DNA of 64,000 bases from Pseudarthrobacter sp. W1I19. Its GTDB lineage: Bacteria > Actinomycetota > Actinomycetes > Actinomycetales > Micrococcaceae. Made by a program: the position numbers and the translations under genes. Each line of letters begins with the position of its first letter. The stretch's first letter is position 1. Below are positions 1 to 64,000 of this stretch, in pieces. Below the pieces are notes generated by a model. The model worked only from the letters and a program-made list of their open reading frames with translations, searched no databases and had not been told where the DNA came from. The stretch spans positions 558,001 through 622,000 of the forward strand of contig NZ_JAUSZR010000001.1 of the NCBI RefSeq assembly GCF_030817835.1, read 5' to 3'.

Positions 1-188
1 TCCTGCGAGGACATTCCGGCGGCGGCGCCAATGATCAGGGGCGGGGCGATGATGCCGCCGTACATGGTGAGGACGTGCTGGAAGCCGTAGGCGAAGGTGC
101 TGGCGATGGGCAGCCTTTGGTCCTCCGGCCTTGCCGAACGGGTGCCTTTTCCGGCGGCAGCAGCGGCCGGTTTCTTTCTGATGTTCAT
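1..188 (-). CDS. NCS2-family purine (xanthine/urate) permease, N-terminal part
   Basis: Reading leftwards from the ATG at 188-186 gives about 62 residues before the window edge. A basic, Ala-rich N terminus is followed by FAYGFQHVLTMYGGII and APPLIIGAA, the first membrane segment typical of nucleobase:cation symporter-2 proteins (UraA, PbuX, UacT, PucJ/PucK). Such proteins carry xanthine, urate or uracil across the cytoplasmic membrane by proton symport. The gene lies downstream of urate oxidase on the same strand, which favours urate or xanthine as substrate (inference). The C-terminal part is outside the window, so substrate motifs cannot be read. Confidence 0.8.
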   Translation of the reverse strand, partial: MNIRKKPAAAAAGKGTRSARPEDQRLPIASTFAYGFQHVLTMYGGIIAPPLIIGAAAGMSSQ

Positions 189-220
189 GGCAGACTTTCT
201 TGGTTCATCGCAGACGACAT

Positions 221-262
221 TGTCTGGCTAACGGTGTCTGGCTAACGGTGTCTGGCTAACGG
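221..262. repeat. Three perfect 14-bp tandem repeats
   Basis: The unit TGTCTGGCTAACGG occurs three times head to tail (221-234, 235-248, 249-262), just upstream of the NCS2 permease start. With only three copies this is a small tandem repeat. It may vary between strains or be a directly repeated binding site. Confidence 0.85.
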
Positions 263-284
263 TGGTGAAAGAGTTGGGGTGGGT

Positions 285-432
285 CTAGACAGGCTCAACC
301 ACCGATGGTTGAGCCTGTCGCCGGTGGTTGAGCCGGGGCCCCGCCTGCCGGGTTCCCTGACCGAGCTTGCGAGGTCAGGGGGCAGACGGGGAGCGAAACC
401 CCAGGGATTTCGACAGGCTCAATCACCAATAG
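285..432. repeat. REP-like palindromic element between urate oxidase and permease
   Basis: A 14-bp perfect inverted repeat with a 4-base loop lies at 288-319 (arm GACAGGCTCAACCA). Further partial copies follow, including TTTCGACAGGCTCAATCACC near 408-428. The same core recurs at about 38.8, 39.3 and 42.0 kb. The element fills the gap between two co-directional genes and may act as a terminator or mRNA stabiliser. Confidence 0.75.
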
Positions 433-438
433 GGCCGT

Positions 439-1347
439 TTAGCAGAAGCCGGCGATGCCGGACCAGGCGATGTCCGCCGGGGTGGCGTCCTCGCGCTGGA
501 CGGTGGCCTCGATCAGGCCGTAGGGGCGGTCGGCGGCGAAGAACACCTCGTTGGGGTTGTCGAGGCCGAATGGTGAGAGGTCCACCAGGAAGTGGTGCTT
601 GTTGGGCATCGAGAACTTGATCTCGTCGATCTCGCTGTGCGCTTCCAGCACCTTGGTGCCCATGTCGAACAATGTCTGCTGGAGGGCGTGCGAGTACTTC
701 TCAGTAAAGCCTTCGAGCAGGAGGCCCTTGACGTCGTCGTAGCTCTTGTTGAAGTCCAGCGTGCTGAAGTCGGTGCCGGTCTTGAAGCGCCAGCGCGCGG
801 AGACATCGGTGGCCAGGATGCGGTCCGTGGTCTCGGGCAGGGTGGTGTAGCGGTCCTTCGGGTAGCCGACGAAACCGGACTGGGTGGACTTCAGGACGGT
901 CAGGTCCTTGAGGCCGGAGATCAGGTGCGTGGTGGCGCCGTCGCGGACCAGGACTGCGGTGTGGACTTCCTGGCCGTTCCGCACGAAGGAGTGGTCGTGC
1001 TCGGTGCCGTGGGCCTGGATCCGGTCCCAGCTGTAAGACTCGGCTTCCCAGCGGCCGCCGGTGACCCAGTCGAAGCTGGAGGTGAAGTGCTCCCCGAGGC
1101 GAAGCAGGAACGCCTCCGGCGAGCCGACGCCCTCACGGGCAAAGGCGTAAATGGTGTTCTTCTGGGTGTCGGTGGCCACCACGTGGGCGTTGTCGCCCTC
1201 AAGGTGCGCAGCCGCGAAGTCGCCCCGCAGCTGCGAGGTGACGTTGAGGTCTTCGATTTCGTGGCGGTCGGTGTCGCGGGTGATCTTGACGACCCGGACC
1301 TCGGCCTTGCCGTACTGGTTCTCGCCGAGGATGATCTTGCTGCTCAT
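439..1347 (-). CDS. pucL: Urate oxidase (factor-independent uricase)
   Basis: This 302-residue protein oxidises urate to 5-hydroxyisourate with O2, the first step of ureide catabolism. It matches the cofactor-free uricase fold: YGKAEVRVVK with the catalytic Lys near residue 14, VVATDTQKNTIYAF with the catalytic Thr near 59, GYPKDRYTTLPETTDRILAT around 160-185, and MPNKHHFLVDL with the conserved His near the C terminus. Length is normal for the family. It precedes an NCS2 permease on the same strand. The partner enzymes HIU hydrolase and OHCU decarboxylase are not in the window. A 16-bp palindrome 25 bp upstream of the start is a likely operator. Confidence 0.95.
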   Translation of the reverse strand: MSSKIILGENQYGKAEVRVVKITRDTDRHEIEDLNVTSQLRGDFAAAHLEGDNAHVVATDTQKNTIYAFAREGVGSPEAFLLRLGEHFTSSFDWVTGGRWEAESYSWDRIQAHGTEHDHSFVRNGQEVHTAVLVRDGATTHLISGLKDLTVLKSTQSGFVGYPKDRYTTLPETTDRILATDVSARWRFKTGTDFSTLDFNKSYDDVKGLLLEGFTEKYSHALQQTLFDMGTKVLEAHSEIDEIKFSMPNKHHFLVDLSPFGLDNPNEVFFAADRPYGLIEATVQREDATPADIAWSGIAGFC

Positions 1348-1371
1348 GGTCTTTTCCCAACTTCCGGTAAG

Positions 1372-1387
1372 TGGAACCTAGGTTCCA
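1372..1387. promoter_or_regulatory. Perfect 16-bp palindrome upstream of urate oxidase (candidate operator)
   Basis: TGGAACCTAGGTTCCA is a perfect 16-bp palindrome 25 bp upstream of the urate oxidase start codon. Position and symmetry fit a repressor operator. No purine regulator gene adjoins it in the window, so the regulator is unknown. Confidence 0.6.
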
Positions 1388-1440
1388 TCACTGAAATTAA
1401 GCGCGCATTTCAAGCGCGTTTCCGGTGGAGCCGACCCAAC

Positions 1441-1472
1441 AAAAAAGAGCCGGCATCCATTGATGCCAGCTC
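1441..1472 (-). terminator. Intrinsic-terminator hairpin in the leader of urate oxidase
   Basis: On the minus strand GAGCTGGCATC and GATGCCGGCTC form a hairpin with a 4-base loop and one mismatch, followed directly by six T. It points toward pucL and ends about 95 bp before its start codon, so it could end a short RNA or attenuate read-through into pucL. No known riboswitch consensus was recognised. Confidence 0.6.
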
Positions 1473-1697
1473 ATTACGACCCTGCCTGCTGCTCCCAGGT
1501 TACGTGACATCGGCCACGAATTGACAACCAGCGTACCTCCGGAACCCGGTGGTGTACATCACAAAATGAAAATTCACTTTGTGACCGGGTGGATGTTGGC
1601 CATTGACGAAGCAGTACGGCCGGCCATAGGCTATTCCACATAGCAAAAGTTCTTTTCCGTTTTCCGGAACTATTCCTAGCTCTCTAAGGAGGATCAG

Positions 1698-1883
1698 ATG
1701 TACCAGCAGGACAGCACGCCGGTTTCACCGGCACCCACGGCGGCAGCTTCAGTCCAGGAGTTCTACCTCCCCCTCGGCGGCGGGACGGATCCGGACTTCT
1801 ACCTCCCGGCTGACCGGGAGCACGTTCCCGGCCGCTTCTCGCGCTGGGTCCAGGCGCTCCCGGGATTCGGCAGGCGTTCGTAG
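1698..1883 (+). CDS. Small 61-residue protein with a duplicated FYLP motif
   Basis: The start is preceded by an excellent ribosome binding site (CTAAGGAGG, 7 bp spacing), and the gene is closed by a strong intrinsic terminator at 1953-1994, so it is probably a real single-gene unit. The Ala/Pro/Ser-rich N terminus has no signal peptide. The middle holds two related segments, EFYLPLG and DFYLPAD, separated by a Gly/Asp linker (about residues 21-38). The C-terminal tail is basic and ends PGFGRRS. I do not recognise the family. Its place between urate oxidase and a purine deaminase suggests, but does not show, a role in purine metabolism. Confidence 0.65.
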   Translation: MYQQDSTPVSPAPTAAASVQEFYLPLGGGTDPDFYLPADREHVPGRFSRWVQALPGFGRRS

Positions 1884-1952
1884 CCGGGCGCAGCGGGCCA
1901 AGCCGTCAACGGCCCGGCCGGCGACGCGCACCTTCGGTTCCGTTGCAGAAAA

Positions 1953-1994
1953 GGACTGGCGACACCATATCCGGGTCTCGCCAGTCCCTTTTTT
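1953..1994 (+). terminator. Intrinsic terminator of the small peptide gene
   Basis: Inverted repeat GGACTGGCGA/TCGCCAGTCC at 1953-1962 and 1978-1987, followed by CTTTTTT. It lies 70 bp after the small gene and also insulates it from the convergent deaminase gene. Confidence 0.85.
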
Positions 1995-2041
1995 GCGTCG
2001 CAGCTGAATCTGCGCGTCGCGGAAGGTACAGGGAAATGTGG

Positions 2042-3409
2042 CTAGCCGTTCACCAGCCGGCGCGCGGCCGCTGAGTGTTCCGCGATCAGGGCAGCCACGT
2101 CGAGCCCAGGGATCTGCCCGTCCATCACACGCCACCGTCCGCCCACCATTACGCGGTCAGCGCGGTCCGCGGCGCACAGCAGCAGCGCGGCCACCGGATC
2201 GTGGCTGCCGGAGAAGCGCAGGTCATCCAGCCGGAAGAGGGCAAGGTCCGCCTGCATCCCCGGAGCCAGTTGGCCCAGCCCGGAACGGCCAAGGACGGCC
2301 GCCGAACCGCGGGTTGCCCATCCGAGGGCACGTTCCACCGGAACGTCCGCCCCGTACCGCAGCCGCTGGAGGTAGAGGGCCTGACGCGCTTCCAGGATCA
2401 TGTTCGAGGCATCGTTCGACGCCGAGCCGTCCACTCCCAGCCCCACGGGGACGCCGGCGTCCTCCAGTTCCAGGACCCGTGCGGTTCCCGACGCCAGCCG
2501 CATGTTCGAGGTGGGGCAGTGCGCGACGGCGGTGCCCGCGGCTCCCAGCCTGGCGATCTCCGCGTCGCTGAAATGGATGCCGTGGCCCAGCCATGTGCGG
2601 TCCGTCAGCCAGCCCACGCTGTCCAGGTAGTCCACGGTCCGGAGCCCGAACCTTTCCCGGCAGAAATCTTCCTCATCCAGGGTTTCGGCCAGGTGGGTGT
2701 GTAGCCGGACGTCCAGCCGTTCGGCGAGCGCGGCGCTTTCGGCCATGATCTCCTTGGTGACCGAAAAAGGTGAGCACGGGGCCAGGGCAACCTGGATCAC
2801 CGCGTCGTCGCCCCGTTCGTGGTACTGGTGCACCAGCCGTTCGCTGTCAGCCAGCACCACCTCGGCTGCCTGGACTGTTGACTGCGGCGGCAGGCCGCCG
2901 TCGTCCGTTCCGAGGGTCATGGACCCGCGCGTGAGGGTGGCCCGCATGCCCAGCCGGCGGACGGCCTCCACCTGGATGTCGATCGCGTCCTCAAGGCCCG
3001 CGGGGAAGAGGTAATGGTGGTCCGCTGCCGTGGTGCAGCCGGAGAGCAGAAGCTCCGCCAGTGCCACCGTGGTGGCGAGCTCCAGGTCCCGCGGAGTGAG
3101 GCGCGCCCATACCGGATACAGGTTCTGCAGCCAGGGGAACAGCGGCGCATTCGCCACCGGACCCCAGGCCCGTGTCAGGGTTTGGTAGAAGTGGTGGTGC
3201 GTGTTGATCAGGCCCGGCAGCAGCACGTGGTTTCCGGCGTCAAAAGTCTCGCCGCACGGCGCGGACGGCTGCTGCCCGGTGGCGAGAACCTCGGTGATGA
3301 CACCGCCGCTGACCACCAGCCCGCCCGAAGCGTCGAGGTGGTTGGCGGTGAAAGCTGCCTGCGGGTTTTTGATCCACAGGCGGGAGACGGGTGGGGTGGA
3401 TGGCGTCAT
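2042..3409 (-). CDS. 8-oxoguanine deaminase-like amidohydrolase (SsnA/TrzN-type)
   Basis: A 455-residue metal-dependent amidohydrolase. Metal ligands are visible in PGLINTHHHFYQTLTR (HxH near residues 71-73), LHTHLAET (near 240), GHGIHFSD (near 275) and GLGVDGSASND (catalytic Asp near 325). This set is shared by 8-oxoguanine deaminase, SsnA and atrazine-type chlorohydrolases. 8-Oxoguanine deaminase makes urate, the substrate of the nearby urate oxidase, so that role is favoured. Guanine or hydroxyatrazine-type deamination cannot be excluded. It is divergent from the guanine-deaminase-like gene, across a region containing a shared purine-gene motif. Confidence 0.8.
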   Translation of the reverse strand: MTPSTPPVSRLWIKNPQAAFTANHLDASGGLVVSGGVITEVLATGQQPSAPCGETFDAGNHVLLPGLINTHHHFYQTLTRAWGPVANAPLFPWLQNLYPVWARLTPRDLELATTVALAELLLSGCTTAADHHYLFPAGLEDAIDIQVEAVRRLGMRATLTRGSMTLGTDDGGLPPQSTVQAAEVVLADSERLVHQYHERGDDAVIQVALAPCSPFSVTKEIMAESAALAERLDVRLHTHLAETLDEEDFCRERFGLRTVDYLDSVGWLTDRTWLGHGIHFSDAEIARLGAAGTAVAHCPTSNMRLASGTARVLELEDAGVPVGLGVDGSASNDASNMILEARQALYLQRLRYGADVPVERALGWATRGSAAVLGRSGLGQLAPGMQADLALFRLDDLRFSGSHDPVAALLLCAADRADRVMVGGRWRVMDGQIPGLDVAALIAEHSAAARRLVNG

Positions 3410-3819
3410 GGCTGTCCTTCTCTGAGCGCTGTTGGTCCATTCCAGCTCAGTGAGGCCCTGTCTGCTGATCCAGGCGGCCGCGCCCTGCGGGTTTCAGATG
3501 CCCGGAAGCGCTGCGGCTGGCACCTAGGCTAGAAGGCGCAGGGCGCAGCGTCAACGCCACAGATTGTGACCGAAGCAGGGGTGAAACCCGCGAAACATGG
3601 ATTTCACATTGCGAAATTAAAATTCCAGAAAACTATGGCGCAGCCCACAATCCGGTGCTAATCTCGATCTTGCCAAAGGCGGGCACCCGGTCACCGGGAA
3701 GCTATCTACCAGGCGCAACTTAACCTTCACAGCACATGCTGAAGCCTGGTAACCGTTCGCACCTGGTTCTACTGGTCCTGCAAGCGGCAACAGGCTTCCC
3801 GGCAAAAGGAAGTCGCATC
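3410..3819. other. Divergent control region of the two deaminase genes
   Basis: A 410-bp gap between the amidohydrolase and the CDA-type deaminase. It contains the 17-bp near-palindrome at 3601-3617 and an AT-richer stretch (3595-3650) likely to hold the promoters. No supported protein gene is seen; the in-frame ATG at 3736 lacks a good ribosome binding site. Confidence 0.5.
3601..3617. promoter_or_regulatory. Candidate purine-catabolism operator
   Basis: ATTTCACATTGCGAAAT is an imperfect palindrome fitting TTTCGCA-T-TGCGAAA. A close copy (ATTTCGCATTGTGGAAT) lies upstream of the NCS1 permease at 16354-16370. The recurrence upstream of two purine/ureide transcription units suggests a common regulator, perhaps of IclR or GntR type; which one is unknown. 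Confidence 0.55.
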
Positions 3820-4314
3820 ATGAGTACCACCGTCACGGCCGAACAGTTTCTGGCCAGATCCATCAGGTTGGCCACGGCCAACGTCCTGAACAGCGGGGGC
3901 CCCTTCGGAGCCATGATCGTTACGGCTGACGGCCGCGCGTTCGACGGCGTCAACCGCGTCACCGCGGACAACGATCCCACCGCCCACGCCGAAGTCACTG
4001 CAATCCGCACGGCCTGCCGCGAGCTTGGCATCTTTGACCTCAGCGGGGCCGTCCTCTACACCAGCTGCGAGCCGTGCCCCATGTGCCTGGCCTCCGCGCT
4101 CTGGGCCCGGGTGGAAAAGGTGGTCTTCGCCGCCGACCGGCATGACGCCGCCTCCGTTGGCTTCGATGACGCCGTTTTCTACGAATACTTCGACAACCAG
4201 GACAGGGATTCCCTGATGCCGGTCTCGAAGCTGGTGCTGGACGATCCCGAGGCCCCCGCCCCGCTGGAACCGTTCAACACCTGGAACACACTCGAAACCA
4301 GGATCGACTATTAG
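3820..4314 (+). CDS. Guanine deaminase-like nucleoside/nucleobase deaminase (CDA fold)
   Basis: A 164-residue protein of the cytidine deaminase-like fold, predicted to deaminate guanine to xanthine in the cytosol. The zinc site is complete: HAE at residues 56-58 (proton-shuttling Glu) and PCPMC at 85-89. The C-terminal segment FDDAVFYEYF resembles bacterial GuaD rather than tRNA adenosine deaminase TadA. The ATG at 3820 has an AAAAGGAAG ribosome binding site. It is followed 14 bp later by the purine permease gene and probably begins the purine operon. A broader substrate range is possible. Confidence 0.8.
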   Translation: MSTTVTAEQFLARSIRLATANVLNSGGPFGAMIVTADGRAFDGVNRVTADNDPTAHAEVTAIRTACRELGIFDLSGAVLYTSCEPCPMCLASALWARVEKVVFAADRHDAASVGFDDAVFYEYFDNQDRDSLMPVSKLVLDDPEAPAPLEPFNTWNTLETRIDY

Positions 4315-4328
4315 GCCCGGCGGCTGAC

Positions 4329-5849
4329 ATGACCATCCTGGACAACTCACACGAGGAGCATTCGGCTCCAAGCACCCGCAGCCAAAAGCCCGCGAACAGC
4401 ACTCCCCAACCGCCGGCGTCGGACTCGTTCCTGGACCGGTTCTTCCAGATCACCCAACGCGGCTCCACCCTGGCCCGCGAGTTCCGCGGCGGCCTGGTCA
4501 CCTTCTTCACCATGGCGTACATCGTCATCCTCAACCCCCTGATCCTGGGCGGTTTCAGCGCGGATAATGCCCCCACCGACGTTGCCGGGGGCTGGCTGTC
4601 CGCAGCCCAGGTGGGTGCCGTCACCGGGCTCACCGCCGGCGTGATGACCATCCTCTTCGGGCTCATCGCCAACCTGCCGTTCGGCCTCGCCGCCGGACTC
4701 GGCATCAACTCCTTCCTGGCCGTCTCCGTGATCCAGGAGGTCACCTGGGCGGAGGCCATGGGCCTGGTGGTGATCAACGGCATCCTGATCGTCCTGTTCG
4801 GGATCACCGGTGCCCGCACCGCCATCTTCCGGGCAGTGCCCAAGGAGCTGAAGGCCGCCATCACGGTGGGCATCGGCCTGTTCATCGCCTTCATCGGGTT
4901 TGTCGACTCCGGCTTCGTCAAGGCGACGGCGGGCGGTCCGCCGGTCCAGCTGGGCAACGGCGGCTCCATCACCTCCATCCCCACCCTGGTGTTCATCGTG
5001 GGACTGCTGGCCATGGGCATCCTGGTGGCACGCAAGGTCCAGGGCGGCCTGTTGATTGGGATTGTGGCCACCACGTTCCTGGCCGCCATCGTCGAAGCCA
5101 TCCTGCACCTCGGCCCAGCGAGCGCCACCAACCCCGGTGGCTGGCACCTGAACACCCCGGTCCTGTCCGGGCAACTGGTGTCCGCACCGGACCTGGGCCT
5201 GGCGGGACAGTTCGACCTGTTCGGAGCCTTCGGCAGGATCGGCGGACTCGCGGCCACCATGCTGGTGTTCACCCTGGTGTTCACCAACTTCTTCGACGCC
5301 ATGGGCACCATGACCGGCCTGGCCAAGAGCGCCGGCGTGGCGCATAAGGACGGCACGTTCCCCCGGCTGAAGTCCGCCTTCATCGTGGAAGGCTTCGGGG
5401 CGATCGCGGGCGGGGCAACCTCCGGCTCCTCCAACACCGTCTACATCGACTCCGCTGCCGGCATCGGCGAAGGAGCGCGGACGGGGCTGGCCTCCGTAGT
5501 GACCGGCGTGCTGTTCCTCGGGTCCATGTTCCTCACCCCGCTCACCAGCGTGGTTCCGCTCGAGGTGGCCGCCGCAGCACTGGTGGTGGTGGGCGCGATG
5601 ATGATGGCGCAAATCCGTGAGATCAAGTTCAGCAAGTTCACCGTGGCACTGCCGGCCTTCCTCACCATCGTCACCATGCCGCTGAGCTACTCGATCGCCA
5701 ACGGCATCGGCGTGGGCTTCATCAGCTGGGCCATCATCGGCGCCGCATCCGGCAAGGCGAAGAAGGTCCACCCGCTGATGTGGGTGGTCAGCGCCGGGTT
5801 CCTGGTGTACTTCGCCCGCGGTCCGATCAACCTGCTGCTGGGCGCCTGA
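4329..5849 (+). CDS. AzgA/PbuG-type guanine-hypoxanthine permease
   Basis: A 506-residue multi-span membrane protein of the AzgA branch of NCS2. Recognisable segments are the early REFRGGLVTFFTMAYIVILNP, GLAAGLGINSFLAV in the first core repeat, and FTNFFDAMGTMTGLAKSAG with SGSSNTVYIDSAAGIGEGARTG in the second. Members carry guanine, hypoxanthine or adenine with protons. The gene follows the guanine-deaminase-like gene by 14 bp and precedes xdhC, so it likely imports the substrates of this pathway. A strong hairpin at 5864-5900 separates it from xdhC. Confidence 0.9.
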   Translation: MTILDNSHEEHSAPSTRSQKPANSTPQPPASDSFLDRFFQITQRGSTLAREFRGGLVTFFTMAYIVILNPLILGGFSADNAPTDVAGGWLSAAQVGAVTGLTAGVMTILFGLIANLPFGLAAGLGINSFLAVSVIQEVTWAEAMGLVVINGILIVLFGITGARTAIFRAVPKELKAAITVGIGLFIAFIGFVDSGFVKATAGGPPVQLGNGGSITSIPTLVFIVGLLAMGILVARKVQGGLLIGIVATTFLAAIVEAILHLGPASATNPGGWHLNTPVLSGQLVSAPDLGLAGQFDLFGAFGRIGGLAATMLVFTLVFTNFFDAMGTMTGLAKSAGVAHKDGTFPRLKSAFIVEGFGAIAGGATSGSSNTVYIDSAAGIGEGARTGLASVVTGVLFLGSMFLTPLTSVVPLEVAAAALVVVGAMMMAQIREIKFSKFTVALPAFLTIVTMPLSYSIANGIGVGFISWAIIGAASGKAKKVHPLMWVVSAGFLVYFARGPINLLLGA

Positions 5850-5863
5850 CCGCCATTCCAACC

Positions 5864-5900
5864 ATTGGGGGCCGGGCCAATGCTTGGCCCGGCCCCCAAT
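5864..5900. terminator. Strong hairpin after the purine permease
   Basis: A perfect stem of about 17 bp (arm ATTGGGGGCCGGGCCAA) with a 3-base loop. No U tract follows, so it may be a processing or partial-termination site within the operon rather than a full terminator. Confidence 0.6.
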
Positions 5901-5949
5901 AGGAACGACAATATGGACACCACCGCAGTGCGGAAGAAGGAGCACCGCC

Positions 5950-7203
5950 ATGCTTGACCTGATCCCTTCACTGAACGGCTGGGCCCCGGCCCTTGTCCGC
6001 CAGCGGTTTGCGGTGGCCACCATCGTCCGGGCCAGCGGCTCGGTTCCCCGGCCCGTGGGCACCTCCATGCTGGTGTCTGACGGCGGCGCGGTCCTGGGCA
6101 GCCTCTCCGGCGGCTGCGTCGAGGGCGCCGTTGTGGCGGCGGCTTTGGAGGCAATGGACGACGGCGTCACGCGCCTTGAGACGTTCGGCTTCAGTGCCGA
6201 GGATGCCTTCGCCGCCGGCCTCACCTGCGGGGGAGAGCTGGACGTGCACATCGAGCCGGCCAACCTGGGTGACCGCTGCCCGCTCGGCGAAGCGGTCCTG
6301 CAGCTGGCAGCTTACGGGCCGGACGAGCCCGTGGCGCTGGTCCGGAACCTGGACCTGGGCGGGGCCGGTGGCGGCAGCACCGCCGTCGTTATTGCGGACC
6401 CTGGCTCCGCCAGTGTGACCGGACTTCCGGCCCTGGCTGCGCTGCTGGACCTGTTGCCGGGCGAGGGCGCGGACCCGGACGAAGGAAGGGCCCGGGCTGC
6501 CCGGCTCGAGTCCTTCCTGCACGCCGGCAGCACCGGGGTCCTGGACCTGGCCGGTGCAGGCCTGTGTGCCGGCGACGCCACCGTGCTGGTGGAGTCCCGG
6601 CTCGCGCCGCCCCGGCTGCTGGTGTTCGGGGCCAACGACTTCAGTGCAGCGCTCCTCCCTGCTGCCAAACCTCTGGGCTACCACGTGACCCTGGTAGACG
6701 CCCGTCCGGCCTTTGCCGCCCAGGCAAGGTTCGGAACGGCGGATGAAGTGGTGACGGCATGGCCCCACCAGTACCTTGCAGCGGAGGCGGCCTCGGGACG
6801 GGTTGATTCCCGGACCGTGATCTGCGTTCTCACCCACGACCCCAAGTTCGATATTCCCTTGCTCCACGCCGCGCTCGGATTGGACGTCGCCTTCATCGGG
6901 GCACTCGGTTCGCGGCGCAGCCACGCGCAACGGGTGGACGCGCTCCTGGACAGGGGGGTTCGCCCTGAACGCATCGCCCAGCTCCACTCACCGCTGGGCC
7001 TGGACATCGGGGCAGTCACTCCCGCCGAAGTAGCTGTCTCCGTCCTGGCCGAGCTCATCGCCGCCCGCACCGCAGCAGCATCCCACCAGCCGTTGAGGGA
7101 AACCTCCGGCCCCATCCACCAATCGGCGGCGCCAACTGCAGATAAACCAGCCAAGGCGCCGGCCCCCAACAACGTTATACAGCAGGAGATCGCATGGACA
7201 TGA
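5950..7203 (+). CDS. xdhC: XdhC family molybdenum hydroxylase maturation protein
   Basis: A 417-residue XdhC/CoxI-type chaperone that binds molybdopterin cofactor, promotes its sulfuration and inserts it into xanthine-dehydrogenase-type enzymes. The N-terminal domain has ASGSVPRPVGTSMLVS and GSLSGGCVEGAVV. The C-terminal Rossmann-like domain begins at LLVFGAND (about residue 222) and includes FIGALGSRRSHAQR and GLDIGAVTPAEVAVSVLAEL. The ATG at 5950 has an AAGGAG site; longer frames upstream lack one. Its end overlaps the FAD subunit gene by 10 bp, indicating coupled translation with the oxidase it serves. Confidence 0.9.
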   Translation: MLDLIPSLNGWAPALVRQRFAVATIVRASGSVPRPVGTSMLVSDGGAVLGSLSGGCVEGAVVAAALEAMDDGVTRLETFGFSAEDAFAAGLTCGGELDVHIEPANLGDRCPLGEAVLQLAAYGPDEPVALVRNLDLGGAGGGSTAVVIADPGSASVTGLPALAALLDLLPGEGADPDEGRARAARLESFLHAGSTGVLDLAGAGLCAGDATVLVESRLAPPRLLVFGANDFSAALLPAAKPLGYHVTLVDARPAFAAQARFGTADEVVTAWPHQYLAAEAASGRVDSRTVICVLTHDPKFDIPLLHAALGLDVAFIGALGSRRSHAQRVDALLDRGVRPERIAQLHSPLGLDIGAVTPAEVAVSVLAELIAARTAAASHQPLRETSGPIHQSAAPTADKPAKAPAPNNVIQQEIAWT

Positions 7204-8129
7204 ACACCATCGAGTCGGTGGTTCCCACCGCCGACCCCGCGCAATGGCGCGATGGCGACGCCTGGCTGGCCGGCGGCACGGTCCTGTTCTCCTACGGCAG
7301 CCTGGCATTCGGGCCGCAGCCGTTGAAGCGCCTCCTGGACCTGGGATCCGCGGGCTGGACACCGGTGACCGTCACGGACGCCGGGATCGAACTCGCCGCC
7401 ACCTGCACCGTCGCTGAACTGTACAAGCTTCCCAGGACGCCCGAGGCCGCAGGCCGCAGCTGGCCTGCCCTGGACCTGGTCCGCCCCTGCTGCGACTCCT
7501 TCGTGGCCTCCTTCAAGGTGTGGAACATGTCCACCGTGGGCGGGAACCTGTGCACGTCCCTGCCTGCCGGCCCCATGATTTCGCTCTGCGCCGGGCTGGA
7601 CGGCACCGCCACCATCCTCGGCCCCGACGGCACCACCCACAGTGTGCCCGTCACCGAATTCGTCACCGGCGACGCGCAAAACTGCCTGGCACCCGGCGAG
7701 CTCCTGCGCAGCATCCAGCTCCCGGCGTCGGCCCTTGCCTCCAGGGTGGCGTTCCGCCGCCTCTCGCTGAGCAACCTCGGCAGGTCCGGGGTGCTGCTGA
7801 TTGGACGGCTCGACGGCGGCACGTCCTTTGTCCTTACCGTCACCGCCGCCACCCAGCGGCCGGTGCAGCTGCGCTTTGACGCGCTGCCGGACACGGACTC
7901 GCTGGCGGCGGCGCTCGATGAGGCAATCCCCGCATACCTTTACCACCACGACATCCACGGCCTGCCTGCCTGGCGCCGGGACATGACCTACCGCCTGGCG
8001 GAGGAGATCCGCGCCGAGCTCGCTGCCCCCCAGGGTGCACCCGGACTCCTGGCCTCCGGCGACTTCTGGCCGCCGTCGGACCGCGGACTCCACGCACAGG
8101 GACTTCACGCACAGCAGGAAGGGGCCTGA
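7194..8129 (+). CDS. FAD-binding subunit of a xanthine-dehydrogenase-type oxidase (YgfM-like)
   Basis: A 311-residue FAD-binding PCMH-type subunit. AWLAGGTVLF near residue 23 and KVWNMSTVGGNLCTSLPAG near 107-125 match the FAD-binding loops of CoxM/XdhB subunits, and the C-terminal third fits the CO-dehydrogenase-flavoprotein domain. It should pass electrons from the iron-sulfur centres to NAD or another acceptor. The gene lies between xdhC and the fused iron-sulfur/molybdenum subunit. The pairing of a separate FAD subunit with such a fusion is the arrangement of E. coli ygfM-xdhD. Confidence 0.88.
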   Translation: MDMNTIESVVPTADPAQWRDGDAWLAGGTVLFSYGSLAFGPQPLKRLLDLGSAGWTPVTVTDAGIELAATCTVAELYKLPRTPEAAGRSWPALDLVRPCCDSFVASFKVWNMSTVGGNLCTSLPAGPMISLCAGLDGTATILGPDGTTHSVPVTEFVTGDAQNCLAPGELLRSIQLPASALASRVAFRRLSLSNLGRSGVLLIGRLDGGTSFVLTVTAATQRPVQLRFDALPDTDSLAAALDEAIPAYLYHHDIHGLPAWRRDMTYRLAEEIRAELAAPQGAPGLLASGDFWPPSDRGLHAQGLHAQQEGA

Positions 8130-8131
8130 GC

Positions 8132-10961
8132 ATGGCCATCGAGATCAACGGCGTTCCCGCCGGGACGGAACCGCGCCCCGGACAGTGCCTGCGCACCTTC
8201 CTGCGGGAACAGGGCAACCTGGGCGTCAAGAAAGGCTGCGACGGCGGCGACTGCGGCGCCTGCACCGTGCACGTGGACGGCACTCCGGTCCACAGCTGCA
8301 TCTACCCGGCGGTCCGGGCGGAAGGCCACACCGTCACCACCATCGAGGGACTGGCGTCAACTTCCGGCGCGGACCTGCACCCAGTGCAGCAGCAGTTTAT
8401 GGAGCGGCAGGGCTTCCAGTGCGGGTTCTGCACGGCCGGCATGGTGATGACGGCTGCCACGTTCGATGACGACCAGAAGGAAAACCTGCCCCGCAACCTC
8501 AAAGGCAACCTGTGCCGCTGCACCGGGTACCGGGCCATCGCCGAAGCCGTTTGCGGTCATGCCGGCCACCCTGATCCGAAAGGGCAGGGCTCGGGAATCG
8601 CCGGGGAAGGCCAGCCGGATCCCGAGCCAGGACAGCTGGGCGACGACGTTCCCGCACCGGCCAGCCGGGCTGTTGTCACCGGAACCGCCCGGTACACGCT
8701 GGACGTTCCGGCGGACCAGCTGCAGGGCCTGCTCCACCTCAAGCTCCTGCGCTCGCCGCATGCGCATGCCCGGGTGCTGTCCATCGATACTGCCGCCGCG
8801 ATGAAGGTCCCCGGTGTGGTGGCGGTCTTCACTCACCAGGATGCACCGGAACAGATGTTTTCCACCGCGCAGCACGAACTGTTTACAGACGACCCGGACG
8901 ATACCCGCGTGCTGGATGACGTGGTGCGGTTCCGGGGCCAGCGGGTTGCCGCCGTGGTGGCTGAAACTGTGGCTGCTGCAGAAGCAGGTGTGCGGGCACT
9001 GGACGTTGCCTACGAGGAACTGCCCGCGGTATTTACACCGCAGGATGCACTGGTCCCCGGCGCGCCGCTGGTGCACGGCGACAAGGAGGGACCGGCGTCG
9101 CGCATATCCCGCCCGGACCGCAATGTGGTGGCCGAGCTGCACTCCGAACTGGGCAGCGTGGCCGAGGGCTTCGCCCAGGCCGACTTCATCCACGAACACA
9201 CATACCAAACCCAGCGCGTGCAGCACGTTGCCCTGGAAACCCACGCGGCCATCGCGTCGGTGGACAGTGAAGGGCGGCTGCAGGTCCGCACGTCCAGCCA
9301 GGTTCCGTTCCTGGTCCGCCGGACGCTCTGCCGGGTCTTCGGGCTGCCGGAGGAGCAGGTCCACGTGGTGGCCGGCCGGGTGGGCGGCGGTTTCGGCGGC
9401 AAGCAGGAAGTCCTGACCGAGGACATCGTGGCGCTCGCGGCCCTGAAACTGGGCCGGCCAGTGCAGCTCGAACTGACCAGGACCGAACAGTTCACCGCCA
9501 CCCACCACCCGGCATCCTTTCACCATCAAACTTCGTGCCGGCACCAGCAATGACGGCCGGCTCACAGCCCTGGAACTGGATGTCCTGACCAACACCGGCG
9601 CGTACGGCAACCACGGGCCCGGTGTGATGTTCCACGGCTGCGGCGAATCCCTGAGCGTCTACAACTGCGCCAACAAAAAGGTGGACGCCCACGCGATGTA
9701 CACCAACACCGTCCCGGCCGGGGCCTTCCGCGGCTACGGGCTGAGCCAGATGATCTTCGCGATCGAGTCCGCCATGGACGAGCTCGCGGCGGGCATCGGA
9801 ATGGATCCGTTCGAGTTCCGCCGCCGGAACATGGTTCGCGAGGGCGACCGGATGCTGTCCACCCAGCCGGAGCCCGAGGATGACGTCCACTACGGCAGTT
9901 ACGGGCTGGACCAATGCCTGAGCCTGGTCCGCGACGCACTTGCGCGCGGCCGGGAGCGGTACCGCGCCGCCGGCCTGGATGAGCTGGGACCTGAATGGCT
10001 GACCGGCGAGGGGACCGCGCTCTCCATGATCGACACCGTGCCCCCGCGCGGCCACTTCGCCCATTCGCGGCTCCGGCTCCTGCCGGACGGCACCTACCAG
10101 GCCGACGTCGGGACCGCCGAATTCGGCAACGGCACCACCACGGTCCACGCCCAACTGGCCGCCACGGCACTGTCCACGGAAGCCTCCAAGGTTGTGGTCC
10201 GGCAGTCCGATACCGACCTGGTGGAGCACGATACCGGTGCGTTTGGTTCCGCCGGAACCGTGGTGGCAGGAAAGGCAACACTGGCCGCAGCAGAGGAACT
10301 GGCAGTGCGGATCCGGGCTTTTGCCGCCGGCATCCATCAGACCCAGGCGTCCGCCTGTGTCCTCGACGGCGACTCCGTGGTCATCGACGGAACTCCCGTG
10401 GCACTGGCGGAACTGGCCCACGCGGCTGCGGAAGCCGGCGTCGAACTGGCGGCGGAGGGGCGCTGGGGCGGGACGCCGCGGTCTGTGGCCTTCAACGTCC
10501 ACGGCTTCCGCGTGGCCGTGAACCGCGGCACCGGCGAACTGAAGATCCTGCAGAGCGTGCAGGCGGCGGATGCCGGCGTGGTGGTGAATCCGCGCCAGTG
10601 CCGCGGCCAGATCGAGGGCGGAATTGCCCAGGCCATCGGCGCTGCGCTGTATGAGGAGGTGGTGATTGACGACGCCGGCCGGGTCACCACCGACATCCTG
10701 CGGCAGTACCACATCCCCACCTTCGCCGACGTTCCGCGCAGCGAGGTGTACTTCGCGGACACCAATGACACGATGGGCCCGCTCGGTGCCAAGTCCATGA
10801 GCGAAAGCCCCTTCAATCCGGTGGCCCCGGCACTCGCTAACGCCATCCGCAACGCCACCGGCGTGCGCTTCGCATCGCTCCCCATCGCCCGCGACAAGAT
10901 CTACCTCGGGCTCAAGGGGGCGGGGCTGGTGCCCAACCTGCAGCGCTCGGGCCTGTCCTGA
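8132..10961 (+). pseudogene. Fused [2Fe-2S]/molybdopterin xanthine-dehydrogenase-type oxidase (XdhD-like), frameshifted
   Basis: One gene of about 940 codons in two frames: 8132 to about 9500, then about 9503 to 10961. The N-terminal part is a complete two-cluster iron-sulfur subunit (plant-type cysteines 36, 41, 44, 56; second cluster 97, 100, 128, 130). After a linker comes the molybdopterin subunit with VGGGFGGKQE before the break and AGAFRGYGLSQ after it, and GAKSMSESPF carrying the catalytic Glu near the end. The break is one extra C in the CCC at 9501-9503; removing it restores FTATTTRHPFTIKLRAG. The fusion resembles E. coli XdhD, a putative hypoxanthine oxidase. Both halves look otherwise intact, so sequencing error is as likely as real inactivation. 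Confidence 0.85.
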
Positions 10962-10980
10962 CCAACGCCGGGTCACATAA

Positions 10981-11007
10981 GGCCCCCTGAAGCGCGTTCA
11001 GAGGGCC
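10981..11007. terminator. Hairpin terminator after the oxidase gene
   Basis: GGCCCCCTGAA pairs with TTCAGAGGGCC (one mismatch, short loop), 19 bp after the oxidase stop. It lacks a long U tract but is well placed to end the purine operon before the aldo/keto reductase gene. Confidence 0.55.
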
Positions 11008-11047
11008 AAATCCGACCCCGCGTTGCATCGTTGCATATAGTCAAGGG

Positions 11048-12028
11048 ATGGAACAGCGGATTTTAGGCAAGACCGGACGGAACGTGTCCATTGTGGGGCT
11101 GGGAACGTGGCAGCTTGGCGCGGACTGGGGCAACGTTGACCCGGCCCAGGCCCAGGCCATCCTGGCCGCCTCCGTGGAAGCCGGCGTGAACTTCTTCGAC
11201 ACCGCAGACGTCTATGGCGACGGCAAGAGCGAGCAGGCCATCGGCAAATTCCTCGCGGACAACCCGGGGCTGGACATCACTGTTGCCACCAAGATGGGCC
11301 GCCGGGTGGACCAGAAGCCGGAGCACTACACGCTGGCCAACTTCCGCCAGTGGGTGGACCGCTCCCGGAAGAACCTGGGCACGGACACCCTGGACCTGGT
11401 CCAGCTGCACTGCCCGCCAACTCCCGTGTACAGCAACGCCGAGGTCTACGACGCCCTGGATACCCTGGTGTCCGAGGGCGCCATCCGCAACTACGGCGTG
11501 AGCGTGGAGCGCACCGACGAGGCCCTGGAAGCGATCCGCCACAAGGGGACCGCCTCCGTGCAGATCATCCTGAACGCGTTCCGGCTCAAGCCCCTGGACG
11601 AGGTCCTTCCGGCGGCAAAGGCTGCCAATGTGGGAATCATCGCGCGGGTGCCGCTCGCGTCCGGGCTGCTCTCGGGCAAGTACACGAAGGAGACCACCTT
11701 CGCCGAGAACGACCACCGGAACTACAACCGCAACGGCGACTCCTTCGACGTCGGCGAGACGTTCTCTGGCGTGGACTACGAACTGGGCCTGAAGGCCGTG
11801 GCCGAGTTCGAACAGATCGTTCCGGCCGGCGCCAGCACTGCCCAGGCGGCCATCGCCTGGATCGCGGCGCAGGACGGCGTCACCACGGTGATCCCCGGCG
11901 CGCGCAACGTGGAACAGGCTGCTGCAAATGCTGCCGCGGCATCCGTGACAGTCAGCGAGGATTTCGACGGCGGCGTCCGCTGGATCTACGACCACTACTT
12001 CCGGGACGCCATCCACCCGCGCTGGTAA
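11048..12028 (+). CDS. Aldo/keto reductase
   Basis: A 326-residue NADPH-dependent aldo/keto reductase with a TIM-barrel fold. The catalytic tetrad is visible: Asp51 and Tyr56 in FFDTADVYGDGKSE, Lys in VATKMG near 85, and His in DLVQLHCPP near 121. The C-terminal AWIAAQDGVTTVIPGARNVEQ is the usual cofactor-binding stretch. The substrate cannot be read. It follows the purine cluster after a hairpin and is followed by a DNA-repair gene, so no pathway link is implied. Confidence 0.9.
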   Translation: MEQRILGKTGRNVSIVGLGTWQLGADWGNVDPAQAQAILAASVEAGVNFFDTADVYGDGKSEQAIGKFLADNPGLDITVATKMGRRVDQKPEHYTLANFRQWVDRSRKNLGTDTLDLVQLHCPPTPVYSNAEVYDALDTLVSEGAIRNYGVSVERTDEALEAIRHKGTASVQIILNAFRLKPLDEVLPAAKAANVGIIARVPLASGLLSGKYTKETTFAENDHRNYNRNGDSFDVGETFSGVDYELGLKAVAEFEQIVPAGASTAQAAIAWIAAQDGVTTVIPGARNVEQAAANAAAASVTVSEDFDGGVRWIYDHYFRDAIHPRW

Positions 12029-12044
12029 CGTTCGCCGCCTGCCG

Positions 12045-12695
12045 GTGACTGCCTCGGTCAGTGACTTTGTGGAGCGGCTCGCTGCCGTGCCCACAGTCCC
12101 GGGACGCAACAACTTCTTTGACCACAGCGTCCCGGAAAATGTACTGCGGCGGCGCAATCTGGAGCTGTACCTCGAGGAGCTGCTGGACCGTCCACCGAAG
12201 GTGCTGCTGCTGGGTGAGGCGCCGGGATTCAGAGGCATGCGGATCACCGGAGTACCCTTCACCAACCGCACTATGTTCCAGGGGCCGGCCAACAGCTTTG
12301 GCTTGTTCGGTCCGGGGAAGGGCTACGTGTTGCCGCCGGAGGCAGCGGACGTTGCTGCAGAGCCCACCGCAACCGTGATGTGGGAAGTTCTGGCCGAACT
12401 GCAGTTCCTGCCCCTGCTGTGGAGCGCGTGCCCCTGGCATACCCATGTTCCGGGGAAGCCCCAGTCCAACCGCACTCCCACTGTCGCCGATGCAAGGCTT
12501 GGGACGTCGTTCTGGCAGTCGCTCGCGGAGCTGTTCGGCATCGATTCCGTGGTGGCCGTGGGCAACGTGGCGCACCGCAGCCTGCTTTTCAGCGGTGTGG
12601 ATGCACCCAAAGTGCGGCACCCCTCGCATGGCGGAAGAGCCGGTTTCAAGCGCGGCCTGGAGGAGCTGCTCAGCTCCGGAGCGATTCGCCGCTAG
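12045..12695 (+). CDS. Uracil-DNA glycosylase superfamily protein
   Basis: A 216-residue protein starting at GTG, 16 bp after the reductase gene. LLLGEAPGFRG (near residue 55) corresponds to the GEAPG-type motif 1 of family 4/5-like glycosylases, SACPWHTH lies mid-protein, and VRHPSHGG near residue 190 is the HPS motif 2. It probably excises uracil or related lesions, though the exact specificity is unclear. No four-cysteine iron-sulfur set is seen, so it is not a canonical family 4 enzyme. Its stop overlaps the convergent nucleotidyltransferase stop by 4 bp. Confidence 0.8.
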   Translation: MTASVSDFVERLAAVPTVPGRNNFFDHSVPENVLRRRNLELYLEELLDRPPKVLLLGEAPGFRGMRITGVPFTNRTMFQGPANSFGLFGPGKGYVLPPEAADVAAEPTATVMWEVLAELQFLPLLWSACPWHTHVPGKPQSNRTPTVADARLGTSFWQSLAELFGIDSVVAVGNVAHRSLLFSGVDAPKVRHPSHGGRAGFKRGLEELLSSGAIRR

Positions 12696-13300
12696 CCCAG
12701 GAGGTAAAGCTGCTCCGGGGTGTCAACGTCCAGTCCGCTGGAGAGGTCGCTGCAGTCCACCTCGTCCACGAGCTCCGGGTGGGCACGCAGGAAGCCGCGT
12801 GCCCCGGCGTCGCCCCTTACTGTGGCGGCCACTGCGTCCCGGAGCGCGGCATCAATGATGAGCGGGTGCCCCCTGCATGCGGTGCCGTCGCCGCCGTCGT
12901 ACGAAGCTGCCGTGAGCCGGCCAGGACGGTGTGCTGCCAGGAGCCTGCCCACTGTTCCGGGCGTCAGGCCCGGCTGGTCCACAAGCGCCACCATCAGATG
13001 GTCCCGGGGATCGGCGTCGGCGTTGCCCAGCAGGAGCGAGCTGCCCATCCCGGACTGCCAGTCCTGGTTGACCACGGTCCGGTAGCGGTCCAGTTCGGCA
13101 ATGGTGGCGACGTCCGGGGCACCGGCGCCGAGCACCACCACCACCTCCCGGCAACCGCCGTCGAGCAGCGCCCCGGCCACCGATTCCACGAGCGGCCGGC
13201 CACGGTAGGGAAGCAGGGCCTTGGGGCCCCGGCCGAGCCGGGTCCCGGCGCCGGCAGCGAGCACAACTCCCGTGGCCCTGGTCTCCTCCGCGTTGCCCAT
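12692..13300 (-). CDS. MocA-like molybdenum cofactor cytidylyltransferase / NTP transferase
   Basis: A 202-residue MobA-like nucleotidyltransferase. The N-terminal VVLAAGAGTRLGRGPKALLPYRG is the nucleotide-binding signature, and VALVDQPGLTPGTV around residue 105 carries the metal-binding Asp. MocA enzymes add CMP to molybdopterin for xanthine-dehydrogenase-type proteins; the nearby fused oxidase and XdhC make that role likely. Another small-molecule nucleotidyltransferase role cannot be excluded. It is transcribed toward the purine genes, from a separate promoter near 13300. Confidence 0.75.
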   Translation of the reverse strand: MGNAEETRATGVVLAAGAGTRLGRGPKALLPYRGRPLVESVAGALLDGGCREVVVVLGAGAPDVATIAELDRYRTVVNQDWQSGMGSSLLLGNADADPRDHLMVALVDQPGLTPGTVGRLLAAHRPGRLTAASYDGGDGTACRGHPLIIDAALRDAVAATVRGDAGARGFLRAHPELVDEVDCSDLSSGLDVDTPEQLYLLG

Positions 13301-13358
13301 AGCTGCACCCTAATGGAGTTTTTGTCCAGACATGAAGGGCTCGGGGTGTTGGAAGTCC

Positions 13359-16121
13359 CTAGGCGTCGCCGCCTGCGCCGCCTGTGGTGCCGGCGGTGAC
13401 GTCCAGGAGCTTGTACCGGTCCATGGCGTACGACGGCGCGCCCTCCTCAATCTCGCCCCTCGCCGCGAGCATCTGCAGCGCTTTGACCACGATGGAGTGG
13501 ATATCGTTCTTGAAGAAGCGGCGGGCTGCGGCGCGGGTGTCGGAGAAGCCGAACCCGTCGGCGCCGAGGGTGGCGAATTGGTTGGGCACGAACTGGCGGA
13601 TCTGGTCCGGGACGGCCTTCATGTAATCGCTGACGGCGACGACGGGGCCGGTGGCGCCTTCAAGCTGTCTGGTGACGAAGGGGACGCGGGCGGGCTGGCC
13701 GGGGTTGAGGAAGGCTTCCTCTTCGGCGGCGAGGCCGTCGCGGCGCAGTTCGTTCCAGGAGGTGACGGACCAGACGTCGGCCGAAACACCCCAGTCGTCG
13801 GCCAGGAGCTGCTGTGCCTCCAAAGCCCATGGCACCGACACACCCGAGGCGAGGATCTGCGCCTTCGGTCCTTCGAGGTCCGATGCCGACACCCGGTAAA
13901 TGCCTTTCAGCACCCCTTCAACATCGAGGTTCTCCGGTTCGGCGGGCTGGGTGATGGGCTCGTTGTACACGGTGAGGTAGTACATCAGGTTCCGGTCTTC
14001 CGAACCTGCCCGGCCGTCGTCGGACTTGTCCCCGTACATGCGTTCGAGGCCTTTGCGGATGATGTGGCCCATTTCGTAGCCGTAGGCGGGGTCGTAGGTC
14101 ACTACTGCCGGGTTGGTGGAGGCCAGGAGCGGTGAGTGGCCGTCGGCGTGCTGGAGGCCTTCGCCGGTGAGGGTGGTCCGTCCTGCGGTGGCGCCGATGA
14201 TGAAACCGCGGGTCATTTGGTCTGCTGCTGCCCAGAAGGCGTCGCCGGTGCGCTGGAAGCCGAACATGGAGTAGAACACGTAGACCGGGACCAGGGGCAC
14301 GCCATGGGTGGCGTACGCGGTGCCGGCGGCGGTGAACGCTGCCACGGCGCCGGCCTCGTTGATGCCTGGGTGGATCAGCTGGCCCTGGGCGGATTCCTTG
14401 TAGGCCAGGACCAGGTCCCGGTCCACGGACAGGTAGTTCTGGCCGCCCGGGTTGTAGATCTTGGCCGTCGGGAAGAAGGCATCCATACCGAAGGTCCGGG
14501 ATTCGTCCGGAACGATGGGCACAATCCGGTGCCCGAACTTTTTGTCCCTGATCAGGTCCTTCAGCAACCGGACAAACGCCATGGTGGTGGCGGCCTGCTG
14601 CTTGCCCGTGCCGCGCTTGGCCACCTCAAACGTCTTGGCCTCGGGCAACTCAACGGGCTGGTGGTCCGGCCGCCGTTCCGGCACCGCACCGCCCAGCGCA
14701 CGGCGCCGCTCGTGGAGATAGGCAATCTCCGGCGCATCATGGCCGGGGTGGTAGTAGGGCGGGCTGTACGGATCCTCTTCAAGACGGGCATCGGATATCG
14801 GAATGCGGAGATAATCCCGGAATTCCTTGAGGTCGTCGAGGGTGAGTTTTTTCATTTGGTGGGTGGCGTTGCGGCCCTCGAAGTGGGGTCCGAGTCCGTA
14901 GCCCTTGACGGTTTTGGCCAGGATGACGGTGGGTTTGCCCTTGAATTCGGTGGCTGCCTTGTACGCGGCGTAGACCTTGCGGTAGTCGTGGCCGCCGCGT
15001 TTGAGGTTCCAGATCTGGTCATCGGTGAGGTCCGCGACGAGGTCTTTGGTGCGGGGGTCCTTGCCGAAGAAGTGTTCGCGGACGAACCCGCCGGATTCGG
15101 CCTTGTAGGTCTGGTAGTCCCCGTCGGGGGTTTCGTTCATGATTTTCACGAGTGAGCCGTCGGTGTCGCGGGCCAGCAGGTCATCCCATTCCCGGCCCCA
15201 GACCACCTTGATCACGTTCCAGCCCGCGCCGCGGAAGAACGCTTCGAGTTCCTGCATGATCTTGCCGTTGCCGCGTACCGGCCCGTCCAGGCGCTGGAGG
15301 TTGCAGTTGATCACGAAGTTCAGGTTGTCCAGGTTCTCGTTCGCGGCGAGCTGGAGCAGGCCGCGGGATTCGGGCTCGTCCATTTCCCCGTCGCCCAGGA
15401 ACGCCCAGACCTGCTGGTCCGAGGTGTCTTTCAGGCCCCGGTTGTGCAGGTACCGGTTGGACTGGGCCTGGTAGATCGCGTTCATCGGCCCGATGCCCAT
15501 GGACACCGTGGGGAACTCCCAGAACTGCGGCATCAACCTGGGGTGCGGGTAAGAGGACAGGGCGTGGCCGGCGCGGGATTTTTCCTGCCGGAACCCGTCC
15601 AGGTCCTGCTCGGAGAGCCGGCCTTCCATGAACGCCCTCGCGTACATGCCGGGGGAGGCGTGGCCCTGGAAGAAGACCTGGTCCCCGCCGCCGGGGTGGT
15701 CCTTGCCGCGGAAGAAGTGGTTGAAGCCCACCTCGTACAGGGTCGCGGCCCCGGCGTAGGTGGAGATGTGCCCGCCCACGCCGATGTTCGGGCGCTGGGA
15801 CCGGTGGACCATCACCGCGGCGTTCCACCGCATGTACGCACGGTACCGGCGCTCGTATTCCTCGTTGCCTGGGAACTGCGCTTCCTGGTCCGCCGGGATG
15901 GTGTTCACGTAATCGGTGGTGGTCACCATCGGCACGCCCACGCTCTGCGCCCCCGCGCGCTGCAACAGGCTCCGCATGATGTACTGGGCACGCTCGGTGC
16001 CCTGTTCCCTGATCAACGAATCCAGGGACTCAACCCACTCGGCGGTCTCTTCCGGATCACGATCAGGCAGCTGGTTAGTCAACCCGCTGAGGATATGGGA
16101 GGTATCTTCTCCTGCAGCCAC
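13359..16121 (-). CDS. aceE: Pyruvate dehydrogenase E1 component, homodimeric type
   Basis: A 920-residue E1 that decarboxylates pyruvate with thiamine diphosphate and passes the acetyl group to the E2 lipoyl domain. The TPP motif is present from [10 protein letters not shown] to FVINCN (about residues 241-270), and the N-terminal [22 protein letters not shown] is characteristic of AceE. Length is normal. No E2 or E3 gene is adjacent, as is usual in actinobacteria. The upstream gap has an inverted repeat (16157-16177) that may be its operator. Confidence 0.97.
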
Positions 16122-16156
16122 GGCAGCCTCTTTTCATCGTTGAATGCTGGCTTCAT

Positions 16157-16177
16157 GTTTTCGTATTGTGAGAAAAC
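16157..16177. promoter_or_regulatory. Inverted repeat upstream of aceE
   Basis: GTTTTC and GAAAAC arms separated by 9 bp, 36 bp upstream of the aceE start. The inner sequence TTTCGTATTGTGA also resembles the purine motif at 16354-16370 (11 of 13 positions), so it could be bound by the same regulator or be an independent aceE operator. Confidence 0.45.
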
Positions 16178-16353
16178 ATTATTGCCTTATGAGATTAGCC
16201 TTGCGGGATGGCGCCGGTCAAACGCGTTCTACATGGCCCTGCTGGCGGCGCTGAAGCCTGGCTCATGGAACCGATTGTGACCACGGGGTCAACCATCTCT
16301 CCTTGACCGGAGGTGATCCAGGTCATAATCTTATTTCACTATTCAATATCTTC

Positions 16354-16370
16354 ATTTCGCATTGTGGAAT
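16354..16370. promoter_or_regulatory. Candidate purine-catabolism operator upstream of NCS1 permease
   Basis: ATTTCGCATTGTGGAAT, 66 bp before the permease start, matches the site at 3601-3617 at 14 of 17 positions and fits the palindrome TTTCGCA-T-TGCGAAA. Confidence 0.55.
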
Positions 16371-16435
16371 AACAGAACCGGCTTTTCGGGCCAGAGCTCA
16401 CCACCGCGGAACACCTTAGAACTGGAGATCAACCT

Positions 16436-18004
16436 ATGCAGACACCTCCACCGGCGGGCGTTGATGCGGCTCCTGACCTGACAACGGCGTCAGGTCCGTC
16501 CGCCCACGCAGCAGTGGGCATTGACGCCCTGTGCGAATCAGCGAGCGCGGCATCAGGCCAAGCCATCAGCCCCACCCTTTACAACGCAGATCTTGCCCCC
16601 ACCAAGCGCGCCTGCCGCAGCTGGTCCGGCTACAGCATCTTTACGCTGTGGGCCAACGACGTCCACAGCCTTGGAAACTACGCCTTCGCCATCGGGCTCT
16701 TCGCCTTGGGCCTCGGTGGCTGGCAGATCCTGCTGGCCCTGGGCATCGGCGCCGCGCTCCTCTTCGGACTCCTGACCCTGTCCGGGTTCATGGGCGTCAA
16801 AACCGGCGTTCCCTTCCCCGTGATGAGCCGGATCAGCTTCGGCATCCGCGGCGCCCAGATCGCCAGCCTCCTGCGCGGCGCCGTGGCCGTGGCCTGGTTC
16901 GGCATCCAGACCTACCTTGCCTCCGTGGTTTTCCGCGTGATGCTCGTGGCCATGTTCCCCTCCCTGGCGGAGCTGGACAAGAATTCCATCCTGGGACTGT
17001 CCACCCTCGGCTGGATAGCTTTCGTGATCCTCTGGATCGTCCAGCTGGTCATCGTCAGCTTCGGCATGGAGATGATCCGCAAGTACGAGGCTTTCGCGGG
17101 CCCCGTCATCCTGGCGACCATGGCGGCCATCGCCGTCTGGATCTTCATCGAAGCCGGCGGGGCCATCGCCTGGTCCTCGGACAATGCCCTGGAAGGGCCG
17201 CAGATGTGGCTTACCATCTTCGCCGGCGGCGCGCTCTGGGTCTCGATCTACGGCACCTTCGTCCTGAACTTCTGCGACTTCACCCGCTCCGCCGTCTCGA
17301 AAAAGGCGATTGTTCGCGGCAACTTCTGGGGCATCCCCATCAACATGCTCGTCTTCGGCGCCATTGTGGTGGTTCTGGCCGGCGGACAGTTCAAGATCAA
17401 CGGCACCATCATCGAGAGCCCATCGGACATCGTCCAGACCATCCCCAACACGCTGTTCCTGGTGCTGGCCTGCCTGGCACTGCTGATCCTGACCATCGCG
17501 GTCAACCTCATGGCCAACTTCGTGGCCCCGGTCTATGCCCTGACCAATCTCTTTCCCAAGCACCTGAACTTCCGCAAGGCAGCCATGGTCAGCGGCGTTA
17601 TTGGCCTGGTGATCCTGCCCTGGAACCTTTACAACAACCCCTTGGTGATCGTGTACTTCCTGGGCGGCCTCGGTGCCCTGCTCGGCCCGCTGTTCGGCGT
17701 GGTGATGGCTGACTACTGGCTGATCCGCCGCGGCAAGGTCAATGTGCCCCAGCTGTACACCGCCTCCCCGGACGGTGCCTACCACTACAAAAACGGCGTC
17801 AATCCCCGGGCGATCATCGCCCTGGTGCCCGCCGCCGTCGTCGCGCTTCTCATAGCGTTCGTCCCGGCACTGGCGCCGGCAGCACCGTTCGCCTGGTTCT
17901 TCGCCGCCGGCATCGCAGCTGTGGTCTATTTCTTCATCGCGGACCGCTCGCAGCGGCTGGAAGACCGCGACGGCGAAACCATCGCCGTCGCCAGCACCCA
18001 CTAA
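16436..18004 (+). CDS. NCS1-family permease (allantoin/hydantoin/cytosine type)
   Basis: A 522-residue transporter with about 12 membrane segments. NADLAPTKRACRSWSGYSIFTLWANDVHSLGNY is the NCS1 entry motif seen in PucI, Mhp1 and CodB. Residues in the first membrane helix (W, N) and GVPFPVMSRISFGIRGAQ near residue 122 are family hallmarks. The adjacent hydantoin-racemase-family gene and the purine context favour allantoin or a hydantoin as substrate (inference). It heads an apparent operon with the racemase-like and SDR genes (gaps of 24 and 50 bp). Confidence 0.85.
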   Translation: MQTPPPAGVDAAPDLTTASGPSAHAAVGIDALCESASAASGQAISPTLYNADLAPTKRACRSWSGYSIFTLWANDVHSLGNYAFAIGLFALGLGGWQILLALGIGAALLFGLLTLSGFMGVKTGVPFPVMSRISFGIRGAQIASLLRGAVAVAWFGIQTYLASVVFRVMLVAMFPSLAELDKNSILGLSTLGWIAFVILWIVQLVIVSFGMEMIRKYEAFAGPVILATMAAIAVWIFIEAGGAIAWSSDNALEGPQMWLTIFAGGALWVSIYGTFVLNFCDFTRSAVSKKAIVRGNFWGIPINMLVFGAIVVVLAGGQFKINGTIIESPSDIVQTIPNTLFLVLACLALLILTIAVNLMANFVAPVYALTNLFPKHLNFRKAAMVSGVIGLVILPWNLYNNPLVIVYFLGGLGALLGPLFGVVMADYWLIRRGKVNVPQLYTASPDGAYHYKNGVNPRAIIALVPAAVVALLIAFVPALAPAAPFAWFFAAGIAAVVYFFIADRSQRLEDRDGETIAVASTH

Positions 18005-18028
18005 GCCGAGCACCCACTAAGGATTCCC

Positions 18029-18772
18029 ATGCGCATACTCGTCGCCAACGTCAACACCACAGAGTCCATGACGGACTCCATCGCCGCCCAGGCGCGCAGC
18101 ATCGCCTCGCCGGGAACGGAAATCGTCGGGATCACGCCGCGCTTCGGCGCCGACTCCTGCGAGGGGAACTTCGAAAGCTACCTTGCGGCCATCCCAGTCA
18201 TGGATGCGGTGACCCGCTATCCCGGGCCGTTCGACGCCGTCGTCCAGGCCGGGTACGGCGAGCATGGCAGAGAGGGTCTCCAGGAACTGCTCGATGTCCC
18301 CGTGGTGGATATTACCGAGGCGGCAGCCAGCACCGCGATGTTCCTGGGCCACAAGTACTCGGTGGTGACCACCCTGGACCGGACCGTCCCGCTCATCGAG
18401 GACCGGCTCAAACTCGCCGGCCTGGACGCACGTTGCGCCTCAGTCCGTGCCAGCGGTATGGCCGTCCTGGAACTCGAGGAGGAACCGGACCGCGCCGTGG
18501 AGGCCATCATCAGCCAGGCAATGCTGGCGGTCAGCCAGGACAAGGCCGAGGTGATTGTGCTCGGCTGCGGCGGTATGGCCGGACTCGATGAACAGATCCG
18601 GCAGCGTGCGGGCGTGCCCGTGGTGGATGGCGTGGCGTCCGCTGTGGCCATCGCCGAGTCCCTGGTCCGCATGCGCCTGTCCACATCCAAAGTCCGGACC
18701 TACGCTGCACCCCGGCCCAAAACCGTCATAGGCTGGCCGCTGAACAGCGCGGACGTGGCGGCTTCCCTCTAG
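18029..18772 (+). CDS. Asp/Glu/hydantoin racemase family protein lacking the first catalytic Cys
   Basis: A 247-residue member of the superfamily that includes hydantoin racemase, allantoin racemase, maleate isomerase and arylmalonate decarboxylase. The N terminus [15 protein letters not shown] and the C-terminal [11 protein letters not shown] (Cys180) fit the family. The first catalytic Cys, normally in a CFGDPG-like loop, is replaced by Gly75 in [12 protein letters not shown]. Two-base racemisation needs both Cys; arylmalonate decarboxylase has this same Gly/Cys arrangement. The protein may therefore be a decarboxylase or another one-Cys enzyme. The NCS1 permease immediately upstream probably imports its substrate. 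Confidence 0.8.
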
Positions 18773-18822
18773 GGCACCCAGCGCGGCCGCCGTCGGCACC
18801 ACAGCCACAACAGGAGAAGAGT

Positions 18823-19584
18823 TTGGACCATCCCGAGGCCCAGGGCCGCGTCGCTGTAGTCACTGGAGCAGGTTCCGGCATCGGCCGGGCGGTGGCGCGC
18901 CTTCTCCTGGCCGACGGCTACGCTGTGGCCCTCGCCGGTCGGCGGGAGCCGCAACTGGTGGAGACGGCGGACGGCCATCCCCATGCCCTTGCCGTCACCT
19001 GCGACGTGACCCGGCCCGACGACGTCGAGCAACTTTTCGAGGCCACGCGCCAGAAGTGGGGGCGCGTGGACCTGCTGTTCAACAACGCCGGGGTGTTCGG
19101 TCCTGCGGCCAGCGTGGATGAGATTTCGCTGGCCGACTGGGAGGCCACCGTGGCGGTGAACCTCACCGGCTCCATGCTGTGTGCCGCGGCAGCGGTCCGG
19201 GCCATGAAGGCCCAGGATCCCCGGGGCGGGCGGATCATCAACAACGGCTCCATTTCCGCGCACTCGCCCCGGCCCCGTACCGTGGCCTATGCCGTCACCA
19301 AGCATGCCATGACGGGTCTGACCAAAAGCATCGAACTGGACGGCCGGGACTTCGGGATCACCTGCGGGCAGATCGACATCGGCAACACGGCCACCGACAT
19401 CATGGACACCATCGGAGTTGGGGCGGGCGCGCTCCAGGCCGACGGCAGCCGCCGGGTGGAGCCCACATTTCCTGTGGAGGATGCGGCCCGCGCCGTCCTG
19501 ATGATGGCCAGCATGCCGCCCTCGGCAAGCGTTGGGTCCGTGGTGATCACCGCAGCCGGCATGCCGTTCATCGGCCGCGGCTGA
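18823..19584 (+). CDS. Short-chain dehydrogenase/reductase
   Basis: A 253-residue classical SDR starting at TTG with a CAGGAG site. Features are the NAD(P)-binding TGAGSGIG near residue 15, LLFNNAG near 87, a catalytic Ser within NNGSISAHS, and YAVTKHA carrying Tyr and Lys (near 157-161). An acidic residue that would dictate NAD is not obvious, and Arg residues after strand 2 (GRREPQ) favour NADP (inference). It is the third gene after the NCS1 permease and racemase-like genes and probably acts on the same pathway's product. Confidence 0.88.
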
Positions 19585-19661
19585 CCGGAAGGACGCGTTC
19601 GGACAGGCCCGTCCTCCCGGGTCAGCCGACGTGGACCCAGGTACGGTTGATTACTGGGTGA

Positions 19662-19908
19662 AGTCACCCCGGCAGCGAGGGCTGCGATGGCTGGCTGGTA
19701 GCCAAAGGTGGAGAAGTAGTCCACACCAGTGAGGCACATGACCTGCCACCACGGATGCTTTTTCTCATGGGCTCCCCGATGTCCTGCCTGGGCCGGGATG
19801 TGTGCCTTTACTGTCCTGGAGCCCGAACAGGAGCCAGTCCCTCAATGCTGCGGTACCGTGCGGCCTGGGGGCGGAGGGATCGGCCGGAGGCCTGCTCAAC
19901 GTGGTCAT
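19662..19908 (-). pseudogene. 5' remnant of an APC-family permease gene
   Basis: Translation from the ATG at 19908 gives a Pro-rich start and [17 protein letters not shown]. After a one-base shift it continues as [21 protein letters not shown] and [16 protein letters not shown], the N-terminal region of large actinobacterial APC-family permeases with the first membrane segment. The shift is one extra base in the GGG at 19769-19771. Similarity stops after GVTSP near 19662, so only about 75-80 of several hundred codons remain. The rest appears deleted at the junction with the SDR 3' region. Confidence 0.7.
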
Positions 19909-20006
19909 GCCAGTTTTATTGACGAATCCCTTGACGCCTTTCCTTTGGAAGCGGGCAATTTTGGGCTTAAGCACCGCTTGACCAAGCACTATTCAGCGAT
20001 ACTATG

Positions 20007-20027
20007 TAGTGGTAGTCATCATCACTA
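20007..20027. promoter_or_regulatory. Possible PadR operator
   Basis: Inverted repeat TAGTG-N11-CACTA lies 21 bp upstream of the PadR start codon and overlaps an AT-rich promoter-like stretch. PadR repressors commonly bind such repeats at their own promoters. The rest of the 19585-20048 gap is the permease remnant. Confidence 0.4.
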
Positions 20028-20048
20028 AGTAGCTGAAGCGAGGGTCCC

Positions 20049-20396
20049 ATGGGCAAGCAAATGACCGAGATGCTCAAGGGGACGCTGGAGGGCATAGTCC
20101 TCGCGATCCTCGGCGGGCAGCCGGCCTACGGCTACGAGATCACGGCGCGGCTGCGCGACCAGGGCTTCACCGACATCGCCGAAGGCACCATCTACGCGCT
20201 GCTGGTCAGGATCGAGCAGCGCGGCCTGGTCGACGTCGAAAAGGTCCCGTCAGAGAAGGGGCCGCCGCGCAAGGTCTACTCGCTGAACGCACTGGGCAGC
20301 GGATACCTCGAAGAGTTCTGGAAGACGTGGAGCTTCCTGGCGGAACGGATCGAACACCTCCACATCGGGCACCCGCAGGAACAAGGAGAGAAGTAA
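20049..20396 (+). CDS. PadR-family transcriptional regulator
   Basis: A 115-residue winged-helix repressor. MLKGTLEGIVLAILGGQPAYGYEI and the following RLRDQGF, GTIYALLVRIEQRGLV and KGPPRKVYSLNALG form the conserved PadR DNA-binding core. The short C-terminal helix is for dimerisation. It heads a four-gene set (PadR, DUF1048, ABC ATPase, ABC-2 permease) with gaps or overlaps of a few bases, so it probably controls the exporter in response to its substrate. Confidence 0.93.
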   Translation: MGKQMTEMLKGTLEGIVLAILGGQPAYGYEITARLRDQGFTDIAEGTIYALLVRIEQRGLVDVEKVPSEKGPPRKVYSLNALGSGYLEEFWKTWSFLAERIEHLHIGHPQEQGEK

Positions 20397-20398
20397 CC

Positions 20399-20785
20399 AT
20401 GGCCGCAAAATGGATCGAAGCACTCACCGGCTCGCTCGAGCAGAAGAAGCAGTTCAAGCAGTACAAGGCCCGCGTGGAGGCGCTCCCCGAGCCGTACCGT
20501 GCCGCCGCAAAAGCATTCGAACGGTACTTCATGTACTACGGCGGAGTGACCGACGGCGACACTCTGGTCAGGATGTTCGGCGACTTTGCCGACCTGTGGG
20601 AACGTGCCGCGGTCGACGGGACGCCGGTGGCCGACATCGTTGGCGATGACCCGGTGGAGTTCGCCGAGACGTTCACCCAGGCCTATGGCGGCACGCGCTG
20701 GATCGACAAGGAGCGGGCCCGCCTCACGAAGGCCATCGACGCCGCCGCCGGCCGCAGTGGAAAGGAGGTGGAGCATGACCATTGA
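20399..20785 (+). CDS. DUF1048-family protein
   Basis: A 128-residue, mostly helical protein starting at the ATG at 20399, two bases after the PadR stop. KWIEALTGSLEQKKQFKQYKARVEALP and AFERYFMYYGG fit DUF1048, a family repeatedly found between PadR regulators and drug-type ABC exporters. Its biochemical role is unknown. It overlaps the ATPase gene by 11 bp, so the two are co-translated. Confidence 0.85.
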   Translation: MAAKWIEALTGSLEQKKQFKQYKARVEALPEPYRAAAKAFERYFMYYGGVTDGDTLVRMFGDFADLWERAAVDGTPVADIVGDDPVEFAETFTQAYGGTRWIDKERARLTKAIDAAAGRSGKEVEHDH

Positions 20786-21596
20786 CCAGGCCCTCGAACC
20801 GATCCGGGTTCTGGGCATCGAAAAGTCGTTCAAGGACCTGCACGTGCTGCGGGGCGTCGACTTTGAAGTGAAGCGGGGGAGCATCTTCGCGCTGCTCGGT
20901 TCAAACGGTGCCGGCAAAACCACCCTGGTGCGGATACTGTCCACCCTGCTGAAAGCCGACTCGGGCACCGCGGTTGTCCACGGGTTCGACGTTGCCGAAA
21001 GCCCGGGAGATGTGCGTGAGTCGATCAGCCTGACCGGCCAGTTCGCCGCAGTCGATGAAGTGCTCACCGGCCGGGAAAACCTCATCCTGATCGCCCGCTT
21101 GCGCCACCTGAAGAACCCGGCCAGGATCGCCGACGACCTGCTGGCCCGCTTCTCCCTCACCGAAGCCGGGCCCCGCAAGGCATCGACCTACTCGGGCGGC
21201 ATGCGCCGCCGGCTGGATATTGCGATGAGCCTGATCGGCAACCCCCCGGTAATCTTCCTCGATGAACCCACCACCGGGCTCGACCCCCAGGCGCGCCTCG
21301 AGGTGTGGCAGACGGTGAAGCAGCTCGCCCACGGCGGCACCACGGTGCTGCTCACCACCCAGTACCTTGACGAGGCGGAACAGCTCGCCGACCGGATCGC
21401 GATCCTGCACAAGGGCACGATCATCCAGCACGGGACCCTCGCCGAACTCAAGCGGCTGCTCCCGCCCGCCAAAGTGGAGTACGTGGAGAAGCAGCCCTCC
21501 CTGGAGGATGTCTTCCTCGCCCTCACCGGGAAGGGCTGCCCCTCCGACACCGACCCTGCCGACAGCCCGGTCCCAGCAGGAAAGGAACCCCGATGA
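20775..21596 (+). CDS. ABC transporter ATP-binding protein (DrrA-like)
   Basis: A 273-residue ATPase with Walker A GSNGAGKT (near residue 45), Q-loop SLTGQFAAVDEVLTGREN, signature YSGGMRRRL, Walker B VIFLDEPTTGLDPQAR and an H-loop after it. The order and sequence are typical of the DrrA/NatA drug-resistance group, which pairs with ABC-2 permeases to export drugs or lipids. The C-terminal extension is shorter than in DrrA. It overlaps the permease gene by 4 bp. The substrate is not evident. Confidence 0.93.
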   Translation: MTIDQALEPIRVLGIEKSFKDLHVLRGVDFEVKRGSIFALLGSNGAGKTTLVRILSTLLKADSGTAVVHGFDVAESPGDVRESISLTGQFAAVDEVLTGRENLILIARLRHLKNPARIADDLLARFSLTEAGPRKASTYSGGMRRRLDIAMSLIGNPPVIFLDEPTTGLDPQARLEVWQTVKQLAHGGTTVLLTTQYLDEAEQLADRIAILHKGTIIQHGTLAELKRLLPPAKVEYVEKQPSLEDVFLALTGKGCPSDTDPADSPVPAGKEPR

Positions 21597-22357
21597 CCAG
21601 CCACGTCCTGGGCGACACCAGAGTGCTCACCAGCCGCTCCCTGCGCCACATCCTGCGCAGCCCCGACACGATCATCACCACCGCCGTCACCCCGATCGCG
21701 CTCATGCTGCTGTTCGTGTACGTGTTCGGCGGCGCAATCAATACCGGGACCGGCGGATCGTACGTCAACTACATGCTGCCCGGCATCCTGCTTATCACCA
21801 TCGCGTCCGGTGTCGCGTACACGGCCTACCGTTTGTTCCTGGACCTGCAGGGCGGCATCTTCGAACGCTTCCAGTCCATGCCGATTGCAAGATCGAGCGT
21901 GCTCTGGGCGCATGTGCTCACCTCACTGGCAGCGAATCTGGTGTCAGTTGCCGTGGTGGTGGGCGTCGCGCTGCTCATGGGGTTCCGCACCGGAGCATCA
22001 CCGGCCGCCTGGCTGGCGGCAACCGGCATCCTGGTCCTGTTCACCCTGGCGCTGACCTGGATCGCGGTGATCGCCGGGCTCTCCGCGAAAAGCGTCGATG
22101 GTGCCAGTGGCTTCAGCTACCCGTTGATCTTCCTGCCGTTCATCAGCTCAGCGTTCGTGCCCACCGGATCGATGCCCGGCCCAGTGGCCTGGTTCGCCGA
22201 AAACCAGCCCGTGACCTCCATTGTGAACACCATCCGGGCCCTGTTTGCCCAGGAAGCAGTGGGTACTGACATCTGGGTCACCCTGGCTTGGCTGGTGGGC
22301 ATACTCGCAATCGCCTGCGCGTTTGCGATCTCCATCTACCGCCGCAAAGTCAGCTAG
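21593..22357 (+). CDS. ABC-2 type transporter permease (DrrB-like)
   Basis: A 254-residue membrane protein with about six hydrophobic segments. It has the ABC-2 features SLRHILRSPDTI at the start, LFVYVFGGAINTGTG after the first span, and the late GFSYPLIFLPFISSAFVPTGSMPG loop. It should form the membrane channel for the preceding ATPase. A terminator hairpin follows at 22362. Confidence 0.92.
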   Translation: MTSHVLGDTRVLTSRSLRHILRSPDTIITTAVTPIALMLLFVYVFGGAINTGTGGSYVNYMLPGILLITIASGVAYTAYRLFLDLQGGIFERFQSMPIARSSVLWAHVLTSLAANLVSVAVVVGVALLMGFRTGASPAAWLAATGILVLFTLALTWIAVIAGLSAKSVDGASGFSYPLIFLPFISSAFVPTGSMPGPVAWFAENQPVTSIVNTIRALFAQEAVGTDIWVTLAWLVGILAIACAFAISIYRRKVS

Positions 22358-22361
22358 GCGG

Positions 22362-22390
22362 GCGCAGGGGACTGTCTTTGTCCCCTGCGC
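22362..22390. terminator. Bidirectional hairpin between convergent genes
   Basis: GCGCAGGGGAC pairs perfectly with GTCCCCTGCGC across a 7-base loop. It separates the ABC permease gene from the convergent sterol-carrier gene. Confidence 0.7.
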
Positions 22391-22398
22391 AGCACGTT

Positions 22399-22779
22399 CT
22401 ACAGCGGCAGGAGGGTCGAGAGGTCAGCACGCAGGCCGGAAGCGGCCACCTTGCCGGCCGCGACTGCCTCAGCCCAGCTCACCAGCCCCGTCGCCATCGC
22501 AAGCCAGGTGGCGGCGTCGCACTCGATCACATTGGGCGGCGTTCCGCGGGTATGGCGGGGCCCTTCCACACATTGCGTGACGCCGAAGGGCGGCACGCGC
22601 ACTTCCACGGAATTTCCCGGCGCCCGCGCGGTCACTTCCTCAAGCGTGTACCGCACTGCCGTGGCCAGCACGGCGCGCGGAACCGGAGGAACGTCCGACG
22701 ACGGCCCGGCAGTTTTCCGCCACGCCTCCACCGCCGCGGCGCCTTCTTGAACGTCAATACGACGGCGGGCTACAGCCAT
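22399..22779 (-). CDS. Sterol carrier protein-like family protein
   Basis: A 126-residue protein matching the actinobacterial sterol-carrier-like family. The core is AVRYTLEEVTARAPGNSVEVRVPPFG, CVEGPRHTRGTPPNVIE and the C-terminal SGLRADLS. Members have an SCP2-like fold, but the ligand in actinobacteria is unknown. It starts 36 bp after the asparaginase gene on the same strand, so the two are probably co-transcribed. Confidence 0.75.
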   Translation of the reverse strand: MAVARRRIDVQEGAAAVEAWRKTAGPSSDVPPVPRAVLATAVRYTLEEVTARAPGNSVEVRVPPFGVTQCVEGPRHTRGTPPNVIECDAATWLAMATGLVSWAEAVAAGKVAASGLRADLSTLLPL

Positions 22780-22815
22780 GCTTCGAGTCTTCCTTCAGCC
22801 AGTGGTTCAAGTGAG

Positions 22816-23832
22816 TCAGTCCAGGAGGGCCGAGACGGCCGGGCCCAGCCGGATCTTTCCCACGGGCCGGCCGCCGCCCAGCACCGGCTCAACGACCTTC
22901 TCCAGCACGCTCGCTACGCCGGGAATCTCCACCGCGCCGGCGGCGGCCAGCAAGGTCAGGGCCACCAGGGAGGTGGCCCGCAGGTTCCCGTCCAGGATCT
23001 TGACAGCCACGGAAACTCCCTGCTGCGTGGCCATGGCCAGGACGCCTTCGGCCCCTATTTTGGCGATGATTTCCAGCTCGTCCATCACAATGGTGTTGGC
23101 CTCGCCGCGGCCCTGCACCGCCCACGGGTAGTCCAGCATGGACGTTGCGATGGTGGCGGCCCGGGCGTTGAAGCTCTGGTCTCCCGGCGCCTTGGCCAGC
23201 TGCGAGAAGCCCCGCGCCAGGCCCTTCAGCGAAACGGCCGCCACGGGCGCGCCGCAGCCGTCGATTCCCAAGTGGGCGATTTTTTCGCCCGTGTACTCCT
23301 CGATGACGCTGCGCACCTGCTGCTGCAACGGATGGTTGGGCTCGAGATAGCTGTGCGTGTCCCAGCCGTTTTCAGTGCAGGCCCACAGGAACGCGGCGTG
23401 CTTGCCGGAGCAGTTGAAGGCCAGCTTCGACCTGCCGCGGTCAGAACGGACCAGCCAGTTCCTGGCTGTTTCATCCTGCGGCCACGCTTCCGGGCATTGG
23501 AGCTGGTCCTCCCGCACGCCCGCCGCTTTGAGCATCCCGGACACCACGTCCATGTGGTCCAGGGAACCCACGTGGCTCGCGCAGGCCAGCGCCACCTGGG
23601 CGCCGCGGAGCGGCACCCCGGCCTGCATCGAGGCCAGCGCCTGGAACGGCTTCAGGGCAGACCGGGCGTAGATGGGGGTGTTGATGTCGCCCAGTTCGGT
23701 GACGACGGACCCGTCGGCGGAGAGCAGGACGGCTGAGCCGATGTGCCGGGACTCCACAAAGCCGCTGCGCTCAATCACGGCCAGTTCGACGGCGGAGTCC
23801 ACGGTAAAGGTGGCATGCGGGTTATGCGGCAT
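22816..23832 (-). CDS. L-asparaginase II family protein
   Basis: A 338-residue protein of the asparaginase II group found in rhizobia and actinobacteria. Family segments include YARSALKPFQALASMQAG near residue 55, LACASHVGSLDHMD near 82, AFNCSGKHAAFLWACTENGW near 137, and GIDGCGAPVAAVSLKGLARGF near 188. It should hydrolyse asparagine to aspartate and ammonia in the cytosol; activity on other amides is possible. No signal peptide is seen. Confidence 0.9.
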   Translation of the reverse strand: MPHNPHATFTVDSAVELAVIERSGFVESRHIGSAVLLSADGSVVTELGDINTPIYARSALKPFQALASMQAGVPLRGAQVALACASHVGSLDHMDVVSGMLKAAGVREDQLQCPEAWPQDETARNWLVRSDRGRSKLAFNCSGKHAAFLWACTENGWDTHSYLEPNHPLQQQVRSVIEEYTGEKIAHLGIDGCGAPVAAVSLKGLARGFSQLAKAPGDQSFNARAATIATSMLDYPWAVQGRGEANTIVMDELEIIAKIGAEGVLAMATQQGVSVAVKILDGNLRATSLVALTLLAAAGAVEIPGVASVLEKVVEPVLGGGRPVGKIRLGPAVSALLD

Positions 23833-23868
23833 GCTGCCAGTCTAGGGGCCAGCCTCCCGGATGCCCGG

Positions 23869-25446
23869 CTACTCCACGGTGACCATCACCGACTGCCAGC
23901 CCGAGGCGCCGTCGGGAACCGGATCGGCACGCTGCTCCGTCTGTACCTCGCCCCTGCCGTCCGTGGCACGGACTTTCAGGTAGTGCGGACCGGGCGTGGC
24001 GTCCCATTCATAGGACCACTGGCGCCAGGTGACCAGCGACGCTTCAGCGGAGAGGTCCACCTCCACCCAGTCCTCGTTGTCGATCTTGAGCTCCACCTTC
24101 GTGATGCCCCGCGTCTGCGCCCAGGCGGTGCCGCCCACGGCCACCTTCCCCGCGCGCACCTTGGCGAACGACTTGGGAACATCCACCCGCGCCATGGTCT
24201 TGATGGGCCCCCGCTCGGACCAGCCGCGCTCCGTCCAGTAGGCTTTGCTGTCCTCGAACCTGGTGACCTCCAGGTCCACCACCCACTTCGTGGCCGAGAC
24301 GAAACCGTACAGGCCCGGAACCACCATCCGTACGGGATAGCCGTGCTCAAGGGGCAGCGGCTCACCGTTCATTCCGATGGCCAGGATGGCATCGCGGCCG
24401 TCCTGCAGGACCTCCAGTGGCGTGGAAGCGCTGAAACCGTCAATGGACGTGGAAAGGACCATGTCCGCCCCGTCCTTGGGGCGCGCCCGCTTCAGCACCT
24501 CGCGGATGGGCAGGCCCAGCCATTTCGCGTTGCCAGCGAGGTTGCCGCCCACTGGGTTGGAAACGCAGGTAAGGGTTACGTGCGATTCGATCAGGTCGGC
24601 GTCGAGCAGGTCCTGGAAGGTGAGCCGGACTTCTTCCTCCACCAGCCCGTGCACCCGCAGCTCCCAGTCATCTGCATTGATTTCCGGGACGCTTAGGGCA
24701 GTGTCGATTCGGTAGAACTCGCCGTTGGGCGTCAGCCATGGCGGGACACCGGCCACCGGGGACTGGACGCCCGCAGGAACGGTCGCGGCTGTCTGGACCG
24801 CGGCGGGCAGCTGGAGGGCTTTCCGCGCCTTGGCGATGTTGCTCCGGGCCGCACCCACGAGGCGGCCGCCCGTGGCGGCAATGCCGGCCGCGGCCGCGGT
24901 GATTCCGGCAGCGGCGAAAAAACGACGGCGGCTGGCCCCGGAGTGCGCGGGGTCGCCGTCGGCCACATTCGCCGGTGCTTCGGGCCAGGCTTTCAGTCCC
25001 CGCAACGGGGTTATGAGGGCACGCAGCACCAGCAGGCCCGCGAGGGTCCCGAGCACCGACGGTATGGCATCGGCCGGCCCGACGCCTGCCCGCGTGACCA
25101 CACTGGCCACGATGACCGTGCCCATCAACAGGACTCCCAGCACGCCCAGCGTCCACCGCCGGTAGGCCACCACGCCCAGCACGCACGCCAGCACGGCGAT
25201 GGTCAGGCCCATGCCCACAAAAAGTGCTGCCTTGTCGTTGGTGCCGAACGTGGCGATCGCGAAGTCCTTCATCCAGGACGGCGTGAAATCGATGAACGTG
25301 GACCCCAGGGCAAACACGGGCGTGGCGCGGGCCGTAAAAAATGCTCCGGCCAGTTCGGCCACGGCGAGGACGACGGCGGCAGCCACCACGCCTGCCAGCG
25401 CGGCCAGGGCAGTGGGACCTTTGAGCCAGTTCAGGAGCTTTTTCAT
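23869..25446 (-). CDS. Membrane-anchored molybdopterin-dependent oxidoreductase (sulfite-oxidase family)
   Basis: A 525-residue protein. The first about 170 residues hold four to five membrane segments. A Ser/Arg-Arg stretch (GASRRRFFAAAG) and another hydrophobic segment follow, then the sulfite-oxidase-type molybdopterin domain. LTCVSNPVGGNLAGNAKW near residue 330 contains the Mo-ligating Cys, and GYPVRMVVPGLYGFVSATKWV is a family hallmark. The C terminus fits the Mo-co dimerisation domain. The catalytic part is probably outside the membrane. The electron acceptor and true substrate are unknown. The start at 25446 begins a plausible membrane helix; longer frames upstream lie inside purD. Confidence 0.85.
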   Translation of the reverse strand: MKKLLNWLKGPTALAALAGVVAAAVVLAVAELAGAFFTARATPVFALGSTFIDFTPSWMKDFAIATFGTNDKAALFVGMGLTIAVLACVLGVVAYRRWTLGVLGVLLMGTVIVASVVTRAGVGPADAIPSVLGTLAGLLVLRALITPLRGLKAWPEAPANVADGDPAHSGASRRRFFAAAGITAAAAGIAATGGRLVGAARSNIAKARKALQLPAAVQTAATVPAGVQSPVAGVPPWLTPNGEFYRIDTALSVPEINADDWELRVHGLVEEEVRLTFQDLLDADLIESHVTLTCVSNPVGGNLAGNAKWLGLPIREVLKRARPKDGADMVLSTSIDGFSASTPLEVLQDGRDAILAIGMNGEPLPLEHGYPVRMVVPGLYGFVSATKWVVDLEVTRFEDSKAYWTERGWSERGPIKTMARVDVPKSFAKVRAGKVAVGGTAWAQTRGITKVELKIDNEDWVEVDLSAEASLVTWRQWSYEWDATPGPHYLKVRATDGRGEVQTEQRADPVPDGASGWQSVMVTVE

Positions 25447-25516
25447 AACAATGCTTCGTAGCGGGCCGCCCCCGGGATTGTTTTGCCGCGGCTGACACAG
25501 CTTAGGAGGGGGCTGG

Positions 25517-26857
25517 GTGCACAAAGTACCCTTGGAGACTGTGAAGGTACTCGTCATCGGCCCCGGAGGCCGCGAACACGCCATTGTCCGCTCCCTGCTC
25601 GCCGACCCCAACGTGTCCGAGGTCCATGCAGCGCCCGGCAATGCCGGCATCAGCAAGCTGGTCCCCACGCACGAGATCAACGGCAACGACCCCGACGCCG
25701 TAGCCGCCCTGGCCACCAGGCTCGCCGTGGACCTGGTGGTGGTGGGTCCGGAGGCACCGCTCGCAGCGGGTGTTTCCGACGCTGTACGTGATGCCGGCAT
25801 CCCGGTGTTCGGCCCCAGCAAGGCTGCCGCCCAACTTGAGGCTTCCAAGGCCTTCGCCAAGGAAATCATGGCCGAAGCCGGCGTTCCTACGGCCATGGCC
25901 ATGGTGGCCACCAACGCAGACGAAGCCGCATCGGCCCTGGACACCTTCGGCGCACCCTACGTGGTGAAGGACGACGGGCTGGCGGCCGGCAAGGGGGTAG
26001 TGGTTACGGGGAACCGCGACGAAGCCCTGGCCCATGCGCAGTCGTGCTTCGATGCCGGCGGCTCCGTGGTGATCGAAGAGTTCCTCGACGGCCCGGAGGT
26101 TTCCCTCTTTGTCCTCTGCGACGGGCAGAACACCGTCCCGCTCTCGCCTGCCCAGGACTTCAAGCGGATCTTCGACAACGACGAAGGACCCAACACCGGC
26201 GGCATGGGTGCGTACACCCCGCTGGAGTGGGCCCCCGAAGGCCTTGTCCAGGAGGTCATTGAGCGGGTAGCCCAACCGACCGTCAACGAAATGGCCCGCC
26301 GCGGCACGCCCTTTGTAGGCGTACTGTTCGTCGGTCTGGCCCTCACCTCGCGCGGCACCCGCGTCATCGAATTCAACGTCCGTTTCGGCGACCCGGAAAC
26401 CCAGGCCGTGCTGGCACGGCTCAAGACCCCCCTCGGCGCCCTCCTCCTGGCAGCCGCCAAGGGCGAACTGGACAAGGCAGAAGAGCTGCGCTGGTCGAAG
26501 GAGACTGCCGTCGCCGTCGTCGTCGCTTCCGAAAACTACCCCGGCACGCCCCGCACCGGTGACCGCATCCGCGGCCTGAAGAAGGTGGAGGAACTCGAAG
26601 GCGTACACGTGATCCACGCCGGGACCTCCTTTGATGAGGAGGGCAAGGTGATCTCCGCAGGCGGGCGCGTCCTGGCCGTCGTGGCGCTGGGCAGCGACCT
26701 GGTGGAGGCGCGCGAAAAGGCGTACGACGGCGTGGAACTGGTTCAGCTGGAAGGCTCGCAGTTCCGCACTGACATTGGCGGCAAGGCCGCCCGGGGCGAG
26801 ATCAGGGTATCGTCAGGTGCCACCGGATCACTGCCCATCACGAAGGCGAAGGCATAG
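25517..26857 (+). CDS. purD: Phosphoribosylamine-glycine ligase (GARS)
   Basis: A 446-residue ATP-grasp enzyme that joins glycine to phosphoribosylamine in de novo purine synthesis. VLVIGPGGREHAIVRSL near the start, FAKEIMAEAGVPTAM, KDDGLAAGKGVVV near 155, FNVRFGDPETQAVL near 290 and the C-terminal region are typical. The GTG at 25517 has an AGGAGG site with 7-bp spacing. A GTG eight codons later would give the usual MKVLVIG start but has poorer spacing. purC follows after one base. Confidence 0.96.
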   Translation: MHKVPLETVKVLVIGPGGREHAIVRSLLADPNVSEVHAAPGNAGISKLVPTHEINGNDPDAVAALATRLAVDLVVVGPEAPLAAGVSDAVRDAGIPVFGPSKAAAQLEASKAFAKEIMAEAGVPTAMAMVATNADEAASALDTFGAPYVVKDDGLAAGKGVVVTGNRDEALAHAQSCFDAGGSVVIEEFLDGPEVSLFVLCDGQNTVPLSPAQDFKRIFDNDEGPNTGGMGAYTPLEWAPEGLVQEVIERVAQPTVNEMARRGTPFVGVLFVGLALTSRGTRVIEFNVRFGDPETQAVLARLKTPLGALLLAAAKGELDKAEELRWSKETAVAVVVASENYPGTPRTGDRIRGLKKVEELEGVHVIHAGTSFDEEGKVISAGGRVLAVVALGSDLVEAREKAYDGVELVQLEGSQFRTDIGGKAARGEIRVSSGATGSLPITKAKA

Positions 26858-26858
26858 C

Positions 26859-27797
26859 ATGAGCGAGACTCCCGCAGCACGCGGCTTCAGTACAACCACC
26901 CTGGACCTGCCGGGCTGGAAGCATGTCTATTCCGGCAAGGTGCGCGACCTTTACGAGCCGGCTGACGAATCCATCGTCGAACGGGTAGGCCAGGAGTGCG
27001 TGCTGGTGGTGGCCAGCGACCGCATCAGCGCCTTCGACCACGTCCTGTCCAGCGAGATCCCGGACAAGGGGCGCATCCTTACCCAGCTGAGCCTGTGGTG
27101 GTTCGACCAGCTGGACGTGGAGCACCACGTGCTGGCCTCCACCGTGGAGGACGGGGTTCCGGCGGCGGTGGAAGGCCGGGCCATGATCTGCAAGAAGCTG
27201 GACATGTTCCCGGTGGAGTGCATTGCCCGCGGCTACCTCACCGGCTCCGGCCTGCTGGAATACCGCGCCTCCGGAACCGTGTGCAGCATCCCCCTGCCGG
27301 AGGGCCTGGTTGACGGGTCGCGGCTGGAGCACGCCATCTTCACACCCTCGGCCAAGGCCGCGGTGGGGGAGCACGACGAAAACATCACCTACGACGCCGT
27401 GGTGGCCATGGTGGGTGACGACATTGCCGGCCGGCTGAGCGAGCTCACGTTGCAGATTTACACCAAGGCGGAGGCCATTGCGCGGGAGCGCGGGATCATT
27501 CTCGCCGACACCAAGGTGGAGTTCGGTTACGACGCCGTCTCCGGTTCGATCACCCTGGGGGATGAAGTGCTGACGCCGGACTCCTCACGGTTCTGGGATG
27601 CCTCCACCTACCAGCCAGGGCAGGCGCAGCCGTCCTACGACAAACAGTACGTCCGGGACTGGCTTACATCCGCCGAATCGGGCTGGGACAGGTCTTCGGA
27701 CACGCCCCCGCCGGCGCTGCCTGCTGACGTTGTAGACCGGACCCGCAGCCGTTACGTTGAGGCGTACGAGAAGCTGACCGGCAAAAGCTTCGCCTGA
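26859..27797 (+). CDS. purC: SAICAR synthetase
   Basis: A 312-residue phosphoribosylaminoimidazole-succinocarboxamide synthase of de novo purine synthesis. Key segments are YSGKVRDLYEP near residue 22, ASDRISAFDHVLSSEIPDKG near 45, VECIARGYLTGSGLLEY near 110, and ILADTKVEFGYD with LTPDSSRFW near 205-235. It is translationally linked to purD. The C-terminal extension after the core is common in actinobacteria. Confidence 0.97.
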   Translation: MSETPAARGFSTTTLDLPGWKHVYSGKVRDLYEPADESIVERVGQECVLVVASDRISAFDHVLSSEIPDKGRILTQLSLWWFDQLDVEHHVLASTVEDGVPAAVEGRAMICKKLDMFPVECIARGYLTGSGLLEYRASGTVCSIPLPEGLVDGSRLEHAIFTPSAKAAVGEHDENITYDAVVAMVGDDIAGRLSELTLQIYTKAEAIARERGIILADTKVEFGYDAVSGSITLGDEVLTPDSSRFWDASTYQPGQAQPSYDKQYVRDWLTSAESGWDRSSDTPPPALPADVVDRTRSRYVEAYEKLTGKSFA

Positions 27798-27850
27798 CCG
27801 GTGCCTCACTTGCGCGGAGCCCCAGCGGCTCCGGGCGAGCGGGGTGCAGC

Positions 27851-29116
27851 TTAGCTGGCTTTGGCAGCAGCCGCGGCCCGCTGCTGGGCCAGCCGGATTT
27901 CCAAGACCGCGTCCAGTGCCTGCTGGACACGGTCTGCTGCTCCTGCCGCGCTGAATGCCTTCTGGGCTTCCTCAAGGCGGACCAGGGCCTCGTCCGCTTC
28001 GCCGGCGGCCTTCAGGGACTTGCCCAGGAGCAGTGAAACCTCTCCGGCCGTGTGCTTGGCGAGGGCGTCGCGTTCAGCGTGGATTTCCCTCAGCTTTTCG
28101 ACGGCCGCAACAATGTCCCCGGTCAGGTACAGCCAGCGGGCGCGGATGAAGGCGACCTCGAGCTCGTCGCTCTTGGTTCCTCCCACGATGGAGAAGGCGA
28201 GCTCTGCCCGTTCGATGGAGGACAGGGTCTCGGGTTCGACAATTCCCGACGACAGCCGCACCGCGGCGGAGGCCTTGTTGAACCGCGCCCAGAGCTCGAT
28301 GTCGTTGGCGGGGGAGAGGAGCTTCGCGGCCCGCTCGTGGTGCTTGACCCCTTCGGCGTAGTCGTGCCGCATAAACGCCACGTTGCCAATGACCCAGGCT
28401 ACCTCCCCGGCCAGTTGTGACATCGCGTGTTCGTCCACCTGTTCGTAGAGCGCCATGCAGTACTTCCAGGCCTCGTCCAGCCGCCCGCTTTCGGCCAGCG
28501 CGCCAATCAGGATCCGGTGGGCACCAATGAGCACTGTTGAATTCCTCGGCAGTTTGGCCGAGAGCTCCACAGCTTCAAGCCCGTGCTGGACCGCGACAGC
28601 CAGTTGCCCCTGTCCGTGGCAGACGGCGGCCAGCATTTGCCGCGCCCGCACACCGAGGCCAACTGATTCGGTGGCCATGGGGTGCTCGAGGAGCCGCTCG
28701 ATGATCTTTTGGCATTCGCGCAGTTCGCCTTGCTTCATCAGGCACTCGGCCTGCATGTAGGTCATGTTCCACCAGGCGCTGGTGTTTTTGCCCTCGAGGG
28801 CAATCTGGGCTGCCGTGGCAGCGTGGCTGGCCGCCAAAGGGTAGTCACGGAGGTCCCAGGCCTGGCGGGCATAAAGGCCGGCCAGGACGTACTCAGCGTC
28901 GCTGACGGTAATTGGCTGGCTCCAGGCCTCGAGGGCCTTGGGCGCCAGTTCAAGGCGCCGCGCCAGTTCCTCGATGACCTCGGCCGTCGGTTCCCTCCGG
29001 CCTGTCTCGAGCAATGAAATATAGCTGGGTGAATACAGGTCCTTGCCCAGTTCGGCCTGCGTCAATCCCCGTTCGAGCCGCTCCGCCCGGAGCTTCTCCC
29101 CGAATCCGTTGCCCAC
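27851..29116 (-). CDS. XRE-family regulator with C-terminal TPR domain (RRNPP-like architecture)
   Basis: A 421-residue cytosolic regulator starting at GTG with a strong AGGAGG site. Residues 6-60 form an XRE helix-turn-helix (LRAERLERGLTQAELGKDL, SPSYISLLETGRREPT). From about residue 70 to 410 it is all helical with regularly spaced Ala/Gly/Tyr-rich pairs, consistent with eight or more TPR repeats, ending in an Ala/Lys-rich tail. This layout is that of PlcR/NprR/PrgX peptide-pheromone receptors. A gene for a secreted peptide with a duplicated C-terminal octapeptide starts 131 bp away in the opposite direction. Binding of that peptide is inference; a generic TPR regulator is the alternative. 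Confidence 0.9.
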   Translation of the reverse strand: MGNGFGEKLRAERLERGLTQAELGKDLYSPSYISLLETGRREPTAEVIEELARRLELAPKALEAWSQPITVSDAEYVLAGLYARQAWDLRDYPLAASHAATAAQIALEGKNTSAWWNMTYMQAECLMKQGELRECQKIIERLLEHPMATESVGLGVRARQMLAAVCHGQGQLAVAVQHGLEAVELSAKLPRNSTVLIGAHRILIGALAESGRLDEAWKYCMALYEQVDEHAMSQLAGEVAWVIGNVAFMRHDYAEGVKHHERAAKLLSPANDIELWARFNKASAAVRLSSGIVEPETLSSIERAELAFSIVGGTKSDELEVAFIRARWLYLTGDIVAAVEKLREIHAERDALAKHTAGEVSLLLGKSLKAAGEADEALVRLEEAQKAFSAAGAADRVQQALDAVLEIRLAQQRAAAAAKAS

Positions 29117-29156
29117 GGGATTTCCTCCTCTTCCGGACAGTCAGTTTGACGAATGC

Positions 29157-29196
29157 TTGACAGTCCCTGTGGAAAACATTTTACAATGGGTGTCAA
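29157..29196 (+). promoter_or_regulatory. Promoter of the peptide gene flanked by an inverted repeat
   Basis: TTGACA at 29157-29162 and TACAAT at 29182-29187 (19-bp spacing) form a sigma-70-like promoter facing the peptide gene. TGTCAA at 29191-29196 is the inverted partner of the -35 hexamer. The pair could be a regulator site enclosing the promoter, or TGTCAA could be the -35 of the opposing regulator promoter. A further TTTGAC lies at 29145-29150. Confidence 0.6.
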
Positions 29197-29247
29197 CAAG
29201 GACAGTGCTGGCTTTGTAACGAATCCGACTCGTATTGAGGAACACAT

Positions 29248-29466
29248 ATGTTGAAGAAAATTGCTGCCGCCGCCGTGCTGGCGGGGGCCTTGGCATTTTC
29301 CGCAGCGGCTCCGGCCGTACTGTCTGCGGGTTCACTGGCTGACAACTCCGGTACTTCCGTAGCCATTGGGAACTGGCCTGATCCGGCTTCCCAGAAGGTC
29401 AAGAAGGACAAGAGCACCGACGTCACGTACACCACGTACATCGGCAACTGGCCTGATCCTGCCTAA
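29248..29466 (+). CDS. Secreted peptide precursor with duplicated IGNWPDPA motif (candidate pheromone)
   Basis: A 72-residue precursor with a TGAGGA ribosome binding site. Residues 1-27 form a Sec signal peptide: MLKK, an Ala/Leu core, and a likely cleavage region AAAPAVLSA. The octapeptide IGNWPDPA occurs at residues 40-47 and again at 65-72, the second copy ending exactly at the stop codon. The copies are joined by a Lys-rich linker (QKVKKDKSTDVTYTTY). The two DNA copies differ at four third-codon positions, all silent, which suggests selection on the peptide. It is divergent from the XRE-TPR regulator and has its own promoter and terminator. A secreted signal is the best inference; a bacteriocin-like or structural peptide is less likely. 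Confidence 0.8.
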   Translation: MLKKIAAAAVLAGALAFSAAAPAVLSAGSLADNSGTSVAIGNWPDPASQKVKKDKSTDVTYTTYIGNWPDPA

Positions 29467-29494
29467 TCTGCTTCCTCACCACAGGAGGCGAGGG

Positions 29495-29522
29495 AGGCCC
29501 CGGAGCAACTGCTCCGGGGCCT
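29495..29522 (+). terminator. Intrinsic terminator of the peptide gene
   Basis: A perfect 13-bp stem (AGGCCCCGGAGCA and its complement) with a very short loop, 28 bp after the stop, followed by TTTCCCTTT. Confidence 0.85.
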
Positions 29523-29583
29523 TTCCCTTTACCGGAAAGTTACCGTTCCCTCTGGTGTTCCGCCGAGGGCGTCACGGAACACA

Positions 29584-29614
29584 AAAGAGGGCCTCCCGTG
29601 GGAGACCCTCTCTT
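29584..29614 (-). terminator. Terminator of tRNA-Pro
   Basis: On the minus strand a GAGAGGGTCTCCC/GGGAGGCCCTCTTTT hairpin lies just after the tRNA 3' end and ends in a T run. Confidence 0.75.
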
Positions 29615-29621
29615 GTTTTGG

Positions 29622-29695
<74 letters not shown>

Positions 29696-29779
29696 ATCCG
29701 CTGCAAAAGCAACTTTACAAGAATAGCCGATGTGGGGTCCCGATGCGAAATCCTGGACGTCTGCGGCGGATTTCGCAGG

Positions 29780-31607
29780 TCAGACCAGCGAGTCCTTCCA
29801 TGCACCGTGCAGGTCGGCGAAACGCCCGCCGCCGCCAATGAGATCCGCGGGTGATCCGTCCTCGACGATCCGGCCGTCGTGCACCACCAGCACCCGGTCC
29901 GCGGTTTCCACCGTGGACAAGCGGTGCGCAATGATCAGGGCGGTCCTCCTGGCGGCGTCCGTGCCCGCGAGTAGCCGGGCCAGGCCGTTCTGCACGAGTC
30001 TTTCCGAGGGGATGTCCAGGGAGGAGGTGGCCTCGTCCAGGATCAGCACGGCCGGGCGGGCCAGGAAAGCCCGGGCGAAGCTGATCAGTTGGCGCTGCCC
30101 GGATGAGACCCTGCCGCCGCGCTTGTTGACATCGGTGTCATATCCCTCGGGCAGTTCGAGGATGAAGTCATGCGCGCCCACCGCTTTCGCTGCTTCCTCG
30201 ATTTCTGCCCGTGATGCTTCCGGCCGGCCCAGGGCAATGTTGTCAGCCACGGACCCGCTGAACAGGAAGGCCTCCTGGGTGACCATAACAATGTTCCGCC
30301 TCAGGTCCGTGGTGCTGAGGTTGCGCAGGTCTACATCGTCCAGGGTTAAAGAGCCGGAGGAGAGGTCATAGAAGCGGGCGATCAGTTTTGCGAGAGTTGA
30401 TTTCCCGGCACCCGTTTGCCCCACCAGTGCTACCGTTTGGCCCGCGGGAATGTGCAGGTTCAGCCGGGGCACGATGAGCGGCCCGTCGCCGTAGCGGAAC
30501 TCGACGTCCTTGAAATCTATGGCGCCCTTGGCGTTCTGCAGGGCTACCGGGTTCCTGGGCGGGCGGACGGTGGGCACTTCCTCGAGGAGCCCGGATACTT
30601 TCTCCAATGCTGCCTGGGCACTCTGGAAGGAGTTGTAGAACATCGCCATCTGGTCCACCGGCTGGAAGAACCGTTTGGTGGACAGGATGAGGGCCAGCAA
30701 CACACCCACCGCAAGGTCGCCGGTGAGGACGCGGAAACCACCGAACAGCAAGACCACTGCCACGCACACGTTCCCGATCAGCACCAGCCCCGGCTGGAAG
30801 ATGCCGTTGAGGTTGATGGAACGGACAGTAACCAGCCGGTAGTCTTCGGCGAGCTTGCCGTAGCGGTCAGCGTTTTCCTGCTCCTTGCGGAAGGCCTTTA
30901 CCGCGCGGATGCCGGTCATGGTCTCCACGAAGTGCACGATCAGCCGCGCAGACACCACCCGGGATTCGCGGAACACGATCTGCGAGTGTTTCTGGTACCA
31001 GGCGGGCCAGGAAAAACATGGGAACACCTGCTGCCAGCACCAGCAGGCCGCTGCGCCAGTCCAGGGCGAATACCGTGACGGCGGTAAAGATCATAAACAG
31101 CATGCCGGACGCCAGGGAGCTGACGCCGGAGTCGAGGAGTTCGCGGAGGGCCTCCAGGTCCGAGGTCTGCCGGGCAATGATCCGCCCGGACGTGTATTTT
31201 TCGTGGAACTCCAGGCTCAGCCGCTGCGTATGCCGGAATACCCGCAAGCGCAGGTCCAGGAGCATGGCCTGGCTGAGTTTCGCCGTGGAGGTCACATACA
31301 GGGCGGTGAGTCCCGCCGTCGCGATGGCGGCGAGCAGATAGGCGACGCCGGTGAACACCAGTGGGAGGTTGTCTCCGGCCTGCAGGGCGGGCAGTGCGTG
31401 GTCGATGCCGAAGGCGATCAGCGCCGGACCGGCTACCCGGGCAGCCTGCGACAGGACCACCATGGCAATCGTCAGCCAGAACCGCAGCCGCACCGGTCGG
31501 ATCAGGGAGCGCAACAAAGCCAGCGACCGGCGTCGTACCGCCCGGCTGTCGCTTTTGCTCAGGTGGGCGTTGTCCTCGTTGGCCGTGCCGAAGGTTGCAG
31601 TGCTCAT
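29780..31607 (-). pseudogene. ABC exporter half-transporter A (fused membrane and ATPase domains), frameshifted
   Basis: About 608 codons read from 31607 in one frame and from about 31000 to 29780 in another. One extra base at the GG at 31001-31002 breaks LAARWYQKHSQ-like sequence in the membrane domain; its removal restores [19 protein letters not shown]. The ATPase half has Walker [10 protein letters not shown], Walker [13 protein letters not shown] with the catalytic Glu, and a degenerate signature VSSGQRQ. It overlaps partner B by 4 bp. With B it should form a heterodimeric exporter with one active ATP site, as in BmrCD or TM287/288. The break may be a sequencing error. Confidence 0.85.
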
Positions 31608-33412
31608 CGGTTCACTTCCTCTGCCTGGTCCTCGAGGGCGGACAGCTCGGAGTCCAGGTCGCGGGGTTCCTGGTCCAGGCTGGCGATGACGTAGCGGTAG
31701 TGGTGGTTGGCGGCCAGCAGTTCGGTGTGGGTGCCGACGGCGGTGATGCGGCCGTCCTCGAGCAATGCCACCCGGTCCGCCAGCGCCACTGTGGACGGGC
31801 GGTGGGCCACGATGAGCGTGGTGGTGTCCTTCAGCACGGCACGGAGCCGCGTTTCCACCAGTTCCTCGGTGTGCACGTCCAGCGCGGACAGGGGATCGTC
31901 CAGGACCAGCACGCGGGGACGCGCGGCGATGGCGCGTGCCAGGGCGATCCGCTGCCGCTGGCCGCCGGAAAGGCTGAGGCCTTCCTCTCCGATGAGGGTG
32001 TCCACCCCCTCCGGCAGGGAATACGCGAAGGGGGCCTGGGCCACGTCCAGGGCTTCGTCGAGGACGGCATCATTGCGGACGGGGGCACCGAGCAGGACGT
32101 TGTCCCGGACCGAGTTGGAGAACAGGGTGGTATCCTCGAAGGCCACTGCGACAATCCGCCGGAGCTCTTCCACGTCAAAGTCCCGCAAGTCCACGCCGTC
32201 GATGGTGATGGCACCGCCGGTGACGTCGAACAGCCGCGGAACCAGTTGGATCAGCGCGCTCTTGCCGCTGCCGGTGATGCCCACCAGGGCCATGGTCTCG
32301 CCGGGGCGGACGTCCAGGTTGATCTCCTTGAGGATCGGCTTGTCCGGCGCGTCCTCGAAAGCGAACGCGGCACTGGAGAAACGGAGGGCGCCGGCCAACT
32401 GGCCGGGCCGCCGCGGCTGCGGAGGGCTGGTGATGGTGTTGGGTGTGTCCATCACTTCGAAGTGGCGGTCGACGGCGGTCTTGGCCGTGAGTGCCATAGC
32501 CAGCAGCATGCCGGAAAATTCCACGGGCGAGGCCATCACAGCGGCGGTGGCAAAAAACGCCACCAGCGAGCCGATGCTGAGCTGGCCGCCGGCGCACAGC
32601 ATCACGCCCACCACCAGGCCAGCGCCGAGGGCGAGCTCCGGAAGGAGGGTGACCACCATAGTGAATGTTGCCTGGTGGCGTGCTTTTTCGATCTCCGTCT
32701 GGCGCAGTTCCTCGGCTTGTTCGTTGAAGTTCTCCAGCGCCTCCCGGCTGCGGCCGAACGCTTTGAGCACACGGATGCCGTGGACGGATTCCTCTACGGT
32801 GGTGGCGAGGTCGCCGGCCTGGTCCTGGCTGCGGCGGGTCACGCGGCTGAAGCGGGTCCGGAACCGGAAGCTGTACGCCATAATGGGCACGGCTGCGGCC
32901 AGGAAGATGAGGGCCAGCTGCCAGCTCATCACGAACATCACGGTGATGCCGATGATCACGGTGAGGGTGGTGACCACCAGCATGATGGCGCCAAAGGCCA
33001 TCCAGCGGCGCAGGAAGTTCAGGTCTGTCATGGCGCGGGACAACAGCTGCCCGGAGCCCCAGCGGTCGTGGAAGGAAACAGTCAGGTCCTGCAGGTGGCC
33101 ATACAGCGAAACCCGCATGTTGGTTTCCACTGACGTGGCGGGATTGATGACGAACTGCCGGCGGAGGGCCACCAGGCCAGCCTCGGCTACGCCGAGCACC
33201 AGGATGAGGCCCGCAGAAATCCACACCGCTTCCGTTGCACCGCCTGGCTTCAGTGATTCGTTCACCAGCACCCGGAGGACCTGCGGAATGGCGAGGGCAA
33301 CAACGCTGGCCATAAGCGCGCAGAGAAGTCCCAGCAAAAGCCGGGGGATGATCGGCCGGACATGGGGGTAGAGGCGACTGATGGAACGAAAAAATGGAGT
33401 TTGCTTGGCCAT
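31604..33412 (-). CDS. ABC exporter half-transporter B (fused membrane and ATPase domains)
   Basis: A 602-residue half-transporter. Six membrane helices occupy about residues 20-300, and the ATPase domain follows. Walker A is GITGSGKSA and the signature LSGGQRQR is canonical. Walker B is VLVLDDPLSALD, with Asp in place of the catalytic Glu. This non-catalytic Walker B complements the degenerate signature of partner A, the hallmark of heterodimeric exporters. It is the first gene of the pair. The substrate is unknown; drugs, lipids or peptides are all possible. Confidence 0.93.
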   Translation of the reverse strand: MAKQTPFFRSISRLYPHVRPIIPRLLLGLLCALMASVVALAIPQVLRVLVNESLKPGGATEAVWISAGLILVLGVAEAGLVALRRQFVINPATSVETNMRVSLYGHLQDLTVSFHDRWGSGQLLSRAMTDLNFLRRWMAFGAIMLVVTTLTVIIGITVMFVMSWQLALIFLAAAVPIMAYSFRFRTRFSRVTRRSQDQAGDLATTVEESVHGIRVLKAFGRSREALENFNEQAEELRQTEIEKARHQATFTMVVTLLPELALGAGLVVGVMLCAGGQLSIGSLVAFFATAAVMASPVEFSGMLLAMALTAKTAVDRHFEVMDTPNTITSPPQPRRPGQLAGALRFSSAAFAFEDAPDKPILKEINLDVRPGETMALVGITGSGKSALIQLVPRLFDVTGGAITIDGVDLRDFDVEELRRIVAVAFEDTTLFSNSVRDNVLLGAPVRNDAVLDEALDVAQAPFAYSLPEGVDTLIGEEGLSLSGGQRQRIALARAIAARPRVLVLDDPLSALDVHTEELVETRLRAVLKDTTTLIVAHRPSTVALADRVALLEDGRITAVGTHTELLAANHHYRYVIASLDQEPRDLDSELSALEDQAEEVNR

Positions 33413-33624
33413 GCCCGCTTCTCAAGCTCTAAAACGAATGTAGTTTCCCGTAGCAACAACCCTATGCCATGGCGTGAGACGATTCACAGGCTTCGCGCGC
33501 CGGCTTTGAAGGTTGGCCAGTTATTGCATGCTGCAATGCGGGCCACGCCTGGTTCCACCGATGAGCTATCAGTTGTGGTCGCCAAAAGTGCTCGTTGGGA
33601 ACCAAACCTGATAGCGCAACAGGG

Positions 33625-34572
33625 TCAGTTGGGCGAGGTGAGCGTCAACAGGACTGCTTCGGGCCTGCAGGCGATGCGGACGGGGGCGAACCGTGAGGTG
33701 CCGATGCCGCCCGAGACGTTTACCGGCGTCGTACTTCCGTTGCTCTGCCAGTCATTCAGGCCCTTGGCGCGCCAGGTGGGAAGGTCGCAGTTGGATACCA
33801 GGGCGCCGTACCCGGGTACGCACAGCTGGCCGCCATGGGTGTGCCCGGCGAGCAGCAGGTCCGCGCCATCCTCGGTGAAGTGGTCCAGCACGCGCTGGTA
33901 CGGGGCGTGGATGACGGCGACGCGCAGGTGCGGAACGGCGTTTTGGTTGACCGTGCCACGCGGCCAGCCGGCATACCGTTCCCGGTTCAGGTGGGGATCG
34001 TCCACACCGGAAAAATCGAACCGCATCCCCTTCAGTGCCACTGACTGGTGCCGGTTGGTCAGGTCAATCCAGCCGCCCATGCCGAAGCCGGAGCGCAGGC
34101 GGGGCCAGTCCAGCTGGACCGGCTTAGGCTTCACCTTGGACGGGCCCAGCAGGTAGGACGCCGGGTTTTTCAGGCTCGGGGCAAAGTAGTCGTTGGAGCC
34201 AGGGACAAATACGCCGGGGAACTCCATGAGGGGGCGGAGCGCCTTCAGCAGCGGGTCCACCGCCTTGGCGTGGCTGAGGTTGTCACCGGTATTGACCACC
34301 AGGTCCGGTTCAAGGCCGGCGAGGGACTCCAGCCAGGCTGCCTTTTTGTCCTGGCCCGGCACAAAGTGGATGTCGCTCAGATGCAGGACGCGGAACGGCG
34401 CCTGCCCGGGCGGGAGGATGTCCAGCGTCTCTTCGCGCAGGACAAACTGGTTCTTCTCCCACAGGCCGTACCCGAAGGCGGCCAGTCCGGCCGTTGCCCC
34501 GGCTCCTGCGGTGACGGCAAAGCCGCGCCCGATGGTCCGGGCGCGGCTGGCCAAAGCACTGGTTGAGACCAT
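33625..34572 (-). CDS. Membrane-anchored metallophosphoesterase
   Basis: A 315-residue protein with one N-terminal hydrophobic segment (about 18-38) and a calcineurin-like phosphoesterase domain. Metal-binding motifs are LSDIHF near residue 66, NTGDNLSH near 93, GSNDYF near 125, VIHAPYQ near 220 and AGHTHGGQ near 243. It resembles the actinobacterial membrane phosphoesterases found next to ponA-type genes, and it lies 6 bp after the PBP gene. The natural substrate is unknown. Confidence 0.9.
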   Translation of the reverse strand: MVSTSALASRARTIGRGFAVTAGAGATAGLAAFGYGLWEKNQFVLREETLDILPPGQAPFRVLHLSDIHFVPGQDKKAAWLESLAGLEPDLVVNTGDNLSHAKAVDPLLKALRPLMEFPGVFVPGSNDYFAPSLKNPASYLLGPSKVKPKPVQLDWPRLRSGFGMGGWIDLTNRHQSVALKGMRFDFSGVDDPHLNRERYAGWPRGTVNQNAVPHLRVAVIHAPYQRVLDHFTEDGADLLLAGHTHGGQLCVPGYGALVSNCDLPTWRAKGLNDWQSNGSTTPVNVSGGIGTSRFAPVRIACRPEAVLLTLTSPN

Positions 34573-34578
34573 CGGCGG

Positions 34579-36897
34579 CTAGCCGTTCCCGTTTCCATTG
34601 CCGTTTCCACTGCCGTTTCCGTTTCCGTTGCTGCTCGGCTGCGGGGCAGGCTGGGGGGCGGCCGGGGCCGAGGGGGCCTGGGTGGCCTGCGGTGCGGAGG
34701 GAGTGGTGTTGCGCGTGGTTCCGCCGCCGTTCAGCAGGTTGCTCGGCGGTGCCGGGAACGGGTTGGTGCCATACGCAGGGGCCACCTTCGACATGAAGTT
34801 GGAGAACATGGGCCCGGCGATCATGTAACCGTCAATGCCCTGGTAGAACTTCCCGTTGACCGTGATGTTCTGCCCCGCGCGGCCCTGGTCTCCCAGCGCA
34901 TCGCCGAACCAGGCAGCAGTGGCCAGGCCGGTGGTGTGGCCAACAACCCAGGTGGAGCCGTTGTTGTTGGACGTACCGGTCTTGGCACCGATGGGGAAGC
35001 TGGTCCGGGTGGAGATCCGGGGCTGGATGAGCGAGCCGGAGCCCCGGTTGAGGACTTCCTGCAGCGCGTAGTTCACGCCGCGGGCCACCTCGGGCTTGAT
35101 CGCGTCCCGGCAGCTGGTGGACTGTGCGGGCAGGTCCTTGCCCGTTCCGTCCTTTACCGAGGTGATGGCGATGGCCTCGCAGTACTTGCCGTCGTTCGCG
35201 AACGTGGCGAACGCGCTGGCCATGGTCAGCGGTGAGGTCTGCGTGGATCCGAGCAGGTTGCCCAGGGTGGACATGTTGATCTTCGGGTTCGGCTCGTCCG
35301 CGTTCGGCAGGCCGCTGTGGAGTCCGACGGCGTCAACCACCTTCTGGATGCCGCAGAAGTCCAGCTGGGCTGCTGAGGCAAAAGTCACCGTGTTGATGGA
35401 GTTGTAGAGGCCCTCCAGGACCGACAGGGGCTTGTACCACTGGGGTTCGGCGTTCTGCAGGTCGTCCGCCGTGCCAAGGCCCTGGTTCTTCTGCGCTGTG
35501 CTGTAGCCGCCGGTCACCTTCCCGCAGGTGTTCCGCCACGGGAAGTTCAGCGGGTAAATGCGCTGGGCGGCGTTGACCACGGTGTTCATGGACTTGCCCT
35601 CGTTAAGCCATTCCGCGAACGTGAAGGGCTTCATGGTGGACCCGGGCTGTGCGCCGCCGAGGCCGTTGAGGTCGTTGCCGTCCTTGTCCAGCTTGTCCAC
35701 GTTGAAGTTCACCTGCGAGTCGAAGGACGCCTCGGCCGGCAGGAAGCTGGTGTTCTGGGCCATCGAGATGATCTTGCCCGTGTTGGGCTGCACCGAAACC
35801 ATGGCGGCACCCCACTTGTCCGGGTTGGCGCCGGCGGAGGCGTTGACCTGCTCCTGGGCGGTCGCCTGGGCGTTCGGATCCAGCGTGGTGGTGATGGTGA
35901 GGCCCCCGCCGTAGATCAGGCGCTGGCGTTCTTTGAGGTCGGTGCCGTATGCGGGGTTGTTCTCCAGCAGGTGCAGGACGTAATCGCAGAAGTAGGGTGC
36001 GGTGGACGCATAGGCGCAGCCCTGGCGGGCCGGGGTCACCTTGGTTTCCACCGGAGTGGCGACGGCGGCGTCATGGTCTGCCTGGGTGATTTTGCCCTGG
36101 TTCAGCATCAGGCCCAGGACCAGGTCCCGGCGCTCTTTCGAGGCCTCCGGGTTGTTGATGGGGTCGAAGGCAGAGGGGCTGTTGACGAGGCCGGCCAGCA
36201 GCGCAGCCTGCGGGAGCGAGAGGTCCTTGGCGGAGGTGCTGAAGAAGAACCTCGAAGCAGCCTCCACCCCGTAGGCGTCACGGTTGAAGAACACGATGTT
36301 CAGGTAGCCCTCAAGGATCTGCTCCTTGCTGAACTCCTTCTCCAGGGCGATGGCCAGCTTCATTTCGCGGAGCTTGTCGCCCACGCCCTTGTTGACACCG
36401 TTGAGCTTGATCTGGTCCTCGTTGCCCTCGGCGGCGAGGTTGGAGTTGAGGACGTTGTTGACGTACTGCTGGGTGATGGTGGACGCGCCCTGCTTGTTGC
36501 CGCGCGCAGTGCTGACCAGCGCGCGCAGGATGCCGGTGGTGTCTACACCGCCGTGATCATAAAAACGGCTGTCCTCGACGGCGATGACAGCTTCCTTCAT
36601 AAAGGGCGAAATCTGCTCCAGGGCAACCTTGGTGCGGTTTTCCGTGTAGACGTTGGCGATCTCGCTGCCGTCCGCGGCCAGGATCCTGGTGGTCTGGTTG
36701 GGCGGGTCCACCTTCAGCTCTGCCGGCAGGGTGTCGAAGAACTCGATCGAACCGCTGGCCGCGCTGCCTGAGACGGCTGCCGCGGGAACCAGCAGGCCTG
36801 CTACCAGGACACCACAAATCGCACTCACGCCAAGGAAAACGAGGATCTTTCCAAGGGTGGTGGCAGTGTCGAATAATGGGTTCTTACGAGTCGCCAT
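34579..36897 (-). CDS. Class A penicillin-binding protein (transglycosylase/transpeptidase)
   Basis: A 772-residue bifunctional peptidoglycan synthase, PonA2-like by position. An N-terminal membrane anchor (about 15-45) precedes the GT51 transglycosylase domain (EDSRFYDHGGVD near 107, GASTITQQ, EGYLN). The transpeptidase domain has the active-site SxxK in GSTMKPF near 419, SxN in YNSINT, and KTG in GAKTGTSNN near 637. The tail is Pro/Ala-rich and ends in a run of alternating Asn/Gly. Usual PASTA domains are absent. The ATG at 36897 was chosen because it directly precedes the membrane anchor. Confidence 0.95.
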   Translation of the reverse strand: MATRKNPLFDTATTLGKILVFLGVSAICGVLVAGLLVPAAAVSGSAASGSIEFFDTLPAELKVDPPNQTTRILAADGSEIANVYTENRTKVALEQISPFMKEAVIAVEDSRFYDHGGVDTTGILRALVSTARGNKQGASTITQQYVNNVLNSNLAAEGNEDQIKLNGVNKGVGDKLREMKLAIALEKEFSKEQILEGYLNIVFFNRDAYGVEAASRFFFSTSAKDLSLPQAALLAGLVNSPSAFDPINNPEASKERRDLVLGLMLNQGKITQADHDAAVATPVETKVTPARQGCAYASTAPYFCDYVLHLLENNPAYGTDLKERQRLIYGGGLTITTTLDPNAQATAQEQVNASAGANPDKWGAAMVSVQPNTGKIISMAQNTSFLPAEASFDSQVNFNVDKLDKDGNDLNGLGGAQPGSTMKPFTFAEWLNEGKSMNTVVNAAQRIYPLNFPWRNTCGKVTGGYSTAQKNQGLGTADDLQNAEPQWYKPLSVLEGLYNSINTVTFASAAQLDFCGIQKVVDAVGLHSGLPNADEPNPKINMSTLGNLLGSTQTSPLTMASAFATFANDGKYCEAIAITSVKDGTGKDLPAQSTSCRDAIKPEVARGVNYALQEVLNRGSGSLIQPRISTRTSFPIGAKTGTSNNNGSTWVVGHTTGLATAAWFGDALGDQGRAGQNITVNGKFYQGIDGYMIAGPMFSNFMSKVAPAYGTNPFPAPPSNLLNGGGTTRNTTPSAPQATQAPSAPAAPQPAPQPSSNGNGNGSGNGNGNGNG

Positions 36898-36934
36898 GTT
36901 TTCCACTTTACCGGCAAGGACTAGTCTTTCTCTC

Positions 36935-37090
36935 ATGACCAAATGGGAGTACGCCACGATTCCGCTCATTATTCACGCCACAAAACAGATCCTGGACCAG
37001 TGGGGAGATGACGGCTGGGAGCTCGTCCAGGTAGTCCCCGGACCCGACGGAAACGGTTTGGTTGCCTACCTGAAGAGGGAGAAGCAGTAG
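36935..37090 (+). CDS. DUF4177-family small protein
   Basis: A 51-residue protein: MTKWEYATIPLIIH, then DQWGDDGWELVQVVPGPDG and a basic end. This is the DUF4177 pattern (short beta-rich domain with a GWEL core) found beside ridA-like genes in actinobacteria. Function is unknown. It is divergent from the PBP gene (37 bp apart) and is followed one base later by the RidA-family gene, so the two are one unit. Confidence 0.85.
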   Translation: MTKWEYATIPLIIHATKQILDQWGDDGWELVQVVPGPDGNGLVAYLKREKQ

Positions 37091-37091
37091 C

Positions 37092-37625
37092 ATGAGCAGC
37101 TCCGCACAAGCCCAGTCCGGCACCGCCGCCGAGCCCGTTTCCGCTGTTGAGCAGCGCCTGGCGGACCTCGGACTGACCCTGCCAGAGGTTGCCGCCCCGG
37201 TGGCCGCCTACGTTCCTGCCGTGATCTCGGGCAACCACGTCTACACCTCCGGCCAGCTGCCTTTTATTAATGGCAAACTCCCAGCTACGGGCAAAGTCTC
37301 AGCCGGGACCGAAGGTTATGCCGACGAGCCCACCGTCTCGCCCGAGGACGCCCGGCAGTACGCCGCGGTCTGCGCCGTGAACGCGCTGGCAGCCGTCAAG
37401 AGCGTCATCGGCGACCTTGACCGGATCACCCGGATCGTCAAGGTTGTGGGATTCGTCTCATCTGACCCGTCCTTCACCGGACAGCCCGGTGTGATCAACG
37501 GCGCCTCTGAACTGCTGGGCCGGGTCCTTGGTGACGCTGGCCAGCACGCCCGTTCCGCCGTCGGCGTTTCGGTGCTGCCGCTCGACTCTCCGGTAGAGGT
37601 CGAACTGATCGCCGAATTCAGCTAG
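37092..37625 (+). CDS. RidA/YjgF-family protein
   Basis: A 177-residue RidA-family protein with a longer N-terminal segment than enteric RidA. VISGNHVYTSGQLPFINGKLPATGKVSAG and the later ARSAVGVSVLPLDSPVEVELIAEF are family segments. RidA proteins hydrolyse reactive enamine/imine intermediates, but the Arg that binds the carboxylate in active RidA is only tentatively matched here (HARSAVG). The gene is between DUF4177 and NUDIX genes in a conserved block. Confidence 0.88.
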   Translation: MSSSAQAQSGTAAEPVSAVEQRLADLGLTLPEVAAPVAAYVPAVISGNHVYTSGQLPFINGKLPATGKVSAGTEGYADEPTVSPEDARQYAAVCAVNALAAVKSVIGDLDRITRIVKVVGFVSSDPSFTGQPGVINGASELLGRVLGDAGQHARSAVGVSVLPLDSPVEVELIAEFS

Positions 37626-37640
37626 GACCGGTCGCTTCCT

Positions 37641-38552
37641 TTGCCTCAGCTCGCCCGACGCCTGTTTGCACTCCCTCAAGACCTTGAAGGGGCAGCGCAG
37701 AGCTGGCTTGAACACGGCGAGAGGAGCCCTCGGGCCGCCCGCCTCGCATCATCCGTAGTCCTGCTGCGTGATTCCCCCACCGGCCTGGAAACCTGGCTGG
37801 CGTACCGGCCCGGTTCCTCGCCGCTGGGGGTCCTCGCGTTCCCCGGGGGCTCACTGGACGCTGGCGACGACGACCCCGTCGGCTGGCTGGGTCCCTCACC
37901 TCAGCATTGGGCCGAGCAAATGGGAACGGACGACGTCGGGCTGGCGCGGCGCCACGTGGTGGGCGCCATCCGGGAACTCTTCGAGGAGACCGGCGTGCTC
38001 CTTGCCGGCCCGGATATGGCCACCACGTTTGAAGCAACATCCACCGCTGAATGGATGCGTGCCCGCCTTGCCGTGGCCGAGCAGGAAAAAACGTTCCCGG
38101 AGGTCCTTGGCAAACGGGGGCTGTCGCTGCGGACCGACCTGCTGAAGTCCCTGGTTAACTGGCGCAGCCCCGACTTCGCCCACCGCCGGTTCGATACCCG
38201 TTACTTTGCCGCCACCGTTCCGCTAAACCAGCAGCCCACCCTGCTCGAAGGCAAGGGTGTCTGGGGCAGGTGGGTGAACGCTGCCGAGGTCATTGCCGGG
38301 CGGGATACTACTGCCTTGGGTGACGAGGTAGGCCAGGAGAACACTGTGGGCCGCACGCTCGGCGAGCTCCTGGTGCCCGGCTCCGAGATCATGCTCGAAA
38401 AGATGGCCATGGCCAACGGCTGCATCGCGTACCTCAGCTATAAGCGCAAGGCGCACGTCTACCAACCGCAGCTCGTAGTGGAAGACGGGAAACTGCTGCT
38501 TGAGGTCGAGGCTGCCAAGACAGTGGCCGGGGATCCCCAGCGCGAACGCTGA
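37641..38552 (+). CDS. NUDIX hydrolase
   Basis: A 303-residue hydrolase starting at TTG. The NUDIX box is split: GGSLDAGDDD near residue 74 and RELFEETGVLL near 116 are separated by a long insert, as in the NUDT19-like group. Substrates are probably nucleoside diphosphate derivatives such as CoA or ADP-ribose, which cannot be decided from sequence. It follows the RidA-family gene by 15 bp. In mycobacteria the corresponding position is a metallo-beta-lactamase-fold hydrolase. Confidence 0.82.
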   Translation: MPQLARRLFALPQDLEGAAQSWLEHGERSPRAARLASSVVLLRDSPTGLETWLAYRPGSSPLGVLAFPGGSLDAGDDDPVGWLGPSPQHWAEQMGTDDVGLARRHVVGAIRELFEETGVLLAGPDMATTFEATSTAEWMRARLAVAEQEKTFPEVLGKRGLSLRTDLLKSLVNWRSPDFAHRRFDTRYFAATVPLNQQPTLLEGKGVWGRWVNAAEVIAGRDTTALGDEVGQENTVGRTLGELLVPGSEIMLEKMAMANGCIAYLSYKRKAHVYQPQLVVEDGKLLLEVEAAKTVAGDPQRER

Positions 38553-38584
38553 AGCCGTCCCGACCGCGGAAGCCACTCTGAACG

Positions 38585-38773
38585 CTAGATGCGGCGGAGC
38601 GTCGAATAGGGGCGGCTGGGGAGGTTCCCGGCGGTCCACGGCTTGTCGGATGGTTCCAGCGGAATCTGCCTGCGGCCGTCCCGGATCACCAAGACCACCG
38701 TACCGACTATCCCGGCAAGGGAAGCCAGACCCAACAGGATCAACACAACAACCATAGCCCCGGACATCGCCAT
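38585..38773 (-). CDS. Small single-span membrane protein
   Basis: A 62-residue protein with one N-terminal membrane helix (about 5-29, GAMVVVLILLGLASLAGIVG) and a basic cytosolic tail, RRQIPLEPSDKPW, ending LRRI. I do not recognise a family. It is convergent with the NUDIX gene and precedes a REP-like element. Confidence 0.65.
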   Translation of the reverse strand: MAMSGAMVVVLILLGLASLAGIVGTVVLVIRDGRRQIPLEPSDKPWTAGNLPSRPYSTLRRI

Positions 38774-38802
38774 GCACCTCTAAGCCCAATTTTACGCCGC
38801 TC

Positions 38803-38872
38803 GGGTGGTTGAGCCGGTCGAAACCGGAGCCGTTGGCCCTGCCGGCGGTTGACCTGTCGAAACCCGGCTCGC
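38803..38872. repeat. REP-like palindromic element
   Basis: Contains GGTGGTTGAGCCGGTCGAAACC and a diverged second copy with CGGTTGACCTGTCGAAACC. It is the same family as at 285-432, 39254-39303 and 41967-42056. Confidence 0.7.
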
Positions 38873-38873
38873 A

Positions 38874-39158
38874 CTAACGCCTTTCCGGACCACCCGACAG
38901 CCCGGGCAGTAGGAGGTAATCTCCGGTAATCAGTGCTTCCCGCTTGGCACGGCTCCAGCCTTGTACTTGTTTCTCCCTCGCAAAGGCTTGGTCCACCCGG
39001 CTAAATTCCTCGAACCAGACGAGTTTCACAGGCCGTCGGCGGCGGGTATAAGCAGCCCCATCCCCAATCTGGTGTTGTGCCAGGCGTACGTCCAGGTTCT
39101 TCGTACTGCCCACGTAGTAAGACCCATCGGCGCATTGAAGCATGTAAGCGAACGGCAT
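38874..39158 (-). CDS. GIY-YIG nuclease domain protein
   Basis: A 94-residue single-domain GIY-YIG protein. FAYMLQCADGSYYVGSTKNLDVRLAQHQ holds the YML/YVG core and catalytic Arg, and WFEEFSRVDQAFAREKQVQGWSRAKREALI has the downstream Glu and Lys-rich helix. It resembles YhbQ/UPF0213-type proteins of unclear substrate. The ATG at 39158 was chosen because the longer frame upstream is made of REP sequence. Confidence 0.88.
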   Translation of the reverse strand: MPFAYMLQCADGSYYVGSTKNLDVRLAQHQIGDGAAYTRRRRPVKLVWFEEFSRVDQAFAREKQVQGWSRAKREALITGDYLLLPGLSGGPERR

Positions 39159-39253
39159 GACTCGATTATTGTTCGGCTTCAGTGCCCGAACCGGGGCTCG
39201 GAAACCGCTATGTGGATATGTCCCTAGTTCTTGCAGAATCAACTTTTTTGGTT

Positions 39254-39303
39254 TCGACAGGCTCAACCACCGGGGTGTGGTTTCGACGGGCTCAACCACC
39301 GGC
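39254..39303. repeat. REP-like element, two copies
   Basis: Two head-to-tail units, TTTCGACAGGCTCAACCACCGG and GGTTTCGACGGGCTCAACCACCGG, lie between the nuclease gene and crp. Confidence 0.75.
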
Positions 39304-39322
39304 TAAACCGGCGGGACACGCA

Positions 39323-39348
39323 AAAGGCCGCCCCTTGGGGCGGCCTTT
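39323..39348. terminator. Terminator of crp
   Basis: AAAGGCCGCCCC and GGGGCGGCCTTT form a perfect 12-bp stem with a 2-base loop, followed by T on both strands; it lies 12 bp after the crp stop. Confidence 0.85.
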
Positions 39349-39360
39349 GTGCTGTGAAGC

Positions 39361-40038
39361 CTAGCGGGAGCGCTGGCGGAGGCGCTGCATGTCCAGGATG
39401 ACCACGGCGCGGGCTTCCAGGCGGAGCCAGCCGCGCTGGACGAACTCGGCAAGGGCCTTGTTGACGGTCTCACGGGAGGCGCCAACCAGCTGGGCCAGTT
39501 CCTCCTGGGTGAGCTCGTGGGCCACGAGGACGCCGTCGGTGGCAGGCCGGCCGAAGCGGTCAGCCAGGTCCAGGAGTGCCTTGGCAACGCGGCCGGGAAC
39601 GTCGGAGAACACCAGGTCGGAAAGGGAATCGTTGGTGCGGCGCAGACGGCGGGCGAGGGCCTGCAGGAGCTGCGCGGAAACCTCGGGGCGGGTACGGAGC
39701 AGGTTGTTCAGGCTTTCGTTCCTGAGCCCGGCCAGGCGGGTCTCCGACACTGCGGTGGCGGTGGCCGTACGCGGGCTCGGATCGAACAGGGCCATTTCGC
39801 CGAAGAGTTCACCCGGGCCGAGGATGGCAAGGAGCGACTCCCGGCCGTCCGGGGAAGTCCGCCCGAGCTTCACCTTGCCGGAAACGATGAAGTAGAGCTG
39901 GTCGCCCTGGTCGCCCTCGCGGAAAACCGAAGCACCGCGGGAAAGGTCCACCTCGGTGAGCTCGTCCGTCAGCAGACGGAATGCGTCGTCGTCGAGCGTG
40001 GCGAAAAGTGGTGCTCGGCGCAGTACCTCGATGTCCAT
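39361..40038 (-). CDS. crp: Crp/Fnr-family cAMP-responsive regulator
   Basis: A 225-residue regulator of the actinobacterial Crp/GlxR group. The cyclic-nucleotide domain (about 15-135) has GDQLYFIVSGKVKLGR, GELFGEMALFDPSPRTATATA (phosphate-binding cassette with Arg) and a long dimerisation helix. The winged helix has ELTQEELAQLVGASRETVNKALAEF near 170-193. The ATG at 40038 has an AGGAG site; the upstream extension does not fit the family. Sites fitting TGTGA-N6-TCACA occur before acs and both sugar transporters in this window. Confidence 0.95.
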   Translation of the reverse strand: MDIEVLRRAPLFATLDDDAFRLLTDELTEVDLSRGASVFREGDQGDQLYFIVSGKVKLGRTSPDGRESLLAILGPGELFGEMALFDPSPRTATATAVSETRLAGLRNESLNNLLRTRPEVSAQLLQALARRLRRTNDSLSDLVFSDVPGRVAKALLDLADRFGRPATDGVLVAHELTQEELAQLVGASRETVNKALAEFVQRGWLRLEARAVVILDMQRLRQRSR

Positions 40039-40221
40039 AAAATCTCCTGAATAAAAGTGTCGGCTGTGGCGCTTGTGCCATTGTTTCAGAATTTTCAAGG
40101 TTCTGTGACGAACTTGGCAGCCAAAACGCCCCAACGGCGGGCAGGACGGGCGCCGGCAGCCCCAGAAGATTGTCAGCCTGCGCCACTAGAATGAGCCTAC
40201 AACTGCTTATAAGGAGCCTTA

Positions 40222-41406
40222 GTGGTCGGCTTGACTGTCCTGGACATCGTCCTGATCCTGGCGCTGCTGTCCTATCTGGCCTATGGCTTGCGCAACGGCT
40301 TCCTCGTCACGGTCGGCGGCATTGCCGGGTTTGCTGCCGGAGCCATCGCCGCCTTTTTCGCCGTCCCTTTGGTGAGCGGCTTCGTGGCCGATACGGGGTG
40401 GAGGCTGACCGCCATCGTGGCCGCCGCCGTCGCACTGGTGGTGCTGGGTCACGGTTTGGGAACCATGATCGGCCGGCAGATCCGCGGGGCTATGCGGATC
40501 AGGCCTCTGCGGGCTGTTGACCGCCTGGTGGGCGGCGCCGTGAACCTGGTGGTTTCGGCCCTGGTCATGTCCATGCTGGCCTTCAGCATTGGCTCCCTGG
40601 GTGTGCCGTTCGTTTCGCAGCAGCTCGCCGAATCCAAAGTGATCCGTTTCATTGACGGCATGACACCGGACCCGGTGAAAGCCACCATGGCACAGCTGCG
40701 GTCGGAAGTGATCGGCAACGGCATCCCCACCCTGATTGAAGGCCTGGACCAGGGCCAGGCCGTACCTGTGCCGGACGCCAGCACTGACACCCCCGCCCTG
40801 AACCGCGCTGCCGAATCCGTGCTGAAAATTGCCGGAACAGCGTACCAGTGCGGCCAGAACCAGACCGGCACCGGCTTCGTTGTTTCGGAGGAGCGCGTAG
40901 TCACAAACGCGCATGTCGTGGCGGGCGTGTCGGAGCCGGTGGTGGAGATGTCCGACGGCGGAGCCATGCCCGGGCGCGTTGTCTACTTCGATACCAGGCA
41001 TGACCTCGCCGTGCTCGCCGTGGAGGACCTGCCCGTCCAGCCGCTGCCGCTGAGTGCCGACCTGCCCAGCGGCAGCCTGGCCGCGTTCGCCGGCTACCCG
41101 CACGGCGGGCCTTTCCAGTCCCGGCCCGCCACCATCCAGGACATCACCACAGTTCTGGTGCCTGACATCTACGGCGGCAACCCGTCGCCGGAGGACATCT
41201 ACCGGCTGGCCGGAAATGTCCAGCCCGGCAACTCCGGTGGCCCGCTCCTGACCACGGACGGCCAGGTGGCCGGTGTGATCTTCGCGAAGGCGACGTCCGA
41301 TGCCGAGATGGGCTTCGCCATCACCATGGACGACCTCAACCCGGTAGCCTCGCAGGCGGCGTCACTGAGCGCACCCGTTTCCTCAGGGCAGTGCATCCAG
41401 AAGTAG
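40222..41406 (+). CDS. MarP-like membrane serine protease (CvpA-type N terminus)
   Basis: A 394-residue protein starting at GTG with an AAGGAG site. Four membrane helices in a CvpA-like domain (about 5-130) precede a trypsin-fold protease domain. The catalytic triad is His231 in VTNAHVV, Asp261 in RHDLAVL and Ser338 in QPGNSGGP. Cys210 and Cys391 sit where MarP of M. tuberculosis has its redox-sensitive disulfide. The protease domain should lie outside the membrane. MarP protects mycobacteria from acid and oxidative stress; the same role here is inference. Confidence 0.9.
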   Translation: MVGLTVLDIVLILALLSYLAYGLRNGFLVTVGGIAGFAAGAIAAFFAVPLVSGFVADTGWRLTAIVAAAVALVVLGHGLGTMIGRQIRGAMRIRPLRAVDRLVGGAVNLVVSALVMSMLAFSIGSLGVPFVSQQLAESKVIRFIDGMTPDPVKATMAQLRSEVIGNGIPTLIEGLDQGQAVPVPDASTDTPALNRAAESVLKIAGTAYQCGQNQTGTGFVVSEERVVTNAHVVAGVSEPVVEMSDGGAMPGRVVYFDTRHDLAVLAVEDLPVQPLPLSADLPSGSLAAFAGYPHGGPFQSRPATIQDITTVLVPDIYGGNPSPEDIYRLAGNVQPGNSGGPLLTTDGQVAGVIFAKATSDAEMGFAITMDDLNPVASQAASLSAPVSSGQCIQK

Positions 41407-41452
41407 CTGCAGCAGTAGTAGCGGCAGCCGGAGAAGTATCGGGAAGTGGGCC

Positions 41453-41911
41453 TTAGAGGACTTCCGCGAGGTAGTCGATGGCCAGCTTGTAGCCGAACAC
41501 TCCGGCGCCCACGATGACCGCGGAGCACACCGGCGACAGGAACGAGTGGTGCCGGAATTCCTCGCGCTGGTGCACGTTGGTGATGTGCACTTCCACCGCG
41601 GGAAGCTGGACCGCTGCGAGGGCATCACGAAGCGCCACGGATGTGTGCGTGAAGGCGCCGGCGTTAAGGACAATTCCGACGGCGGATCCCCGGGCGGCGT
41701 GAATCGCGTCCAGCAGGACGCCCTCGTGGTTTGACTGTACGCATTCGACTGCGAAACCGTGCCCCTTAGCAGTGCGGGCGGCCAGTTCCTCCACATCAGC
41801 CAGAGTGGACGTGCCGTATTTTTCCGGCTCGCGGGTCCCCAGTAAGTTCAGGTTGGGTCCGTTGATTACCAGGATGGTACCGCGGCGCTTTGCGGTGGTG
41901 GCTTCAGTCAT
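41453..41911 (-). CDS. aroQ: 3-dehydroquinate dehydratase, type II
   Basis: A 152-residue type II dehydroquinase of the shikimate pathway. Key motifs are [18 protein letters not shown] (catalytic Arg and Tyr, about residues 17-33), [28 protein letters not shown] (near 85) and [18 protein letters not shown] (catalytic His near 110). The ATG at 41911 begins the family-typical protein; the longer frame runs through REP sequence. It is isolated from other shikimate genes. Confidence 0.95.
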
Positions 41912-41966
41912 GAATGCAAATCTAGTGCTGCGACTGCCCGGGACGCATTTCTTACGGTCAACAGGC

Positions 41967-42056
41967 CCCGGTGGTTGAGCTTGCCGGCCGGTTTCGACAG
42001 GCTCAACCACCGGTTTCGACGGGCTCAAGCACCGGTTTCGACGGGCTCAATCACCG
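41967..42056. repeat. REP-like array, three tandem units plus inverted half
   Basis: One inverted unit (GGTGGTTGAGC at about 41970) is followed by three direct units of about 22 bp (CGGTTTCGACGGGCTCAAnCAC). The last unit reaches into the alpha-galactosidase 3' end and supplies its stop codon. Confidence 0.8.
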
Positions 42057-44233
42057 AGTGCGGTGAAGCGCAGCAGCAGCGCGTGCTCCGGGTTGAGGAT
42101 CGGCATCGGCAGGCCCACCTCGGCCAGGAAGCGGCCGTTGGCCACAGCACCGTCCGCCAGCCAGGCGGGCGGCTGGACATGGATGAAAGTATGGCCGTAG
42201 TCGGCGTCCCCCGGGGCCGGGAAGATGGCCTCCACCCGGTAGTCGCGGTCCTGCTCCAGGCCGGGGATGGCCACCTTGCCGGGCTGCTCGGCGAACGCCG
42301 TCCGGGTGCTGACCAAGGCGAACAGGGCCGCCGTCGTGCCTGCCTCCGGTGACGTGGCAGCGACTGTGCCGTGCATCATCAGCGACTCATCCGGAACGTC
42401 CGCGCGGACCATCCGCCCACTGTGGATGAGGTCGCGGTGCTCCTTGTACAGGCCGATGAACCGCTTGAGCTCCTCCCGCTCGGCACCCGTGACCTGCCGG
42501 ACGTCCCACTCCATGCCGAAGTGGCCAAAGAGGGCGGTGATGGCGCGGAAGGACAAGTCATGGGTGCGGGCCGTGGTGTGTGACGTGGTGGGCCCGATGT
42601 GCCCGCCCACCAGCTCCGGCGGTACCACCAGCCCGGTCCACCGCTGGATGCTCTGGCGTTCCAGCGCGTCGTTGCAGTCCGAGGCCCAGATCCGGTCCGT
42701 CCGCTCCAGGATCCCCAGGTCCACGCGGGCGCCACCGGAGGAGCAGCTTTCAATTTCGACGCCGGGGTGCGCCTTCTTGAGCTCGTCGAACAGCCGGTAG
42801 GCGGCCAGGGTCTGCTCGTGGACGGAGGCGCGTCCGGCATGTCCGTGCTCAAGCAGGTCCCGGTTCTGGTCCCACTTCAGGTAGCTGATCCTGTTGTCGC
42901 GCAGCAGGGCGTCGATGCGGTCGAAGATGTACTGCCAGGCGTCAGGGTTGACGAGGTCGATGACGTGCTGGTTCCGCCATTCCAGGGGCAGCCGGCCGCC
43001 GTCCTTGTGCGACAGGGCGGCCGGGCCCACGATCCACTCCGGGTGTGCACGGGCGATGTCCGAATTGAGGTTGACCATTTCCGGTTCCACCCAAAGGCCG
43101 AATTCCATGCCGCGAGACGTGACGGCGTCGATCAGCGGGGTCAGCCCGTCCGGCCACAGGGTCTCATCGACGTACCAGTCGCCGAGCCCGGCGTGATCGT
43201 CCCGGCGGCCGCGGAACCAGCCGTCGTCGAGCACAAAACGTTCCACGCCGAGGTCCGCGGCCGAATCGGCGAGCTCGATCAGAGCGGACAGGTTGTGGTC
43301 GAAGTAAACAGCTTCCCACGTGTTCAGCACCACGGGACGTGGTTTGCCGCCGCCGGCGGCCGGCAGCACGTGGTGGGGGCGGGACCGGAACCAGCTGTAG
43401 AACGCCTCGCTGATGCCGTCCAGTCCGCGGTCCGAGTAGGCGGCGAACAGGGCGGGCGTGGTGTAGCTGCCATGGGGCGCGAGGATGACCTCGGCCGGTC
43501 CCAGGAGTTCGGATCCGCCGATCATGGTGCGGCCGTCGCCGATGGTGTCGGTGAACTGCTCGTGGTTGCCGCTCCAGGCCAGGTGGGTGGCCCAGACCTT
43601 GCCGTGGCGGTTGCCGAAACCCGGGGTTCCGGCGGCGAGCAGCAGGGACGAATCGTGGCCGGTGCGGCTGTGCCGGCCGGTCCGTACCCAGGTGCCCTGC
43701 TGGATGGCGCGGCGCTGTGGGTGGTTTTCCCGGCACCAGCGGCCGGTCAGGTCGAGGAGTTCGACGGCGTCAGGCGCCACCGGGAGGATGGTGGCCAGCT
43801 CGTCCAGCTGGTAAGGAGTGGTGCCGTCATTGGTGACGGTATGCCGCAGTTCCAGCAGGCCGCCGTCATGCAGTGCCAGGGTGGACTCCACGCTGAGGCC
43901 CGCCTCGGCGTCGGCCTGGGTGATGACCGCCGTAGTGCCCTCGGCATGTGCTGCCACGGTGCGAAGGCGCGGGGAGAAGTCCAGTCCGGAGACGCCGTCG
44001 GCCATGCGGTGCCCGCGCAGGCCCGGGCGGCCGCGCCAGCTGGAGGAGGCCTGGGGCAGGAGGCCGGCGGGTACGGTGGCGTCGATGGCGGAGTGGGGGA
44101 CGGGCTCGCCGAGGATGGCGAGGTCCGGAAGGGTGCTGCCAAGATCCGCGCCCCAATGGATGATCTCGGCCTCCCCGCTGTTGAAACTGATCACCAGGCT
44201 GGTGCCGGCGGAACGGAGGTGGAGGGGGTCCAT
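42047..44233 (-). CDS. Alpha-galactosidase (GH36)
   Basis: A 728-residue cytosolic GH36 enzyme that removes alpha-galactosyl groups from melibiose/raffinose-type sugars. The nucleophile Asp lies in LKWDQNRD (near residue 452) and the acid/base Asp in SCSSGGARVDLG (near 500). GLWVEPEMVN near 360 and the N-terminal beta-sandwich are typical. The ATG at 44233 was preferred over the TTG 21 bp upstream. It lies downstream of a sugar ABC transporter operon on the same strand, separated by a hairpin. Its stop codon lies inside a REP unit. Confidence 0.93.
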   Translation of the reverse strand: MDPLHLRSAGTSLVISFNSGEAEIIHWGADLGSTLPDLAILGEPVPHSAIDATVPAGLLPQASSSWRGRPGLRGHRMADGVSGLDFSPRLRTVAAHAEGTTAVITQADAEAGLSVESTLALHDGGLLELRHTVTNDGTTPYQLDELATILPVAPDAVELLDLTGRWCRENHPQRRAIQQGTWVRTGRHSRTGHDSSLLLAAGTPGFGNRHGKVWATHLAWSGNHEQFTDTIGDGRTMIGGSELLGPAEVILAPHGSYTTPALFAAYSDRGLDGISEAFYSWFRSRPHHVLPAAGGGKPRPVVLNTWEAVYFDHNLSALIELADSAADLGVERFVLDDGWFRGRRDDHAGLGDWYVDETLWPDGLTPLIDAVTSRGMEFGLWVEPEMVNLNSDIARAHPEWIVGPAALSHKDGGRLPLEWRNQHVIDLVNPDAWQYIFDRIDALLRDNRISYLKWDQNRDLLEHGHAGRASVHEQTLAAYRLFDELKKAHPGVEIESCSSGGARVDLGILERTDRIWASDCNDALERQSIQRWTGLVVPPELVGGHIGPTTSHTTARTHDLSFRAITALFGHFGMEWDVRQVTGAEREELKRFIGLYKEHRDLIHSGRMVRADVPDESLMMHGTVAATSPEAGTTAALFALVSTRTAFAEQPGKVAIPGLEQDRDYRVEAIFPAPGDADYGHTFIHVQPPAWLADGAVANGRFLAEVGLPMPILNPEHALLLRFTALGD

Positions 44234-44302
44234 AGGATCTCTTTCAGTGTTCAAGGGGTGCGCCTTAAGTTACGCACGGGAGGAAAGCAAGGGGAAGGGG
44301 TG

Positions 44303-44345
44303 GCCGGATGCCGCCGCCGCGAGGAGGGGAACGGCGGCATCCGGC
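44303..44345 (-). terminator. Intercistronic hairpin between binding protein and alpha-galactosidase
   Basis: A 14-bp perfect inverted repeat (GCCGGATGCCGCCG at 44303-44316, complement at 44332-44345). No U run is seen, so it may lower read-through or stabilise the transporter mRNA. Confidence 0.5.
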
Positions 44346-44384
44346 GCAGTGGCTGCGACCACATACGCAGCCACGTTTGGGGGC

Positions 44385-45725
44385 CTACTTGAACAGGGCG
44401 TTGACCTGTTCGTTGGCCTGGGTGAGGGAGCTTGCGGGCGCCTTGCCGGAGACCACGGCGTCCATGGCGGGCTCCATGATGCCCTTGACCTTTGCGGTGT
44501 TGTCCGTGATCGGGTACAGGAACGTGGTCTTGTTTTTGACGTGCTCGGTGAAGGCGGAGACGTCCACACCCTTGGCGGCGAACGCTTCCGCGGCCTTGTC
44601 CGAGGATGCCTTGAGCGCGGGGAAGACTACGGCCTTGGCAGCTACAACGTCCTGGCAGTCGGCCGAGGCGAGGTATTCCACCCACTTGATGGAGGCATCC
44701 TTCTTCTTGGTACCGGCCCAGATGGAGTCCGCCAGGCCGTTGAACATTGAGGCACGCTCGCCCTCCGGCCCCACCGGGGTGGGGGCGATGCCCACTTCGA
44801 TGCCCTTGTAGCCGGTGTACTGGCCAATCATCCAAGAACCATGGGCGTTGATGGCGGACTTGCCTGCCGCGAACGTGTCTGCCATGGCTGCCCCCACAGT
44901 GGTTTCCAGCTTGGGCATATAGCCCTTGTCCGCCAGGCCGGCGAACCATTCCATGCTTTCCTGGAACTTGGGGTCGTCGTAGTTGTAGTGGGTGCCCCAC
45001 GGGTTCTTGTCCGTGTGGGACCATCCGGTGGTATTGGTGAGGTAGCTCCATTCGGTCTGGCCGGAGGAGTCGCCGCCGCCGTTCAGGCCCAGCCCGTAGA
45101 CGGCAACGTTGTTCTTGTCGAAGCCGGGCTCGTCGCCGCGGTTGCCGCTCTTGTCCACGGTGAGGTGGGCAACAACTTTTTCGTATGTGCCGCCGTCCTC
45201 CGGGTTCCAGGTGAGGTTCTTCATCTGGTCCTCGGTAACGCCGGCGCTGGCCAGCATGGCTTTGTTGTAGAACAGGCCGATGGTGTCCCAGTCCTTGGGC
45301 AGGCCGTAGCGCTTGCCGTCCTGGCCAACCCACAGATCGGCGAGGCCCTCGTTGTAGCCCGTCAGATCGATGTTGTCCTTTTTGACGGCGTCGTCGATGG
45401 CCAGCAGCTGCTTGTTTTCGGCCAGTTCACCGTAGCGGCCCAGGTGGTTGGTGAACACGTCCGGGGCCGTGCCGCCCACGAAGCCGTTGGTGAGGGTGCT
45501 CCAGTAATCGTCCCAGCCGCGCTGGGTGATCTTGACCTTGATGTCCGGATTGGCCTTGGTGAAGTCGTCGGCGCACTGCTGGTACGCCGGGAGCTGGTTC
45601 GCGTCCCAGAGCCAGTAGCTGATCTCGCCCTTGGAGGACTCAGCCGAGGAAGCGGATCCGCTGCAGGCGGACAGGGACAGTGCCACAGCTGCGGCGACGG
45701 CGACGGCGCCGAGGGTTTTCTTCAT
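44385..45725 (-). CDS. Carbohydrate ABC transporter substrate-binding lipoprotein
   Basis: A 446-residue extracytoplasmic binding protein. The signal peptide ends in the lipobox ALSLSAC (Cys21), so it is a lipoprotein. EISYWLWDANQLPAYQQCADDFTKANPDIKVK and the later Trp/Tyr-rich stretches fit the MalE/MsmE-like family. It follows the two permease genes in the order permease-permease-binding protein-alpha-galactosidase, so the ligand is probably an alpha-galactoside such as raffinose or melibiose (inference). The ATPase is not encoded here and is likely a shared MsiK-type subunit. Confidence 0.93.
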   Translation of the reverse strand: MKKTLGAVAVAAAVALSLSACSGSASSAESSKGEISYWLWDANQLPAYQQCADDFTKANPDIKVKITQRGWDDYWSTLTNGFVGGTAPDVFTNHLGRYGELAENKQLLAIDDAVKKDNIDLTGYNEGLADLWVGQDGKRYGLPKDWDTIGLFYNKAMLASAGVTEDQMKNLTWNPEDGGTYEKVVAHLTVDKSGNRGDEPGFDKNNVAVYGLGLNGGGDSSGQTEWSYLTNTTGWSHTDKNPWGTHYNYDDPKFQESMEWFAGLADKGYMPKLETTVGAAMADTFAAGKSAINAHGSWMIGQYTGYKGIEVGIAPTPVGPEGERASMFNGLADSIWAGTKKKDASIKWVEYLASADCQDVVAAKAVVFPALKASSDKAAEAFAAKGVDVSAFTEHVKNKTTFLYPITDNTAKVKGIMEPAMDAVVSGKAPASSLTQANEQVNALFK

Positions 45726-45766
45726 GGTTCTACTTTCCGTTCGGGTGGGGAGGGATGGCGTGGTGG

Positions 45767-46693
45767 TCACTTGATGCCGGAGAAGCCGATGGAGTTGACG
45801 ATCTTCTTGCCGAAGGCCGCGAAGAGGATCAGCACTGGCAGGGCCGAGATGAGGGTCGCGGCCATGAGGCCGGACCAGTCCGGGGCACCCTGCGGCGACT
45901 GGGACTTGAAGACGCCCAGGCCAACCTGGAGCACACGGACGTCGTCCTGGGATCCCACCAGCAGGGGCCAGAAGTATTCGTTCCACTGGCCAATGAAGGT
46001 GAGCAGGGCAAGCGTGGCGATGGGGGCTGCGGCGTTGGGCAGGACGATCTGGAAGAAGATGCGAAGGTGCTTGGCGCCGTCGAGCATGGCCGCCTCCTCC
46101 ACCTCGCGGGACATGTTCAGGAAGAACTGCCGCAGGAAGAAGATGGCGAAGGGGGTCATGAAGATGTAGGGCAGGACCATGCCGAGCATCGTGTTGAGCA
46201 GGTCCAGGTTCTTGATCAGCAGGAAGTTGGGCAGGGCGGTGAAAATCGGCGGGACCAGCATGGTGCCCAGGAACAGGCTGAAGACCGCGTTCCGGCCCTT
46301 CCAGCGCAGGCGTGCAAAGGCATAGGCGGCCATTGCGCTGAAGAAGACTGCGCCCGCAGTGGTGATGGAAGAGAAGATGATCGAATTCCGCAGGTAGAGC
46401 CAGAAGTCGATTTGTGCCCCGGAACCGCCTTCAGCCACGGCATCCGCCGCTGACTGGAGCCCGAAGACCCGTTTGAAGGCGCCGAAGCTGAACTCCGCCG
46501 GCAGCAGGCTGGCGGCGTTGGTGGCCAGGGCGTTGTTGGTGGACAGTGCCGTGCGCAGGACCCAGAGGAAGGGAAGCACGGAGACGGCGATCGCAAGGAC
46601 CAGCAGGGCCCAGGCGGCGGCGCGACGGAGGTTGAAAGGACGACGGCGGCGGGTTACGGCCGGCAGCTGCGCCCGGCTTGCGGTGGTGGTCAT
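45767..46693 (-). CDS. Carbohydrate ABC transporter permease (MalG-type)
   Basis: A 308-residue inner-membrane permease with six membrane segments. The EAA loop is EEAAMLDGAKHLRIFFQIVLPNAAAPIATLALL (near 215-247), the site that contacts the ATPase. The end, KKIVNSIGFSGIK, is usual for MalG-type proteins. It overlaps the MalF-type gene by a few bases at its start and lies upstream of the binding-protein gene. Confidence 0.93.
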   Translation of the reverse strand: MTTTASRAQLPAVTRRRRPFNLRRAAAWALLVLAIAVSVLPFLWVLRTALSTNNALATNAASLLPAEFSFGAFKRVFGLQSAADAVAEGGSGAQIDFWLYLRNSIIFSSITTAGAVFFSAMAAYAFARLRWKGRNAVFSLFLGTMLVPPIFTALPNFLLIKNLDLLNTMLGMVLPYIFMTPFAIFFLRQFFLNMSREVEEAAMLDGAKHLRIFFQIVLPNAAAPIATLALLTFIGQWNEYFWPLLVGSQDDVRVLQVGLGVFKSQSPQGAPDWSGLMAATLISALPVLILFAAFGKKIVNSIGFSGIK

Positions 46694-46703
46694 GGAGGAC
46701 TCC

Positions 46704-47646
46704 TTAGTCCAGGTCCGACTCGTTGCCCTTGAGGAACTTCATTTGGATGAAGGCCACCAGGGCGAGGATGAGGAAGAGAATGACGGCGATGGCGGATCCG
46801 TAGCCGAAATCCGACTCGGTGAAGGCGCGCTGGTAGATGTAGTACTGGATGACGCGGGTGGCGTTGACCGGTCCGCCTGCGGTGGTCACGGCAACGGTGT
46901 CGAAGACCTGGAAGGAACCGATCACCGTCACCACCAGTACCAGCACCAGGACCGGACGCAGCAGGGGAATGGTGATCTTGCGGAAGGTCTGGAAGGCTGA
47001 CGCCCCCGTCCAGTTTCGCCACCTCGTACACATGGCCCGGGATGGCCTGCAGGCCGGCGAAGATCAGCAGCGCTGTGTAACCCATGTGCCGCCAGGTGTT
47101 AATCAGGGCCTGGGTGGGAATGGCCCACTCCTCGCTGCCGAAGAATGCCACGCGGGGGAGCCCCGCCCACTCGATCAACTGGTTCACCACGCCGATCTGG
47201 TAGTCGAGCATCCAGAACCACAGCAGTGCGGCGATGACGTTGGACATCAGGTAAGGCATCAGCAGGGCGCCGCGGATGATGGTGGATTTGACCACCTGGT
47301 GCATAAGGAGCGCCAGGCCCAGGGCCAGTGCGGTCTGCAGGACGATGTTCAGGAAAACGTACTGGCCTGTGACGGCCAGGGAATTCCAGAACAGCGGGTC
47401 CCTGGCGATAGCCGTGTAATTGTCCACCCCTACCCATTCCGGGTCTCCGAGGATGTTGTACTCGGTGAAGCTGAGGTACATGCCGCGGATGGTGGGGACC
47501 ACGTAGAAGGCGATGAACCCGATCATTGCCGGGGCGATGAAAAGCAGTGCGATCTTGAGGTCCCCGAGCTGGCGGAAGCCGCCAGCGCGCTTCGGTTTTT
47601 CCGGTACGGACGAAACAGATCTTGGGTGTTTGGCAAGGGTGGTCAT
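46704..47646 (-). pseudogene. Carbohydrate ABC transporter permease (MalF-type), frameshifted
   Basis: About 313 codons in two frames. From 47646 it reads MTTLAKHPRS, six-span permease sequence, to YEVAKLDG. There one extra base in the CCCCC at 47003-47007 shifts the frame. The rest of the EAA loop (ASAFQTFRKITIPLLRP) and the last two membrane segments continue in another frame to 46704. Removing one base restores the expected protein. The neighbouring operon genes are intact, so a sequencing error is plausible. If the shift is real, alpha-galactoside uptake through this system would be lost. Confidence 0.85.
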
Positions 47647-47664
47647 CTTCGACCCTTTCCTGAC

Positions 47665-47680
47665 TGTGACGGGGGTAACA
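47665..47680. promoter_or_regulatory. Crp/GlxR-like site before the alpha-galactoside transporter
   Basis: TGTGACGGGGGTAACA matches TGTGA-N6-TCACA at nine of ten fixed positions, 19 bp upstream of the MalF-type start codon. Confidence 0.5.
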
Positions 47681-47694
47681 AGTTGGAAAGCAAT

Positions 47695-47706
47695 CTACAC
47701 GAGTAG
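47695..47706. promoter_or_regulatory. Candidate LacI-family operator, copy 1
   Basis: CTACACGAGTAG is a near-palindrome with central CG-like symmetry. A close copy, TGACTCGAGTAG, lies at 47772-47783; both continue as AAG. LacI-type operators often have this form, and a LacI regulator is encoded at 49065. Confidence 0.5.
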
Positions 47707-47771
47707 AAGTAGCGCCGCAAGGATCACTTTTGCTGCTGTTTCTTGCCGGATTAGTTCACCTGCTGGCTTAT

Positions 47772-47783
47772 TGACTCGAGTAG
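47772..47783. promoter_or_regulatory. Candidate LacI-family operator, copy 2
   Basis: TGACTCGAGTAG, sharing ACnCGAGTAGAAG with copy 1, 77 bp away (centre to centre). The spacing allows looping, and the divergent position allows control of both the transporter and the oxidoreductase gene. Confidence 0.5.
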
Positions 47784-47856
47784 AAGCAAGTGCAACACTG
47801 GCTTCCTGATGGAGGGCGCCTGCCTTGGCGCCCTCGCAACGCGGGAAAGGCAGACA

Positions 47857-49056
47857 ATGACGTTTTCGATCGGTGTACTCGGCGCAGGACAGTTCGGCGG
47901 GCAGTTCGCACACCTTTTCAACCTCCACCCGGGGGTCAGCGACGTGTACGTGGTGGACGAGCGGCCCGAGCGTGCCGCCGAAGCCCGGGAGCGCTACCAC
48001 CTCGCAGGGTCCAAGGGGAGTTTTGAGGAACTGCTCGCTTCCGACGTCGACGCGGTTGCGATCTTCACTCAGCGCTGGACCCATGGCCCGCTGGTGGAGC
48101 AGGCGCTGCGCGCGGGCAAGCATGTGTACTCGGCCGTCCCCATGGCCGTTTCGGAAGAAGAGATTGCGCGCATCATTGACGCCGTCCGCGACACCGGGCT
48201 GGTGTACATGATGGGGGAGACCAGCTATTACAACCCGGCCACTGTATATGCGCGGGAGCAGCATGCAGCCGGGCGGTTCGGCCGGATCTTCTACTCGGAG
48301 GGCGACTACGTCCACGACATGGACCTCGGCTTTTACGACGCCTACCAGTACAGCGGCGGCGACCGCTGGAAGGAGACCGCCAGCTACCCGCCGATGCTCT
48401 ACCCCACCCACGCCATCGGGGGTGTGCTCGGCGCCGTTCCGGCGCACGCCGTCAGCGTCAGCTGCGTGGGGGTCCGGGATGACCGGAACGACGGCGTGTT
48501 CGATCAGGCCGTCAGCATGTTCGGCAACGACTTTTCCAACGCCACGGCGCTCTTTGAACTGAACGACGGCGGCGTGATGCGTACCAATGAAATGCGCCGC
48601 GTGGGCTATCCGTCCCACATCCGGGAGTCCCGGTTCAGGTTCTTTGGTACGGAGGCAAGCTTCGAGCAGCTGGCGAAGGTGACCGTCTGGCAGGACAAAA
48701 TGAACGTCCATGACATTTCGGAGCAGGTGGAAACGCGGCCCAGCATGTCCCTGGATGATCCTTCACTGGCTAACGTGGCCCCTGAGCTCCGGGACGCTTT
48801 TGTGTCCGGCCTCGCCCCCGTCCACAACGCCGAGCGGCTGCCGGAAGAGTTCCGCGGTGCACCCAACGGGCATGAAGGCAGCCACCACTTCCTCGTGGAT
48901 GATTTTGTGACCGCCGTGAACACGGGCACGCTTCCGCCAGTCAACGCCTGGGTGGCGGCCCGCTACACCCTGCCCGGGATCGTGGCCCACCAGTCGGCCC
49001 AGCAAAACGGCGCGCGGCTGCCCATCCGCGACTTCGGCGACGCCCCGGCCTACTGA
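47857..49056 (+). CDS. Gfo/Idh/MocA-family oxidoreductase
   Basis: A 399-residue NAD(P)-dependent sugar oxidoreductase. The N-terminal Rossmann domain has IGVLGAGQFGGQFAHLF and an acidic residue after strand 2 (VVDERPER) that suggests NAD. AGKHVYSAVPMAVSEEEI near 100 holds the usual Lys, although the typical EKP is replaced by SAVPMA. The C-terminal alpha/beta domain includes YPPMLYPTHAIGG, with the likely catalytic His near 185. The ATG at 47857 has a GGAAAGG site. It is divergent from the alpha-galactoside transporter and is followed 8 bp later by a LacI regulator gene. Confidence 0.85.
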   Translation: MTFSIGVLGAGQFGGQFAHLFNLHPGVSDVYVVDERPERAAEARERYHLAGSKGSFEELLASDVDAVAIFTQRWTHGPLVEQALRAGKHVYSAVPMAVSEEEIARIIDAVRDTGLVYMMGETSYYNPATVYAREQHAAGRFGRIFYSEGDYVHDMDLGFYDAYQYSGGDRWKETASYPPMLYPTHAIGGVLGAVPAHAVSVSCVGVRDDRNDGVFDQAVSMFGNDFSNATALFELNDGGVMRTNEMRRVGYPSHIRESRFRFFGTEASFEQLAKVTVWQDKMNVHDISEQVETRPSMSLDDPSLANVAPELRDAFVSGLAPVHNAERLPEEFRGAPNGHEGSHHFLVDDFVTAVNTGTLPPVNAWVAARYTLPGIVAHQSAQQNGARLPIRDFGDAPAY

Positions 49057-49064
49057 TAGCTAGC

Positions 49065-50093
49065 ATGTACTCCATGACCACTTCGGCAGTGCCGTCCCCG
49101 CGCGGGCCGGTGACGCGCAAGGACGTTGCGCGCTTCGCGGGCGTCAGCACCGCCGTCGTGAGTTATGTAGTCAATGGAGGGCCCAAAAAAGTGGCGCCCG
49201 CAACGGAAGCCAAAGTACAGGACGCCATCCGCCGGCTGGGGTACCGCCCGAATGCTGCCGCCCGGGCCCTGAAGCTCGGATCCAGCGAAACAATAGGGCT
49301 GGTCATTCCGGACAACAGCAACTCCTTCTTCTCGCTGCTGGCCCATGCCGTGGAAGATGCGGCCGCCGAACTGGGATACGCCCTGTTGCTGACCAACTCG
49401 GACGGAAACCTTGCCAAGGAACTGCGGAACCTCCGCAACCTTGCGGCACGACAGGTGGACGGGGTGATCCTTTCCAGTGTTTTGATGGAACCTGCCCTGC
49501 CGGAACTTGAATCTGCGGAGATTCCTGTTGTCCTGCTGAACCACAGTGCCGACGCTCCGGGATTCAACAGCGTGGGCGTTGACCTGGTGGCCGGGGCGAA
49601 AACAGCCGTGGAACATCTGATCGGCCACGGGCACACCAATATCGCCCTGGCCATGGGAACCAACACGGGCAACTACTATGACGGCCGTGAAGAGGGCTGG
49701 CTCCAGGCCCTTGCCGCGGCCGGCCTGTCCGAAGGTCCCATTGTCCGCACCCCGTTCACGCGGGAGGGCGGCTATGCCGCCGGGAAACGCCTCCTGGCCG
49801 CAGCAAGCCGTCCCACGGCTATCTTCGCCACCTCCGACCTGCAGGCGGTGGGTATCCTTCGGGCACTGCATGAAGCGGGCTTGTCAATCCCCAGGGACAT
49901 CGCCCTGGCTTCCTTCGACGGCTCGGCCGAGGCGGAGTACAGCTGGCCTCCCCTCACCACGGTGAAACAGCCGGCAAAAGCCATGGCGGAGGCCGCCGTC
50001 AGTGCCCTCATCGGGGCCCACCGCAACCAGGAATCCGAACACCTCATCTTCCCGGCCGAACTGCAGGTCCGGCAGTCCTGCGGCTGCCCTTAG
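49065..50093 (+). CDS. LacI-family transcriptional regulator
   Basis: A 342-residue repressor. The N-terminal helix-turn-helix is TRKDVARFAGVSTAVVSYVVNGG with hinge RRLGYRPNAAARALK (about residues 17-72). The sugar-binding domain begins ETIGLVIPDNSNSFFS and includes SRPTAIFATSDLQAVGILRAL and SFDGSAEAEYSWPPLTTVKQP. It is eight bases after the oxidoreductase gene and probably controls it and the divergent transporter through the two operator-like sites at 47695 and 47772. Confidence 0.93.
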   Translation: MYSMTTSAVPSPRGPVTRKDVARFAGVSTAVVSYVVNGGPKKVAPATEAKVQDAIRRLGYRPNAAARALKLGSSETIGLVIPDNSNSFFSLLAHAVEDAAAELGYALLLTNSDGNLAKELRNLRNLAARQVDGVILSSVLMEPALPELESAEIPVVLLNHSADAPGFNSVGVDLVAGAKTAVEHLIGHGHTNIALAMGTNTGNYYDGREEGWLQALAAAGLSEGPIVRTPFTREGGYAAGKRLLAAASRPTAIFATSDLQAVGILRALHEAGLSIPRDIALASFDGSAEAEYSWPPLTTVKQPAKAMAEAAVSALIGAHRNQESEHLIFPAELQVRQSCGCP

Positions 50094-50104
50094 CCTGGCT
50101 GATC

Positions 50105-50893
50105 CTAGGCTGCGGCCAGCCGCAGCCTGCCTACCCTCTCCTGCAGGACACGTTGTGCCTCGGAACCAAGTCCGGGATCACTGATCACCTCGTCCACTTC
50201 CTCCAGTGAGGCAATGGAACTGATGCCCAGCACCCCCCACTTGGTATGGTCCGCAAGCACCACAGTCTTCCTTGCGGCGGCCACAAAGGCGCGGTTCGTT
50301 TCGGCTTCGAGCAGGTTGGGCGTGGTGAAGCCTGCCGTCGCGTCCATACCGTGGACACCCAGGAACAGCAGGTCCAGGTGCAGCAGCTTCAGGGCGCTGG
50401 TGGCGATGGGGCCCACCAGCGCGTCCGACGGCGTTCGCTGGCCTCCGATCAGGATCACGGTGGAGCTGTAGCGGGCCGGGCCGGTTGACGCAGCGTGATG
50501 GAACAGGTCGGCGATGCGCACGGAGTTGGTGACCACCGTGATCTGTGGTCCATTGACCAGTTCCTTGGCCAGTGCCCAGGTGGTGGTCCCGGCGCTGAGG
50601 CCAACGGCCATTCCTTCCTGGACCAGCGCGGCAGCTTCAACGGCGATGGCACGCTTCTCCGCCGTCAGCTGCGTGGACTTAAGCTCAAAGCCGGGCTCGT
50701 GGGTGCTGGCATCGCCAGGAAGCTTGGCTCCGCCGTGGATCCGCTCCAGCTTGCCGCCTTCCTCCAGCAGCTCGATGTCCCGGCGGACCGTCATCAGTGA
50801 GACACCCAATTGCTGGGCGAGGTCCGAGACGCGGACAACCCGTTCGCGCTGGACGGCGTCCACGATGGCCTGGTGGCGTGCTGCGGGGAGCAT
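50105..50893 (-). CDS. DeoR/GlpR-family transcriptional regulator
   Basis: A 262-residue repressor. The N-terminal RHQAIVDAVQRERVVRVSDLAQQLGVSLMTVRRDIELLEEGGKLERIHGGAKL is the DeoR DNA-binding domain. The C-terminal effector domain has GLSAGTTTWALAKEL and KTVVLADHTKWGV. These proteins sense phosphorylated sugars. It is the last gene after the second sugar ABC operon on the same strand (58-bp gap), so it probably regulates that system. Confidence 0.93.
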   Translation of the reverse strand: MLPAARHQAIVDAVQRERVVRVSDLAQQLGVSLMTVRRDIELLEEGGKLERIHGGAKLPGDASTHEPGFELKSTQLTAEKRAIAVEAAALVQEGMAVGLSAGTTTWALAKELVNGPQITVVTNSVRIADLFHHAASTGPARYSSTVILIGGQRTPSDALVGPIATSALKLLHLDLLFLGVHGMDATAGFTTPNLLEAETNRAFVAAARKTVVLADHTKWGVLGISSIASLEEVDEVISDPGLGSEAQRVLQERVGRLRLAAA

Positions 50894-50951
50894 GGGGTTC
50901 CTTTCGTGCTGCGGGAGGGGGAGCGCTGTTCCCGTCAGAGTCCATCATGGT

Positions 50952-51863
50952 CTACCCCTTGCTGGAACCAAGAGTCAGGCCCGCAACAAACTGCCGCTGC
51001 AGCAGCAGGTAGATCACCAGCGTGGGAATCACCGTGATGACGGCCCCTGCGGCCAGGAGGTTGTAGTTGCTCAGGAACTGTCCCTGGAGGTTGTTGATGG
51101 CCGTGGTGATCGGAAGCCGGTTGCCGCTCTGGATGAACAGGAGGGGCCAGAAGTAGTCGTTATAGATGAAGATGACCTGCAGGGTACCCAGTGCCGCAAA
51201 AGCGGGCCTGCAGAGCGGCAGGATGATTTCCCGGTACTGCCGCCAAATGCCGGCGCCGTCCACCAGGGCGGCTTCGGTGAGGTCGGCGGAGAGTGCTTTC
51301 ATGTAGTTGGACAGCACAAAGGTGCAAAATCCCATCTGGAACGCGGTGTTGACTGCGATCACCACAATGTAGGTGTTGAGCATGTTGCCGGAATCGCTGA
51401 AGGTGTAGGGCACCTCGAAGTGCTTGGCCATCTCGAACAGCGGCGCGGCCAGGACCTGCGGCGGCAGCAGGTTGCCGGCAGTGAACATGATGAGCAGGGT
51501 GACGTTGAACTTCCAGTTGACGCGGCTCACGGCGAAGGCCATGAGGGAGGCCAGAAACAGGGTCAGGAGCACCGCCGGGACGGTGAGGATGATGGAGTTC
51601 CAGAAGTATGTGGCGAACCCGCCCTGGGTCCAGGCCTGGATGAAGTTGTCGAAGTTGAAGTCACCGGCAAGGCTGAAGTAGCCATGTTCGTTCGTAGATG
51701 CCACCGGCCGGAGGGCCGTGAAGAGGGACCAGCCGAGCGGAACCAGCCACATCACCGCCATGACCGTGAGGAAAATGTGGGTTCCATAATGGCGCTTGGG
51801 CCTGCTGCCGGACCGCAGCGCCGCGGTATTAATGGTGCCCGGGCGTGCTGTGGTGGTGCTCAT
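50952..51863 (-). CDS. Carbohydrate ABC transporter permease (MalG-type), second system
   Basis: A 303-residue permease with six membrane segments. The EAA loop is LTEAALVDGAGIWRQYREIILPLCRPAFAALGTL (near 195-228), and the C terminus ends with FVAGLTLGSSKG. It overlaps the MalF-type gene by 4 bp. The substrate is unknown; the N-acetylglucosamine or aryl-glycoside type is possible but unproven. Confidence 0.93.
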   Translation of the reverse strand: MSTTTARPGTINTAALRSGSRPKRHYGTHIFLTVMAVMWLVPLGWSLFTALRPVASTNEHGYFSLAGDFNFDNFIQAWTQGGFATYFWNSIILTVPAVLLTLFLASLMAFAVSRVNWKFNVTLLIMFTAGNLLPPQVLAAPLFEMAKHFEVPYTFSDSGNMLNTYIVVIAVNTAFQMGFCTFVLSNYMKALSADLTEAALVDGAGIWRQYREIILPLCRPAFAALGTLQVIFIYNDYFWPLLFIQSGNRLPITTAINNLQGQFLSNYNLLAAGAVITVIPTLVIYLLLQRQFVAGLTLGSSKG

Positions 51864-52831
51864 GCTTTGTTCTCCTTGCCAAAGGTGCGGCTGAGGTAGA
51901 AGACGATGGGGACGAGGGAAATGACCAGCAGCACCACTGCCAGGGCGGAGCCCACGCCGATCACCTGGCCTTCGCCCACCAGGTTCTGGATCACCAGGGC
52001 GCTGAGCATTTCCAGGCCGTTGGTGCCGCGGTTAATGACGTACACCACGTCAAAGGCCCGCAGTGATTCGATGATGGTGATCACCACAATGACGATGTTG
52101 ATAGGCCGCATGGCAGGAAAGACCACGCGGAAGAAAGTCTGCACGGCGCTGGCCCCGTCGATGGCCGCGGCCTCCTTCAGGCTCGGGTCCACGCCCTTCA
52201 GCCCGGCCAGGTACAGGAGCATGACGTAGCCGGCATGCCGCCATGTGGCGGCGATCATGGCTGCCCAGATGTTCACGGAGGAGTCCCCGAACCAGTCAAC
52301 AGCCTGCGGTGTCCCCGCGGTGCCCAGCAGGAAGTTCAAAAGTCCGTTGTCGCGCTGGTAGAAGAGCTGCCAGATGATGCCGATCAGGGCCAGCGACAAC
52401 ATCACGGGCGCGAAGAAGATGCTCTGGTAGATCTTGCTGCCGCGGATGTTCTGGTCAAGGAGTACGGCCAGCAGCAACCCCAGCGGTGTGGCAATCAGGG
52501 CCAGGAACAGGAGCCACAGCATGTTGTGCTGCACAGCCGGCCAGAACGGTGGATAGTCCTGGGAGATGAATTGATAGTTCTCCGTGCCGGCGGGGCGGAT
52601 GTCGCCCAGGTCCAGGCCGTTCCAGCGGGTGAAGCTGAGCCCTACCGACATCAGCATCGGCAGCCACACCATGGCCAGTTCGATCAGGGTGGGGATCCCC
52701 ACCATCAGGGACAGGACTACTTTGTCCCGTCGGGAAAGGCGGCGGACCCGCCCGCCTTTGGTCCGGCGGATACGGCCGCCGCCGGGTTCCCGCGCTTCGG
52801 GCGGGATCAGTTCTTGTGCGATGCTGCTCAT
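51860..52831 (-). CDS. Carbohydrate ABC transporter permease (MalF-type), second system
   Basis: A 323-residue permease. A basic N-terminal tail (RIRRTKGGRVRRLSRRDK) precedes six membrane segments. The EAA loop is LKEAAAIDGASAVQTFFRVVFPAMRPINIVIVVI (near 215-248). It is separated from the upstream binding-protein gene by a strong hairpin that may limit permease expression relative to the binding protein. Confidence 0.93.
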   Translation of the reverse strand: MSSIAQELIPPEAREPGGGRIRRTKGGRVRRLSRRDKVVLSLMVGIPTLIELAMVWLPMLMSVGLSFTRWNGLDLGDIRPAGTENYQFISQDYPPFWPAVQHNMLWLLFLALIATPLGLLLAVLLDQNIRGSKIYQSIFFAPVMLSLALIGIIWQLFYQRDNGLLNFLLGTAGTPQAVDWFGDSSVNIWAAMIAATWRHAGYVMLLYLAGLKGVDPSLKEAAAIDGASAVQTFFRVVFPAMRPINIVIVVITIIESLRAFDVVYVINRGTNGLEMLSALVIQNLVGEGQVIGVGSALAVVLLVISLVPIVFYLSRTFGKENKA

Positions 52832-52865
52832 GGAAGTCTTCCCTTTGTTGGTGCGGACGCTGGGA

Positions 52866-52908
52866 GGGAACGACGACGGCGCGGGCCTGCGCCGCCGTCG
52901 TCGTTCCC
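52866..52908 (-). terminator. Intercistronic hairpin between binding protein and permease genes
   Basis: A 16-bp perfect stem (arm GGGAACGACGACGGCG) in the gap after the binding-protein gene. No long U run follows. Such hairpins commonly protect binding-protein mRNA and reduce downstream expression. Confidence 0.6.
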
Positions 52909-52965
52909 TTCCTGGCTGGTCGCCGGTAAGGCGGCGAGGGCTGGCTGGAAGGTGCAGCCCTGGAA

Positions 52966-54276
52966 CTACTGCGCGGCGTAGAGCGTCTTAGCCTGGGCCT
53001 CAAGGTTTTTGACGTCCATCTTTCCGTCCTTGATGAAGCTCTGCAGGGCCGGGATCATCACATTGTTGGCCATGGCGGGGAGGGCGTCGCGGTCGAAGAA
53101 CTGGCTGATGTACTTCGCGTCCGCGATGGTATCCGCACATTTCTTGTTGAGCGGGCTGAACTTGGAGGTGTCCGTCCCCTTGGCGGTGGCGATGTTCGAC
53201 GCGTCCACGGCGGCATAGGCATCCTGGGCCTCGGCGGTGCCGAGGAAGGCCATGAAGTCGCGCGCCGTTTTGTTTTCCCCGCCCTTCTTGGACAGCAGGA
53301 GGCCATCGATGGGGGCTTCGACGGCGTCGCGGCCTTCCATCGCGATCTCCGGAAACGCGAAGAAATCGATGTCCGCCAGCACCGCAGGGTCCGTAAACTG
53401 CTGAGTGACGAAGGAGCCGAGCAGGTACATGCCGGTCTTTTTCGCTTCCAGAGCCTTGGCGGCGTCCTGCCAGGTCTGGCCGAGGGCCGCCGGATCCTGG
53501 AAGGGAAGCAGGGCCGACCAGGTGTCAAAGACCGCGTTGACCTTTTGCTGGTCCCAGGATTCCTTGTGCGAGCAGAGGTCCACATGGAACTGGTAGCTGT
53601 TGAGCCGCATGTTGATGTAGTCGAACGTGCCCATGGCCGGCCAGCCGTCCTTGTCGGCAAAGCCGATGGGGATGATGCCGTCCGCCTGCATCTTGGCCGC
53701 AAGGGTCTTGAGGGCGTCGAAGGTTTCCGGCACCTCGTAGCCCTTCTCGGCCCAGAGGCTCTTCCGGTAGAAGAAGCCCCACGGGTAGTTGTAGTTGGGG
53801 ACGAAGTACATCTTGCCGTCCGGGCCCGTGGAGGCCTTCTTCAGGGCATCGGAGTAGTTGCCGCCGATGGTTTCCCACACATCATCGATCGGTGCGAGGA
53901 GGCCCTTGCCGGCGTAGTACTGCATGCGGTAGCCGGCAAACCAGGTGAACGTATCGTCCGGAGACCCCTGCAGGTAGGAATTGATCTTGTTCTGGAAATC
54001 ATTGTGGGGCACCACGTTGGTGGTGACTTTCTTGCCGGTCTTGGCCGTGAAAGCGTCAGTGACGGCCTGGTAGGCCCGCTTGGGGACGTCGTCGGAGGAT
54101 CCGGAACCGAATGTCAGGCCGGGGGAGTCGGAGCCCGAGGCGGACGGGGCGCTTCCGCCCGTACAGGCCGCGAGGAACGGGATGCCGGCCAGGCCAGCTG
54201 CGCCTACGCCGACGGTCTTGAGGATGCTCCGCCTGCTCGGAAATGCAGTTGCAGACGCATCAAACTGTGAAGCCAT
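52966..54276 (-). CDS. Carbohydrate ABC transporter substrate-binding protein, Tat-type lipoprotein
   Basis: A 436-residue binding protein. The signal has a twin-arginine motif (SRRSILK, near 14-20), a hydrophobic core and the lipobox FLAAC (Cys38), so it is probably exported folded by Tat and lipid-anchored. The mature part (AYQAVTDAFTAKTGKKVTTNVV, FTWFAGYRMQYYAGKGLLAP, PWGFFYRKSLW) fits the UgpB/MalE-like sugar-binding family. It heads the second sugar operon. A perfect Crp-like site lies 27 bp upstream. The ATG at 54276 has a GGGAGAG site. Confidence 0.92.
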   Translation of the reverse strand: MASQFDASATAFPSRRSILKTVGVGAAGLAGIPFLAACTGGSAPSASGSDSPGLTFGSGSSDDVPKRAYQAVTDAFTAKTGKKVTTNVVPHNDFQNKINSYLQGSPDDTFTWFAGYRMQYYAGKGLLAPIDDVWETIGGNYSDALKKASTGPDGKMYFVPNYNYPWGFFYRKSLWAEKGYEVPETFDALKTLAAKMQADGIIPIGFADKDGWPAMGTFDYINMRLNSYQFHVDLCSHKESWDQQKVNAVFDTWSALLPFQDPAALGQTWQDAAKALEAKKTGMYLLGSFVTQQFTDPAVLADIDFFAFPEIAMEGRDAVEAPIDGLLLSKKGGENKTARDFMAFLGTAEAQDAYAAVDASNIATAKGTDTSKFSPLNKKCADTIADAKYISQFFDRDALPAMANNVMIPALQSFIKDGKMDVKNLEAQAKTLYAAQ

Positions 54277-54302
54277 GTTCTCTCCCTTGAAAAATAGCCG
54301 CA

Positions 54303-54318
54303 TGTGAGACACCTCACA
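54303..54318. promoter_or_regulatory. Perfect Crp/GlxR site before the second sugar operon
   Basis: TGTGAGACACCTCACA is an exact match to TGTGA-N6-TCACA, inside a 9-bp inverted repeat (54300-54321). Its position just upstream of the binding-protein gene fits cAMP-Crp control. Confidence 0.75.
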
Positions 54319-54405
54319 TGCCTCGACTATAACCTCGCAAAACAGAACATGGAAGAACGGGAAATAACATTTCAGATATCGATTATTTTGAATCGTCACA
54401 AAACG

Positions 54406-54452
54406 AGAATGGCCCTGGTTTCCCTAATTGACAGGGAAACCAGGGCCATTCT
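54406..54452. terminator. Long perfect hairpin after acs
   Basis: A 20-bp perfect stem (54406-54425 with 54433-54452) and a 7-base loop, 30 bp beyond the acs stop. It probably ends acs transcription and separates it from the divergent sugar operon promoter. Confidence 0.8.
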
Positions 54453-54481
54453 GCAGCTTGCTCTGGGATGCTAAGCCACTG

Positions 54482-56500
54482 TTACTTTCTGAGCGACTGG
54501 GCAATCTGCTGCATGATCGTGGGGTCGGAGAGAGTAGTAGCATCACCCGGGTCGCGGCCTTCAGCGACGTCCTTGAGCAGGCGGCGCATAATTTTCCCGG
54601 AGCGGGTCTTGGGCAGTTCGGGGACCACCAGGATGTTCTTCGGTTTGGCGATGGGGCCGATTTCCTTGCCCACGTGGTTCCGGAGTTCCTGGACCATGTC
54701 TTCTCCGGAATCCACCGCGTCGCCGCGGAGGATGACGAACGCGACGACGGCCTGTCCGGTAGTTTCGTCCGAGGCTCCCACGACGGCGGCTTCGGCTACG
54801 GCGGGGTGGGATACCAGGGCGGATTCGATTTCGGTGGTGGAGAGCCGGTGGCCGGAGATGTTCATGACGTCGTCCACCCGGCCGAGGAGCCAGAGGTCGC
54901 CGTCCTCGTCTTTCTTGGCGCCGTCGCCGGCGAAGTACATGTTCTCGAACCGGGACCAGTAGGTGTCCTTGTATCGCTCCGGGTCGCCCCAGATGCCGCG
55001 GAGCATGGCGGGCCAGGGTTCGCGGATCACCAGGAAGCCGCCGTGGCCGTTGGGGACGGATTCGCCCATCTCGTCCACCACGTCCACCGCGATGCCGGGC
55101 AGCGGCACCTGGGCGGAGCCGGGCTTGGCGGCGGTGACGCCGGGCAGCGGGGCGATCATCTGGGCGCCGGTCTCGGTCTGCCACCAGGTGTCCACGATGG
55201 GGGTCTTGTCCCCGCCGATGACTTTCCGGTACCACATCCAGGCTTCGGGGTTGATGGGTTCGCCGACGGACCCGAGCACGCGGAGGGAGGACAGATCGTA
55301 CTTGTCCGGGATCTCCCGGCCCCACTTCATGAACGTCCGGATCGCGGTGGGGGCGGTGTAGAGGATGGAGACCTTGTACTTCTCCACGATCTCCCACCAG
55401 CGGCCCTGGTGCGGGGAGTCCGGGGTGCCCTCGTACATCACCTGGGTGGCACCGTTGATGAGCGGGGCGTAGGTGACGTAGGAGTGGCCGGTGACCCAGC
55501 CGACGTCGGCCGTGCACCAGTACACGTCCGTCTCCGGGTGCAGGTCGAACACCGCCTTGTGGGTGTAGGCGTTCTGGGTGAGGTATCCGCCGGTGGTGTG
55601 CAGGATGCCCTTGGGCTTGCCGGTGGTGCCGGAGGTGTAGAGGATGAACAGCGGGTGCTCGGAGTCATGGCCGACGGCGGTGTGCTCGGCGGAAGCCGCC
55701 TCCACGGTGTCCGCCCACCAGTGGTCCCGGCCTTCGGTCCAGTCCACGTCCTGGCCGTTGCGCTTGACCACCACCACGTTCTGCACGCTGTGCCCATCGT
55801 TCGCGAGGGCCTCATCCACCGCGCTCTTGAGTGCGCTGGGCTTGCCGCGGCGGTAGGTCCCGTCCGCGGTGACCACCAGCTTGGCCTCGGCATCCTCAAT
55901 CCTCGAGCGCAGCGCGTCCGCGGAGAAGCCGCCGAACACCACCGAATGCACTGCCCCGATCCGGGCGCAGGCCAGGAGCGTGATCACGGCCTCGGGGATC
56001 ATTGGCAGGTACACGGCCACCCGGTCGCCCTTGACCACGCCGAGGGACTCGAACGCATTCGCGGCCTTCTTCACCTCGTCGGTCAGCTGGGCGTAGGTGT
56101 AAGTGCGGGTATCTCCGGGTTCGCCTTCGAAGTAGATGGCCACCCTGTCACCCCGGCCGGCCTCGACGTGCCGGTCCAGCGCGTTGTAAGCAGCGTTGAC
56201 TTCGCCGCCCACAAACCACTTGGCGAACGGCGGGTTGGACCAGTCCAGCGCCTGGTCAAAGTCCTTGGACCAGGTCAGCAGTTCCCGCGCCTGCTTCGCC
56301 CAGAACGCCGGGCGGTCGGCAGCGGCCTCCTCGTATTCCGATGCCTTGACCACGGCGTCAGCGGCGAACTCGGGAGTGGGCGGAAACGTCCGGGTCTCGT
56401 GCAGCAGGTTTTCAAAGGCATCGCCCTGCTGGCCTGCCTGCCCGCCTTGTCCGGAGCCGGCGGCAGCGGTGGCCGTGGAGCTTGAAGTGTCCTGGGACAT
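54482..56500 (-). CDS. acs: Acetyl-CoA synthetase
   Basis: A 672-residue AMP-forming acetate-CoA ligase. The adenylation core has [20 protein letters not shown] (near 280), [12 protein letters not shown] (near 435), and the late [31 protein letters not shown] near the C terminus holds the Lys that is acetylated for control. The N terminus has a Ser/Ala/Gly-rich extension of about 20 residues. The ATG at 56500 has a GATGAGG site. A Crp-like site lies about 150 bp upstream, in line with catabolite control of acetate use. Confidence 0.96.
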
Positions 56501-56895
56501 GTGAACCTCATCATTCATCGATCTTTGCTGCGCGGGCATCCGCCGCCCGCCGGGCTCCGCCGCCTGCACGACGCCGGGCACCGGCTGGTCACGGATTTTC
56601 CGCAAAGAGCTGTTCCGGAATCAAGACTAATGCTTGCCCGCGGCGCATGTGTGCGCTGTCACAAACGGACCCGCGAACGGCATTTATTAAGCGGTGAGTG
56701 GACGCGAGGGGGCACTCAGCCAGCCGCGCCCAGCTAGTGATCACTCAGGCTGTTGACTAGGCTGAGATTGAATTGTGACTTCACTTCGGTGCCTCCCATC
56801 CGGCCGCGCAAGCGTCCGGGGCAGGAGGAAACCGCTGTACGACGGCACGGTTTCGGGGCCACTTGGCCCGGTGCCGCCACGCTAAGGAGAACAGA
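56501..56895. other. Divergent control region of acs and a membrane-protein gene
   Basis: A 395-bp gap with a Crp-like site at 56648-56663 and AT-richer promoter-like DNA around 56680-56780. Open frames here (for example around 56501-56737) are compositionally unlike the neighbouring genes and lack ribosome binding sites, so no gene is called. Confidence 0.5.
56648..56663. promoter_or_regulatory. Crp/GlxR-like site before acs
   Basis: TGTGTGCGCTGTCACA matches TGTGA-N6-TCACA at nine of ten fixed positions, about 150 bp upstream of the acs start. Confidence 0.5.
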
Positions 56896-58260
56896 ATGAA
56901 CCAGCAGATCTTCGGCCAGAAAACAGGCCCTGACACCGAGGCGGGTTCCGGCAGCTCCACCGCCCCGGCCGCCGGGGCAGGCAAGCCGGCCACGTCCGAA
57001 GGCAAGGGCGCCAACGCCCACCAGGCAGTGCTCGGTCCGTTCACCATCCGGGACCTGGCCGTGTTCGCCGCCACGCTCATTTTGTTCGTCGCGTCGCTGC
57101 TGCCCATCTTCGGCGGCAGGTACAACCTCTGGAACCTGAACAACCTCTTCTTCCTGGGCCTGGGTATTGTCCTTCCCCTGGTGGTGAGCGCACTCTTCGC
57201 CGCGCGCAGGCTGGCCCCCGGCACAAAAATCAGGATTGGGTCGCTGTCCATTGACCAGTTCGCTTCCGTCGTCGCGTCCTTCGCGGCCGCCTTCTTCTTC
57301 CTGACCGTTGCCGTCGCCTATGTGCCCACCTTGCTGGTGGCACTGATCGGCGCCCTGGTCCTGTTCGCTGCGACGGTCCTGGGCCGCTTCATTCCCTATG
57401 TTTCACCCGACTTCCAGGGCCGAGTGGAAGGCCCCGCGCATGTGGTGGCGCGGGAAGCAGCCGTTCCCGTCCAGAAACCGCGCGCGCCCAAAAAGCCCAA
57501 GGTGGAGTCCACTGCTTCCAAGCCTGCCTCCGGCGGAGGGCTGTTCAGCGGCGCCGGGGCCGGATCCTCGGCGGTCCAGCCCCATGCCACGCAGCACCAC
57601 GCCCCCGCCACGGCGGCGGTTCCCACTGCCGGCGTGGCCGCTTCCGGGGCGCCTGCCACGGGCTCGGCACCTGTTTCCACTGCCCCCGAAGCATCCGACG
57701 CCCGGCCGGCAGGTGACTCCGGGCCCGCAACCCAGGCGTCCGACGTCGTCCGTCCCGCTTCAGTCCAGCCGCCAACCCAGGCGTCGGGTGTGGTCAGCCC
57801 TGCATCAGCTCCTTCAGCGGAGGAGACGCAGCTGGCGGATGTCCCCGCGGCTGGCGGTGCTGCTGCGGGTGCCGGAGCTTCGCCGGCCGCAGGGCAGCGG
57901 ACTGCCGGCAATCACGGCGGAGGTTCTGCCCCCACGCCTTCCGCTGCGCAGGGCTCCTGGGAGCCGCCGGCCGCTACCGCCGTCCACCCGCACGTCCGGG
58001 CCGACAACCCGATCGGGGCAACCGTCGATCCCGCAAGCCGGCCTGAGGAAGCGGACGAGCAGCCCATCCACGAAGCGTTCTGGTTCGCCGTGGCACAGCA
58101 CCGCACCGCCTTTGATCCCCGTACCGGCGCCCCCGCGTTCGTGATTGAGCCTGGCGGCTGGGTGCTGGCACTGGAGGACCGCGGACACGAATTCCTGGTC
58201 CAGCACACCGACGGGCGGCTGGGCGTGCTGCGCGACCTCAGCAATATCGAGCGCGGCTAG
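56896..58260 (+). CDS. Uncharacterised membrane protein with Ala/Pro-rich linker
   Basis: A 454-residue protein with a CTAAGGAG ribosome binding site. Residues 1-45 are low complexity. Four membrane helices follow (about 52-175: RDLAVFAATLILFVASLLPIF, LFFLGLGIVLPLVVSALFAA and two more). Then comes a long Ala/Pro/Ser/Thr-rich linker (about 185-370). A compact C-terminal domain (about 385-454, EAFWFAVAQHRTAFDPRTG, WVLALEDRGHEFLVQHTDG, LGVLRDLSNIERG) looks folded. I do not recognise the family. It precedes nth by 3 bp, so it may share its transcript. Confidence 0.8.
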   Translation: MNQQIFGQKTGPDTEAGSGSSTAPAAGAGKPATSEGKGANAHQAVLGPFTIRDLAVFAATLILFVASLLPIFGGRYNLWNLNNLFFLGLGIVLPLVVSALFAARRLAPGTKIRIGSLSIDQFASVVASFAAAFFFLTVAVAYVPTLLVALIGALVLFAATVLGRFIPYVSPDFQGRVEGPAHVVAREAAVPVQKPRAPKKPKVESTASKPASGGGLFSGAGAGSSAVQPHATQHHAPATAAVPTAGVAASGAPATGSAPVSTAPEASDARPAGDSGPATQASDVVRPASVQPPTQASGVVSPASAPSAEETQLADVPAAGGAAAGAGASPAAGQRTAGNHGGGSAPTPSAAQGSWEPPAATAVHPHVRADNPIGATVDPASRPEEADEQPIHEAFWFAVAQHRTAFDPRTGAPAFVIEPGGWVLALEDRGHEFLVQHTDGRLGVLRDLSNIERG

Positions 58261-58263
58261 CAG

Positions 58264-59157
58264 ATGGCCTCGCCCCGGGCGGCCAAAGCCTCACCGGCCG
58301 CCACCGGTTCCCGGGCTGCCAAATCCGGCGGCGGGCAGGCTCCGGCCGGCCAGGCCGCGGGTATGCCCGTGGTCTCCGCCGAGTCCCTGCTCGGACTGAA
58401 GAGGCGGGCGCGCAGGATCAACAGGGCCTTGGCGGAGAAGTACCCCTACGCCCATGCGGAACTTGATTTCCGCAATCCGTTCGAGCTGCTGGTGGCCACT
58501 GTCCTATCCGCGCAGACCACCGACGTCACCGTCAACCAGATCACACCGTTGCTGTTCACGCGTTATCCTGACCCGCGGTCCATGGCAGAAGCGGATCCCG
58601 CCGCGATTGAAGAGATCATCAAACCCACCGGTTTCTTCCGGGCCAAGACGCGAAGCCTTCTCGCCTTGTGCACCCGGCTGGTGGATGAGTACAACGGCGT
58701 CGTTCCCGGCCGGCTGGAGGACCTGGTCACGCTGCCAGGGGTGGGCCGGAAGACCGCCAATGTGGTGCTGGGCAACGCCTTCGGCGTCCCCGGGATCACG
58801 GTGGACACCCATTTTGGCCGCCTGGCCCGCCGATTCGGCTGGACACAGTCCGAGGACCCCGTCCAGATTGAATATGACGTGGCCGAGCTCTTCGAGAAGA
58901 GGGACTGGACCATGCTCTCCCACCGGGTGGTGTTCCATGGGCGGCGGGTGTGCCACTCCCGCAAACCGGCCTGCGGCGCGTGCCCTGTGGCCACCTGGTG
59001 CCCGAGCTACGGCATGGGCGAAACGGACCCGGCCAAAGCGGCAAAACTGCTGAAATATGAACTCGCTCCCGGCAATGAAGCCCTCCTGGCCCAACTGCTG
59101 GCCGAAACCCACCGGGCGGCCGAAATCAGGATGGAATCCCAAAAGAGGAAGCCGTGA
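58264..59157 (+). CDS. nth: Endonuclease III
   Basis: A 297-residue base-excision glycosylase/AP lyase for oxidised pyrimidines. The helix-hairpin-helix [17 protein letters not shown] (catalytic Lys near residue 163) and [11 protein letters not shown] (catalytic Asp) are present. The [4Fe-4S] loop is [17 protein letters not shown] near 231-247. A 35-residue Ala/Pro/Ser-rich N-terminal extension is not part of the enzyme core; an internal Met at 34 could be the real start. It overlaps the next gene by 4 bp. Confidence 0.95.
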
Positions 59158-59831
59158 GCGCCCGCGAAGACCTGATCGGGTTGGCGCAAAGGTCCGCGTC
59201 AGGGTCGGTATCCGCCCCGGACCCCCTGTGGGCCGCCCTGACAGTGGATGCCACACGGGCGCGCAGGGCTGCCGTCCTGATGCTGTTCGGGGCCCTCGAT
59301 GACGTTCCGGCTGTCTCCGACAAGCCGCTGGCCCCCGCCGACCTGGACGTCCTGCTCCTGGAGCGCGCGCACACCCTGGGTTCCCATCCCGGGCAGGTGG
59401 CGTTTCCCGGCGGCGCCATTGACGCACGGGAAACACCGGTTCAGGCGGCCCTGCGGGAGGCCGAAGAAGAAACGGGGCTGGACACGGACGGCGTGGAGGT
59501 CCTGGGAACCCTGCAGGAGCTGGGGCTGGCCCACAGCAACTTCCTCGTAACCCCAGTCCTGGGGTGGTGGCGCGCGCCGTCACCCGTGGGAGTGGTGGAT
59601 TATGCTGAATCCGCGCAGGTGTTCCGGGTTCCCGTCCGGGACCTGCTGGACCCGGACAACCGGGTCATGGCAACAGTCAACCGGGCGGGACGCACGTTTG
59701 ACAGCCCGGCTTTTACTGTCAATGGAGTGGTGGTCTGGGGTTTTACCGGCATCGTTTTGAACGGCCTCTTTGAACAGCTCGGCTGGGCGGTTCCATGGGA
59801 CCGGAGCCGGGTGCACCCGATGGGTGTCTAG
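59154..59831 (+). CDS. NUDIX hydrolase, probable CoA pyrophosphatase
   Basis: A 225-residue NUDIX protein starting at GTG, overlapping nth by 4 bp. [41 protein letters not shown] (near 75-115) combines the CoA-type motif before the box ([11 protein letters not shown]) with a complete NUDIX box. This pattern indicates cleavage of coenzyme A derivatives. The gene belongs to the conserved nth-NUDIX-marP neighbourhood of actinobacteria; here marP is displaced to 40.2 kb. Confidence 0.92.
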
Positions 59832-59860
59832 TCTTTGCCGCCGGGGCTGGTCACGTTGCC

Positions 59861-60052
59861 TCAGGCCTGCTGCTGGCGGAGATCCACCACTATCCCGGTG
59901 GCCGCATTCTCACGCATCGCCTTAACGCCTTCCAAAAGTGTGTTCAGAGACTTGAAGTTTGGCGAGACGGCAACGATGTTGCCTTCTGCGTCCGTCAGCC
60001 GCAGCCTGTACGACTCGTCCCCAACCCGATGTATTTCAAACCTGCCCGCCAT
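59861..60052 (-). CDS. DUF1508 (YegP-like) small protein
   Basis: A 63-residue single-domain DUF1508 protein: AGRFEIHRVGDESYRLRL, DAEGNIVAVSPNFKSL and KAMRENAATGIVVDL, the usual domain core with the F-E-I..Y..R-L pattern. Such domains occur singly or as pairs in many bacteria; their function is unknown. It is convergent with the NUDIX gene. The 173-bp gap to 60226 has no supported gene. Confidence 0.88.
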   Translation of the reverse strand: MAGRFEIHRVGDESYRLRLTDAEGNIVAVSPNFKSLNTLLEGVKAMRENAATGIVVDLRQQQA

Positions 60053-60225
60053 ATGCCGGACCTCCCCTGGTGTTGCGTCTTTGCATCAACCTTCAGACCG
60101 ATCTGCTTCAGTCACCAGAAGACTGTAACCCGCGTCACGGCACCCCGGCGAGCTACCGCCGGGTAGGTTACTTTTCTCGATAAACGTCGCGCCGGCGGGC
60201 GCCAAGGTGCGTTGCAGGGCGCTTC

Positions 60226-61944
60226 TTACTTTGCGTTGTTATAGGAATCCACCACTGCCACACTCACCGGAAACTCCACCGGAACAGGCCCGAACAACAG
60301 CTCCTTTGCTGCGCCCGCGGCATCCTCAATCGCCTGGATACACGATTCCACTTGGCGGACAGGTGCGTGGACCATCACCTCGTCGTGGAGGAAGAAGACG
60401 AGCTCCGCTCTCGCCTGGCCTTCGGTGCGCAAGGCGCGCAGCCGCCGTCGTAATTCAGCCAGCCAGCAGGCTGCCCAGTCCGCCGCGGAACCCTGGACCA
60501 CGAAGTTGCGCGTGAAACGCCCCCTGGAACGCGCTATCGATTGTGCCCGCCGCTGCTCCTCGGCCGACGCCGGACGCTGGCTCTGGAACCACCGCTCCGA
60601 TGGGGGCGGGCTACTGCGGCCCAACCGGGTGGTGACCGTTCCGCCGGACTCGCCGGCCCGGGCTGCCTGCTCCACGAAACCTACTGCCCGTGGATACGTC
60701 CTGGTGAGCTGGGGCATGAGGCGCCCGGCCTCGCCGGAGGTGGCGCCGTACATGGCGCCCAGCAGCGCCACTTTCGCCTTTGCACGGTCGCCGCCGAATC
60801 CCTTCGCGGCGATTCCCGCGTAGAGGTCCTGATCCCTGGCGGCCTCAGCCATGATGGCGTCCTGGGCCAGTGCCACGAGTACGCGCGGTTCGAGCTGGGA
60901 GGCATCCGCCACGATCAGCTTGTACCCTGGATCGGCATGGACGGCGCCGCGGATCTGGCGCGGGATCTGCAGGGCACCTCCGCCGCGCGATGCCCAGCGG
61001 CCCGAGACCACCCCGCCCACCACATACTCAGGCCGGAACCTGCCTCCGGCCACCCACGCGTCAAGCCATGCCCAGCCGTTCGCCGAGTGCAGGCGCGAGA
61101 GCTTCTTGTAGGCAAGCAGCGGTCGGATGGCGGGGTGGTTCGACTCCTTCAGCTCCCACTGGCGGGTGCTTTTCACCTCGATGCCGTTCCGGTGCAGGGC
61201 ACGGATGAGTTCCTGCGGGGAGTCCGGGTTGAGTGTGGGGGCGTTCAACAGCCCGCGCAGTTCGACGTTCAGGGCCTCAAGCTTGGCCGGGCGGTGGCCA
61301 AGGGGCGGGCGGGGACCCAAATAGTCGGCCAGGATTTCCTCGTGCAGGTCCTCCCGCCAGGGAACTCCGGCATGCTGCATTTCAGCCGCGATCATGGCAC
61401 CGGCGGATTCCGCGGCCAGCAGGAGCTGAAGCCGGCTGCGGCGGTTCTGCTCCGGACTGACGGCAGCCAGCGCTTCCTGCTGGGCAGCGTATTCGCCGCG
61501 GAGGTCCTCAAGCGTGAACCGTGGTTCGGAGCCAGTTCCCGGATCATCGAACAGGGCGTCCTGTTCCGGGGGCGGCGGAGGCGGCTGGAGCGTACGCGGC
61601 GGCTGCTCCGGGTCATCCAGGGTGACCTTCTCGGCGTTCCTGGCATAGTCAGTGTGGGCGGTGAACTCGGAGAGCGCCAGGATGTTCCCGCAGAGGCTCA
61701 GGTCATAGCAGCGTTCGAGTTCCACCCCGCATGCCAGCAGCGACGGGTACCAGTCCTGGGTGCGGTGCCAGATCCAGCGGGGCGGTTGCCCGGTGCGTGG
61801 CCTGCGTTCCAGCCCGAGGACGATGGCGGCCAGCTCGCTCGTGGCGGCCAGCCTGGGTTCGGGATTGTCCGGGTGGGGGTGGCCTGCTTGGGTGAGTTCC
61901 TGCAAGACCGCGCCGGAGGGGTGGGCGGCGAGCAGGAGGTACAT
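60226..61944 (-). CDS. Family A DNA polymerase-like protein with degenerate exonuclease domain
   Basis: A 572-residue protein related to the polymerase half of DNA polymerase I. Motif A is VADASQLEPRVLVALAQD (near 338-355), the region GGDRAKAKVALLGAMYGATSGEAGRL includes the motif B lysine, and motif C is FFLHDEVMVHAP (near 521). The N-terminal 190 residues lie where the 3'-5' exonuclease would be, but no clear DxE acid pair is visible, and a Pro-rich linker follows. Actinobacteria carry this as a second polA-like gene; its cellular role is unknown. The ATG at 61944 was chosen over longer starts that would overlap the divergent ssd promoter. Confidence 0.88.
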   Translation of the reverse strand: MYLLLAAHPSGAVLQELTQAGHPHPDNPEPRLAATSELAAIVLGLERRPRTGQPPRWIWHRTQDWYPSLLACGVELERCYDLSLCGNILALSEFTAHTDYARNAEKVTLDDPEQPPRTLQPPPPPPEQDALFDDPGTGSEPRFTLEDLRGEYAAQQEALAAVSPEQNRRSRLQLLLAAESAGAMIAAEMQHAGVPWREDLHEEILADYLGPRPPLGHRPAKLEALNVELRGLLNAPTLNPDSPQELIRALHRNGIEVKSTRQWELKESNHPAIRPLLAYKKLSRLHSANGWAWLDAWVAGGRFRPEYVVGGVVSGRWASRGGGALQIPRQIRGAVHADPGYKLIVADASQLEPRVLVALAQDAIMAEAARDQDLYAGIAAKGFGGDRAKAKVALLGAMYGATSGEAGRLMPQLTRTYPRAVGFVEQAARAGESGGTVTTRLGRSSPPPSERWFQSQRPASAEEQRRAQSIARSRGRFTRNFVVQGSAADWAACWLAELRRRLRALRTEGQARAELVFFLHDEVMVHAPVRQVESCIQAIEDAAGAAKELLFGPVPVEFPVSVAVVDSYNNAK

Positions 61945-62077
61945 GCTCCAATTCTGCCTTGTCTTTTCCGGAGGCTTTGCCGGGGACTTTTCCTGCACAG
62001 GCTTGTTGCCGCCGGTTTTGTGCACATAGGGCCGGGGCTGCCTTATCGTTGCCCGGCCGGCGGTGGACAGTGGCTCC

Positions 62078-63277
62078 ATGAGCAGGCATCAGTTGACCCC
62101 CCTCCCTTCAGATCCCGTCCCTGCCGCGCGTTCGCCCCGGAGCCCGGATGACGGACTCCTGACCGCCCCTCCTGGCTTTGCAGCTGGTTTGGCAGGGCCG
62201 GCCGAGGCGTGGCTGCCGGACAGCGGGGAAGAGGTGCTGCTGGTCACGTCGTCCGCTGTTGTGCGGGCCGAGGTGGAGCGGATTGTGGCGGCGGCCGGAG
62301 CGCATCTTCGCGTTGTTGCCGATGCCCTGGAAGGGGCCAGGTACTGGGATGGCTCGGCCGCGGTTCTGGTGGGCAGTGACATCCGGGAGCTGCCGCCCCG
62401 GCGGCGGGCACCGGCTGTCCTCGTAGGTCTGGACGGTGAAGGCGACAGCCTGTGGCACCTGGCCGCGGCGCTTGGCGCTGAGCGGGTGGCGGTGCTCCCT
62501 GACGCCGCGGCCTGGCTGGCGGACCACCTCAGCCGCTCGCGGGCGCCCGGCCCGGGCGGGATCATCCTTGGTGTGACCGGCGGGTGCGGCGGCGCGGGAG
62601 CCACCACGGCGGCGATTTGGATAGCACAGGCGGCGGCCGGGATGGGAGCACGCGTACTGCTTGTTGACGGCGACCCCTGGGGCGGCGGGTTGGAACTGGC
62701 CATCGCTGCGGAGGAAAGCCCGGGCCTGCGCTGGCCCGACCTTTCCGAGGCGCGCGGCAGCATCGACTCGGGCCAGCTGTCCGACTCACTGCCCGTCTCC
62801 GGAGGATTTTCGTTCCTGTCCTGGCCGGCCACCCGTGAACAGCCCGTATCCGTGGCCGCGCCCACCATCACCGGAGTGCTCGACGCCGCACGCCGGGCGT
62901 TTGAACTGGTGGTGCTGGACATCGGCCGGGCCGCGGGACCGCTCCAGTCCTATGCCTGGGACTGCGACCGGATCATGATGGTGGTTCCCGCCCAGCTGAA
63001 GGCGGCCGTCGCGGCTGTGCGCCTGCTCCACGAGTTCCCGCCCGTGGAGGCTGGCCTCCTGGTCCGGGCCCGGCCGGGGGCTGCTTTGGATGCCTCGTTG
63101 ATCTCGGAGGCCATTGGCCTTCCCGTGCAGGGCCGCGTGCCTGAGCTTCGCGGAGTTGGTGGCGCCGCGGAGTCGGGCCGGCTGCTGGAACTGGGCAAGC
63201 GGCGCAGCGTCCGGCATTTTGCCGCCTCAGTGCTCGACTCACTCGGCGACGAGCTGCCCACTGGAGAGTTCGGATGA
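62078..63277 (+). CDS. ssd: Septum-site-determining protein Ssd / CpaE-like ATPase
   Basis: A 399-residue MinD/ParA-superfamily protein. The first 150 residues form a receiver-like domain (VLLVTSSAVVRAEVERIVAAAG). The ATPase domain begins GGIILGVTGGCGGAGATTAA (near 165-185), in which the Walker A Lys is missing, as in mycobacterial Ssd. LLVDGDPWGGGLEL follows as the next strand, and LVVLDIGRAAGPLQ is Walker-B-like. It precedes the TadA-type ATPase by a 4-bp overlap. Roles in division-site control or Tad pilus placement are known for relatives. ATG at 62078 was chosen; GTG at 62063 is an alternative. Confidence 0.88.
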   Translation: MSRHQLTPLPSDPVPAARSPRSPDDGLLTAPPGFAAGLAGPAEAWLPDSGEEVLLVTSSAVVRAEVERIVAAAGAHLRVVADALEGARYWDGSAAVLVGSDIRELPPRRRAPAVLVGLDGEGDSLWHLAAALGAERVAVLPDAAAWLADHLSRSRAPGPGGIILGVTGGCGGAGATTAAIWIAQAAAGMGARVLLVDGDPWGGGLELAIAAEESPGLRWPDLSEARGSIDSGQLSDSLPVSGGFSFLSWPATREQPVSVAAPTITGVLDAARRAFELVVLDIGRAAGPLQSYAWDCDRIMMVVPAQLKAAVAAVRLLHEFPPVEAGLLVRARPGAALDASLISEAIGLPVQGRVPELRGVGGAAESGRLLELGKRRSVRHFAASVLDSLGDELPTGEFG

Positions 63278-64000
63278 AGCAGCAATCCCCGCGGGGATCG
63301 GGAGCAGCTGACGGTCTGCGGCGGCGTGCCCGGTTGATCGAGGGCCAGCGGACGGAAGGCCAGCGCCGGGACCCCCGGCGGGTGGAGCGGCAGATTGTTG
63401 ATGCCGGGCTGCTGGAATCGGTCCGCGAGTCCATGATGGCCGAAGCCGGCGTTGTAACGCCCTCACGGGTGGCTGCGGCGGTTCAGGCTACCGGCAAGCT
63501 GCTGGGCACCGCCGGTTCGCTGGCGGCGGTGGAGCGCATCAGCGCTGAGCTTAACGGACTGGGACCCCTGCAGCCGCTTACCCGGGATCCGGCGGTCACG
63601 GACATCTTTGTCAATGCTCCGGACTCGGTATGGGTGGACCGCGGTCGGGGCATCGAGCCCGTCGCCGTGGCCTTCGGCGATGAAGCGCAGCTGCGGGCGC
63701 TGGCCTGCAGACTGGTTGCCGCGGGAGGGCGCCGCCTGGATGACGGTTCGCCCTGCGTGGATGTGCGGCTGGCGGGTGGCTACCGTGTCCATGCGGTGCT
63801 GCCGCCCGTTTCCACGGCGGGTACCCTGCTCAGCGTCAGGATCCGCCGTGAACGGGTCTTCAGCATGGACGAGTTGCAGGCGGCCGGCATGTTCGGCCCC
63901 CTGATAAGGGACGTCCTGGAACGGGTGCTGGAACTTCGGCTGAGTTTTTTGATCAGTGGCGCCACCGGTTCCGGCAAGACCACGCTGTTGTCCACGCTGC
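63274..64000 (+). CDS. tadA: TadA/CpaF-type secretion ATPase, N-terminal part
   Basis: The first 242 residues of a type II/IV secretion ATPase, cut by the window edge. A basic N-terminal region is followed by GPLQPLTRDPAVTDIFVNAP, then GYRVHAVLPPVSTAGTLLSVRIRR, and Walker A ISGATGSGKTT at the end. These match CpaF/TadA ATPases that power Tad (Flp) pilus assembly. The ATG overlaps the ssd stop. Downstream tad genes are expected beyond the window. Confidence 0.95.
   Translation, partial: MKQQSPRGSGAADGLRRRARLIEGQRTEGQRRDPRRVERQIVDAGLLESVRESMMAEAGVVTPSRVAAAVQATGKLLGTAGSLAAVERISAELNGLGPLQPLTRDPAVTDIFVNAPDSVWVDRGRGIEPVAVAFGDEAQLRALACRLVAAGGRRLDDGSPCVDVRLAGGYRVHAVLPPVSTAGTLLSVRIRRERVFSMDELQAAGMFGPLIRDVLERVLELRLSFLISGATGSGKTTLLSTL

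Follow-up and report, generated by a model that had tools for sequence, protein, structure and literature searches.

A conserved HTH-TPR regulator and repeated-octapeptide precursor of Pseudarthrobacter: a probable peptide signalling pair working like RRNPPA systems

The closest described parallels to the locus presented here are the RRNPPA systems (PlcR/PapR, NprR/NprX, Rap/Phr, Rgg/SHP, ComR/ComS, AimR/AimP). The peptide of ComR/ComS is rich in tryptophan. The sections of PMC9765709 used here describe this family in Bacillota. In those used from PMC10075063, it is recognised by: (i) a TPR receptor of 250-500 aa, (ii) an adjacent propeptide of 10-100 aa and (iii) export by Sec or PptAB; the survey reported there covered only Bacillota and viruses. 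In the parts considered of PMC9765709 and PMC11343458, repeated signals within one precursor are known from Bacillota. For instance, tandem Phr propeptides are found in the Rap-Phr systems of phages phi3T and phi105, that of phi105 holding two identical copies (PMC11343458), and 0/394 atypically large ComR propeptides contained repeats (PMC9765709). Furthermore, the HTH-TPR sensor and the peptide of streptococcal ComR/ComS evolve together, according to the relevant part of PMC8605241. Actinobacterial signals are typically small molecules, as stated in the section used of PMC10075063; the portion of PMC4748050 that deals with them adds cyclic or modified peptides and makes no mention of imported linear ones.

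A divergent regulator and a precursor with a repeated octapeptide

The window analysed here is a stretch of 64,000 nucleotides from Pseudarthrobacter sp. W1I19, a member of the Arthrobacter group with a genome of 4.8 Mb. It contains a regulator gene (the receptor gene for short) and a small gene that are divergent, their start codons being 131 bp apart. The features of the locus are:

27851-29116, minus strand: putative receptor (regulator) gene, 421 aa, GTG start; HTH at about residues 5-64, TPR superhelix at about residues 70-415
29123-29129, minus strand: Shine-Dalgarno-like AGGAGGA before the receptor GTG, read from the sequence
29157-29196, plus strand: candidate divergent promoter/operator of 40 bp, TTGACA-N17-TTTACAATG-NN-TGTCAA, from cross-genus alignment
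29235-29240, plus strand: Shine-Dalgarno-like TTGAGG before the precursor ATG, read from the sequence
29248-29466, plus strand: candidate pheromone precursor gene, 72 aa, signal-peptide-like N terminus; orthologues known
29365-29388, plus strand: internal octapeptide IGNWPDPA, residues 40-47 (copy 1), read from the sequence
29440-29463, plus strand: C-terminal octapeptide IGNWPDPA, residues 65-72 (copy 2), read from the sequence
29495-29522, plus strand: candidate intrinsic terminator 3' of the precursor, a 13-nt perfect inverted repeat with a T-rich tail

The terminator candidate folds into an 11-bp stem with a 4-nt loop, set on a further 6-bp stem (z -6.7). It was absent from the list of a simple terminator scan, which gave one weaker site at 29600 (0.9 expected). 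A tRNA-Pro gene lies beyond this stem-loop. The locus is flanked by purD and two ABC exporter halves (window positions 25517-26857 and 29780-33412), which are also found at 76/80 (purD) and 79/80 (each exporter half) of the loci from named genomes. Location on a mobile element was considered and rejected: there was no phage match, and plasmid matches came from 38 records, mostly of Streptomyces, the best 20 of the 38 showing 24.8-27.9% identity.

All Pfam matches of the receptor are above cut-off: HTH_31 (9e-12), HTH_3 (4e-11) and TPR_12 (3e-7, 30.9 bits vs 30.1). In the AlphaFold2 model, the protein is a TPR superhelix with a mean pLDDT of 80.4, residues 1-44 having values below 50. Hence, by its 421 aa, by a TPR_12 match just above cut-off and by its modelled superhelix, it has the size and build of an RRNPPA receptor; HTH_31 and HTH_3 correspond to the N-terminal HTH of those members that are transcription factors. 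The 72-aa product encoded 131 bp from the receptor gene is within the range of RRNPPA propeptides. As for export, a basic N terminus followed by a hydrophobic run, both under selection, is observed. The likeness in layout to RRNPP systems put forward in a preliminary description of this DNA therefore stands for receptor size, TPR, HTH and adjacent propeptide, RRNPP being used as a working analogy. Among the structures listed by fold searches, the receptor resembles Rap and NprR as well as others, the eukaryotic LGN ranking above both. A profile search reached PlcR at 6e-6 through the HTH alone (profile positions 4-57) and ComR only at an E-value of 0.43, and no family model named for RRNPP proteins was matched at E-values up to 1.

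The precursor begins with MLKK and a hydrophobic run, an N terminus that we read as a putative Sec signal, and continues with one IGNWPDPA at residues 40-47 and another at its C terminus (65-72). The two 24-base copies differ at the third positions of codons 1, 2, 7 and 8, all four differences being silent; these differences, the two copies, the coordinates and the lengths given in the preliminary description were all correct on recheck. Of all window ORFs that reach 40 aa (512), none but this one contains an exact repeated octapeptide. A chance repeat was rejected: an 8-mer was repeated in 0/200,000 shuffles of the mature part, and a 4-mer in 2,104.

Conservation of the pair and joint changes of receptor and peptide

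A receptor orthologue with 81-100% identity was found in 61/61 genomes of the genus that were searched (the copy of G053 being split in two frames), and a divergent precursor is present at all 61 loci. Among named matches, the best for the receptor comes from Arthrobacter sp. OV608 (L129). Where the receptor shares at least 80% identity, the precursor is present at 147/147 loci, corresponding to 125 distinct DNAs with one to four copies. At least two copies are carried by 120 of these 125 distinct genus precursors, and the last one ends exactly at the stop codon in 122. In L152, L157 and L160, the second copy is interrupted and the first is intact. When the genus search (61 loci), the family search (28, including six from the genus) and the named genomes (80) were pooled, a GxWP-type precursor was found at 168/169 loci, the sole exception being L094; these three sets overlap in species, so that 169 and 147 count loci and not species. 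The 168 precursors carry 2 (92), 4 (34), 3 (30), 1 (6) or 5, 6 and 8 (2 each) copies. Hence, the small ORF expected next to orthologous regulators, a check set in advance, was found at 147/147 close orthologues, and the expected conservation of the octapeptide holds in the form of the consensus [IVTS]G[NI]WP[DNY]P[MAV]. Comparison of the loci shows the pairing and conservation of both genes. Searched as a DNA pattern, GNWPDP was matched in 14/198 genomes of the order, seven of the genus and seven others with one match each; the seven outside the genus look like chance.

Selection on the octapeptide was examined in 71 precursors starting with M[LF]KKI and containing exactly two WP; precursors in which WP occurs once, three or four times were left out, including L060, whose first copy is degenerate. 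The two copies are identical as protein in 71/71, with pS of 0.596 and pN of 0 within the gene. Since silent sites differ and pN is 0, the DNA of the copies drifted while their protein did not. In 199 ungapped pairs from different species, the pN/pS values of the copies are 0.113 and 0.143 and that of the signal part is 0.139, with 0.460 in the spacer and 0.643 in the linker. With all copy numbers included, the first and last copies are the same in 112/120 precursors and differ in 8/120, as counted with a pattern in which positions 2, 4, 5 and 7 are fixed or almost fixed. The two copies agree at position 1 (I, V, T or S) in 118/120 precursors, vs 54 on shuffling, and at position 8 (M, A or V) in 114/120, vs 84 on shuffling. 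Mixed arrays account for the exceptions; in 6 precursors, for example, IGNWPDPV comes after three copies of IGNWPDPM. These comparisons show that the octapeptide is under selection.

Receptor and peptide residues switch together in 120 distinct receptor-peptide pairs, the first copy being taken for each. Receptor residue H167 goes with I1 of the peptide in 68/68 pairs and Q167 with V1 in 37/37; L132 goes with I1 in 68/68 and W132 with V1 in 36/37, and both R168 and H129 go with T1 in 13/13. Since shared ancestry alone could give such pairings, changes were counted by parsimony on a tree built without receptor residues 120-175, and 118 variable columns were compared. For peptide residue 1, this gave 11 changes, in both directions. 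Among the 11 changes of receptor residue 167, 10 fall on branches where peptide residue 1 changes, as do all 8 changes of residue 132 and 9 of the 13 of residue 127; the background over the 118 columns is a mean of 1.3 shared changes per column. By zone, the shared fraction is 0.105 (4/38) for residues 1-65, 0.080 (11/138) for 66-126, 0.329 (79/240) for 127-168, 0.098 for 169-260 and 0.084 for 261-421. Peptide residue 8, with 6 changes, is a weaker case; it shares 5 of the 11 changes of receptor residue 196 and 4 of the 7 of residue 195. Receptor-peptide co-evolution is thereby shown at the level of aligned residues and, because receptor residues switch with peptide residue 1, the TPR protein very probably reads the octapeptide. 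In the AlphaFold2 model, the co-switching residues lie at the ends of the neighbouring TPR helices 112-129, 132-144, 152-168 and 194-209. This arrangement suggests a single groove in which the N terminus of the peptide would lie close to the helices that end at 129 and 168, and its C terminus close to the one that starts at 194.

The 40-bp site between the genes is recognisable across genera at receptor identities of 48-100% and doubles as a dyad, TTGACA-N28-TGTCAA. The proposed -35 and -10 boxes of the precursor promoter, at 29157 and 29182, have a spacer of 19, and a promoter scan allowing spacers of 16-18 listed no promoter there. With up to 3 mismatches, the site occurs in 15/16 genomes (G115 was missed), at one place each, which is the receptor locus. 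The bare dyad finds the locus in 15/15 genomes and has an additional match in G039 and another in G050; its reversed control gave one match each in G050 and G055. Searches for a regulon with the full site (16 genomes), the half block TTTTACAATG-NN-TGTCAACA (8 genomes) and the bare dyad (15 genomes) found no second conserved target; extra matches were limited to one each in G012, G039 and G050, and reversed controls also matched a few times. Because the full site is confined to the receptor locus, autoregulation of the pair through the shared promoter is likely. As to the sign of this regulation, we lean towards peptide-dependent autoinduction.

An HTH-less branch and other relatives of the pair

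A second gene, whose match to the receptor is limited to the TPR part, is present in 32/61 genomes of the genus; nine of these genes were read (L062-L070). The window's own genome has no such paralogue. These HTH-less receptors have about 345 aa and align from receptor residue 62 onwards, and no Pfam HTH was found in the two that were scanned. Together with 12 from other genera, the nine form one clade of 21 (support 100/98). Each of the 21 has a GxWP-like or xxWPx precursor, two of which were set by hand, and 20 pass the strict test described below. The HTH-less loci noted for a neighbouring GGDEF-EAL gene are:

L062-L070, L238, L239, L277, L281, L282, L284, L286 and L294-L296

A GGDEF-EAL gene is present in the fetched flanks of 19/21 HTH-less loci vs 0/87 HTH-type loci; the flanks were 3 kb for L062-L070 and shorter for the rest, and for the 12 loci whose flanks are comparable to those of HTH-type loci the figure is 10/12. 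A GAF-HisKA-HATPase kinase is encoded at 9/21 HTH-less loci. A DUF7793 gene is also found at 12/21. A possible route by which a peptide signal would be coupled directly to cyclic di-GMP is suggested by this branch. The coexistence of HTH-bearing and HTH-less branches parallels that of PlcR/NprR and Rap in Bacillota.

Beyond the genus, receptor homologues were matched in 76/149 genomes of the family, some of them through the HTH only. With the receptor profile, 248 genomes of the order gave long matches outside the family from G239, G282 and G395 only, among the matches listed; these three belong to one other family. The precursors of other genera vary the motif: VG[DN]WPH in eight copies (L096, L097), VGEWPH (L095), WIWPD (L093), TGNWPN (L092), VGNWPDA (L088-L090), VGIWPNS (L087), VGNWPDRF (L240, L290) and, in another family, VGGSWPT (L242). 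A strict test, requiring a signal-like start and a GxWP-type motif either twice or at the C terminus, recognised a precursor in 54/87 divergent regions, in 0/87 for each of three control directions and in 0/870 block shuffles. Looser and hand-set criteria gave a precursor in 64/87 receptor rows and none in 23/87; eight tree rows were set by hand (L240, L273, L275, L281, L283, L285, L286, L290), the 87 rows include one locus twice, as L240 and L283, and L270 was scored as lacking a precursor though a 16-aa ORF ending in VNWPF is readable there. In the tree, L260 is labelled TPR-only, its HTH adjoining in another frame.

Several relatives have peptides that depart from this scheme. In L241, L274, L275, L279 and L280, VG[DN]WPD is the ending of short ORFs that lack a signal peptide and span 19-21 aa when counted from the last Met. 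More broadly, ORFs of about 16-32 aa (last Met) without signal peptide are divergent from the receptor in L241, L269, L270, L271, L274, L275, L279 and L280, with endings in or near VG[DN]WPD, IGDWPHA or VNWPF. Away from the receptor, GNWPDP arrays were found in 7/101 genomes of the genus with a pattern that misses long-linker arrays: G002:C12:297543-297658 (L309), G036:C19:2558, G059:C1:3840604, G028:C3:21524, G029:C1:1213576, G449:C360:11317 and G458:C56:510275, those of G449 and G458 being judged from arrays on two contigs. The L309 array has four IGNWPDPM copies and no signal-like N terminus. Moreover, a 68-aa ORF (L310:3924-4130, minus strand) joins IGWWPN and IGNWPDPM, the signal types of both receptor branches. 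L094, L264-L267 and L278 form a clade of receptor homologues in which no precursor was found; L093, basal to this clade, has kept a two-copy WIWPD precursor. The members of the clade are possibly solo (eavesdropping) receptors.

Proposed working, rival explanations and comparison with known systems

We consider it highly likely that the two genes form a self-contained unit for peptide signalling, operating in the manner of RRNPPA systems. In this scheme, the small gene would make a pre-pro-peptide that its N terminus sends out of the cell, and proteases would release IGNWPDPA, or its core, both at the C terminus and from the internal copy. The octapeptide would then be taken up again, probably via one of the oligopeptide permeases (the host genome encodes 11 SBP_bac_5 proteins above cut-off). 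Inside the cell, it would sit in the TPR groove of the neighbouring regulator, its residue 1 being read near receptor residues 127, 132 and 165-168 and its residue 8 near 195-196. The bound peptide would alter the action of the regulator at the shared divergent promoter (29157-29196), resulting in autoregulation. The pheromone reading proposed in the preliminary description is thus supported by the precursor at 147/147 loci and by the conserved octapeptide, and receptor-peptide co-switching is added to it.

Three other readings have to be weighed against this one. The peptide may be a ligand of the regulator that acts mainly inside the producer, or is released by lysis, and would then provide feedback and not a cell-cell signal. 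Such an intracellular role is possible because some relatives have arrays or short ORFs without signal peptide, for example the four copies of L309 and, in L241, L275 and L280, ORFs that measure 21 aa from the last Met and end in VGDWPD. However, in the genus, precursors linked to a receptor have retained an N terminus resembling a signal peptide (pN/pS 0.14) and 54/87 receptor loci pass a test that requires a signal-like start, and we regard this reading as unlikely. It is still less probable, and indeed very unlikely, that co-switching reflects linkage only, recombination swapping precursor and receptor as one block. In favour of it, the genes are adjacent and some switches are on single tree tips. 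Nevertheless, plain linkage is disfavoured because the DNA between the precursor and the hot spot encodes residues 1-126, and these stay at background (0.105 and 0.080) vs 0.329 for residues 127-168.

Finally, the small protein may be a secreted peptide that serves a different function (as an antimicrobial or in binding the wall or metals), its gene being merely controlled by the regulator. Divergent HTH regulators often control their neighbour, and a motif rich in W and P could bind something else. Yet this reading, to which we give hardly any credence, leaves unexplained both the TPR residues that switch with peptide residues 1 and 8, unlike residues 1-126, and the protein-identical repeats with free silent sites.

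At the level of the family, it seems somewhat more probable than otherwise that Micrococcaceae own a separate and diversified GxWP pheromone family, with an HTH-TPR branch serving transcription (Sec-type multi-copy or mini precursors), a single HTH-less branch connected to GGDEF-EAL (cyclic di-GMP) enzymes, orphan peptide genes and solo receptors. Among the matches listed, the open-licence PMC literature gave no description of such a GxWP family or of an actinobacterial RRNPP-like system, in line with the earlier statement that no actinobacterial system with this sequence is known to have been described, and NWPDP gave only an unrelated engineering match. By contrast, the earlier idea that a duplicated signal in one precursor would be new does not hold, such precursors being already reported for Bacillota in the parts used of PMC9765709 and PMC11343458. 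In the sources as used here, signalling by an imported linear peptide and a TPR receptor is described for Bacillota, and small molecules and cyclic or modified peptides for Actinobacteria. The conserved pair, carried by common soil bacteria (Arthrobacter, Pseudarthrobacter, Paenarthrobacter), would put this design, or its re-origin, in a second phylum. Should the GxWP family have an origin separate from RRNPPA, the PlcR-like and the Rap-like design would both have been reinvented by convergence. Furthermore, the repeated I/V switches with residues 127, 132 and 167 offer a residue-level handle on the evolution of signal specificity.

Compared with gamma-butyrolactone and other actinobacterial signalling, the pair would have in common cell-cell signalling in the phylum; gamma-butyrolactone signals differ in being small molecules made by enzymes, according to the section used of PMC10075063. 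It shares with ComR/ComS an HTH-TPR sensor that co-evolves with its peptide, as far as described in the part used of PMC8605241, and differs from it by its repeats, absent from the atypically large ComR propeptides in the data considered from PMC9765709. Like the Phr propeptides of phi3T and phi105, its precursors hold several copies of one putative pheromone; the Phr peptides are different and belong to phages of Bacillota, whereas multi-copy precursors are the rule in this genus (120/125). With RRNPPA systems as a whole, it would share a cytoplasmic TPR receptor of 250-500 aa, a small secreted propeptide that is encoded next to it and ends in the signal, an HTH as in most members and the occurrence of both HTH-bearing and HTH-less receptors. 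It differs from them by its actinobacterial hosts, its GxWP peptides and its divergent gene order, and by a significant sequence kinship through the HTH only (PlcR). Hence, the pair can be viewed by analogy as RRNPPA-like in its working, with the significant sequence kinship detected lying in the HTH and a fold that is common also to eukaryotic TPR proteins.
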